Positions 1 through 64,000 of a stretch of DNA of 64,000 bases are shown one piece after another. The notes beneath the pieces were generated by a model. The model made no database searches. It was not told the DNA's origin and saw only the letters and a list, made by a program, of their open reading frames with translations. Made by a program: the position numbers and the translations under genes. Position 1 is the first letter of the stretch, and each line of letters opens with the position of its first letter. The DNA lies in contig NC_057863.1 of NCBI RefSeq assembly GCF_019393635.1, forward strand, positions 622,909,791-622,973,790. The letters run 5' to 3'. This DNA comes from Dromiciops gliroides. Its lineage: Eukaryota > Chordata > Mammalia > Microbiotheria > Microbiotheriidae.

Positions 1-180
1 TTTATGAACTGTGGGACACTAGGCAAGTCACTTCCTTCTCTCTGCTTTGGACTCCTCACCTATAAAATGGGAGAAATAATAGTACCTGCTTCTCAGGGTT
101 GTTGTGTGGATCAAATAATATCATAGGCAGAGAACTTTGCAAACCTTAAAGCATCAAATAAATGCTACTCATTATCCTCT
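1..180 (+). repeat. Old MIR-type SINE, 3' part
   Basis: The stretch carries the typical MIR/CORE-SINE order: a 'ggcaagtcactt' block, a 'cacctataaaatggg' block, a run with 'agggttgttgtgtggatcaa', and an end in 'aaataaatgctactcatta'. It is diverged and truncated by the window edge, so it is an old copy. The exact subfamily cannot be given without an alignment. Confidence 0.7.
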
Positions 181-514
181 TTTTCCTCTTCTTCATCTTC
201 ATCTTCCAAAGTCATGAAACCTGCTGATGAAGAGATGTTTCTGATGGTCACAGTAATTAGATTTAATCATTATTAGAAAAACATGAAATTCCATGAAGGA
301 ACTAGGGATACGTAGCCTGGTGGAGAGAATAAAGCTCAGGAAGATGTGGTGATTATCTTCTGGCATGCGAAGGATCAGTCTCACAGAACCAGGAGCAATG
401 GCTGAAAGTTGCAGCAAATTTATAAAGGTTTTGATACCAGGAAAAACTTCACAGCTCTTTGGTGAAGAGTGCCGCAGCCGCTTGGAGTCAGCAGTTCCGG
501 CCTCTGACTCTTGA

Positions 515-1166
<652 letters not shown>

Positions 1167-1495
1167 ACCCTTCACAACAATTAGAGTTGTCTGAAAATGG
1201 AATGGACTGTCTCAGGTCTTTAGCTGGAATCTAGAGGATGACTCTTCAGAGATCCCATAAGAGAAGGCTTCTTTTATCCAGGTATGGTTAGGATTAGCTG
1301 GCCCTTCCAAATTTCAGGTTTTGTGACTCTGTGATGCAAACAAGCTTAAGAGTACCTAACCGACCTGGTCACAGTGTTCCCTGAGAAGCAGGGAGGGGCA
1401 GGATCAGTTCTTCATTTTGTAAACAAATTGGTACCATGGAGAATTTCTCTAAGGCTACCAAAAGATTAGGAATAAAGGATTAAGAACAGAGTCAA

Positions 1496-1650
1496 GGGGG
1501 CAGCTAGGTTGGTGTAGTGGATAGAGCACCGGCCCTGAATTCAGGAGGACCTGAGTTCAAATCCGGCCTCGGACACTTGACACTTACTAGCTGTGTGACC
1601 CTGGGCAAGTCACTTAACCCTCATTGACCATAAAAACAAAACAAAACAAA
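1496..1650 (+). mobile_element. Young tRNA-derived SINE
   Basis: A full-length copy with an A-rich tail (acaaaacaaaac type). It is flanked by the direct repeat agaacagagtcaa, just before 1496 and at 1651-1663, without mismatch. Confidence 0.93.
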
Positions 1651-1772
1651 AGAACAGAGTCAATCAGTTAACAGGTCTTTAGACTATCCATGAAGTATGC
1701 AACAATGTACTAGTTTTGTGCACACAGTAACTTCTCTCAGGAGGTTTACAGTTTAATAAGAAAAGGTAGGGG

Positions 1773-1920
1773 GAGGGGGCAGCTAGGTGCCACAGTGGAT
1801 AAAGCACTGGCTCTGGATTCAGGAGGACCTGAGTTCAAATCCGGCCTCAGACACTTGACACTTACTAGCTGTGTGACCCTGGGCAAGTCACTTAACCCTC
1901 ATTGCCCCACAAAAAAAGAA
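1773..1920 (+). mobile_element. Young tRNA-derived SINE
   Basis: A full-length copy ending in 'cattgccccac' plus A-run. The target duplication aagaaaaggtagg lies on both sides. Confidence 0.92.
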
Positions 1921-2285
1921 AAGAAAAGGTAGGAAAGCCCACACAAAGGTAGGCAGCCATCACAAGATCAGATTGAGTGACAGAAGGACTGATGATCGTT
2001 AATTTTGGAACGTGGCTCAAATTAATCAAGAACTTCCTGAAAGGAGGGCTATTATAGAAGGGAATTCTTATTCAAGTGTGGGTTAGACTAGAGGGTCTAT
2101 GAGATTCCTCCTACCTCTGAGATTCTGCTATTTGGGCTGTTGCGTAAAAGGCTTGAGCTTCCCAAATCCCAATCAAGTTTCCTAACCATATCTCTTGTAA
2201 CTGATTGCTCCCGATTCATATTCTACCTTAAATACATAGTGCTTTGCATATAGTAGGTGATTAATAAGTGGCTACTGAATTAAAG

Positions 2286-2490
2286 AGGCACTGTGGTTTG
2301 GTGGATAGGGAAATGGACTTGGAGTCAGGACTTGGGCTCAGGAAGACCTGGGTTCAGATCCCATCTCAGATACTTGCTAGCTGTGTGACCCTGGGCAAGT
2401 TACTCCACCTGTTTGCCTTGGTTTCCTGGTCTACAAAATAAGGTTATTGGACTCACTGGCTTCTAATGTTCTTTCAGCTCTAAATCTATA
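2286..2490 (+). repeat. Old MIR/MAR-type SINE
   Basis: It shares 'tggtggataggg', 'ggagtcaggac', 'gacctgggttcagatcc' and 'ctagctgtgtgaccctggg' with the young SINE. It then continues into a MIR-like 3' part ('cctggtctacaaaataagg' and 'ttctttcagctctaaatct'). It is diverged and has no clean tail. Confidence 0.7.
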
Positions 2491-3489
2491 AGCCTAGGTA
2501 GTATTAATGTCTGGTACAATGCTCAACAAGTTGTAATCTATTTATACTTATTTGCATGTTTTTATTCTTTGATAGAGAAACTGGGGTCCAAAGTTCTTTC
2601 ACTTGCCTGTACCAACCGATGTGAGGTAGAGAGACGACTAGGAGACTGCTATGTGCCACAAAGCTCTCTCCACATTAGCCCACCCCACTGACTTTTTTGG
2701 GGGGCAAGGCTAGAGTTTAGTACAAGTTTCAGACTTCTGATTTGATAGGTTCTAGCATACCACATAGCAATGGACAGGGCAGATCATGGCAATGGAATGA
2801 TGATGCTGGCCTTCTCTAGGTTCATAATCATCTCCATCAACACTTTACAAGAGGAAAAAGTGATGGAAGAGTAAGGCTATGTGTTGGGGGTGGTGAGTGG
2901 GGGATATCAACTTCAGGAAAATATTCTCTGGTGTTGATATATGGGAGCAGAATTCTTGGGATGTTTCTCCTATGGGGTGTTTCTCACATTCTATCCTTGG
3001 TGCTGACTTCACAGTCTTTATGAAAAAAAAAAAAACAACCACCACCAAACATCTCTGCTTTACCCAACTTCTTGGAACTATCACCACAGTTGGGAGCCCA
3101 CATGCAGGTGGAGGAATCTGAATGGAGTGAGAAAGGGTATAAAATTGCCCCAAGCATCTGGGCTAGTTTGTGTCAGCTTGAACTCTTTCTCTAGGTTGAA
3201 GGTTGCCAGCAATTTCCTTCTTTCTTGTCCTTATTTGGACCTCCCTAGTATCTGAGCAACAAGCTTGGGGAGAGATGGGCACTGGCTAGCCATCCTGTTT
3301 CCCTAAATTGTTTCCACGGCAAGGAAGGAAAGAATCCTGAGGCATCTTTGTGAGATAATCAAGGATTTTTTTTGGTTTCTCTCACACCTTCAAAGTGTGA
3401 AACCTCTTGAGCCAAATCAACAAGAATGTGACTCTAGGGTTCCTGAGGCTGTGACAACCGTTGAAGTGCAGAAGCCACCTCTACAATGA

Positions 3490-3640
3490 GGTTGTGACAG
3501 TCTGCACTGGAGTGATAACTTTAAAAGGACATCTTCTGTTGGCTCCTCGCTCCAGTTCTTTATCACTGCAAGTGACAGAATGGGGAGGGGTACATCCCTG
3601 GGGCGGTCTCAGGGTGCTGGAAGGGGATATAAAAAGGCAA
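3490..3640 (+). promoter_or_regulatory. NPPA: NPPA proximal promoter (GATA, SRE-like, TATA)
   Basis: Seen directly: a TGATAAC GATA site at 3513-3519, overlapping a CArG/SRE-like ctttaaaagg at 3519-3528; a second, reverse GATA site TTATCA at 3560-3565, followed by tgcaagtgacag, an NKX2-5-type element; and a TATA box, tataaaaa, at 3628-3635. From memory, the same order and much of the same wording occurs in the human NPPA promoter, where GATA4, SRF and NKX2-5 drive atrial expression. The start site should lie about 25-30 bp past the TATA box. Confidence 0.8.
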
Positions 3641-3753
3641 AGAGGCAGATTGGGAGGCATAAGAGAACAGGGTCAGGAGACCAAGAGCAGAGAGGAAGGA
3701 GAAGAGACAGCAAGCATTTATTTGACTGACTGAGATTGACGACCAATCACAGC

Positions 3754-5087
3754 ATGGGCTCCTTCACTACCATCTCCATCAGCATCCTCCTCCTTCTGAC
3801 TTTGCAGCTTCAAGGTCGAACCAAAGCCAATCCCGTGTCCAATAATGACCTGGCGGATTTCAAGGTAGGACCTGAGGGAGACTGGTCAGGGATGACAGCC
3901 AGTAGGGGAGGTATTTTGGTACGGTGTTCATTTTTGGGTCACTTTTCCCCAATGTAGTGGAACTCATAAACTCCTTTTCTTTCTGTCTCCCTTTTTGTCT
4001 TTAGAATTTGTTGGACCGCCTGGAGGACAAGATACCTTTAGAAGATGAGGTCATGCCCTCACAAGGACTTAATGAGCAGAATGATGAGGCTGGGGAAGCA
4101 CTTAGCCCCCTCTCTTCCTGGAGTGGGGAAGTCAGCCCAGTCCAACGGGAGGGAGCCTTCAACCGGGGCACTTGGGAGCAATCTGAGAGATCTGCCCTCC
4201 TGAAGAATAAGCTTCGGGCACTCTTGACTTCCCCTCGAAGTCTGAGAAGGTCCTCCAGCTGCTTTGGGGGCAGACTTGACAGAATAGGAGCCCAAAGTGG
4301 ACTTGGCTGCAACAGTTTTAGGGTAAGGAGATCTGGGAATGGGAATAGGAATGGGATAGGGAGAAAAGAGACATATATATGGCCTTGCTAAAATTCAAGC
4401 AGAGGTTGAGGGGCTCACTATCAAGTGAAATCCTCAACAGATGCATGGACTAGATTCTTGCTCCCTTTGAAATAAATGATTCTCACCTTTGGGATTATCT
4501 GTAACTACAGTATATTTAGGAAGCTAGAAAAATCATGCTTGATTCTCCAACGAGGTGAGCATCACTAGATGTACTAGGGAATTAAAACTTTCCCAGGACC
4601 AAATTGTTTTATAATGTGAATGACTTCAATTTATTTTCCTCTCCAAAGTTATAAGATTGAAGGATCAAATAGAATGGGTTGTCGTGGTTGTTGTTTGTTC
4701 TTGGTCTCTGAAAAGGACCAATGGCGTCATGATGTTGGAATAAAATAGTGGATGATGGGTGACATCTCCACTTTTGAGTGAATTGGGTTTAAGTGAAGCA
4801 AAGTTGCACAAAGTCTTCAGCCTTACTCTTTCTTTCAGAGTCATAAAAGTCCACAATAGAATAGACTAGATAAAGATTTCTTTAATCACCCTTTATCGTT
4901 TGAACTGTTCTGGAAGTCCAGAGAACCATTTTAATATGCTAGAGGAAAATAGTTTAAGGGATCATGGATAAAGGGTTCTTTGCCCATTTTGGGCATGTCA
5001 TATATTTCAATCTCATGCTAGTTTCTCTAGGTCATCTAGCTGGGATATTGCTAACCAAACATGTCTATCCTCTCTTTATAGTTCTGA
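3754..5087 (+). CDS. NPPA: Natriuretic peptide A precursor (ANP)
   Basis: Three coding exons: 3754-3864 (37 codons), 4005-4322 (106 codons) and 5082-5087 (last residue plus stop), 144 residues against 151 in human. The ATG at 3754 begins [10 protein letters not shown], followed by a hydrophobic signal core ([10 protein letters not shown]) and the conserved [13 protein letters not shown]. Exon 2 carries the propeptide ([33 protein letters not shown]), the corin site after TSPR, and the hormone with its 17-residue Cys ring ([17 protein letters not shown]). The product is a secreted cardiac hormone acting through guanylyl cyclase receptor NPR1. Odd points: an extra Ser before the ring, Leu where human has Met, and exon 3 reading TTC TGA, so Phe rather than Tyr at the C-terminus. 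Exon 3 follows a ctctctttatag acceptor. The partner gene NPPB would lie to the left, outside the window. Confidence 0.96.
4676..4850 (+). repeat. Marsupial SINE, second family (intron 2 of NPPA)
   Basis: It begins 'gttgtttgttcttggtctctg' and continues 'aaaggaccaatggcgtcatg' and 'gaattgggtttaagtgaagc'. The same family lies in reverse at 7525-7815. It differs from the tRNA-derived SINE and resembles the marsupial SINEs thought to be moved by RTE-type LINEs; that assignment is from memory. Confidence 0.6.
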
Positions 5088-5339
5088 AGATACTGTACGA
5101 AGAGGAAAACGTGTGCTGGACCCAGTCAGACCCACATAAGCTTCAAATCCTTTGGGACTTTGGCTTTATTTTGTCCATTTTTTTTGTCAGAAAATTGGGC
5201 TTTGAATGTGCTCCTTGTTCAAGCTAAAGCTTTCTTTGTTCATTTCACAAATATAATTTTGAATGTAGACAAAATGCTGTGATGGTGGCTTTTGCACCTT
5301 CGTTAAATCTAAATTTAAATCCTAAGCAGTTCAAGGATG

Positions 5340-5365
5340 AATAAACTTCAGCACCGTGGACAGAA
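5340..5365 (+). terminator. NPPA: NPPA polyadenylation region
   Basis: AATAAA at 5340-5345 sits in the block aataaacttcagcaccgtgg, which is almost identical to the 3' end of human NPPA mRNA as I remember it. Exon 3 therefore runs from 5082 to about 5363. Confidence 0.85.
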
Positions 5366-6762
5366 ACAATCTCGGGCTGGTGTGATTCTTTGTTTCCTAG
5401 GGGGAGGGAGTGGGGGGATTGAGGTCTACTCCAATTACTCTGTCAGGTAGCACAATTTCTTTAAAGAACAAAACAAATCAATCAGCCAAGGAGTCGCATA
5501 TCTATGGAGGCTAGGAAAAACATAATAGCTATTTGTTTAGACTGATTCGAGCTCACTTTTTCTCCAGTTGCAGCCAATGTATTTCATATTTAACATTGTG
5601 TGGTTTTTGCCTTTCCATGCAATTCTTCTCTATCCATTATTTTATTTTATTTTTTACATACGAGGTTTAGAACACACGTTTCAAACGAGGCAATGCTGGG
5701 AGCCAAATAAACATCAGGCAGGCTTCATGGAAACTCACTGCTGGGGCTGGTCTGGCTTGACAACTATTTTCAGTTATTGAATAGAACTAGAGTTGAGGGC
5801 AGAATAAAAGAATAAAAACGTGTTTCATTTGGGTGTTCTGATCGAGTTGTAAATGAAGCTTTAAAAGGGCTTAATAACCTCTTGGATTTTAACACCTAAA
5901 CTTTAAAATATAATCAACATTCCCTTAACAAGGGATCTCACATGGCTGAATTAATTATTCCACTCTATGAGTTTGCAGCATACCCTTGAGGAAGGTGCAA
6001 CTCTATTATGCCTTTATTGCCCCATGCCCATAAATTGCCCATGTCCTTGTAAAATAACTGAATTTCTCTGGCAGCAGACATTGGCTGGAGACATGTATTA
6101 GCACCCTTATTTTTAGGGAAGTTCAGAAATTTGGAGGTGAAGGAAATACAGTAGCCATTTGTCTCCTTCAGTGCTAGATGGAAGTGAAAGACAGGACATG
6201 GGATAGTGAGTTATCTTATCCATTTCATCTGGGACAGTAGGTAGAAATCATGAGCATTTATCACTAAGAGTTCCCTCAAACTCATTATTGAATAGGGCAC
6301 TGACTAGGACAGTTGGAGGCTTACCACCTCCCAGGGATGCCAATGCTACCCAGCTAGGAAAAGCACCTTTGCCATAAAGTAGAAAAAGATCCTGTCTGAA
6401 AGTAAGGAAGGACTTTTAGGGTAATAAAACCCTTGAACAGCTATGGAGAGGAGGTGGTAGGGTTTCCACCCTCGTCATGGATGACTTAGGCATGCACATA
6501 CCCAAAGAGTCAGCCAGGTGACCACTTCCTTGGCCTTGGGGAAGTGACAAAGTATTTTCCATGAAATGAGGTGGTTAGTTACACACCATGATCCCTAATG
6601 TCCTTTCCAGCTCCCTATTCCTCTATCTCCTGATGTCCTTTGCTGATCTTGTTTTGTCACCTCAGGTTTATAGGCCATGAGTTCTGAAGACCATAACCTC
6701 TCTCATAACTCACCTAGTTTTTCAGAGACCAGCAGTGATAGCAAAGCAAATGTATTCATCTT

Positions 6763-6914
6763 TTTTTTTTTTTTTTTTGCAGGGCAATGAGGGTTAAGTG
6801 ACTTGCCCAGGGTCACACAGCTAGTAAGTGTTAAGTATCTGAGGCCGGATTTGAACTCAGGTCCTCCTGAATCCAGGGCCGGTGCTTTAACCACTGCACC
6901 ATCTAGCTGCCCCC
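6763..6914 (-). mobile_element. Young tRNA-derived SINE
   Basis: A reverse copy: T-run at the left, 'agctgccccc' at the right. It is flanked by the perfect 15-bp repeat aaatgtattcatctt at 6748-6762 and 6915-6929. Confidence 0.94.
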
Positions 6915-7524
6915 AAATGTATTCATCTTAAAATGTCTATGTGTACTTCCATAATTAAGTCTGCCAGAATAAATCCTGGTGTACAATTCTAGGGACTAAA
7001 TGAAATACACTTACACCCATACTCAGCCTACCTTTCTTAGGCCTTTTGTTTTTGTTTTCATAGGGATACATGGGGGAAATCCTTGAACCTTTTTGGCTAC
7101 TGAAAGACAGTTGGATTCTTTGAGGCTCCTGACATAGAAAGCCTAACCCAGAGGGGCTGGCCAAGTGGAACACACTTGTGAATACACTATAGAATATTGC
7201 AACTGTAGGACAAGTAAAATCAATGTGTTCTTCTGACTTTGGTCACAAGAAACTCAGTCATCACCATGTCCCAGACCTTATGGTCTCAGTCAGTAGGAAG
7301 AAGCTGGAAGTAAGTAGCCAAAGGCTACAAAAACTTCAGGAATGAGATGAAACAGCTGGCCTCTTGAAACTGATCCTCGACTCTGAGTAAAACCTGAAGA
7401 GAGCTTCTGGGGCCCAGGATACTTCTGGCAGAATTTCAGGTCTACATGATGCCACTTTGATGATTGATTCTTTTGGGAAAGGCAAACAAGGTCATCTTTT
7501 GCCTCCATTCTTATCTAGTCTTTA

Positions 7525-7815
7525 ACTGCTCAATGGGTGTTGTCTCAGACAAACTGAGACTTGGGAAAGACCTGACCTTAAAAAGGCCACATCGCCAAAA
7601 CAACAACAACAGCAAAACAAAGAATAAAAAGGCCATGGTCTCCCCTGGCACCCAGGGCTATCACCAGTCATCCTGGCTTGTGTCTTGGCACTAGAGGAGT
7701 GAGGCTGATGCCTTTGCACAGTTCTGCTTCATTTAAATCCAATCCACTTGCAAGTCAAGACACCCTCCTGATGTCATTGGTCCTCTGAGAACGAAGGACA
7801 AACAACAACAAAACT
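7525..7815 (-). repeat. Marsupial SINE, second family
   Basis: Read on the minus strand it begins 'gttgttgtttgtccttcgtt' and 'ctcagaggaccaatgacatc', matching the copy at 4676-4850. The left end is less clear because of CAA-rich simple sequence near 7600. Confidence 0.6.
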
Positions 7816-7889
7816 AGATGCATAATTTTTATGTATTGACTACAAAGGAAAAAGATAATTAGAAAGCATCACAGAAACTGGAGTGAAGG

Positions 7890-10800
7890 ACAGACAAGGA
7901 CATTTTATTTTCAGACATGTTATGGTTACAATAAGGACTTCCAAGTGACAAAAGTTCAAATAAAAATATTTTTTGTACAAATTAAAAAAAATACTATATA
8001 TACACAATGGAATAAGGTTACATTATTTTTATAAACAAACAGTGCAAACAGAAAAAAATGTTACCATTGAAATGACTGTTGCAAGGCAATACTGCACATT
8101 AACACTGCACAGGTTCTCAGGAGGGCCCCAGGAGCCCTTTCCCCAAGACCATCCCATCAGTGGGCGCACATCATTGCTTAGATCTGCATCAGAACAGCAT
8201 CACAGACAGCAATATCCAGAAACACAATCTCATTTCGCTATCACCTCTAAGTCAGAAACTGTTAGTTAAAATAAGCAAGTGATCTAATTAGGTCATCATC
8301 GGGGCTTCATTATTTGTCTTCCTCCCACATCCAGTGAGAGAAAACCTTGGAGGTGGGGAATCCTGGAATGTCGGGTTGGGGATAAAAGCCAAAGGAAATC
8401 CTCTTACACTGCAGTGCTCATGTTAAGGGACCAGCCCACATAGCCGGTAGTGCCGGAAGGCTGTGCTCAAGGTGTCAAATGCTGGTTTCTTCCACAGAAC
8501 AGATGCCTGGTGGTGACTTGCAGCAGTGAAATCCACATTCCCTCTTTTGTAGGTGGAGAAGCTGTCGCCTGCAGGCCTTCAAAAAGGGGCTTATCCAAAG
8601 ACACAAAGTCAGGAATCGGAATGTGGGGCCCGAGAGCTCTGGGCCACTCATTGTCTGGTGTCCTCCATTAAGGATGACCTGGGCTGCTCTGGTCTTGGCT
8701 GGTTCAGATGGCCCTGGTCCCATCATTTGCTTCTAGGCCATGTGATTGCACATTCCTGGTGATGTGTGATCCCGTGATCTGACAGTCTGTGCAATGGGAT
8801 GGAAAGTGCCAGTATGGTTGCATTGGAGTAGCCTCAAAGCAAAGCCCTATGGATTTGCCGTCCAGATGAGAAGACAGACTTAAAGGAGAACCTGCCACTT
8901 TAGTTGTGAGAGGGAGATGGGAGGAAAAACGTGAGGGTACCAACTCCTGTCCAAGAGAGTGCTCCTCTCCTGGGCTGTGCAGTCCTTCTAGTGCAATAGG
9001 TTTCCAAAGCTCTTGGTAAATCTTAATGAGGTTTTTTTTAATAAAGAAAAAAATGAAAAAAGAAAATGAAAAATCATTATGCTACTGCGGCATTTGGACT
9101 CTTTCACAGGTTAAAACGGTGCTGGCCACAGCAGTCATCTGAATTCACAATCAGACAGAGATACCCAATTTAAAGGGATCTGGTGTTTTGGTCCTAGACA
9201 TTTCCTGGAAGATGGAGAATTTCTTCTCCACCATGTCCAGAAAAACTGAGCAATTTAGAAACAAGCTACAGTAATTTTGGTCAAAGTGATAAAGAACCTT
9301 GGGTAGCGTGAATCTAAGGCAGATGCACAAGATTCACAAGAGCACCTTGCTCTTTAGGGAAATTCACTTTCAAATGTGTTGATTATAAGAAATGAGCTAC
9401 AAGCCAGGACTGACCCCACTTCACAAACTGGAGCGTCAGACCTTTGGGACATCAGCCCAAGCCTCCACAGGAGTGATGGAGGAAGATGGGAGCTGAAGCA
9501 AGCCCTCAGCTTACTTTCAAGGAAGGAGGAAAGAACTAAAATACCGGAGCATGCCGGTCATACCTTGGGTCAAAGGGAACATAAGCATCGGGTGGGCCGA
9601 TGGATCTGGAAGAGAAGGCTGGCAAGGCAGCAGCAGAGGGAAATGAGAAGTCCTGGTCACCAATGCCTGATTTCACTCAGACAGGGAGCTACTCCAATGG
9701 AACTGGAAGAAGTGTGTAACAGCCACCAGAGGAGATGAGGTTGCAAAGCCTCTACAGAGGAGAAGCTAAAGTCTATGCACTATCAAGAAGGGAGAGAAGT
9801 CTGGGTGACTTTTACCTGCGCAGCCAGCAGAACTCGGGGGCAAAGTGAGGACCACGGAGCCTGTGTGAGCGTGGCTCAGGAGGATGCAGCTGGGGCACAC
9901 CCGATGCAGAGGCCCTCAGCCCTCAGTGGGAGGGGGACAGCCCCATGGTGGAAGAGGAGGATGGGGAGGGTCTGTCTCACCTTTCATTTCTCTCACTCAA
10001 GACACTCAAGACTCAGTCAGGAGATTAAGCTCTAGCCCGGGTAAGTAGTTTCTGCCCTCGTGAAAAACCCTACCTAATTTCTGACTGAAGTGAGACAATC
10101 TAACCCAAGGGTGCCCTGATCTTAGGTAACTTTGGGTGATGCTAAATTCCTTTGGGCTGCTTCACCAAGAAATCTGATGGAGCTAAAGATGCTTTTGCTT
10201 AGTTATCTTTGGAGAGGAAACAGGGTCTGAGAGAATCCCATCTACTAGCTTCACATAGTCAAGACAAGACTAAATCGAAGGAGGACCAAAGGCAACTGGC
10301 AAGGTGGGGGGTGACGGGGTACTGTAAGGTGGGTGGCAGGAAGCAGCTCTGTCCCTGACTGCCTCCCTGCTGAAGGTGTGCACACACTGACATCCTCACT
10401 GTGAGACTAAACCCTTTCTAACACCAGGACGAAGATTCTAACCACTGAGCTTCTGGAGAGTGCCAGCAACAAACGCAAGCCCAGGGGCCACCATTGGAAT
10501 GTCAGCTGGCCCCAAGAAAGCATGAACGTGGTCTTTAAAAATGAAAGAGAAGACGGCCAGGTGAAGAATCACATACTGAGAAGGAGTTTCTGTAAGGTTC
10601 TCACTTCCTCAAATGAGTAATTCATTTGATTTTCTAGCTGGCAGTAGGACAGTGCCTGCCAAAGCCGAGATCCCCTGGCCTCGACTAAGGCATCGGCTGC
10701 AGAAGGGAAGCAGCAATGAGGAGTGCACAGGATGAAATGCTCCGAGCATCCCCCTGCAGAGGGTAGGACGTGGCTCGGCAGGGATCGGTCTGAACCTCCG

Positions 10801-11119
10801 GTGCCCAGGCAGAGCTGAAGGAAGAGCTGGGGGCTGTGCAAATATCTGATGGCAAGGAGGAAAGCAAGAGAGGCAGGAGAAGATACCAGCCAGGGGAAGT
10901 CTCTCTGCTATGCAGCACCTCTGCTGTTTTCTACAGCCCCTCACATCTCTGACCAACAAAACGTTAGACGATTCCGGCGTGCACGTGAGTGAAACCACCT
11001 GGTGCATCCTCTGCGCCCTGGGAGAGCAGAGGTCCAGGGCAGAATGTCGATGAGTCACCCCATGGCTCTCTCCAGGAGAGGAGGGGCTGCTTTGTGGTTG
11101 GGGGGTGAGTTGCTGGGGG
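7890..11119 (-). other. CLCN6: CLCN6 3' UTR and polyadenylation signal
   Basis: About 3.2 kb of non-coding sequence follows the CLCN6 stop. On the minus strand an AATAAA lies at 7909-7904, so the mRNA should end near 7890. The length is close to the roughly 3-kb 3' UTR of human CLCN6. The part 7900-8100 is A/T-rich, as mRNA ends often are. The open frames inside are short and show no family likeness. Confidence 0.65.
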
Positions 11120-14100
11120 TCAGATGGTCTGATAGTGCTGTCTTAGTCTTCCTTGGAGAAATTCATAGGTCAGGTTGTGCCTGGTAATGATCCCAACAAT
11201 CTGGAAAGGAGGCAAAAAAGACCAAAAGTCATGGTGAGGAACTCACAGGTAAGATGTGCAAACATGGCACCGGATCGCCCCTCCAGAATAATTTGGGGAA
11301 GATAAAGCTGCTGCCACTGTTAACCCTAATGCTGATTACAGCAGCACACACTCACTTTGCATTTTACAATTTCCAATGTCATGCATCCTCTCATGTGATC
11401 CCTAACCCGGAGACAATGAAATGCTTTTTTATATAATAACAATAACATCAGGCTAATGCACGTGCATAACCTACATCTCATTGCTTATTGTCTCCAGGAA
11501 GGGAAGGAGGGAGGGATAGAATCTGGAACTCAAAACTTAAAAAAAAAAACCAGCAAATGTTTAAAAATGGTTTTAAACATGTAATTGGGGGGGAAAGAAA
11601 AAATATTTAAAAAAAAGAAATACTCATTCCAGGAAAGGTCCAGTTTCTAGATAGAGAGATCAGAGAAAAACCTATACATCTTTTGGTCCCCCTAGTAGAT
11701 GTTTAATAAATGTTTATTGACTGAGTAGATTTCCAATAGCTCAACTGGTAGCCAGGAGTGATGAACATCCCCTGCCCTACATCGACCCAATTCTAGCTGG
11801 TTTTTACTACCTGCAGTTATATTCTGGACAGCTCCATTTCCCACCTTCTATCACCGAACCCATGTGAGCAGAGCTGCCAACCAACAGAATGCCTTGATAT
11901 TAAGAGATCATGCCCAATGGCCGGCCAGCAACAAGGACAGTTGGGTGCACCTCTGAGAAGTGCCAGAGCATCAGAGAGGGGATTCTCCCATTCAAATGGA
12001 TGTGCAGGCTAGGAGACAGTTGTGGGGCAAGGATTATAATCGAGAAGCAGTGTGGGCCAACAAAGAGTAAGTGACAAGCGAGCCTGAAAGAAGACAAGAT
12101 AAAAGGCCCAAAGTGTCCCTAGTCAATGGGGAACAAGATTTTCACTCGGGAAATGGCTCTTGTGGCCCCGACCTGGCTGCCGCTTGTGTGAAGCTGGGGA
12201 CGCCTGCTGGCCACATGTGGTAAGGTTGGTCGATGCAGGCTGCCCTAGGTGTTTCCGCTGGCTGTCCAGCAGAGAGCCCTTCCTGTCTCTTGCCCCTTTC
12301 CCTTCAATGCATCCTTCATACCTCAGTCTGACTGAGCTTCCATACAGAGAGGTCTGCTTAGGTCACTGATCTGATCACGAATCTCTAGTGGCTGCAGCTC
12401 GTGTCTGCAGCCTCATATCCCAGTGTCCCTGCACCCTCCTGCCCAACCATACCGTCCTCCTAGGCCCAGTGCCCTCCTACTGCTCCAGGGGTAAAACACA
12501 GGGGTCTGGGGCCATCCACAGCTCTGTATGCCCTGGCCCCTGGCCACCATCTCCCTCTCTGCCACCCTGTGCAGTCCAGCCTTTCCTCACACGTCCCAAC
12601 TCCAGGCCTCCCCTGTTTGCCCCCACGCCTTCCTCCTCCTCACTGCTGCCTCTCAGAACCCCTGGTTGGAGCACCCCCTCCAAATCAGGCCTTTCCTGAC
12701 CTGTCTCACTTCTCTTTCAACACAATTATCTTGTATCGATCTCGTATGGACTTATTTACGTACATGGTATTTCATTCTGTCTTTATGCTGTGTCTAGCAA
12801 AATGCCCAGGCTGCAGTAGAAGCTTAAACACTTGCTGACTTATGGGCCTCTCAATGCGCCTTCTAGTTTCCCACCTCCATGCTCATGCCCCTGCCTCTGC
12901 CTCCTTGGCCTTGTGAGTTCTGACCCCAAGGCCATACCCTGCAAGAAAGTCAGGAGTGACTGTTCAGCAAGTGAATGCCACGGACCATTGGTGGTGTCGC
13001 TGCTGTTACCCCAGGGAGGGTGCAGAGCACAGAACAGTCACAGGTCACAGGAATCAGTCCCATCTGTCCCCTGACCACAGGTATTCATTCCGTCCTATCA
13101 AAAACTCGAGGCTCAGGTGGCATGTCACATCGTGGAGAAAACTGCCAGAGCCCATGACTCGCCCATCAGTGCCATGAGGTCCTGTTTGTAACACAAGTTA
13201 ATCTGAGTGCCTGTGTGCGTCCCGAGTGCCCAGACCTCAGGGTCTGCCCTCTCAGCCTAATTTCTGCACAGGGAACAGTGGCCTCAGTGGCAGAGCCCAA
13301 GTTATGGACAGGCAGCTTTGAGCTGCTCTGATATTCTCTCGGCAATGGCCATGCCCTCACCCAGCGCTCCTGAACTCACATCCTGCTTTGTTATACACCC
13401 TCTAATGCACTTATCATGGATGACCATCGTAGATTACATTATCCTCCCCCCACAAAGACAGGGCCCACAACCATTCTGTATGTATCTTGTACGAAGGAAA
13501 GCTTCAATCCACGAGCTCCCTCTCCCTGGCTCAGAACACAGGAGTCATGAGGACTCACCTCTCCCACCGCGTTCACCACTGGCAAGTGTCTGAGGCCCAT
13601 TGTTCTAAATAGATTGAAGACTTGTGAGACGTGCGTATTGGGTGAGACTGTAAATGGTGATGGATTCATGTATGGGGTAACATCCTGAGGAACAAAAGTG
13701 TACACAGATTACCACAGGTACGTTCTGCTACTGGCCCCAAACGGAAAAAAGGCCCTAAAGTGTAGAGGAGACAAAGGGGGCTAGTCCTAGAATCCCAAAG
13801 CCCTGGGCTAGGGCCCAACCTTTAGCACATGTGAGTCCTGTGACCACCGATAAGTCACTTCACTTCTTAGCCTGCTAAGGACCTCTAAGGTGAAGCTGAT
13901 GTGTTTCAAGGCAGGGATGAAATCCCATATCTGGACCCCTCCCTCCAAACCAGGCACCAACACACCTAAGAGACCCCCCATCAAGAAGCAGTGCCCGAGA
14001 CCGACTCATTCTAGTTGAGTCCTCCCTCTGATGCCAATCTCGTCTCTCCTCCAAATCCCCCTCCTTGGGGGAGTCCTGAAGAGATGCCCTTTCTTACCAC

Positions 14101-17100
14101 AATCATCCTGGGGTTCAGCAGGGTCAAATCCAGGTCGTGGATGTCCGGATAGCGGGGATAATCCTCGGCCATCTCAGCATAAGAGAGCCGAGGCTGGCTG
14201 GCACTCTGCAGTTCAAAGCAGGACAGTGCTACATCAAACAACTCCCTCTAAAGAGGCTCACCCCACTGATGATGCCATATCTCACATTACTATGCCACAA
14301 CTCCATCCCACTAACTTGAGACATTGAAAAAAAGTCTTCCTCAGCACATCACTGTCAACTTCCAACATGGCTTCCATCCCATGACTCCCCGGCCAGAGAA
14401 CCTGGATGACTTGCAGTGCACGTCCATCTTGCTATGAAAGGTCCCGTGTTCCAATAAGGAGCATCTTACTCACCCAACCTATCTCTTACTACACTAGGTG
14501 GCAAGAGTACCTTGGGAAGGAGGCTGGCTTTGGAGGATGGCACTTGGGCTCGGGTCCTGGCTCTGTCATTTCCTAACCCTCTGATCTTACCACCCCCCCT
14601 TTCCTTGATGGGCCTTAGTTTCCTCATCTACAAAGTGGCATCGGGGGCGTGGGGGGGGGAGGGGAGACAAGCTGGGGCCGGGGGTCTCTAAGGCCCCACC
14701 CAGCTCCAAATCGATGCTCCTTCTCCTCCACACATACACGTGATGAAGTTCTAAACTAACAGTTACTCTGCATTGTGAGAGACATAAAAGCTAGGAATCT
14801 GGCCTGATATCATTAATGTGTGTCTCCCCACACCGACTCTGAAGCTCTGTGAGCTGAAGAGAAAAATCCTGGTGTGGACCTAGAGCCAGACCCCAGAAGC
14901 AAGAGATTGCGGAGCTGAGTCTGCAGGAGGAACCCTCGGGCCCTGCCTTCATACAATGCATACCAAGGGTTTCTGGAAGTGCTTACAGCAGGGCAATGTG
15001 CAGGAGGCCTTGGGGGAGCGGGGGAGGGAGTTACACTGACCAGCTCTCCATGCCCACTGGAGAAAAGCTCCCTACCAGAACACTGGGGCTTCTTTTGAAA
15101 AAGCTAATGTAAGGGAATCCCTTCATACTAGAAATCCAAGGGCAGACATTGTCATTAAAAAAGAAAAATCCCAACAGCACAAGCCCAGAGACCTCCAAGA
15201 AGACCCAAAGAGCACACCGGGAGGAAGTGTGGGCCTCAAAGCCCACACATCAAGGAAGGAACGTGATAAAACCCCAGTCACTGATGATCCACCTCTTCCC
15301 TCCTGGGGAGCGCACTCACATCCCCTCTCACCCCTATTTAACCATCAGAATGCCAGAATCCATTATGACTCACCGACTGACTTTCAGAATAACAAACCCC
15401 TCGGACCAGCAAAGTGACGAGTTGTGATCGAAGTATCAGGCCATGAAAGGTCAAAGGGCGGAAGCGTTCTTCCATGGTCCAGTCTTCACTGGGAGATTGG
15501 TCAGGGTAGAGGTTGGGGTAGGGCGTGTATCTGTTATACAAAAATCAAACAGTAAACACTTCGGGTTTACCCTAACCTCCAGAGAACCCAGCAGTCATTT
15601 CATAGCATCAGCAAAAAGGGAGCTTTCTATGTCCCTGAAGACAACTCGTCGCTTCATTTGCGAGAATAGGGATGAAGCCACCTGCAGAAAGAACAGCCGA
15701 GCAGCTGCCAGCAGATGGGGAAGACGGTCTGGCTCGTCGTCCCCCAGAGCCTGCTGGGAATCTCACCTCCTCTCCAGCATCTGCTGCAGGAGGTCCTCCT
15801 TCTCTGCTGGCTCCTCTGTGGCTATGTGCTCGTCGCACATGTTACGAAGCTCACTCGATGGGTAGGATTTCATGGACTGGCTCCTCTTGCGCTGCTCACC
15901 AGCCCTTGTGAGAATGCTGGATTTCTGGGAAGGGAAGGATTACACCCTGTCTCTCTTGGCCAAACCTCCACAGCACTCAGCTTTGGATGGGAACTCGGGT
16001 AGAAAGAGGCAGTCCTTTGGCATCACCAGAGAAGAAAGGGGGACCCTCCTGGTGGTGTCCTGGTGTGTGATTAAGGCTTAGAAAATCACCCCTGCAGACG
16101 TAGAGAGTGCTCACGGTAGTGAACAGATTACGAGTCATAAAGGTTGGCTTCGTTTATTTTCCTATGTGTAGACTTTCTGGGGGTAAAAGTTTTCAGATCC
16201 AATTTTGGGGGTGAAATAGTCATGATTTTATACTTCTTCTCCCATTGCTATAACAAAGTTTTCTTCTCTTCAGTGGGAGAGAGATTTCATGCCAATGAAA
16301 TCACAGATTGCTGAAGTACACAGACATATACAGCATACAACTTCCAAAAGCAGTTTGAGGGACAAGTGGCCCAATTTTTCTCTTCCCTTTTCCTAACACA
16401 AACCTGTTCTTCTTACCTTGAATTTTATGTTGTTACTGATCAGCTGGTTTCCTTTCATGAACTCCTTCTCATTGCCCCGATTCTCCGTCACCACAGGGAA
16501 TGCGTGGTGGACTGTGGTTCGAAGGATGCTGACCAAAGACTGGATGCGAGTATGTGGGTACACGTACGTCAGGTTAGGCTCCATGATGTCGCTAGCTCTC
16601 AGCCTGGGAAGGTATAGACATGCAACCTCATTAGAGAGGCTGCATTTCTAAAAGGAGACTGAGCCTTACAGGGCACTAAACAACTTCCCACCAGGGTTAA
16701 TTTCAACATTCATTAGGGTCATCTTGTAGATGACCCTGAGCCTCGATTCTTCTTTTGTTAAAAATCTCACTGATACATCATCTCTCCCAGCTCCATGTAT
16801 GGCTATCTGCCGGAGCTGTCCTAAACATAAGTTTATGGGCTGGATTACCAGTCTGCTACACAGTCTTCTTGCTAGCAATGCAGCATTTTAATATGCATAT
16901 GTGCAAATTCTGTAAAATGGACTGGTTTTATCTGCATGCACATCATGTAATCAAAGTTAAAAACTAGTTGTTCCCCTAGACAGAAAGCCCCCAAATGCTG
17001 TTTCATAAACGGTTTTCTGAACTTTGTACAATACTTTGATAGACTTTTGATGACTGAAAACAAATTCCTAAACTCTGACAAGCTGGCCACTAATTTCTGT

Positions 17101-19279
17101 AGTTGAAATGTTTTTTTGTGTGTGTTTATAAACTAAGTTAGACTTCCTCCTGTCAATAACCCCTCCAGGCCATGGTCCTAGGAATAGGGTCTCTCAATCA
17201 CAGAAGATGAAGTTTTATAACTTTTGTTTCTTACCACTTTCCTTCCTCTAAAGAACAGAACAATTCACAGTTCCATCAGCTAACAGTATATTTTGTTTCT
17301 CCATAGGCCCAGCAAAATGGAATTTTACCATTTTTAGTTCTTTGCCAACTTAAGGGGAAAAAGATGGTCATTCAAAATTGTCTTAATTTTAATTTCTCTG
17401 ATTATAAGCAAAGTTTGAACAATTTTTTAGCTTGCTGAATTTCCTTTTTTAAGAGCTGCCTATCATATTATTTGTCCACTTATCTATTGGCAAGGGATGT
17501 TATTCTTATAAATTTCTGTCAATTCCTCCTTGGTTCTAAATGTCAGATTTTCATCAGACATATTTAAGGAAAACATTTTCCCAATCTTTTTCTTTCCCTT
17601 TTATTCTGGAAGCATTGTTTTTTGTTGGGCATAGATTTCATTACTTTGTTTCCTGTAACTTCTCCTATTTATTCAATATTCTCTTCTCCACAACTAGTAC
17701 AGATAAAATCATTTCACCTTATAATTTATTTACTTTTTTGATGTGTCTAAAAGAGTCACCATTTTAAACTAAGGATACATCAAGTCTGAACAATCACGGC
17801 TGGGAAATTTTTGGTGTTGCTACACAAACCTAAGAATACACTGGGCTATCAAAGTTTCTGTGCTGTCTTTGTAATTATGCTTTCTTTCTTTCTTTCTTTC
17901 TTTTTTTTGCAGGGCAATGAGGGTTAAGTGACTTGCCCAGGGTCACACAGCTAGTAAATGTCAAGTGTCTAAGGTCAGATTTGAACTCAGGTCCTTCTGA
18001 CTCCAGGGCTAGTGCTTTATCCACTGAGTCACCTAGCTATCCCCTAATTAAGCTTTTTTTTTTTAAACAACTTATTTTCCTATTCCATTTTCAGGATGTT
18101 CTAAACCCACAAGTCTTTCCCATATGCCCAGATGTTACTCCATCCTCAACCCTTTGATCTGAGGAATTTTCTACTCAAAAACTTTGGGATAAGATAGAAA
18201 CATCAGCTCACTTATCCATTTCCACTTCTGTCTCCCACTCAAGAAGCGGCACCCCTCGCAGTCCTATATGTATGTCGTAAATGCCTTTGTTGAAGAAGTC
18301 CCCAGTCCACTTGGCCACCTGCAACACAAAACAAGGACTAGAGAGAATCCAGGCAGAAAGTAAACTAACCCCTTAACTAGGAAGAGGAGAGGAGGTATTT
18401 ACCATCAAGGTGATCATAATGGGAAGCCCGTAAGTGATCTCATTGGTGGACTCTATCAGGATGACTGTAAGGCTGATGGTCATTCGGACTACACCACCCA
18501 AGAAAGCTGCAGCACCAATCAAGGCAAAGGTCCCTGAATAGATGTGGCCCAGTCCAATGTAGCTGGTTAGGAATGAGGTCAGACACATGAATTAGGACTG
18601 TGTGGTTGCTGGGGCAGGGAGCAGGGGAAGATATACATTCTATTCTCTAACACATCCATGCACATGCACGTGCATGCACGTGCACACAGAGCACCTTTTC
18701 AGAACGTTGGCCACTAAGCGTCCAAAAGCAGCTCCACAGAGCAGGGAGGGCACGAAGAGGCCACTTGGAACCGACATGCCATAGGTCCAACAGGAGAGTG
18801 AGAAGTAGAGAATAAAGAACAAGGCCAGCGTGATGGGGCTGAAAGTGCCTGTAAGACAAAAGAGCAAGCGCTGCCTCCTCTCGGTATCTCAAGGACCTTA
18901 TTCTGGGCAGTTCACAAGTCGTGCCTCTCCCATGGAGCAGCCCAGCTTGGTACAGGCTCTTCAGCCTGGGGTGGGGGTGAATGATGGGCTGGCCCTGGAC
19001 ACTCACCATCCTGGTGAAAGAGCTGCAGGATGGCAGATTCTTGGGGATTGAAGAATAGTGTCGCCATATCATTGTAGGTCTCATTGGGGCAAAAGAAAGT
19101 TTTGATGCTCGAGTTCACGTCTTCTGAAGTAACCTGATGTGGTAAAAACCGGAAGTTTTAGCTGGATCATGTGAGAGTTGAGCGCATGCTACTGAAGCGG
19201 CTTTTGAAGGACCTCCCTTTTGGGGAGGAGTCTGCAACGAACTTCCAGCAGCCAGCTTAAAACTGAGGGAGGAACGGAA

Positions 19280-19322
<43 letters not shown>

Positions 19323-22300
19323 CTTTTCAGCTTAGCCATGGCGGTGCACACGTTTGGTGTTCGGCTCTGGTTCTCCGCCTGGCGGGCAGTTTGGGATTTG
19401 GTGAGTTTTATAAAGGAATATAGACTAAGCTTAGATCTAACTAAGATTATTCATTTATATTTCTACTTTCCTATTTCCCTAACTGGTATCACCTTTTGTG
19501 ATTTAATTAATTCCCAAGCAATAAAAACTAATCCCCCAGGGGCAGCTAGATGGCGCAGTGGTTAAAGCACTGGCCCTGGATTCAGGAGGACCTGAGTTCA
19601 AATCCGGCCTCAGACACTTGATACTTACTAGCTGTGTGACCCTGGGCAAGTCACTTAACCCCCATTGCCTGCAAAAAAACAAACAAAAACTAATCCCTCA
19701 CTGATTAAAGCTCAGAGGCTTTTTTTTCTTAGTGGTCTGGGAGATATATAAGGGAAAAGTTAAAAGAGGGAGTTTAATGCTCATATATCCAATTTTAAAT
19801 CTCACACTGATGATGGGGAACCAAAAAGATGTTGGATGGCCAAGTGGCAGAGGCACACCCTGGGAGCTCTCACTACATAAGAGGTGGGCTGCAAAACGTA
19901 GAGCCAGGTGCTCAAAAGCAAGCAATCCCAACACTGAAGTCAAAGCTGTCTTCCTTATGGAGCTGGGAAAGATGAGCAATAAAAAGAACCCAGGCTCTCT
20001 GTACCCATATGCTCCCAGGGCGTGCACTGGCTCAAACATCCCGTTGTTTTGGTGGGTTCATCTTTCGGTGGCCCACAACCAACCCTATGTATTAAGGTAT
20101 TAAGGAGTGACAGAAGGCTGTATGGGAAAGAGGAGGGGGCTCAGATCTGTAGGGGAAGGGGCTGGGGCACATTTTGACCCAAAGGAGCTACTTTAGGTCC
20201 AGGGAAGAAGCTTCTGCCCCACTGCTACTAAGAAATACCAGGGGGGCAGCTAGATGGCGCAGTGGTTAAAGCGCTGGCCCTGGATTCAGAAGGACCTGAG
20301 TTCAAATCCGGCCTCAGACACTTGACACTTACTAGCTGTGTGACCCTAGGCAAGTCACTTAACCCCCATTGCCCCGCGCAAAAAAAAAAAAGAAATACCA
20401 GGGGTCCAAACTGTCCTGCCCATGCTCCCATCTTCTACTTACAGCTTTTGAAAATCCAACTTGGTGGTTCCTGGTGCCTTCACGTTGCTCTTTTTAATCA
20501 GCACCCTAGCACCCTTTCTCTCCTCACTGGGATTCGTTCTCTGCCTTCAAGCTCCCTTTCTCTCTCCCTCCTTTCCTCTCTCTTGACTTTCCTGAGTTGA
20601 CTTCCTCCCTACAGAACTTTAACCAATGGGAACTTACCTGTCGTTCCCTGGGACAGGGGAAAAAGTCTGAAATCTGCTCTCTCTCCAGCGTATGTTCCCT
20701 TTCCCTTCACTATCACAAGCTCTCACCTACCCCTAGAGTTCCCATTATTTCCACCCCAACAATCAGTTCCTCCCTGAATAGTGTTCTGATGCATTCCAGC
20801 TGCTTACTGGGGGGGAATCACAGAGCTACACTGAAGAGACTGACAGAAAAAGGGTCCTGGAGGTCTTATGTGACCTTCCAGTCACTTCCAAGGGCTAGCA
20901 GGGTAGAGAGGGAGGGAGTAGGAAGCAGATTCATGAAGGTGGGGCTAGGACTCCACCATTTTCCATAAAGAGTGGCATCACCATATACCTACTGGCCAAA
21001 GACTTGATTGTTAAACCAGGCTGACAGAGGATTAAGAACAAAACGTGAGGGAATCTACCTCCTCAGGGATGAGTCCTAGACATCATGGGGCATATCAAGG
21101 ACACCACGGAGATGCGATTAGGCTGAACCACGATGAGAGAGATAAACCCATTACATGCAGAATTGGGCATTCGTCTTTCAGAGTGGGAGGGAGAACACCT
21201 CTGAGATACAAACATCAAAAGCTCTGGGGCCCTTGACTGGAAAGCTCAATAGGCTAAGCTGGGCCTCAAGGGAGAAGCAGAAGAAAGCCCCTCACCTGGG
21301 TGGGTGCTGCTGTAGGCTTGTCTGGGATACAAAGGGGCCTGCACCATTTAGTTCTCTTCCATCTCGGGTATCCAACCCAATTCACAAGGAAAAAAAAAGC
21401 AGATGAGGATTCTGGGCATGCACTCTCTAATAAGGGTTACAACTGGCTGAGGCTTCCTGCAAGGCTCTCTACCTAAGCCTGAGAGCTCGTCTTAGTTCTA
21501 GGCAAAGGCATGGGAGACACTTGCGAATTCTGCCCCTAAGGACATATGGGGAGCTTGTGGCGAGGGACAGCATGTACCTGTGGCTGGAACGAGTCATTCC
21601 CACTCTGACTAGCAGAGGAGATCTGCCGGCACTCTCCCAAAATCATGGAAGCAACAAATACCACCACCGTGGTCATCAGGGACACCAACAGGCTTTCCAA
21701 GACTCTGTGACAAAACACAAATCAGATCCTGGTTTAAAACAGACCTCTTAAAAAAGTCCTGTCTCAGAAAATCCTTCTCTAGTAAAACTCCCCCACCCCC
21801 TCCCCTCCATTTCCAACAGCCCCAGTTCTGGCACCTGCTTCCTGTGCTCAGACCGTGGGGAAGGGCAGTGGGCAGCAGTTCATCAGCCACACACACTAAC
21901 GGAGACTGATGCCCAGATCTTAGGAATGCAGGGCTAGGCCTTTACACCCCAAGGTGGGAGAGCCCTGCAGAACCCAAATGACATGCTGACCTCTCCTAAG
22001 CTCCCATGTCACGAGTCCAGAGATATAGTTACTGAAAGATCAGATCCTCTGATGTAAGTCAAGCTGCCAACTTGGGCTTTGTTCTGTTGTCTGACACCCC
22101 AGGATGGCTGGTCCTGTGGCTGAGGCTGTTCAGACTGGACTTTACATCTGGGGCATGCAGCCCCCAACTGGGGGCACCAAGGACACGTTCCCAGGAGCCC
22201 CCATCCCTCTCCACGTTTGGCTCCACTCTCTCCTATGAAGTTAAACGAGCTGCACCAGTCAGGGAGGAGAAGGCAGCAGCACAGATACCTGACAAGCTTA

Positions 22301-25300
22301 GGTTTCGGGTGCACGTTTCGCATACGGTACTTTGCAAGCCTCTTGTTCAGACAGTTGAATGTGGCTCCAAGGAGGCCCCCAATGACCCCCATCACGATGA
22401 AGAAACCCAAATCCACAGCTGTCCAGAGGTGACATTTTTTATCAGAGTCAGAGCACTGAGAGAAGAAGGGAGAGAGAGGGAGGGAGAGAAAACCAGCGTG
22501 CAGTGAGCACAAAGGAGAACAGAACAGAGGAAGACAGCCAAGAGCAGAGGCAAGCACACACCCTTCTAAGAGAGCCAACAAGCTGTGAGGAAGCTATGGC
22601 CCACACCAGACAGACACCCACCACCCCAGGAGCTTCTGGCAGCCCCCCCAGAGGGGCCCGCCTTCGGCTCACCTTGCTTCCCCTCCCCGAGTGAGAGGGA
22701 CACAGCCACCACCAGCCTGGGCCCCCACCCCCACCCCGGGACCTTCTGCTGAGCCAGTGTATGCTGCCATCTGACAGTACCACACCACCACCACACCACC
22801 ACTGCCTCCTCTTGCCTGTGGAGGGCCTCTCTCTCCTGGACCACTCCTCATGCCCAATAATCACAGGTGCCCCTCAGGGCACCACCTGGGCCATCTTCTC
22901 TTCTCTCTCTAGCCTACTTCACCTGCCCCTCTCATGAGCTCCCATCGCGATGCTGATGATTCTCAGCTCTCTGCTGACCTCCAGCCTCGGATCTCCCATC
23001 TCCACCTTCCTACTGGACACATCTAGAAGTCGAGGTCCCCCACATCTTCCCAAACCTCCCCTCTCCTCATTTACTTGTGACTGTGGAGGGCACCGCCATT
23101 GGGCTCCTAGCCTGGGGTCATCCTTGATTCCTCCCTCCCTCTCACTCCCCATATCCACTTTCTTGTCCAGGACTGTCAATTCCACCTTTGTAACATCTTT
23201 CCCATAGGCCCCGTCTCTTTGGATGTTGCCACTATTCTGGTAAAATCTTCATCTGCTCACAGGGGGCCTATGAACAGTTGTTCTGTCCTCCTCTGGGCTT
23301 CCCTGCCTTCCTTCCCCTTCCCCCTTCCCCAAGAAGCCTTTTCTCACCCGCCTTCATTCTAGTGTCTCCTCCCTATTGATCATTTACAATTTTTCTTGTA
23401 TGCAGTTTGTTGCACACAGTTGTTTGCAGGGGTCTCCCCCACTGGGCTAGGAGCTGCTTGAGGGCAGGGCCTGGCTGCCCCCTTTCTTTGTATTTCTAGC
23501 ACTTAGTACAGTGCCGGGCATACAGCCCTGGCCTGCCTGGGGGAGGGGGACCACTTCTTGCTCCCCAAGGCTGCATCCAGACTCCCCACCTCTACCACAA
23601 TCGCTGAGTAACGTCTCCTCCGAAATTCCTTCAATCAAAAACCATCACCCAATGTAGATGCTGGCAATCATCCCCTACCGACCCTCAGGGCAGCCTTCTC
23701 CTCCTCCCTAAATGACTCTAGTGCCTAACTTGGACCACCCACCAGCTCCCCACTTCCCCTTTCTCTTATTTCATCCCGGTCTCTGAGGACTCTACCCTTC
23801 CTACTCCCTTACACCTCCTGACTTGGTTCTTCCTTTTTAGCTGTGACCATGAATCCTTCCGTGCTTCCCTTCTTCCCAGGCCACACACTCTTCCTTCTCG
23901 ATTTCAATCCACTGACGAAACAGTGAAAACTCTACGCTACTGCCTGTCTGAACCTCTTACTGCTTTGTCTTATTGCTGATTGAGCCTTGCCAACCCCCAG
24001 CCCCAGACTCCTCCAACTGTCAGCATCTTTTGTTCCTATTCAAAGGTGCTGCTGAACAGAGCCTGGGACATCATGAAAACTAAGCTGATTAGGTCCACTA
24101 GGAATTTCCATTCAGCTCAAATTGGCCCTCCCTGTGGCAAGGCTATCCGTCTACTTCTCGCTAAGATCTCTATCCCACTCTCTCCTCTTCCACACTCCGG
24201 TGCCTCCCCCCCCCTAAGCTAAGGACTCGCCAAAGAACCGGGCCATTGGCCAAGGGCTCTTTCCTTCCATCTTCCCTGGTGAAGAGGTGGGACTTTATGT
24301 GCCATGGCCAAGCCTTCTATGCACACCCTCGGTCTTCCTCCTCCCATCTACACTAGGTGCCTTCACGAGCTTCTAAACCTCTGCAAGAGGGCATCTGATC
24401 TCATCCTTCCATCGAACCTGCCCTCTCCTGAGTTACCAATGACCTCCTGACTGCCTTTTCCCAGCCTTCATGGCCTGGAATCTCTGCACGGCTTGCCTCT
24501 GTTCACGGCCGTTTCCACTTAGAGGCCCCTTTCCTCTCTCTGCTTTCATCACCCCACTCTCCCGGCTCTCCTCCTCCCTGTCTGACCCCTCCTTTTCAGT
24601 TTCCTTTGCTGAGTCCTCATCAACGCCACTCCCACTACCTGCGCGTGCTCCCCAAGGCTCTGTGCTGGACTCTCTTCTCTCCGCCATCTCACTCCGTGAT
24701 CTCATCATCTCCCAAGGGGTCAATTACAATCTCTAGGTGGATGACTTCTAGGGTACCACATCTGGCCCAAGTCTCTCCCCTCAGTGCCAGTCCCACGTGA
24801 CCAGGCGCCAAGGGGACATCATGGAGGTGTCTCAAACTCAACATGTCCAAAACAGAACTCGTTACTTTCCCCCTAAACTCTCTGCTCCTCTGGATTCCCC
24901 TAGTGAGTCCCAGTCACCCAGGCCGACAATCCCAATGTCATTTGGGATTCCATGGTCTCACTCCCCCGCACACTCATTCAGTCACCAAGTCTTGTCTTTT
25001 TTGCCCTCAGAGTCTCTGGTGTACGGCCCTCATCACCTCTCACCTGAACTACTGACAAGTCTTCTACTTCATTTCCTTGCCTCCAGTCTGTCTTCCCTCC
25101 AATCCAGCTGACAAAGCATAGGTCTGACCACGTTACCCCCCTCCTCAATCAACTCCTGTGGCTGCCGATGACCTGCGGTACCAACTACAAAGTCCTTTGT
25201 TTAGCATATAAAGCTCTTTGCCGCTGGCTCCTTCCTACTGTCCAGTCTTCTGACATTCACTCCCTTCCAGACTCTACAATCGTATCCTAAAGACCTACTT

Positions 25301-28300
25301 GTTGCTCCTCATGAACAACAGCCAGCCTGCTCTCCTTTCTGTGCCCTTGTACCTGCTGTCCTACAAGCCTGGACTGCTCACTTTCCTCACCTCCACCTCC
25401 CAGAATCCCTGGCTGTGGGCAGCTGGTGGCGCAGTGGACAGAGCACCGGCCCTGGATTCAGGAAGACCTGAGTTCAAATCCAGCCTCAGACACTTGACAC
25501 TTACTAGCCGTATGACCCTGGGCAAGTCACTTGACCTCATTGCCCCACCAAAAAAAAATCTTGCATTGTGAGGCAACTGGGGTTATTCAGGTCTTCCTGA
25601 ATCCAGGGCCGGTGCTTTATCCACTGTACCACCTAGCTGCCCCAACCCCCAGTTGCCTCACAAAAAAAAAGAAAGAAGGAAACAGGATCCCTGGCTGCCT
25701 TCAGACTCTGCTCAAATCCCACCTTCTGTAGGCCTCTCCTGGTTCCCCCGGTGATAAAGCCTTCTCCTGTAAGACTGCTTTCCATTTAACCTGTATGAAT
25801 CTTGTACTTAACTATTTCTTTACAAGTTGTCACCCCCATTGGAATAGAAACTCCCTTAAGGCAGGGCCCCCTTTTGTCCATCTTTGTACCCCCTGTGTTT
25901 AGCACATAGTAAGTAATAAATGATGCTGACTGGCCAGGAAGAAATAAGACTTGGCTCCTCTGGTCCAAAGGGCAGAGTCTGAGCTCTCTGATCGTCTTTC
26001 TGACTGTTGCTCTTTGGCACATTCATTAAGACTGATTTTCGGGGAAAAGTACAAAACATCAGGGATTGGTTTGACACTAACCTTAAACTCCCCAAAATTC
26101 AGCAACCCAGGGAGCTGGAAGGAACCCCAACTTCCAAACTGTATTCCAGAACGAAAGAAGTTCAGGGTGAACGTGGCAGACATGGAACAAAAGAGCTAAA
26201 GAAGAGGAAGAGAAGAAAAGAGAATTCAGAAGTGACAAGCTTGCCTTTCTGAGCAACATTTCCTCCCAGAAGTCAGGTGAGGAAAGAGAAGTAGGATGTG
26301 TGGTTCATACTACATTCAGCAAAGCTGAGTCACCTAGGAGAACCCCAAAGTTGGGGGCTAGGAATAGGAAGGTACTAATGGAAAGAGCCCTTGGTTCTAG
26401 CTGTGCACAGATGACTCCTTGCTGGGTACCCAGCCGAGGGGATTCTTTCTCAGACCCAGGGGGCACTTGAAGTCCCTTCCAGGCCTGGGAGTCTGTGTTC
26501 CTGGTCAGGAGACAGACCTGACAGTGATGCAGTAGCTGCACCTACGAGGCTCAAGTCCCTATCTAAGTCATGGGGTTGCTGAGAGGACAAAATGAGAGGA
26601 GGGATTTTTGTAAAGTGCTCCGAAATGACATTTTCCAAGCAGCATTTGTTCTTCCCAGGCCAATGCCTGAGGCTGTGAGTACCTATGCCAAAGCCAGAGG
26701 CTGATTCCCTCTTATTCATCTCCTCTGGTCTCCCCAGAGCTCCACAGTGGCCAAGTACAGAACAAAGAGCAGTGAATTCAATGCTCTGTAATAACCATAT
26801 TGCTGGGGGGGGGGGGGGGACTTCTGTTTTAGTCAAACCCAGGAGATGAAGTAAGTGCTATCTTGGCTGCTAAGGCCTCAGGTGTCCAGCCTCACAGTCA
26901 GTTCACAGAGTAGCCCACATTTCAAAGCCACTTTTTACCACTTTCCAAGTGAGTCCCTGGTTCCAGAAGGACGAGCCCTCTTCCAGGCTGAAGAGGGTGC
27001 CCCCAATGGGCGCCCCGAAAGCCGCGGCAACTCCTGCAGCTGCACCTGCTGACACAAAGTCTCGCTTGTCTCTAAGTGGGAAAGGAAAGGAAGAAATGTG
27101 ACACCTGGAGATGGTTCAGGACATGGAAGCCAACGATACAACACATTCCCTTATGCTAATTAACGTGGGGGTGATTTGATCTCACATTTGAGTAGGCAGT
27201 AGGGGATTGTGAGGTGGGGATTCCTATGCATGTACCACCTGAGGGGAAGAGTTCCCAGCACCCATCTGGAGGCTCCCTTCTTACAGAAGAGCTCTCTGGC
27301 AAAGCAAAATCATCCTCCCAACCTAAATGTTCCAATCATTTCTCATCAACTGACACCTCAAGAGATAGACGAAAGATGTTCTGGAATCAAAAACCCAACA
27401 TCTTTCTCACCACATCTGCCTTTCCCAAAACCTCTGCATCAATCTTCACTAATGCAGATGTCAAAGCCCTATTTCCAGAGAAAGAGCTGAATGAACGCTA
27501 AGGATGGAGAAGACAGAGAACACATCTCTGGACCATCATAAAGACTCTGTGTGCGAAAGTGAGAATTATCTCTACAGCAGAGGTGTCAAACACGGTGAGG
27601 CCCACAATAGAAGCACAATTCAGATATAAGTTGGAAATATTTAACAAAATATAAAGCATATACAAAAAAATACAATAATAAATAAAATACAAAATAAATA
27701 TACAATAAATAAAATAATATTACATTTTAAAACAAAGTCAATAGGTGGTCCACAGGGATCCTACTACAATTTTGTGGCCACCATTTCTGTTTGAGTTTGA
27801 CTCCACTCATCTATAGCATATTTTAAATTTTGGATCATTTCCCCCTCTACTGCCCTCCATGCTTTTTGGCCTGGGGTCCCGTCATTAACTTAAGCACTTT
27901 GTTTGCTATTTCTAGAAGAGCAATTTCCCATTCCCTTCATACCTGTCACTTCGAAAATAGGGGAAGTTAAACTGGATTTTCCGCAAAGAGATGCTCTGGA
28001 ACTGAAAACAGGAGAAAAATTCAGACTAGGGAATTCAGGGGGCCTGAAACTACATGTCACAGTCAAATGCCATAGGAATCACCTTCAAACTCATTCTTTT
28101 ATCCTATGTACAACTACACAGGATATAGTAAGAATAAACAGTAAGTAACCTGGTGAAAACATTTGCTTTAGGAGGGACTAAAGGCAGCGCCTTAACTTCT
28201 AGGGCCATCTGTCCTGGGTGGCCCTAGAAGGAGAAGAATTCAAAATGGCTGCCCCAGCACAGAAGTAGCTCCTCTTAGGGGACTTTGCTGCCAGGAGGCC

Positions 28301-31300
28301 TCATTTGTCACTCTGTGAATCAGTGTTCATCCAGGTGTCCTGCTGTCCTCCCATCCCAGAACTAAGGCCTCTTGTTCCCTTTTAGCTCATTGATGAGCTG
28401 CATCTGACTAGTGGTGGCTCTTTCCTGAGCAGCTGAGATGGTGCTTTATTAAAGAATGAACTCCAAGAGAAGGCAGTCCTTCACTCCCCTCCATCACTGG
28501 GGAGTCAGAGAGCCATCTCTCATCAGTACCTGAATTAGTCTAGAAATCACGGCTTACAAGAATTGGAGGTTTCTCAAACTGGGCTAATCCCAAGATAACC
28601 CTCCCCCTGAAAACCCCCTAAAGCAATCATTCCCCTCCGCTGTGCAGTCTTAGCACTGAGCTTGGCATCATAAGGTTCCATGTATTCACGAGGCGCCCAG
28701 CCCCGGCTTGAGGGAATGCTGTTTGCTCTCACATAGAGAGACTCTAAGTGACTCATTCTGAGAGAGAGTAAAGCTTGTGATTCCGGTGTCTTTCAATCTC
28801 ACTTAATGACCTAGAACAAGAAACTCATCTTACTCAACCCAAGCTGATACCAGGAAGTTCAAATCCAGTGGGAGAGTCTCCACAGAATATTCCCAGCCAA
28901 TCAGGGCTGATGATTTCTCTCCCTCTTCCTCGATGTACAACATGAATGTATTCATCTGGAGTCCCCCCTTCTTCTCTTCTGTTCTGTCTCTGACTATGGG
29001 GCAGTCCTCCTGATTGAGGACGACCCCTCTACTTGTGTCCTTTTTTCATACCCCCTTCTACTGTCTCTGCTCCTTTGCTCATCTCCAATCTCTGGCCACC
29101 TTGCACAACACCTACAAACATGCCCGAGTTTCCCCATTGTCTTCATCTCCTCCTCTGGCCTGCCTTTCTACCTCAGCACACAACTGGTGCTGATCTCCCC
29201 AACATTACCGAGGATCTTTCTTTCTCATTCCTCTCTCTGAGGCTCTTTTCTCAGTCCTCACTCTTGCTGGCTTCTCAGAAGCACTTGGCACTACTGACTA
29301 CTCCCCACCTCCCACATACTTTTTCTTCCATGAGTTTTTGAGATGCTGCTTTCTCCTGAGTCTCCTCCCACCCATCTGGCTGCTCTTCAGTCTCATCACC
29401 CACGTCATGCCTGCTAACCATGGCGGTCCACCAAGGATGCCTGTTCATCTTCTCTTCTCTCTCTACAACCTCTGTTTCAATAAGTTCATCAGTTTCATCT
29501 GCTAAATTATCCCTGTGGAAATGGCTCCCAGATCTACTGCTCAAGATCTCACCCCTGCCTAACCCAATGGCCTGCTGGGCAGCTCCAGATGGCGATCCCC
29601 CAAGGAGTCAAACTTGCCTTCTAAGCCACTCCTCCTTCACCCAGGGACGAAGCCCATGAATCATCCCTGATGCTGCTTCACTGTCCCTCACCACCCCAGC
29701 CCGGGTGATCTGCACCCACAACATCCGGCTCCTCTGACTCCTGTGTCCACTCCCGTCCAATCACTCAGTTAACTGAAGTGGCTTCCTAAGTGGATCTAAT
29801 TGGACCTAAGTGGCAGGAGCCAGTCTCTGCCCGCTCTAATCTGTTCTCCAAATGGCTACCAAAGCAAGCTTCCTAAAGAGCAACACTGGCCATGTCGCTT
29901 GCCTTTTCAGAGACTTCAGGGGGGTCCCTTGTCTCTAGAATAAAGTACAGACTCCACCAATCACATTTAACACCTTTCATAAGCTGGCTCCCGCCTTCTT
30001 TTCCAGGCTTATTTCAAGTTATTCCCCATCGCACCAAAGGGGCACCTCCAAACTCAGCATTTCATTTCCTAACTCCACATGCTTGCAGAGGTGTGCTCCC
30101 CACGCCCTCTCAGGCCTAGAAGCTCCCAGAATTCCTAGCCTCCTTCCCAGCTTAGCTCAGATGCCATCTTCCTTTCCTAATCCCTTGGTCTTTAGTTCTC
30201 TCTCTCTTTCTCCTTTTCTCCTTCCTCCCCATTCCTTTCTCTCCTCTCTCCTCCTCCCTCCTCTATCCCCTCCAATTGTCTCTAGATACTTTTCTCTTTA
30301 CAAGCGGTATCTCCCTAGTAGAATGGAAGCTCCTTCCCAAGGCTAGAAATGGATTCTAGTTTTGTGCCTACTCTTGCTAAGCCCTTAATAAATGATTGTT
30401 TGGCTGGATTAAGCCTGGGTCCCACCTGTCTTTCCAGCTTGATTTCACAAGACTCCCTCACAAATTAGGACAAAAGGCTCTTGGGAGAATCATTGCTTAC
30501 CTGAGGGAGTCCAGCACCCACAACTGCACCGCTGTGAATCATGGGACCCTCCTTCCCTACAAAGAGCCCTAAGAATAAGTTTTAAAAAATGGGGAAATCA
30601 TTACGAGACTGAAGAAAGTGGTGCCATAAGAAACAGTTAACAGTGACATTCCAAGGCTTTACAAAAGGAACTGTGGGATGATTCACCAAAAGTACCACGT
30701 AAAGCCATGTTGTAGGGTTTAGAGGAAATTTCCATCATGCCACAAATGCCTAAAAATGAACTCCATCAAACAGGAGGACAGTCGGCTAATTTAAAATAGT
30801 GGCGGGGGGGCAGCTAGATGGCGAAGTGGTTAAAGCACCCGCCCTGGATTCAGGAGTACCTGAATTCAAATCCGGCCTCAGACACTTGACACTTGCTAGC
30901 TGTGTGACTATGGACAAGTCACTTAACCCCCATTGCCTAAAAAATAAAATAAAAAAATAAAATAAAATAGTGGCGGGAAATGACTTGTGGTGGAAAAGGC
31001 TCTGCACATTCAGAAAAAGAACCATGGAGTCTGAATGCAGACTGAAGCAGACTATTTTCGCTTTTGTTGTTGCTTTTTTGTTATTGTTCTTGTTTGTTCT
31101 TTCTTGCATTTTTTTCCCCTTCTGTTCTGATTCTCTTCTTACAACATGACTAGTGTAGAAATATGTTAAACATAATAGTAATGTATAAACTATGTCAAAT
31201 TGTTTGCTGTCCGGGGGAGGGGGGGGAATTTGGAATTCAAAAAAATATCTTTACATGTAATTGGAAAAAAAAAATTGAAAAAATAAAATAAAATAAGTGG

Positions 31301-34300
31301 CGGGACACTCGAGAATTCCGTGTGGTTTATCTGCAATAACATTACTGAAATTCATGGGTTTACATCAGTGAACCTCTCGATGATCACTGTCTTACTCTTC
31401 TCTCTGACACCTCCCGAGGACAAAACAAAAGCAAACACAAGAACCCTCCTCACCTCCAGCCACGCTGAAGAGCACGCCCAAGGCCTTGCATGCCAGGGTT
31501 CGAAGACGGACAATGCCAGGCACCTTCACGCCATTCAGGTAACATTTGATCTCTGGAATCCCAGAACCAGCTGCCACTGGCTGCCAAGACAAGGTGAGTG
31601 CACACCATACACTTAAATCCCATCCTATCAGCCATCAGGCTATGGTGCAGCATGATGACAGAGGAAAGGAACAATCACAGCAGACCACTTCTGCGTGGAG
31701 GTTTCAAGTTAGCAAAGTGCTAGGACCTCACCAGAGCTATGGGATCTGGGAAGCTTACAAGGGAGAAATGCTTTACAGGTCATTAGCCCAGGCTCTCCTT
31801 TTCTCCCAGGTCACAGAGGCTCACTCCTCAGCCTGGAAGTCCGTGCCATCCCTGGTTTTCTCACCCTGCAAATACCCCCGTCCCTGCAGTCCTTTCCTCT
31901 GAATGGCTGGTTCCTCTCAGAATCTCCATTTTAAGGGAAAAAAAAACACCCAATCCCACCCAGGCCACCCACGTCTTCATTTCTCCCCAGAATTCAATCT
32001 TGACCCTCTAGACTTTCTCGACTGCTCTTCTGTCCACTCCCGATTTGTCAGCTTCCTTACATGTGTTGTCTTCCCCCATTAAAAGCTAAGCTCAAGGGCA
32101 GGGACTTTCTTTCGACTTGTCTTCACTTAGCCAAGTACCCAGAACACAGTAAGTGCTTAATAAATGCTTTGTTGATCCTCAGCAACCAAATGCCATCGGT
32201 CTTTTAAGCAAAGGCTCATTCACTTCTAAATCAGTTCATCAAGGTGCTGGGGAAATTCCCTCCACTTCCCTTCTATAGCTCTGCTAGGTTCCACGCTCCT
32301 GATGCCCCTGGTGTCCTTCCCCCAGCACCCTTTCTGTCTTTTCCCATTAGACTGTAAGCTCCCTAAGGGCAGGGACTGTCTTTCCTTTTCTTATTTGTAA
32401 CCAGAGTGCTTAGCACATGCCTGGCACACAGTAGGCACTTTTAAATGTTTAAAGAACTGAGCTGAAAAACTGCCCTGATGAAAGCTCTCACAAGCCACAA
32501 GTCTTCTTACCTCAATCAGGACAAGCAGACTGGCTAAGAAGACAAAGGTCAGGTTAAAGCCGAGAAGCTCAAGGAGAGAGAGAGCGAGGCATCCTTTCTC
32601 ACTGCACTCCTCGACCGCTGCAGTCTGGGTCAAGGAAGATGTGACTGCCCCCCTGGTGGCACAGCCATGGGGCTGTCAGCTCCCCAGTGGCGTGTCTGCT
32701 GTACTCCGGCTGGAGATGGCTTCTGATCCTCACCTCCAGGTGGCTCTCTGACCCTGGCAGGGCTGTGACTATGTATTTCAGGGGCAGAGAAGAACACTAA
32801 GACTGAGCAAACGCCTTTCAACCCCTTCCTCTTCACCATGATGATAGGAGCCAGAACTCACACCAGATGTGGCCGGTGCTCATTTACAAAGGGGAGACTG
32901 CAATCCAATTACTCAATGGAACAACTGAAGAGGTTATATTTTTAGAAAGGGAGTAGGGAAAGCCCTCAGGGGAGGAGGCCACAGTCCAAAGCAGCAGACA
33001 AAGGAGCATAAAGGTCATACAGCCACAGGACTGAGTGAAGATTGGGGAAAAGCTATCTGTCCTTTGCACCAGGACCCAACGCATTTGGGATCATCCATCA
33101 CCACAAGGGGGGTGGGGGAGGCGGGGGGCTACCAACTATTCTCTGGTGGATCTGTTACGGGACAGCTCAGTCATTCTTTTTTTCTTTTTTAAAATAAAAG
33201 TATTTATTTTAAAGATTCAACTGACTTTTTTTTTTAGGGCAATGAGGGTTAATTGACTTGCCCAGGGTCACACAGCTAGTAAGTATCAAGTGTCTGAGGC
33301 CAGATTTGAATTCAGGTCCTCCTGAATCCAGGGTCAGCACTTTATCCACTGCACCACCTAGCTGCCCCTATTTTAAAGATTTAAAAATTTTTGAGTTCCA
33401 AATTTCTCCTTCTTACCCACCCCTCTTCTACCCCACTGAGAAAGCAAGCAAAATTATTTCAATTATACATATGAAATAATTCAAACCACATTTAGATATT
33501 ATCCATCTTACAAAAAAAAGCAACAACAAAAAATAAAGCGAGAAGTTATACTAGAATTTGCACTCGGAGTTCAGCAATTCTCTCTCCAGTCGTCATTCTT
33601 TTTTTTTTTTTTAATTTCAGGGCACTGAGGGTTAAGTGACTTGCCCAGGGTCACACAGCTAGTAAATGTCAAGTACCAGTCATTCTTTAAGAAACTTGTT
33701 CTTGTAATTCCAAGGCCCTGGGATGAAAAATGCTCTCCCCCTCCAGAGAGAGAACTGATCACCTCTAAGTGCAGATGGAAGCAGACTTTTTTCACTTCTT
33801 TTATTCTTCTTGTCTGGTTTGTATGTGTTTTCTTTTGCAACCTGGCTAATATGGAAATGTCTCATACGACTTCATATGTGTCACTGATACCATATTGCTT
33901 GCCTTCTCAATGGGAGGGAAAGGAGAAAAGGAGAGAATCTGGGACTCAACATTTAAAAAAATAAATGTTAAAAATCATTGAGAATGTAATTGGAAAGTAT
34001 TTAGCAAAATAAACATATTTAAAAAAAAAAAAGAAACTGGGGGCAGCTAGGTGGCACAGTGGATAAAGCACCAGCCCTGGATTCAGGAGTACCTGAGTTC
34101 AAATCCAGCCTCAGACACTTGACACTTACTAGCTGTGTGACCCTGGGAAAGTCACTTAACCCCCATTGCCCCGCAAAAAAAAAAAAAAAAAAAAAAAAAC
34201 AATTTATTTTTCCTTTCAAAGCTTTAAATCCCCCAATAACCTCCAAGCATCACTTTGCTGTTACAGATCTTCCTGTCATTGTGGGAAGCCTGCTGAGACA

Positions 34301-34583
34301 CTGACTGGGGGCACACATCTAAAAGACAAATGCTAATAAACAGTACCATGAAAGAAACTCCAGTAACATCAGAAATCATGAAAAGGATACAAGCTTGTAC
34401 AACTCGGAACTTGAGCTGGGTGAAGAGTCGTACAAAGAAGTCCACAAAGAGGCCCACCTGTCAATAACAAGGGAAGCATTCAATCATCTTCCTTTCTTCA
34501 GTCCTCAACTTGGAGGGAAAGGATCTAAATTCAAATCCTGCACATGTGATCTTGGGTGAGTCACTTGGTGTCTCTGGGCCTAG

Positions 34584-34645
<62 letters not shown>

Positions 34646-37600
34646 AGAGAGAGAGAGAGAGAGAGGGAGGGAACAAACCCTCTTCAGGTTTAATGACAAG
34701 AAACCACCAGTTACAATTCCTACTAGGAATAACATAGGCTCTAGTTTCACCATTTGCTTTTTAGCATGCGATATCCCTGGGGGCTCCCTGAGGATAGCTA
34801 GGAAGCACTGCCTGTCCAACCCCTACCCACAATCCTCTGCCACCTGGGCAGTAAACAGACAGTGTGTGAGGTGGGGCATAGACTGTCAGGTTTCCTCTCT
34901 GCTCCCTGTTCCTCCACCACAATAGCTTTTGTCTGTGCCTCTCCTTCCAGCACCATAGCTGCCCTCTTCTCCTTCCATAAATATGTATCTGACCTTCCTT
35001 CCCGGACCATAAGCTCTTTGAAGGTAAGAACCAGGTCTTGGTTATTTTTGTGTCGTCAACAGCACCAGGAAGCTGCTGCATGTAGTCAGCACTCAAATAT
35101 CTGGTGAATGATTATTTTTGCCAATCGTCCTCTAAATTAAAGGAAGGACTTCATTCATCTAATCGTCTTGGCCAAAGTGAACAAACAGTAACAACCAAAT
35201 GGCTGTGAGAAAATAATGGGATTTGGCAGATACTCAAAGGCTTACCTGGAGATTAATCTAAACTGACTGAATTGAGTGAGAGTGATTGACTTTGCTGATT
35301 AGCCTATTTCAAGTTAATTAGGCTGTAACCACACCAGCTGGCCTTTAAGAAGGTATTGTTCCCAGAAGCTAAGGACTTTGAACTCAACTGGAGACCACCT
35401 TCAAGTCCAGTGAAGCAATGGATTTGGAGGATGCCAACCAATCAGCTTGAAGCAGTGTGTAAGGCCCGCCTCTGCTCCTGACCTATCAAGAGCTTCCACA
35501 CTCAGTTTGAGAGGAGTTGGCGGTTGAAGCAGGCTCGTGGTGGAGGAGCTGAGGAAGAACCAGACCGGGCTGGAACTCTAGGCTAAATAGGCCTTTTCTT
35601 AACTTTCTGAACTCCACGTGTTCTTTTTCACTAATACCTATGCTTTAATAAATGCTTAATGCTCAAAGACTGGTGCTAAAGCTTCTCATTTAAGGCGACC
35701 ACACATTAGATTTTTTTAGACAACACATTTAGATTTTAAACATCACATGGCCATGGTTGTGCTGTAAGAGAAGGACATGCTCTTTCCTCACAAGAACACC
35801 TCAGCAACTATGAGACCCTGGCCAACAATCAAGCATTTAGGAAATGCTACATGTTTAAGGTACACTGAGAGCAGGGCCGGTCTCCAAGTTATACAACACT
35901 TTGTGTATAGAAGTCTATCTAGTTCAAAAAGCCAGAGGACTATAAAAACCCCATTGTGGGGCACAGGCTATCCTCCTCCCACAACAAGCCTCCTCTTTAG
36001 ATCACTGGTTTGAGGCTAACTCCCTGCTTAATCTCACTCCCAAGCCTGAAGTTCTTACCAGGCCAGTGGAGACTCCAATAGCAAACACCATTATCCATTT
36101 CACCACCTCATACCTTCGACCTTTCTGTGTAGAGAAAAACAGCAGCTCATTAAACAGACACACACACACACACACACACACAAGTGCCCCCAAGAAAGTA
36201 TGCCTGCCACCCCAGGGAATCTCACGCTACCTTATCATCCATGCTTTCCAGCACTTCCAGGTAGGGGTCATTGATACAACGGTCATAGTCCAAACTCTGA
36301 AAGAACGACACACGAAGAGAATAGCAAAGTCAGGCCTAAACATGGCAGGAAGAAGAACAAGGCCTAGAAAGGGCCTCCTAGAGACTCCTGGGCTAGCACT
36401 GCACAAGTCAGAAGATGTTAAATTGGCCTTCTAGTATTTTTGCAAGATCTTCTAACTTTACTCTCTTCTTTGTGGGGATGAGGGCCTAGAGGGCTTTGAA
36501 CACTGTAGATACTGCCATATTCTGTTCATGTACTGGTGAGTTTTGCTGAATTCTTTTTCATTTCTTTTTAAGCTTTTATTACTAAAGATTACTCAGATAG
36601 GAGGGAGATTTACTTGATTTGTTTGTTTGTTTGTTTTTTTGGGGTGAGGCAACTGGGGTTAAGTGACTTGCCCAGGGTCACACAGCTAGTAAGTGTTAAG
36701 TGTCTGAGGTCGGATTTGAACTCAGGTATTCCTGAATCCAGGGCTGGTGCTCTATCCACTGTGCCACCTAGCTGCCCTGGGAGATTTACTTGTAAATGAA
36801 AATGACAAAATCAAAAGACATCAATAGGGGCAACTAGATGGTGCAGTGGATAGAGCACAGGCCCTGGAGTCAGGAGTACCTGAGTTCAAATGGAGCCTCG
36901 GACACTTAACACTTACTAGCTATGTGACCCTGGGCAAGTCACTTAACCCCAATTGCCTCACTAAAACAAAACAAAACAAAGAAAGACATCAATAACAGAT
37001 TTTTTTTTTTAGGAAATCAATTTGTCCTTTCATTTAACCAGAGTTTTCTTCTGCATTCAGGTTTTAGGGGGGAATATAAATAGGGAAATGAGAAGCCAGC
37101 CAGTCAACTGGCATTTATTAAGTGATTACTGTGTGTGTATAGTGGCAGTTAGGTGGCCGGATTCCAACCTGGCCTCAGACTCTTACTAGTTGGGTGATCC
37201 TGGGCAAATTGCTGAACCTCTGTTTGTCTTAAACCACTGGAGAAGGAAATGGCAAACCACTCCAGCATCTTTGCCAAGAAAACTCCATGGCCAGCCCTGG
37301 ATCACCATGGCCTATGGGGTCAGGATGAGTCCACATGACTAAACAACCCAGCAACAAGCACAGAGTGTCCGGCGCTGTGTTGGGAGGAAAGGAAAATGAG
37401 ATCGTGCCCTGGGGGAGCGCAGAGTCTAATGGGGGAGATAATGTGCCAGTGACTACCTGCTACCAGGCATATGCCTTGTAAACAGAGCATACCTGCTATG
37501 AGAAGGCACAGTGGGGGCTTGGGGAAGGAGGAGATGGAAAGGCCTACTGGAGAAGGCAGAAAATTTGGAGAAAGTATTTCTTTTTTTAAATAAACAAAAA

Positions 37601-40600
37601 GAAAACTTGGAGAGCATTTCCTGGGAGGACGTCTGGTTCAGTCCAATCTCCAATACCCTCTAAAATACTATGGGATGAGAAGCAATGTTGAGAATAATAG
37701 CTCTGAGGCCCTGTGAGATCTTCGAAGAAAGACACAGTAATAGTCAGCAGACTCGACTTCCTAAGCTGGAAAAATGGACTATGCATTTTTTAAAAAGATT
37801 TACTTTATTTTTAATTTTTCTCGATTACACCTAAAGATATTTTTGAGTTCCAAATTTTTCTCCCACCTTCCCTTCCCTCCCATCTCCGGAGGCCAGCAAG
37901 CAATTTGATAGAGGTTATACATTACAATGATGCTAAACATATTTCCACATTAATCAGAAAAAAGAAGGGGGGGGGAGCAAGAAAGAATAAACAAGAACAA
38001 TAACAAAAAAGCAACAACAAAAGTGAAAATAGTCTGCTTCATGGATTATGCAATTTAGAAATGTTTTCAACAAAAGCCAAATAAAAAATTCTGTTTGATT
38101 CTTAATGGGAAAATACAGAAAAACAAAACAAAACCTAAAACCCAGTACTCTCAGGTAACTGAATTAACTGGGTTTAACAGAAAGCTAGATACTTGAGAGC
38201 TAAGACAGGAAACAATGAGAGATACTAAAAATACACAAATGGATACATAAATGGACACACAGCCCACATAAAGAACTTGATAGTTATGTGCAAATATCCG
38301 TGCTGTGACTGGGACAAGTCATGCTCAGACACTCTGGGAAGAGGGAGGCCCAGGTAAACCTGCCTCTCCTGAGTTGCCAGTGAGGGGATGAGATGCAGGG
38401 GAGGAGAGGCAGGGCTAAGCAAAGCTGCATCAGAGAACAGCAAGAGCCAGAAGGAAAGGTGTGGTCCATTCCTGGGTCCCACTCAAGCTTTCCAGCTCAG
38501 AAAGCAAGCTGTACAGATGGTGTCTTTGAAAAGGAACCACTGGCACAGAGGGCAAGGTCCTAACAAACCAGGAGATGGGCAAATGGGCCAAAGTGAAAGG
38601 TGACCCACTGTGGTGTGTCCAGACCCTATGAGACAGGGTGAAATTCCCAAGAGAAGCCAGAGACAAAGATCAGTACAAAAGACCCAAAGCAAAAGGTGTT
38701 GGACTTTATTACTGCCTAAGTCAACACAGATTCTTTTTATTTGCTCTTCACTTTTAATTGGAGGATACAACTTTAAAAATCTTATGATTTAATGGGTGTT
38801 TCTATAATGATGTTTCATCTCAGGGGAAGTTCCCACAGAGAAACAGATTTGTGAGAAACCAGGAAATGATTAGATTTTTCTAGGGCTGCAAAGTTCTCTG
38901 GGGTTCCCCTTTTCTTCTTCCTCAGTCAATGAAATTTCCTGTCTGTTATATGGGATACAATGAATAGATGCCCAACAATTTGGGGGCAAGTGTAACTGAC
39001 TGTGAGAGATGACCCTCAGTGACATGGGAGGAGCAGGGAGTCTTGCCACAATCAGGCTAAGACTCCAGTAATGGGGACGACTCAACTTGCTCCTCTATCT
39101 GTGGTGATTTGGAGTGGTGAGAGAAGAGGTAAGGTCAGTGTTGACAGAGGTGACCCAGACCAGGAACAGAAGTGGGGACTGCTTCAAGGTCCCTAGTCCT
39201 TGGAGCTGGTGAGCTGGGGTTGGGGAGAGAGAACTCCCTCCATACTTGCCCTGCCTATCCTTGTGCATATCCCATGGTACAGAGGTCTGTCTGAGTGCTA
39301 TCCAATAGGATCACCTAGTTAAAATCAACTTGTGACCCCTAGAGATTGTTTATGCTGTACAGAAACCACCATAAATGTGGGCTAGTGAATCTCAAGTGTG
39401 CCCTTCCTCTAGCAAGGGACCTCCTCCTGCTCCTCCCTGACTCCCCATTATACTCACCACAGCCACTGCCCCAATCCTGGGCCCCCTTTTCTTTGCTCTC
39501 TATAGCAAGGGTGTCATGGTCTCTTTTTGTGCAGCCCAGAGGCAGCTGCAGAAAGGCTGTGACATTTTCAAGCACAATAAAAGCAGGTAGTGGGTCAGGC
39601 TATTATTTGCTGACCCCTGCATGTTCTCTCACTTGGTCATCTCGAGAATTCCTATGGATTGAACTATCATCTCTAGGCAGATATATGGATTCGCCTCAGT
39701 CTCCGCCTCTGTCCTTCAGTCCTACGTCACCAATTACCTTGGTGTCGCTAGATATCTCAAACTGGATGCCTGGGGGTGGTGGCTTAGTTGCTTTTCAGTC
39801 ATGGCCAACCTTTCATTACCACATTTGGGGTCTTCTTGGCAAAGATCCTGGAGGGGTTCGCCATTTCCTTCTCCAGCTCATTTGATAGATGAGGAAACTG
39901 AGGCAAAGAGGGCAGAAGTGACTTGCCCAGGGTCACACAGCTAGTAACTGTCTGAGGCCAGGTTTGAACTGAAGCCTGACTTGAGGCCTGGCACTCTATT
40001 CGCTGGGCTACCCCCGGATGTCTGGGGAGGATGGCAGAATCATTGTGTCCAAAACACTTCCTCCACCCCCACCCCCCCAATCTCCCTTCTTGCTAGTGAA
40101 GGCACCACCATCCTCTCAGCCAAAACTTCCTTGTGACTCCACACTCTGAACCAGCTGCCAAGCCTTGTTTTTCTTTCTCAGATCTCTTCTCTTACACGCC
40201 CCTTCATTCCACTGGAACAGCTACTCTCCTGCTTCAGGGCCTCATCAGCTTTAAGCAAAGACAATTACAACAGCTTCCTCACTGGTCTCCCAGCTTGTCA
40301 CTGCCCACTCCTATCTGGCTCCCACTCTGCTGCCAAAGCACAACCAAGGCACTTGTGTCAAGCCCAGTGATACAAAATGAGGCCAAGGGCAGTCCCTGCC
40401 CCCAAGGAGCTTACAGCCTAATGGGGAAGATGACACGCAAATATACACAAAGCAAGCTGTATAGAGAATGCATGGGAAGTAATGAGCAGGGGCAGGCACT
40501 AGAATTAAGGGGGCTTGGGGAAGGCCTCTTGGAGAAGCTAGGACTTCAAGGAAGCACAAGTTTGCCAAGTCACCATTCCCACAATTCTCCCCACCTCCTC

Positions 40601-43600
40601 TGCTCAATAAATCCCAGAGGCTCTCCCTCGGACCTGCAGGATCAAGTAGAATCCTCTGTTTGGCTTCTTCACAACCCGGCCCCTTCCTATCTTTCCATTT
40701 TACTCCCCTCAATACTCTCCACTCCAGTCATACAGGCCTGTGCACAACACACAACTATCTTTCTCCCATCTCTCTGCCTCTGCCCCTGGTCTCCATGCCC
40801 AGAATGGCCTTCCAGCCAACCTCTGACTCTTTAGAATCCCCAGCTTCCTTTAAGATTCAACTCAGAGGGGCAGCTAGGTGGCACAGTAGATTGAGCACCG
40901 GCCCTGGAGTCAGGAGTACCTGAGTTCAAATCCAGCCTCAGACACTTAACACTTACTAGCTGTGTGATCCTGGCAAGTCACTTAACCCCAATTGCCTCAC
41001 TAAAAAAAAAAAAAAAGATTCAACTCAGGTACTGCCTCCTCCAGGGGGTGGTTTCTAGGTTGGCATCACCTTCAAGGGGAATTCCTATCTCCTTGGTATT
41101 TATCCTGCGTGTTCTGATTGATATATGCTCTCTCTTCCCTTAGAATGCAAGCTCTTGGAGGGCAGACCCTTAGGGCAGTGCCTGGCACATGGTAAATGTT
41201 TAATAAATGACTGATCGTCGAATGACTTTTATATATCAATATTTCGAGGCTGCTGTATATGTGGTTAGTACCATTACTTCCTCTACCAAAGCCAATGAGA
41301 ACCCTTCTACAGTGTAGGAGATTTCAGAGTTGCCATGGCCAAAACATAATCATCTTGCAGCTTCCCCGGTGTGGAAACCACTCCACATTTAGCTAGACCA
41401 ATCCATGGATAACAGAAATATTCCTGGCCCTGCCTAAGGCTGTTCTGGCTTGATGGGACTTGCAAGAGTCTCTGCCCCACTGGCACAGCCTGCAAGAACC
41501 ACAGAGTCACCTCCATGCTACCCAGAGGCTCCTCTTCACCCTGAGCCAATAACAATATCCGGCACAACTCACATTTATAAAGCACCTCAACAGGTGCTAA
41601 CTGCTTCCCTCCCAACAACCCTGCAAGATGGGTCCTGCGAGAACATATTTCTCAATCACACAACTTAAGAAATTACAAGAGAAGTAATTTACTCTAGGTC
41701 CTCTAACTTGCAACAAGTGCCAGGATCTGAACCCAGCCCTCACTGACTCTAAAGTATTTCTAGCACAACTTACTTTGTGTCAATCATAACCGAGGAGACC
41801 AACAATGCTTTACTTACCAACAATCACTTTAGAACCTCACCTCATAGTCTTTTCGGGGAAGGATCTCGTCATCTTCCTCCTGTGTTTCTCCAAGGATAGT
41901 CTATAAAAAACATCCCCAGGAGAGAAAGAAAATTTTAAGCAGAATGAAGGTGGAAATAGACATGAGTTCTTTGGAGATCTGTGCTCTTTAAGGTGTCTGG
42001 GCCATCACCAGGTAGGAATATCCCTGTTCAAAGAGGAAAACTGACAGATGCCACTCAGAAAGATGAAAAAACAAAGGAGCCGAGCTGATTACTACTTACC
42101 TGTGTGCAGGCTCTCTTCCCCCATCTCCCCAGAATATAAATTCCTCAAGGGCAGAGGCCATTTCATTTTTTTTTCTCTTTATGTCAATTAAACCCAATTG
42201 GAATGCAGGGATCCAGAATTCTGAGAAAGTCATGTTATGCATAGAAAACCCAAGTCATCCTATCCTGGGCAACAGATAAAAAAGACACTGCCAGGGGCAG
42301 CTAGGTGGCACAGTGTATAAAGCACCAGCCCTGGATTCAGGAAGACCTGAGTTCAAATCCAGCCTCGGACACTTGACACTTACTAGCTGTGTGACCCTGG
42401 GCAAGTCCCTTAACCCTCATTGCCCTGAAAAAAAAAAAAAGACAATGCCAGATTCCAAGTTGGCAATGAGATTTAAACTGACTCAACCTGAGATAAGAAG
42501 GAACTCACACTCCCTGAAAGGGGGGGTAACTTTAACCTCCATTCCCTTGTATTCCAACATAAATGCAATATTATAAACCACATACTTATTAAGAGCAGAA
42601 CACTGGGTTTAGACTTGAAAGAGAAACAAAGTTCTGATAAAACTGCCCACAAGGAATTTACAGTTTAATGGCAACTATGTGATACAATATAGCATGCTAG
42701 ATACAATGGATTGCTATAAAATGTAGTGCTCTGCAGAGTGTGGAGGAAGCTTAATTTAGAGACAGAGATACTGGGCTTTCTGGGTACCATGACTCTGGTC
42801 AAGACACCTGAGTCCCGGGTTCTTTAGGAGCCCTGAGGTTCCTTCCAGTACTAAATTCTAGAAGTACAAGGGGAAGAGTCATCATAGATGGAAGAGGAGG
42901 TATTTGAGCTGGATTTTAAAGGCAGGCAAGAATTCAACAAATAAAAAGAAAAAAAAAAGGATCCCAGAACACTGAGCAAATACAAGAGGTTAGTATACAG
43001 CATATAATTGGCGGGGGTGGGGTGGGGGGTGGGGGGGGACGGACTTCACCCTTGGTGTTGGGGATGAGATCAATGAGGCATAATGCCTCATTGGCTAGTC
43101 CCACCCCCTGGTTCTACAGATGGAGAAACTGAGGCACAGAAAGGGGAAGGGACTTCCCTCTAAGGAGCCGAGGGGCTCTCCAAGAGGCAGAGAAAAGGGG
43201 CTCACGAGTCTCTAGACAGGCATGAGGGGACCACCAGGCAGAGCAATGACATGACTGGACCCATGCATGCCTGGGCAGCTGGATCATCAGCGGCCAGAAA
43301 GTGCTCCGGACCGAGGCTTCAGAGAGGCCAAAAGCAGTGAATTTAGAGCCAAAGAATGTAAGCTCCCTGAGGGCGGGGGCCGTGCCATTCTCTCCTCGTA
43401 TTGTCCACGCGGGACAGGGGCAAACACAGAACTGGGGGAGTCCCCGGGGATGGAGAAACTGAGGCCCGGAGGGGGGACATGACTAGGCCAAGGTCACCCG
43501 GGGAGGCCCCTCACAACTGCTTCAGAGGGAGGGGAGGTGGGAGGTGTAGGGATAGGGGTGCAGGCCTCGGGGGAGAGGGGAGGGGATGGGAAGGGGCTGC

Positions 43601-43837
43601 CCGGTCCTTGGCTACGCCCCCTCCCGCCGCCGCTCCTTACTCCTTAGCAACCGCCGGGCCCTTAGTAACGCCCCAGGCCCGGCCCCATCCCCTCCCCTCC
43701 TGGGCCCAGGCCGGCCCAGCCCGGCCCGGCTTTGCCACCCGGCCCCGTACCAGCTCCTCCGGGGTGCGGCTCTCGCGCTCTCCGCAGCAGCAGCACCAGC
43801 GGCAGCAGCAGCACAGGACGCCCCTGCACCCCGCCAT
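11120..43837 (-). CDS. CLCN6: Chloride/proton exchange transporter ClC-6
   Basis: A late-endosomal 2Cl-/H+ exchanger of the CLC family, expressed mainly in neurons in other mammals. Twenty-three coding exons (listed in the next entry) give 870 residues; human has 869. The start [14 protein letters not shown] is the usual Cys-rich ClC-6 N-terminus. Key residues seen at the human positions: GSGIPE at 156-161 with Ser157 (anion site), GKEGP with gating Glu200, and LFSLEE with proton Glu267. A glycosylated loop lies near residues 390-450 (Asn-x-Ser/Thr at GNDSF and NETY). CBS domain 1 is near residues 600-640 ([10 protein letters not shown]), and CBS domain 2 near 803-860 ([10 protein letters not shown] to [10 protein letters not shown]). 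The protein ends QHYQTI. The gene is head-to-head with MTHFR from a shared CpG promoter. Exon 14 has an LTR at its acceptor (see findings). No break is seen in the coding sequence. Confidence 0.97.
11490..11630 (+). repeat. Retrotransposon 3' tail (unassigned family)
   Basis: It contains 'gggaaggagggagggatagaa', 'tctggaactcaaaactta' and 'catgtaattggg', followed by an A/T-rich end. The same order recurs at 30978, 33690 and 62151, and in reverse at 33183, 37785 and 53192. It is probably the 3' end of a marsupial non-LTR element. Confidence 0.55.
12290..12845 (+). mobile_element. L2/CR1-clade LINE, 3' end
   Basis: Diverged text with the L2-type 3' sequence: 'caggcctttcctgacctgtc', and then the terminal block 'agcaaaatgcccaggctgc' before 'agaagcttaaacacttgctg'. 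It has no intact frame, lies in CLCN6 intron 22 and is old. Confidence 0.55.
17882..18044 (-). mobile_element. Young tRNA-derived SINE
   Basis: A reverse copy with a (TTTC)n plus T tail at the left and 'acctagctatcccc' at the right. The target repeat is taattatgcttt / taattaagcttt on the two sides. Confidence 0.9.
19282..19320. repeat. (TC)n microsatellite
   Basis: About twenty TC units without interruption, within the LTR. Confidence 0.97.
19538..19684 (+). mobile_element. Young tRNA-derived SINE (gatggcgcagtggtt subtype) in the LTR
   Basis: A full-length copy flanked by the perfect repeat aaaaactaatccc at 19523-19535 and 19685-19697. The subtype reads 'agatggcgcagtggttaaag' and 'cccccattgcc'. 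Confidence 0.94.
20241..20390 (+). mobile_element. Young tRNA-derived SINE (gatggcgcagtggtt subtype)
   Basis: A full-length copy with a pure A tail. The target repeat agaaatacca(gggg) begins at 20231 and at 20391, without mismatch. Confidence 0.94.
22850..23530 (+). mobile_element. L2/CR1-clade LINE fragment
   Basis: Fragments of the ORF2 3' region are visible: 'ggggtcatccttgattcctc' and 'ctcactccccatatcca' correspond to the conserved RT-distal part. The end has 'ttgagggcagggcctgg' and 'agtacagtgccgggcat', the usual L2 3' block. It is old, with frames broken. Confidence 0.7.
23690..25925 (+). mobile_element. L2/CR1-clade LINE with recognisable RT segment
   Basis: A plus-strand frame at about 24550-24725 reads [19 protein letters not shown] and then [19 protein letters not shown], the reverse transcriptase block just before the YADD site in L2 elements. 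Further on are 'ctcaacatgtccaaaacag' and the 'tgaccacgttacccccctcc' block. The 3' end is at 25840-25925 ('aaggcagggccccc', 'tagcacatagtaagtaataa'). A SINE pair interrupts it at 25417-25683. Several frame breaks are present. It lies in CLCN6 intron 11. Confidence 0.75.
25417..25683. mobile_element. Inverted SINE pair inserted in the L2
   Basis: A plus-strand SINE (25417-25558) is followed head to head by a shortened minus-strand one (25568-25644) and then a short piece 'cccccagttgcctcac' with an A-rich tail. The block is bracketed by agaatccctggctg (about 25402-25415) and aggatccctggctg (25684-25697), so the whole block behaves as one insertion. The ends of the inner part, 'gtgaggcaactgggg' and 'cccccagttgcctcac', are inverted repeats. 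Confidence 0.75.
28960..30410 (+). mobile_element. L2/CR1-clade LINE, old copy
   Basis: L2-like text including 'caccaaggatgcctgttcat' (the VPQG-type region), 'cacaacatccggctcctctg', and the 3' end 'gaatggaagctccttcccaa' to 'cttaataaatgattgtttgg'. It is strongly diverged, with no long frame. It lies in CLCN6 intron 8. Confidence 0.6.
30807..30963 (+). mobile_element. Young tRNA-derived SINE (gatggcg subtype)
   Basis: A full-length copy with a TAAAA-rich tail. The target repeat aaaatagtggcggg lies at 30793-30806 and 30964-30977, perfect. A third, near-identical copy lies at 31291-31304 (see findings). Confidence 0.93.
30978..31290 (+). repeat. Retrotransposon 3' tail (unassigned family)
   Basis: It runs from 'gaaccatggagtctgaatgc' through 'gcagactattttcgcttttg', 'tgctgtccgggggagg', 'ggaattcaaaaaaatatc' and 'acatgtaattgg' to a TAAAA-rich end. 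It is the longest and clearest copy of this family in the window. It ends at a copy of the same target repeat that flanks the adjacent SINE. Confidence 0.65.
31790..32185 (+). mobile_element. L2/CR1-clade LINE, 3' end
   Basis: Terminal L2 block: 'aagctcaagggcagggactt' to 'cagtaagtgcttaataaatg'. A second, similar end lies at 32340-32450 ('aagctccctaagggcagg', 'tgcctggcacacagtaggca'). Confidence 0.65.
33183..33560 (-). repeat. Retrotransposon 3' tail, interrupted by a SINE
   Basis: The minus-strand end of the unassigned tail family: 'atttttgagttccaaatttc' and further 'acaaaaaaaagcaacaac'. A SINE splits it at 33225-33368. Confidence 0.55.
33225..33368 (-). mobile_element. Young tRNA-derived SINE
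   Basis: A reverse copy ending at the right in 'acctagctgcccc'. The flanking repeat tattttaaagatt is at 33205-33217 and 33369-33381 (one difference at its end). Eight extra bases lie between the left copy and the T-run. Confidence 0.88.
33601..33674 (-). mobile_element. 5'-truncated tRNA-derived SINE
   Basis: Only the 3' half of the SINE is present (T-run, then to 'agctagtaaatgtcaagta'). Related flanks are ccagtcgtcattctt before and ccagtcattctt after, so this is a truncated insertion and not a decay product. Confidence 0.8.
33690..34035 (+). repeat. Retrotransposon 3' tail (unassigned family)
   Basis: Order: 'gatggaagcagactttttt', 'tttgcaacctggctaatatg', 'ttgcttgccttctcaatggg', 'atctgggactcaacattta', 'gtaattggaaagtatttag', then an A-run. 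The same layout occurs at 30978-31290. Confidence 0.6.
34039..34199 (+). mobile_element. Young tRNA-derived SINE
   Basis: A full-length copy with an unbroken A tail of about 24, which suggests recent insertion. It sits directly behind the A-run of the preceding element, so the target repeat cannot be separated from A-rich sequence. Confidence 0.9.
34590..34665. repeat. (GT)n / (GA)n microsatellite
   Basis: About 25 GT units to 34641, followed by GA units to about 34665. It lies in CLCN6 intron 4, just downstream of nothing coding. Confidence 0.97.
34890..35115 (+). mobile_element. L2/CR1-clade LINE, 3' end
   Basis: The block 'aagctctttgaaggtaagaa', 'tttttgtgtcgtcaacag', 'gtagtcagcactcaaatatc' and 'ggtgaatgatta' matches the order of an L2 3' end. 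Old. Confidence 0.55.
35204..35747 (+). mobile_element. Solo LTR of an endogenous retrovirus
   Basis: It starts TGTGAG and ends ATCACA, bracketed by the 4-bp repeat tggc (35200-35203 and 35748-35751). Inside are a CCAAT box (about 35435), a G/C-richer promoter part, and AATAAA at about 35648 followed by a short U5. Length 544 bp. The 4-bp duplication again suits a class I ERV. It shares the general layout and the last bases (ttttaaa..tcaca) with the LTR at 19138 but is otherwise a different family. It lies in CLCN6 intron 4, antisense to the gene, with no internal region left. Confidence 0.7.
36158..36182. repeat. (CA)n microsatellite
   Basis: Twelve CA units between CLCN6 coding exons 4 and 3, about 35 bp from the acceptor of exon 4. 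Confidence 0.95.
36617..36778 (-). mobile_element. Young tRNA-derived SINE (caattgcctcac-type subtype)
   Basis: A reverse copy whose tail side reads 'gtgaggcaactggggttaag', the mark of the third subtype. The perfect repeat gggagatttacttg lies at 36603-36616 and 36779-36792. Confidence 0.94.
36827..36981 (+). mobile_element. Young tRNA-derived SINE (caattgcctcac-type subtype)
   Basis: A full-length copy with 'ccctggagtcaggagtacc' and 'ccccaattgcctcac'. The perfect repeat aaagacatcaata is at 36814-36826 and 36982-36994. Confidence 0.94.
37085..37370 (+). repeat. Older marsupial SINE (MAR1-like)
   Basis: A 5' part like the tRNA-SINE ('ggcagttaggtggc', 'cctggcctcagactctta') continues into 'ctggagaaggaaatggcaaa', 'ccactccagcatctttgcca' and 'atgagtccacatgactaaac'. 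This order is typical of an older marsupial CORE-type SINE. The name MAR1 is from memory. Confidence 0.6.
37785..38045 (-). repeat. Retrotransposon 3' tail (unassigned family)
   Basis: The reverse of the family at 30978: 'tttgagttccaaatttttc', 'ccacattaatcagaaaaaag', 'acaataacaaaaaagcaac', 'aaaatagtctgcttcatgg'. It lies in CLCN6 intron 2. Confidence 0.6.
39780..40020 (-). repeat. Older marsupial SINE (MAR1-like)
   Basis: The reverse of the type at 37085: 'tcttcttggcaaagatcctg', 'ccatttccttctccagctc', 'gaggaaactgaggc', 'agggtcacacagctagtaac'. Diverged. Confidence 0.65.
40150..41215 (+). mobile_element. L2/CR1-clade LINE, 3' region, SINE inserted
   Basis: L2-type text runs from 'caacagcttcctcactggtc' to the 3' end 'gcaagctcttggagggcaga' and 'gtgcctggcacatggtaaat'. 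The part 40380-40550 looks like a separate old fragment. A 233-codon open frame at 40133-40834 follows this repeat and is not a gene. A young SINE splits it at 40866-41014. Confidence 0.6.
40866..41014 (+). mobile_element. Young tRNA-derived SINE (caattgcctcac-type subtype)
   Basis: A full-length copy with the perfect 14-bp repeat aagattcaactcag at 40852-40865 and 41015-41028. Confidence 0.95.
42295..42437 (+). mobile_element. Young tRNA-derived SINE in CLCN6 intron 1
   Basis: A full-length copy flanked by aaagacactgccag (42281-42294) and aaagacaatgccag (42438-42451), with one mismatch. Confidence 0.93.
43011..43039 (+). other. G-run cluster with quadruplex potential
   Basis: Five runs of four or more G are separated by single bases (pattern G5-T-G4-T-G6-T-G8). 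It lies in CLCN6 intron 1, about 0.7 kb from the coding start, so G-rich on the MTHFR-sense strand. Confidence 0.7.
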
Positions 43838-44300
43838 CTTCGGCCGCCACTGCCTCGGCTTCTGCCCCCTCGGGACACCCGGCGCCCCCTCCCCCCCAGT
43901 CCCGCCCGAGGCGCGCGCGAGCGAGCGCCTCACGTGACTGGACCGGCCTGCGTCACGTGGGCACGGCCCGGGCCCGGGAGGGGCCGCCGACCTCCGATCT
44001 GCCTCACGTGACTGAGGGCTCCCCGCCCTTATGGGCGCCGCCATATTAGCTACGGAGGGGAGGGACTGGGGCTGAGGAGGAGGGGGAAGGCAGAGGGCGG
44101 GGCTGCCGGGGCGAGGAGGCGGCGCGTGGGGCCTCCGGGCCCGGCCCCTTCTACTCCCAGCCCCCAGCCCCGGGAGAGCTCCCCCGCCTCCGGCACACTT
44201 TCCCATGGTAATGGCTGCAACTGCAGAGCGGGACTGGAGGCCGCCGGAGAGGTGAGCCTTCCCCCATCCCCCGGGAGGGAAGAGAAATGACGGAACGCTT
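43500..44300. promoter_or_regulatory. CpG-rich bidirectional promoter of CLCN6 and MTHFR
   Basis: The stretch is very G/C-rich with many CpG, and the two genes leave it in opposite directions (CLCN6 ATG at 43837, minus; MTHFR leader at about 44030-44251, plus). Three CACGTG boxes lie at 43931-43936, 43954-43959 and 44005-44010, two of them in the context tcacgtgac used by USF/MITF/TFEB-type factors. Two YY1-type motifs occur: ccgccatctt at 43831-43840, which overlaps the CLCN6 start codon on the other strand, and gccgccatatta at 44037-44048. No TATA box is seen. A shared promoter is also known for the human pair. Confidence 0.8.
44030..44251 (+). other. MTHFR: Candidate MTHFR non-coding first exon
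   Basis: It starts about where the plus-strand YY1 motif marks a likely start site, and ends at the strong donor gccggagag|gtgagc (44251/44252). It holds an ATG at 44205 whose frame stays open to the donor, so it may be an upstream start rather than the enzyme's own. The intron would run to an acceptor just before the coding exon (ctccagctgcag near 48405-48416). This is inference; no transcript was available. Confidence 0.5.
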
Positions 44301-44364
44301 GACCCCCTCTCCTGCCCGATCCTTCCCCTCTCCCCCTCTCCTATCCCCCCAGCCCCTACTCGGT

Positions 44365-44545
44365 GTCTGTCTCCCCACGATCTCCCAGCCTATCGTCCGT
44401 GCTTGTCTCCCCACGATCCCCCAGCCTATCGTCCGTGCTTGTCTCCCCACGATCCCCCAGCCTATAGCCCGTACTCGGCTCCCCACGATCTCCCAGCCTA
44501 TCCCCCGTGCTTGTCTCCCCACGATCCCCCAGCTTATTATCTCGT
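44365..44545 (+). repeat. 36-bp minisatellite, five copies
   Basis: The unit (gcttgtctccccacgatccc followed by cccagcctatcgtccgt) repeats at 44365, 44401, 44437, 44473 and 44509 with a few changes per copy. The unit length is divisible by three, so long repetitive open frames appear on both strands; these are artefacts. Confidence 0.93.
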
Positions 44546-45041
44546 GCTTGCCCCCCCCACCTGATGCTCGACTCTCCCACTCCTGTGCCTGTCCTCTCAT
44601 GCCTATCCCCCCCCCCCGATTCTTTCTGCCTATCCTCCCTTTTGTTCCCCCTACCATCCTCCCACACCTGTTGTTCTCCTTTCAACCCCTCACCCCCCCC
44701 CCCCCCATCCTTCCATGGCTCTGTCTCTCCTCCCCATCAGCTCCCTCCACATTGGACCCTCTCCTCATACCTAGACCCTTCACCTAGACCTGGGAGGTAG
44801 ATTCCGGCTGGGCCACCTTGACCTCTTGGTCCCATACTCTGCTTTTGGCTTCTCGGGTTCACCCATCATATGCCCTGCACTTGATCCTGGGGAGGGCTGT
44901 CACCCTTTTCTGGTTACTTCCCTCCGAAATTACCATCTGTCTGCTCCATATATAACTTGTATGTTGTCTCCCCTTTACACTGAGCTCTCCTAGAGAAGGG
45001 ATTGTTTTTATCTTTTTTTTTTTTTAAATCCTAGCATTGGG

Positions 45042-45181
45042 GCAGCTAGGTGGCGCAGTGGAGAGAGCACTGGCCCTGGAGTCGAGTACCTGAGTTCAAA
45101 TTCGACCTCAGACACTTAACACTTACTAGCTGTGTGACCCTGGGCAAGTCACTTAACCCCAATTGCCTCACTTAAAAAAAA
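45042..45181 (+). mobile_element. Young tRNA-derived SINE (caattgcctcac-type subtype)
   Basis: A full-length copy inserted in an L2 3' end, which resumes as 'tctagcacttagccctgtgc'. The target repeat aaatcctagca / aaatctagca is imperfect. Confidence 0.88.
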
Positions 45182-45249
45182 AATCTAGCACTTAGCCCTG
45201 TGCTTAGCACTTAATAGGTATTTAATAAATATTTGATTGGGACAAGAAT

Positions 45250-45630
45250 AAGCATTTATATAGCACCAACTATGGTCAGGCTCAAATATCTGATTCGTTC
45301 TTCACAATAACCATGTGAGATAGGTGGTGCTGTTATCCCTGTCTGACAGTTGAGGAAACTGAGGCAAACAGGTTAAGTGACTTGACCAGGGTCACACAAG
45401 CTAATAAATGTCTGAGGTCGTATTTGAACTCAAGTTTTAGGGCCTTCTTGTTCAGTTGTTTGAGCCCTGTCCAATCTGTTACCACATTTTGGAATTTTCT
45501 TGTTAAAGATACTGGAATGGTAATTTTACAGATAAGGAAAGTGTTTGAGGCTAGATTTGAACTCAGCTTTTCATGACTCCAGGCCCAGCATTCTATCTAC
45601 TCTCTCTGAGTCACCTGGTTGTCTTAAAAT
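45250..45630 (-). repeat. Two old MIR/MAR-type SINE fragments
   Basis: First 'gcatttatatagcaccaact' to 'agggtcacacaagctaataa' (MIR-type in reverse), then 'ttaccacattttggaatttt' to 'cagcattctatctactctc' (the MAR1-like type in reverse). Both are diverged. Confidence 0.6.
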
Positions 45631-48432
45631 GTAATATACATGTTAGCTATTATCACTATTATTAGCAGATGTGATGAAGAGACTGGAACATGGCCCACTC
45701 TGCCCTGGTCTGGGTTTGTGAGAGTCTCAGTTTGCCTTGTCCTGAATTGTCCCCTTGTCCCTCTTCTCATTCATAAGAAAGGCAACTAACTGACATTGGC
45801 TTCTGGTCTTTTTGAGAGCCACTGAGCATGGGGATGTGTATATTTGTGAGCATGTGGCGTGCTTTAACTCTTATCTTCTGATTGCTCTTGGCACCCAGGA
45901 GTTATTAAAACCTGATAGGTTTACAGTCTCATAAACCAGCTTCCTCACCTGGAACCTTTGAAAAAGTGAGGTAGGCAGCTGGAAATGGGTTTTAGCACCC
46001 TGCTGTTCTATCATTCTGTAGTTCCCAGCAACCTGACTTGACCCAAATACCTTCTGGAAAGCCAGTTTCATAGGCCTCCTATGAGGAAAGGTGTCCATGG
46101 AAACCCAGATCACACACACACACACCAGTGGTGCACACTAGAGCCTGCTAATACCAGCTCAGAGCCAATTGTTAAGGGGAAATTATGCAAATCAGGGCTT
46201 GAGTTACTGCTTTGTTGATTTCGAGACTCAAGAAAGTGATGGAGAAAATGTTCTTGATGAAACTTAAAAGTATGTTGCGGATGCATTTTTTAAAAAGAGC
46301 TGGTTGTTAAACATTTACCAGCACACCCATGCATATTAGCCCTACATGGCCTTATTTTAAATAGACTTGCAATTAAGGGAGTGGGTATCACTCATAATGC
46401 AATTTCACGTTTCCCAAGCGAGTAATTACGCATAAGACTTTGTGCAAAGATGTGTGAGCCTTGGTACCTACCTTTAAGGGATGTGTCATTGGGAAGGAGG
46501 GGAGCTGACTCCACAAATCATTTTTTTTTTTTTACTTTGTATCATGGTTTATTAAGATGTACCAAATACTATGGGAGTCACCAACAAGAATTTATTAAGT
46601 GCCTGCTATGTTCCGGGTGCTGGACTTTACAAGGAGAGGCAGAAGATCCTTCCTATTTGGATCGTGTGTCTGTGGGGAGAATGATTGGAAGGGTCCAGCC
46701 AGTGTCAGATGAAAGCTGACTCCTGGAGAGCCTGGATTGCAGTAGCTCCTACTTGTAGAAGGCTTTAAGGGTAAAGTGCTCTTCCTCAGGACAGTCTTTT
46801 GAGGTTGGACTGAAGGGTGGGAGCTGAGGCAGGTGCTGAATTCAGCACTCCCTGGAGCACTCACTCATTCCCCTTCTTCACCACTGGGCAGACAGGATAC
46901 TAGGTGGATGAGCCCCTCCCAGGGTCAGCAAGACCTCCTTTTTCAGTGCTGATCTCCCTCCTCTGCCCTGCACTTTTCCCTCAGCACTCCCAAGCAGCTT
47001 TCCCCAGAGAATATTTACTCTGACTTACCTTTCCACACCCATCTGCAGCTATTGGGAGCCCTGTCTGTATTGACTTTGTCAGATAACGCCTGTCTAGCCT
47101 CCCCGACTAACAGGAGCACGGAGGATCTTGTTTGTGGCTGCTGTGATTCTTAGAGGAGGCTTTGTACACAGTTGCTATTCAGGTATTGGATCCAAATCAC
47201 AGACTCCCAAGAGTCCGGAAGGTTTTCAGAAGTCCCCCTCTTGCGTCCGTCCCCTACCTGAGCAGAACTGTCCTCTGCCATTTTCCTAACAAGTCTTCTC
47301 CTGAGAAACTCCCTCCCTCCCTCTCCTCTCTCTGGGGCTGCTCTAATTAGGCAGTGTTTTCCTTCTGGTAGGCTGAGATCTGTCTGGGGTCACATACTTG
47401 GGCAAAAATCCTGGCTCTGAGGCACAGGGTGCCAACATTTACCATGGCTTGGTGAAGTCAACAAATCAGCGAGCGATATTAAGCAGTGGCTTTGGGCCAG
47501 GCACTGTGCCGATGGCTCTGGATACACAGACCCAAAGTCCCTTCAACGGAAGGACCTTAGCAGCAGAAGGAGAAAGTCTCCCTGTGGCTGGGCGGGTGAC
47601 CCCAGACACCATCATTCCGAGAAACAGCAGCTGTTTCTTGGAAACCAGAAGCGCCAGCTGCTTCCTTCTCAACAGATGGAACGAGTGGCCCCGAACTTCA
47701 GCGTGCCCCCTCCCTTCTTCCTCCCCCCCCCCCCACCTCCCAGCCTCCATCCCCAACCTCTAGCCCCCCCTTTCCCCAGGAGCTTTCTGCGCTTCCCCAT
47801 CCCTCCCCCTTCTCTCCTGGCCTCAGCCCCGCCCCTCCTCCTCCTGCCCCCTCCCCCTCAGGCCTGGCTTTGGCCTGGAGCTCCTCTTTTGTCACTGCTC
47901 CGCCCAGGCCAGCCCAGCCCAGCTCAGCTGGAAAGACCCAGGGCTGACTTCCCTGCTCCCTGTCCATGGCTTTCATGGCTGAGCTGCCATACATGTCACA
48001 TCACAGAGGCAGGCTCCCCTCTCACGGGCGCTGCCATTGGTCCCTGGGAAGGGGGTCCCAGGAGACTGGCAGCTTGCGGTTCTCCGTTCCACCTTCTATC
48101 AGGTAGCTAGACTGTGCAGCTTGACACTTAGCCCTCTGGGCTGTCATGCACTGTGCCTGCTTTGGGGGGAGGCTGAGGGGAGGAAAGGAAGGGCCTGTGG
48201 GTGATGGAGCCGAACTGTGAGTGAAGTTGGCCCAGAAGGCAGCTCTAGCTTCGGAGGACAGACCTGCCCACAGGGCAGGAGCAGTGGCAGCTTCCCCCTC
48301 AAATACCCTTCCTCCCAAGGGGAAGAGTCAGTTTTCCACTCTGGTGCCAGGGACTGGGTTTATCTAAGACTCGGCTGCCTGGCCATAGGTGACCTCCCCC
48401 CCACCTCCAGCTGCAGGAATCCAGCCTTGGTG

Positions 48433-58961
<10,529 letters not shown>

Positions 58962-61040
58962 GGCATGGGAAAGCTCAGGGGCCCCAGAGCCGTCCTCATT
59001 TCCCCTCTCAGCCTGGCTCCTGAGCTCCCCAGGCATCCTGGCCTCTCTCCTCTCTTCCCCTGTGTTCAAGGATTCTCCAAGTGTTTTCTTCTCCATCCCA
59101 TCCCATTCCCATCACCACCTCCCACCCCCACCGCACCCCCAGTGACGGCAGCTAGACTGGTTTCTGACCTCTGTGCTTGGATTCTGCCAGAGTCCGTGCT
59201 GCACTTGAGGCTTGTGGGATTTCCCCCACACTACAATTACGCTATTTCCCCCCTTTATTGGGGAGTAATTCCATCCTGCAACACTGTAATGGCCCTAGGC
59301 CATGCAGAACGACTGGCCATCCAGTGCTACCTTTCACTTCTCCTGGTGAGGGAGGGGACCTGAGACTGTGAACACTGGACCAGAGCACCTGCTTAGCCAG
59401 CTGGACCTTCCAAAGAAACTGTCCGCCTGTTCTCTTTCCTGGGCCGCATGCTGATGTTCAGGCCCCAAACATAACCGTGAATGCCGTGCTGTGTGTGGAG
59501 AGATGGGACTATTTGGCTAGACTCAAGGATGCTGCACTTCCAGGGTCCTTTTCCCTCAGACCTAGTTCCTGACTCAGTTTCCCCATCTGTGAAAGGAGGG
59601 GTGAGCGTGAACTCTTTTGCCTCCCTAAGCAGGAGGTAGGCAGGCAGGCAGAGCTGGGCCATCAGTGACCATGGAGGCAATTCTTGCCCTCTTCCACTGG
59701 GCCTTGCTCGAAGCCATGGCTCCATATTTACTGCCATTTTTCTTTTCTGGACTGGCCTGTGTTTAATCTGTCTAGAAAACTCCCAGTGTGGAGTCTCCCT
59801 CTTGTCTTCCTGATTCCTAGACTGGTCCTCTATCCAGTAGGTGAGCCCACCTTTCTTCCTACCGTAAGCTGCTTTGTTTCCACAGATTCCTGGTTGAAAA
59901 GAAAGCTCCTTATAGGATTTTGAGCTACTTCAGAAGTGTCCTCCATGGGGCCCCTGCCCTCCTCATCCTCTAAAGGTCATAGAGGTAGAGGGGGCAACAG
60001 GAGCCTTGAAGGCGAAGGGGTCAATGCTAGACCAAAAGGGGTCAGTCACATGGTTGCGACAGCCTTGGGCCCCTTCACTTCCTCTCTTGGTGTGAGGCCT
60101 GTCTGCCCCTATTCTTATAGGGAGCCCTTTGGCCGGCACTGGCTCACATTTGCTGCTTTTTTAAATGATGTCCTCTTCTTCCTCTACCAAGCTCAGGTTT
60201 GGCCCACTCAGTCTTTTTCCTTCCTCTCCTAAACTCTTTGTCTTGTGTGAATGAATGTCTGTACTGAGCACGTTTCCACAGTTGGTCCATCCTGCTGTCT
60301 GGCAGGTACAGGGTTAAGGGAAAGGCCTCCCTCCCTCCCTCCCTCCCTCCTCCCCACCCCCAGGCTCCCCTTCTAGAGCTGAGATCAGCTATCTTAGAGC
60401 CAGTGCTGGGTCAGCAGAAAGAAAACCTTTCGAAGGAGGGAAGGGGCATGGATGGAAGAAAACAGAAGCAGCAAAGCAGAAACAGGGGAGCCACTTTGGG
60501 CCAGGCCCCAGTTCTGCCTGTTTCCTGAAGGAGGGGGCTCCCCAAATCAGCATTGGGGGGCTTTGGTGGTCAGTTTAGACCACCAGTCTGAACAGAATCC
60601 TCCTTAAAGCATCCCCAGCCTCTGCCTAAAGACCCAGACCACAGAGGGGTCACTGCCTCTGGGCTGCTCAGTCGGTCACTTTGGGCAGTTCCTAGTTCTG
60701 CCCTCCAAGGCTCATTCCTTTTCTACATAAAAGCATTAGAAGGTAGCACTTATGTTCCCAATCCCTAAGTTTTCAGGATTTTTTACTGTAGATCATAACT
60801 TGACAAGTTTCTGGTACCCCCACCATCCTGGTCACCCTCTGGTTAAATGTCGGTCCTAAAATATGGACCTCGGAACTGAAAGACAATGCTCCAGATCCGG
60901 CCTGGAAGAGGCTGGGCTCTCCCCTCTGGCATGGACAAAACCCAGAAGAATCCTGGGAAAGGAATACTATTTTATTGTCTGTTAAGGTCAGGGTCTCTGC
61001 CCTGTGAGCTGTTTTTCATTAAAGCATTACCATGTTTGCT
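58962..61040 (+). other. MTHFR: MTHFR 3' UTR and candidate poly(A) signal
   Basis: Non-coding sequence after the TGA at 58959-58961, without SINE insertions over 2 kb, which suits an exon. ATTAAA at 61018-61023 is the first good signal; AATAAA at about 61391 is an alternative. A (CCCT)n run lies at 60329-60350. Confidence 0.6.
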
Positions 61041-61851
61041 GGCTTTTCTCTGCCTGGTCCTGTTGGGAGGAATGGGACCAGATCGGGCAGAGCTGGACTC
61101 CTTCCAGGCGAGGGGAAGAGGCAACAAAAACTGGGCAGGGCCTGCCATCCACTCCTGTGGGCTGTGACCCCTGATCACTGGCTGGCACTTCCTCTCCTGG
61201 GCACTCGGGCTCCCCAGCGCTGGTACCATCTTCCAAAGGCCTGAAACCAAGGGAGGGAGGGCAATAGGGAATGAAACCCTATCTTTAGTTACTCCTGTTC
61301 CCAGCTTCCTGCCCAGCCTCAGGGTCAGCCTGTCCATGCTGGGAGGAGGCAAGCTGTCCTTGACTTCTAGCCCCTCCCATTTAGGAAAGCTAAATAAAAA
61401 GCCCTTCCACCCCAGAGGGCAGCCAGCCAACCCAGGGCAGAAGGCATTAGCCCAGAATATCTGGAGAAAAACTGCTTAGAATGGAGCAGGCCCAGGAAGG
61501 TGTGCACGCCCTTTCTCTAGCCAGGCATCTGTTTCTTGCCTTGAATAGGACTCGTAAGGGGGGCGGGGAGGATTGTGGTCGTTGGCAGCTGTTTCTGGGA
61601 CCAGCACAGTCTTGGGTGGCGTCCAAGGAGTGCTTGAAACACAAAAGCTGCTTCTGAGCTCCCTTAACAACCTAAACAGAAGCTAATGCCCCTCTTTGGT
61701 ATGTGTAGGGGTGGGGCAGCAGGCAGCATGTCTGGAGGGGCATAGTCCTGGAGAAAATGAAGCTGGGGGCTCAGGAATGTTGTCCTACCTAGAAGCACCT
61801 ACACACTGACACTGCTCTTAGGGCTGGCACCTGGTGGTCATGGGTACCTAC

Positions 61852-63825
61852 CTGAACAAGAACACGGTCTTCTTGCAAACGCAGGGCCACCTGAAGCTGC
61901 AGCCACCGCCTCCGCCATGTCCCCCAGCCCCATTCCAGCCACCGATGCCTGACCTGTACAGGGGCAGCATGAGGTCAGGAGTGGGGGTCCACCTGGGGGC
62001 ATCACCTGGTGATGGCTGCCTTCCCCAATCCAACAGTTCTAAGGATCACAAATTGGAAAGGTCTGTGCTGGGTGAGGGGCTTCTCAGCAAGTGTAAAAGG
62101 CCCTTGGCATCCTAACAATCTAACTAATATCTTTAAAGACTGGAACTAGGTCTGGAAATAGGTTTTGCATGATCGCACATGTATGACACATCAAATTGTT
62201 TACCGCCTCAGTGAGGAGAGAGGGAAAGAAGGAAGGGAAAGAATTTAGAACTCAAAATTTTAAAAAATGAATGTTAAAAATTGTTCTTACATGCAATTGG
62301 GAAAAAATAAAATATTTTAAATAACTTGCCCACGGTCACATAGCTATTAAGTAACAAAGTAGGGATCTGAATTCAGGACTTTATTTTTTTTTTGCAGGGC
62401 AATGGGGGTTAAGTGACTTGCCCAGGGTCACACAGCTAGTAAGTGTCAAGTGTCTGAGGCCGGATTTGAACTCAGGTACTTCTGAATCCAGGGCCGGTGC
62501 TTTATCCACTGCACCACCTAGCTGCCCCCAAATAAAATATTTTAAAAGACTGGAATTAGGGCTGGCCAGCCTAAAATAGCTGACCTCTGGGCCCTTCTAA
62601 CCCATGAGACTATAACTCAATGATCCCCTCCAAACAAGGCTCACCAATATCCGTGCCAGCTGCTCTGCTCCGAGGGCATCTATCCAGCACTGCCAGACTT
62701 CTGCTAGTCTCCTTATCCTTTGCTGGTTGTGGAATCTTCGAAGCAATACCTTGTGTCTCCACCTCTGTAGGTACTTCCTCCTGTAGAGAGAGCCTTGTGT
62801 CAAGGCCCCAGGCCTATGTCAAAGTGTTGGCTTTGTTTAGTTATCTTTTGTTTTAAAGGAAGGCTCACTGGCAATGAAGTCTCTCCAGTAGGGAGAGTTG
62901 GGGGGAAAAAAAACCCAAAAGGAATCGATAAATCTTAAACAAACAAGCAAACAAACTAAAACAAGTAGTCGAACTAGGTGAGTTTTAAACGGGTAAACTT
63001 ATAAACAAGGGGCCCATCCTGGTCCTGCCACTACCTCCTGCCACTTCAATAGACAAGTTGCCTTCTCCAAGTCTATAATGATCTTTCCCAGGATAGCAAA
63101 GTTTGTGCCACTTGAAGATGGGTTGAAAGATCTGGGAATATTTAAGCCTTGAGAAGACTTAGGGGAAGGGAGAGCCATTTCCCAGCTGCTCCAGGGAGCA
63201 GAGAGCAGCAGACTTGCCCTGCCTTCTCCAGTAAGCAATGGGCAGAAGTTGCAAAGAGGTAAAAGTAGGCTGGTTGGAAGGGACATTTTCCTGACAATGA
63301 AAGCTATCCAAAAAGGGAATGAGCTATGGCTGTAAAGGTGGAAGGGACAATGGAGGCCATCAATTCTAGCCTTCTCATGATACGGGTGAAAAAAAATTGA
63401 GATTCAGGGAAGCTAAGACCTGATCTGAGGTCTCATGGGTAGCAGCAAAGGCAGAATTTGAACCAGAACCAGTCCTCTTTCCACTGCAGCACAGGGATAG
63501 GGCTCCCCTTCACTCTTTGGCCTTTAATTAAAGGCTAGGGGACCACTTTATTGTAAACAGGATCCTTAGGTACATGTTGGACTAGATGACTTCTCAAGAC
63601 CCTTCCAAGAGTAAAATTCTGAGGTTCTAGGTGACAGGCTGTTCTTACTCCAACCCTGCTCCATCCAACATCGCTGCCCTCCAGTGGTCTCTGCTCTTGG
63701 GGATCTGGATTGTCCTGGAATCGCCTTCTTCTTGTCCTCTAGTAGCCTTCCCAGGCCCCTCCTGGCTGGTCAGTTCCTTGGTTCTGCTTTGTCTTTGGGA
63801 CAATTGCAGCCAAAGCTGGAAGGAA
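61852..63825 (-). CDS. C1orf167: Partial C1orf167-like gene, three internal exons
   Basis: Three minus-strand exons with strong borders and agreeing phases: 63649-63825 (acceptor after a long pyrimidine tract, donor gga|gtaaga), 62645-62780 and 61852-61953. Joined, they read SFQLWLQLSQ..., then RKYLQRWRHKVLLRRF and LAEVWQCWID, then VRHRWLEWGWGTWRRRWLQL. The spaced Trp residues in a basic, helix-prone chain recall SFI1-type repeats. In human, C1orf167 lies next to MTHFR in convergent orientation, as here; that and the Trp-rich pattern are the reasons for the call, since I do not recall the human protein well enough to align it. The 5' part of the gene is beyond the right edge. A possible last exon (61664-61747, ctccag acceptor, 27 codons to a stop) is weak. 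Confidence 0.55.
62151..62544 (+). repeat. Retrotransposon 3' tail with nested SINE insertion
   Basis: The tail family ('ttttgcatgatcgcacatg', 'tttagaactcaaaatttt', 'cttacatgcaattggg', end 'aataaaatatttt') is bracketed by aaagactggaactagg (62135-62150) and aaagactggaattagg (62545-62560). It is itself split by a second insertion at 62322-62529. It lies in an intron of the C1orf167-like gene. Confidence 0.75.
62322..62529 (-). mobile_element. Young tRNA-derived SINE with an extra 3' segment
   Basis: The SINE proper (62395-62529, reverse) ends in an A-run, but its perfect 17-bp target repeat aaataaaatattttaaa lies at 62305-62321 and 62530-62546. About 65 bp beyond the A-run (62322-62386) therefore belong to the insertion. 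That segment looks like a second, older SINE 3' part in the same direction. Confidence 0.8.
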
Positions 63826-64000
63826 CTACAGTGGAGAGGCAAGCAGGGGGAAGAAGGTAGCAGGAAGCTCTGCTTTGGGACACCTGGGAAGAGAAGGTAA
63901 GCACAGGACAGCAATCAAGGACAAAGCACCTAGTAATCAATTCTTGCTTTGGCTCAAACTATAGAAAGTGCAGTGGGAAGGTCTAAAAAACAATTCATGG
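63826..64000. other. Right end of the window
   Basis: Pyrimidine-rich on the minus strand directly before the exon at 63649-63825, then nothing recognisable. Presumably intron of the C1orf167-like gene. Confidence 0.4.

What the first reader, a model, noticed from the sequence alone, without database searches (positions are those of the whole stretch)
19134..19810. Solo LTR inserted exactly at the splice acceptor of CLCN6 exon 14
Seen: CLCN6 coding exon 14 ends (minus strand start) at 19133. The next four bases, ctga, read tcag on the gene strand, the final intron bases. At 19138 a TGTG...CACA element begins, and it is followed at 19807 by a second ctga. So the 4-bp target duplication is the acceptor's own tcag. 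The proximal acceptor now takes its pyrimidine tract (ggtttttaccaca) and a branch-like ctaaa from the LTR. Beyond the LTR, the distal tcag still has a strong host tract (tctttttggttccccatca), which must be the original. Use of the distal site would add LTR sequence to the mRNA and should truncate the protein soon; skipping the 127-nt exon would shift the frame. Inference: either the LTR has become a working splice acceptor, or this allele lowers ClC-6. Human loss or gain of CLCN6 function is linked to neurological storage disease, so a tolerated insertion would be notable.
Basis: partly seen in the sequence, partly recalled or inferred. Interest (0 to 1): 0.87.

Follow-up and report, generated by a model that had tools for sequence, protein, structure and literature searches.

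The report
Retroviral LTR replaces a splice acceptor
In this genome an old retroviral repeat landed exactly on the end of an intron of the ion-transporter gene CLCN6, duplicated the four letters at which the splicing machinery cuts, and very probably now supplies the neighbouring signals that keep the gene working.

Summary
On the minus strand CLCN6 coding exon 14 (19133..19007) follows a 669-nt element (19138-19806, TGTG...CACA) flanked by ctga/ctga, which is tcag on the gene strand: the 4-bp target duplication is the acceptor's own last four intron bases. Copies in the same genome show it is an LTR: of 38 fetched, 33 show both ends, 14 of 33 with an exact 4-bp duplication and 12 of 33 with a shared polypurine tract. 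It is antisense to CLCN6.

Best reading: the exon-side tcag is the working acceptor, with branch site and pyrimidine tract now from the LTR. A small weight matrix gives it 4.98, the pre-insertion site 4.29, the stranded distal site 2.23. Eight other acceptor-like sites tested, and skipping of exon 14, all truncate ClC-6; yet the 870-codon frame is intact, with 11 differences to koala over 726 residues, although the LTR carries 7 private changes in 453 sites. No RNA or sister-species DNA was available, so use of the site is inferred. A clean new case of a known kind; the dog merle insertion is the closest precedent.

The parts
19007..19133 (-). CLCN6 coding exon 14, 127 nt, starts in phase 0
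19134..19137 (-). exon-side tcag: proximal acceptor and one copy of the 4-bp target duplication
   Evidence: acceptor score 4.98
19138..19806 (+). solo LTR (TGTG...CACA), sense strand +, antisense to CLCN6, with a nested SINE
   Evidence: family copies with the same ends, 4-bp duplications and a polypurine tract; TATAAA 19409 and AATAAA 19520 on +
19138..19152 (-). pyrimidine tract of the proximal acceptor (ccggtttttaccaca), supplied by the LTR U3 end
19156..19174 (-). branch-like motifs in the LTR: A at 19158 (CTAAA, -25), 19167 (ATGAT, -34), 19172 (CTCAC, -39); the next AG upstream leaves 28 nt to the exon
   Evidence: motif consensus recalled
19283..19320 (-). GA run in the LTR (38 nt), full of AG dinucleotides
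19539..19681 (+). SINE nested in the LTR; repeats of its insertion site at 19520-19538 and 19682-19700
19669..19688 (-). acceptor-like site made by the SINE tail (poly-T then gcag; would start an exon at 19668)
   Evidence: score 10.4; stop after 5 codons
19807..19810 (-). distal tcag: second copy of the duplication, now the stranded end of the original acceptor
   Evidence: score 2.23
19811..19829 (-). host pyrimidine tract of the original acceptor (tctttttggttccccatca)
   Evidence: joined pre-insertion site scores 4.29
21578..21704 (-). CLCN6 coding exon 13, whose donor opens the intron

Best explanation
A retrovirus integrated antisense to CLCN6 with its 4-bp staggered cut exactly on the last four bases of intron 13, and was later reduced to a solo LTR. 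The duplication left a tcag on the exon, so the exon border and frame survived (shown). The LTR's U3 end, read backwards, now supplies branch site and pyrimidine tract, and the spliceosome mainly uses this rebuilt acceptor (inferred). The original branch region and tract sit about 670 nt upstream and leave with the intron (inferred). A SINE later entered the LTR.
For: Flush duplication and LTR identity. Exon-side site scores 4.98, at or above the pre-insertion site (4.29) and above the distal site (2.23); 10 of 27 real acceptors reach 4.98 in leave-one-out. Only 10.1% of 28,873 intronic 16-mers would do as well before TCAG|GTT; the LTR's other end would give -0.68. 30 of 33 family copies have an end scoring at least 4.98. 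Branch-like motifs lie in the LTR, while the distal site has no T-N-A motif between -63 and -6. The distal site would make an 800-nt exon against 127 nt. Eight other acceptor-like sites tested, and exon skipping, all truncate, yet the frame is open for 870 codons with 11 differences to koala over 726 residues, where 23.9 missense changes would be expected if ClC-6 had drifted for the LTR's 1.55% private divergence.
Against: No RNA evidence. Seven AGs of the 237 scored between 21557 and 19008 outscore the site, among them the SINE tail (10.4) and two host AGs (10.6, 10.0); 43 of 2814 AGs not used as acceptors in CLCN6 score as high. The matrix is small (27 sites). The tract of this copy is weaker than in most of its relatives (G at 19149, T in 23 of 27 copies). 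With a lower divergence of 0.62% the conservation argument on all 11 differences vanishes (P 0.75), though the 2 changes placed on the window lineage stay few (P 0.004). Mice without ClC-6 live and breed (PMC7940362, passages), so survival alone proves nothing.
Confidence: 0.82

Rival explanations
1. Leaky version: the exon-side acceptor works, but the distal or SINE-tail acceptors take a share of transcripts, which carry early stops and are decayed, so ClC-6 dose is lowered, somewhat as in dog merle. Not fully exclusive of the main reading, which only claims that the exon-side site dominates.
For: The distal tract is untouched; the SINE-tail site scores 10.4 and is second of 237 AGs. Stops follow 3 and 5 codons later. 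Merle shows such competition (PMC7349775, section 3.1).
Against: The SINE-tail site has AGs 21, 28 and 32 nt upstream, so its best-looking branch motif (TTAAT, -37) meets three AGs first. The distal site scores lower than the exon-side site and would need an 800-nt exon.
Confidence: 0.12
2. Damaged allele: the insertion breaks exon 14 splicing and this species or individual lacks most ClC-6.
For: The insertion displaces the original branch site and tract by about 670 nt. Clcn6 knock-out mice are fertile with a normal life span (PMC7940362, passages), so loss is survivable.
Against: All 23 coding exons are open with GT/AG borders; 11 differences to koala over 726 residues, 2 placed on the window lineage, 3 on koala, 6 unclear; LTR private divergence 7 of 453 and a nested SINE speak against a fresh mutation.
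Confidence: 0.04
3. Assembly error or misjoin.
For: Reads could not be checked.
Against: Exact 4-bp duplication, exact family ends, and a 670,775,900-base contig around it; a misjoin would not make a target duplication.
Confidence: 0.02

Closest known systems
Dog merle SINE at the PMEL intron 10 / exon 11 acceptor (PMC7349775, section 3.1 read)
   Same: Retroelement inserted antisense into an acceptor; its target duplication keeps the original acceptor on the exon; element sequence acts as pyrimidine tract; cryptic acceptor in the element competes.
   Different: Merle is a SINE with a 15-bp duplication and poly(T), and it alters coat colour. Here it is an LTR with a 4-bp duplication that is exactly the terminal tcag, with branch-like motifs in the element, and the gene looks conserved.
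Exon extension by splice sites inside human LTRs (PMC2008291, passages)
   Same: LTRs supply splice signals; 586 of 1395 LTR-exon associations there were exon extensions through a splice site inside the element.
   Different: Here no LTR base need enter the mRNA: the LTR feeds a host AG at the original exon border.
Introners (PMC9860276, passages)
   Different: Introners make new introns inside exons; this element lengthens an existing intron.

Membership tests
Solo LTR of an endogenous retrovirus | TG...CA ends shared by dispersed copies | tested here: met
   33 of 38 fetched copies show both ends; end placement of L015 and L023 is extrapolated
Solo LTR of an endogenous retrovirus | short fixed-length target duplication | tested here: met
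   4 bp here; exact 4 bp in 14 of 33 copies
Solo LTR of an endogenous retrovirus | proviral copies with a polypurine tract before the 3' LTR | tested here: met
   12 of 33 copies are preceded on the sense strand by variants of one A/G tract
Solo LTR of an endogenous retrovirus | primer-binding site after a 5' LTR, and viral genes | tested here: inconclusive
   The 30 bases after the LTR showed no shared sequence in the 33 copies; viral genes were not searched
Class I (ERV1-like) element | 4-bp duplication (recalled as typical) and pol phylogeny | tested here: inconclusive
   4-bp duplication met; no pol examined
Merle-like acceptor insertion | element inserted in the acceptor, duplication keeps the exon-side AG | tested here: met
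Merle-like acceptor insertion | shift to a cryptic acceptor shown in RNA | not testable with these tools
   no RNA data held
Introner | creates a new intron in an exon | tested here: not met
   a host acceptor tract lies beyond the element and exon 13/14 join in frame

The most novel reading that the evidence does not exclude
The LTR took over the whole 3' splice-site apparatus (branch site and tract) of a conserved coding exon, and the site was then tuned: a C at 19171, where 27 of 27 compared copies have A, completes the branch-like motif CTCAC. The stranded distal and SINE-tail acceptors stay as a dose-setting, decay-coupled alternative.
Probability: 0.15. Interest if true: 0.6.

Novelty: new member of a known kind. 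Interest (0 to 1): 0.42.

Why it matters
It is a natural experiment: one integration displaced the original branch site and tract of a coding exon and put retroviral sequence in their place, apparently without loss of the gene. It shows how a flush duplication of the acceptor AG can make a harmful-looking insertion tolerable, and why direction may matter (4.98 for this LTR end against -0.68 for the other). It also gives a testable locus for competition between a rebuilt near acceptor and the stranded original one.

Tried and rejected
Rfam scan of the window at gathering thresholds: 0 matches. A second copy of the LTR in the window: apart from the SINE part, only simple-repeat and short weak matches recur. 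Was the extra Ser beside the junction (VTSEDVN; human has VTEDVN) caused by the insertion? Rejected: VTSEDVN also stands in bat, camel, pig and koala sequences. Do private changes cluster in the last 40 nt? 2 of 7, P 0.12, not significant. Did the nested SINE come with the LTR? Four other copies (L029, L030, L032, L033) carry a SINE at the same LTR site, but theirs are 86-89% identical to this one, while the window copy at 20244 is 97% identical; a separate later insertion is more likely. A hunt for a spliced retrocopy of CLCN6 in the same genome did not complete, nor a copy count with the LTR part free of the SINE. Papers: ten counted searches; (CLCN6 + marsupial) gave one paper, which leaves marsupials out (passages); no title or abstract start listed described this insertion.

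Rows dropped: one search scored all 33 copies with both ends (5 of 38 fetched lacked one). Base counts over the last 40 positions used 27 of 33, without L015, L021, L023, L034, L038 and L042 (indels or unclear ends). Distances used 29 sequences: the window copy and 28 of 33, without the 5 copies of 540 nt or more (L018, L029, L030, L032, L033). The weight matrix used 20 of 22 CLCN6 acceptors (without the U12-like intron 5 and exon 14) and 7 MTHFR acceptors. The stop test took 8 of the 24 other sites listed. The koala comparison was cut at residue 825, where that isoform's end differs.

Full report
Observation. CLCN6 lies on the minus strand. A human ClC-6 protein typed from recall marked its exons, and 23 coding exons with GT/AG borders join to an open frame of 870 codons. 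Exon 14 spans 19133..19007, is 127 nt long and begins in phase 0; its peptide matches human ClC-6 in PDB entry 8jpj with E 3.2e-22. Just upstream on the gene strand lie tcag (19137..19134), a 669-nt element with TGTG...CACA ends, and a second tcag (19810..19807) preceded by a host pyrimidine tract.

What the element is. The window's own genome (3,303,199,800 bases, 17 contigs) holds many copies: 4009 candidates in the first look, of which 40 were scored. I fetched 38 copies. In 33 both ends could be placed (two of these by extrapolation); 14 of 33 have an exact 4-bp duplication, and 12 of 33 have a C/T-rich flank beside the end that faces exon 14 here. On the sense strand those 12 flanks are variants of one A/G-rich tract just before the LTR, the mark of proviral 3' LTRs (recalled). 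So the element is an LTR whose sense strand is the window's + strand, antisense to CLCN6. TATAAA at 19409 and AATAAA at 19520 on + agree. With its own 4-bp duplication and no such tract at its edge, this copy is a solo LTR. No shared sequence appears after the LTR in the 33 copies, so no primer-binding site was seen. A SINE sits inside the LTR between imperfect 19-nt repeats; 17 other long copies of it lie in the window, the one at 20244 97% identical over 130 nt.

Chance. For one given acceptor a flush hit is very unlikely. Genome-wide it is not: with 77,446 ERV loci as given for the Tasmanian devil genome (PMC11334065, passages) and about 190,000 acceptors (recalled), roughly 5 flush insertions would be expected before selection. 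What needs explaining is survival, not occurrence.

Splice signals. A weight matrix from 27 acceptors of CLCN6 and MTHFR in the window gives 4.98 for the exon-side site, 4.29 for the joined pre-insertion site and 2.23 for the distal site as it is now; in leave-one-out 10 of 27 real acceptors reach 4.98. Against this, the exon-side site ranks only 8th of 237 AGs scored between 21557 and 19008 (20117: 10.6; SINE tail at 19668: 10.4; 20146: 10.0), and 43 of 2814 AGs of CLCN6 that are not its acceptors score as high. Of 28,873 intronic 16-mers set before TCAG|GTT, 10.1% do as well as this LTR end; the other end of the LTR would give -0.68. Among the family copies 30 of 33 score at least 4.98, so an acceptor-like U3 end is a family trait. 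This copy is weaker than most because of a G at 19149, where 23 of 27 copies have T. Branch-like motifs lie at -25, -34 and -39, and the nearest upstream AG leaves 28 nt to the exon. The distal site has no T-N-A motif between -63 and -6. The SINE-tail site has a good motif (TTAAT, -37), but AGs follow it after 5, 9 and 16 nt.

Consequences. The distal site adds 673 nt and brings a stop after three codons; the SINE-tail site brings one after five. All eight alternative sites tested truncate (417-432 codons), and skipping exon 14 stops the frame at codon position 460. Of the options tested only the exon-side site preserves ClC-6.

Age against conservation. Without the SINE and the GA run, this copy differs from its relatives by at least 5.5% and 7.7% in the median; the relatives differ among themselves by 7.5% in the median; 7 of 453 sites are private to this copy (29 sequences). 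At 2-3e-9 changes per site per year (recalled) that is very roughly 5-18 million years, and some change may predate insertion. Had ClC-6 drifted that long, 23.9 missense changes would be expected over 726 compared residues at the private rate; window and koala (P0060) differ at 11 in all, both lineages together (P 0.0027), with 2 placed on the window lineage, 3 on koala and 6 unclear. With a divergence of 0.62%, a low value set by me, 11 is unremarkable (P 0.75) while 2 is still low (P 0.004). The gene looks constrained through the life of the insertion, so a usable acceptor should exist. Loss of ClC-6 in mice is mild (PMC7940362, passages), so conservation, not viability, carries the argument.

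Mechanism and limits. Shown: the anatomy, the LTR identity and orientation, and the frame consequences. Inferred: that the exon-side AG is the one mainly used, that branch site and tract come from the LTR, and that the insertion is fixed. A C at 19171 (A in 27 of 27 compared copies) completes a CTCAC motif, which would be a tuned branch site if used; but two of seven private changes in the last 40 nt is no excess (P 0.12), so this stays speculation. A mixed pattern with some decay-bound transcripts remains possible.

Known kind. The nearest precedent is dog merle: an antisense SINE in the PMEL acceptor whose duplication keeps the old acceptor and whose poly(T) acts as the tract (PMC7349775, section 3.1 read). 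Introners take a splice site from the duplicated target (PMC9860276, passages) but make new introns, and human LTRs often extend exons through internal splice sites (PMC2008291, passages). The present case brings these features together in an LTR and appears tolerated: a new member of a known kind. None of my ten paper searches listed a report of this insertion, but the library holds only open-licence papers.

Noticed in passing
window 34390 to 32618 (minus strand): CLCN6 intron 5 looks U12-type: donor GTATCCTTTT and TTCCTTGAC with its A 12-13 nt before the exon (motif consensus recalled).
   Followed up: no
window 22455..21578 (exons 12 and 13): Koala isoform P0060 and five other listed isoforms (P0048, P0052, P0059, P0062, P0112) run straight from exon 11 into exon 14; exons 12+13 are 294 nt, in frame, so the exon 14 acceptor also serves a skipping isoform elsewhere.
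   Followed up: partly
L029, L030, L032, L033: Four other copies of this LTR carry a SINE at the same site beside the AATAAA signal, in the same direction: a recurrent SINE target or a SINE-bearing subfamily. The query held the SINE, so such copies were favoured.
   Followed up: partly
window 20117 and 20146 (minus strand): Two strong acceptor-like AGs in tandem in intron 13 (scores 10.6 and 10.0), in host sequence; used, they would truncate ClC-6.
   Followed up: no
L014, L015, L019, L020, L026, L032, L034, L036, L038-L040, L042: 12 of 33 copies have the polypurine tract of a 3' LTR but none of the 33 shows a shared sequence after the LTR, so no 5' LTR was recognised among the scored copies; only 40 of 4009 candidates were scored.
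   Followed up: no
G000 contigs C1-C7: Contigs seen of about 764, 702, 671, 497, 303, 281 and 85 Mb would fit a 2n=14 marsupial such as a dasyurid (recalled karyotype); ClC-6 is close to koala. Species not established.
   Followed up: no
window 48502-58955 (+ strand): MTHFR lies head to head with CLCN6, as recalled for human.
   Followed up: no
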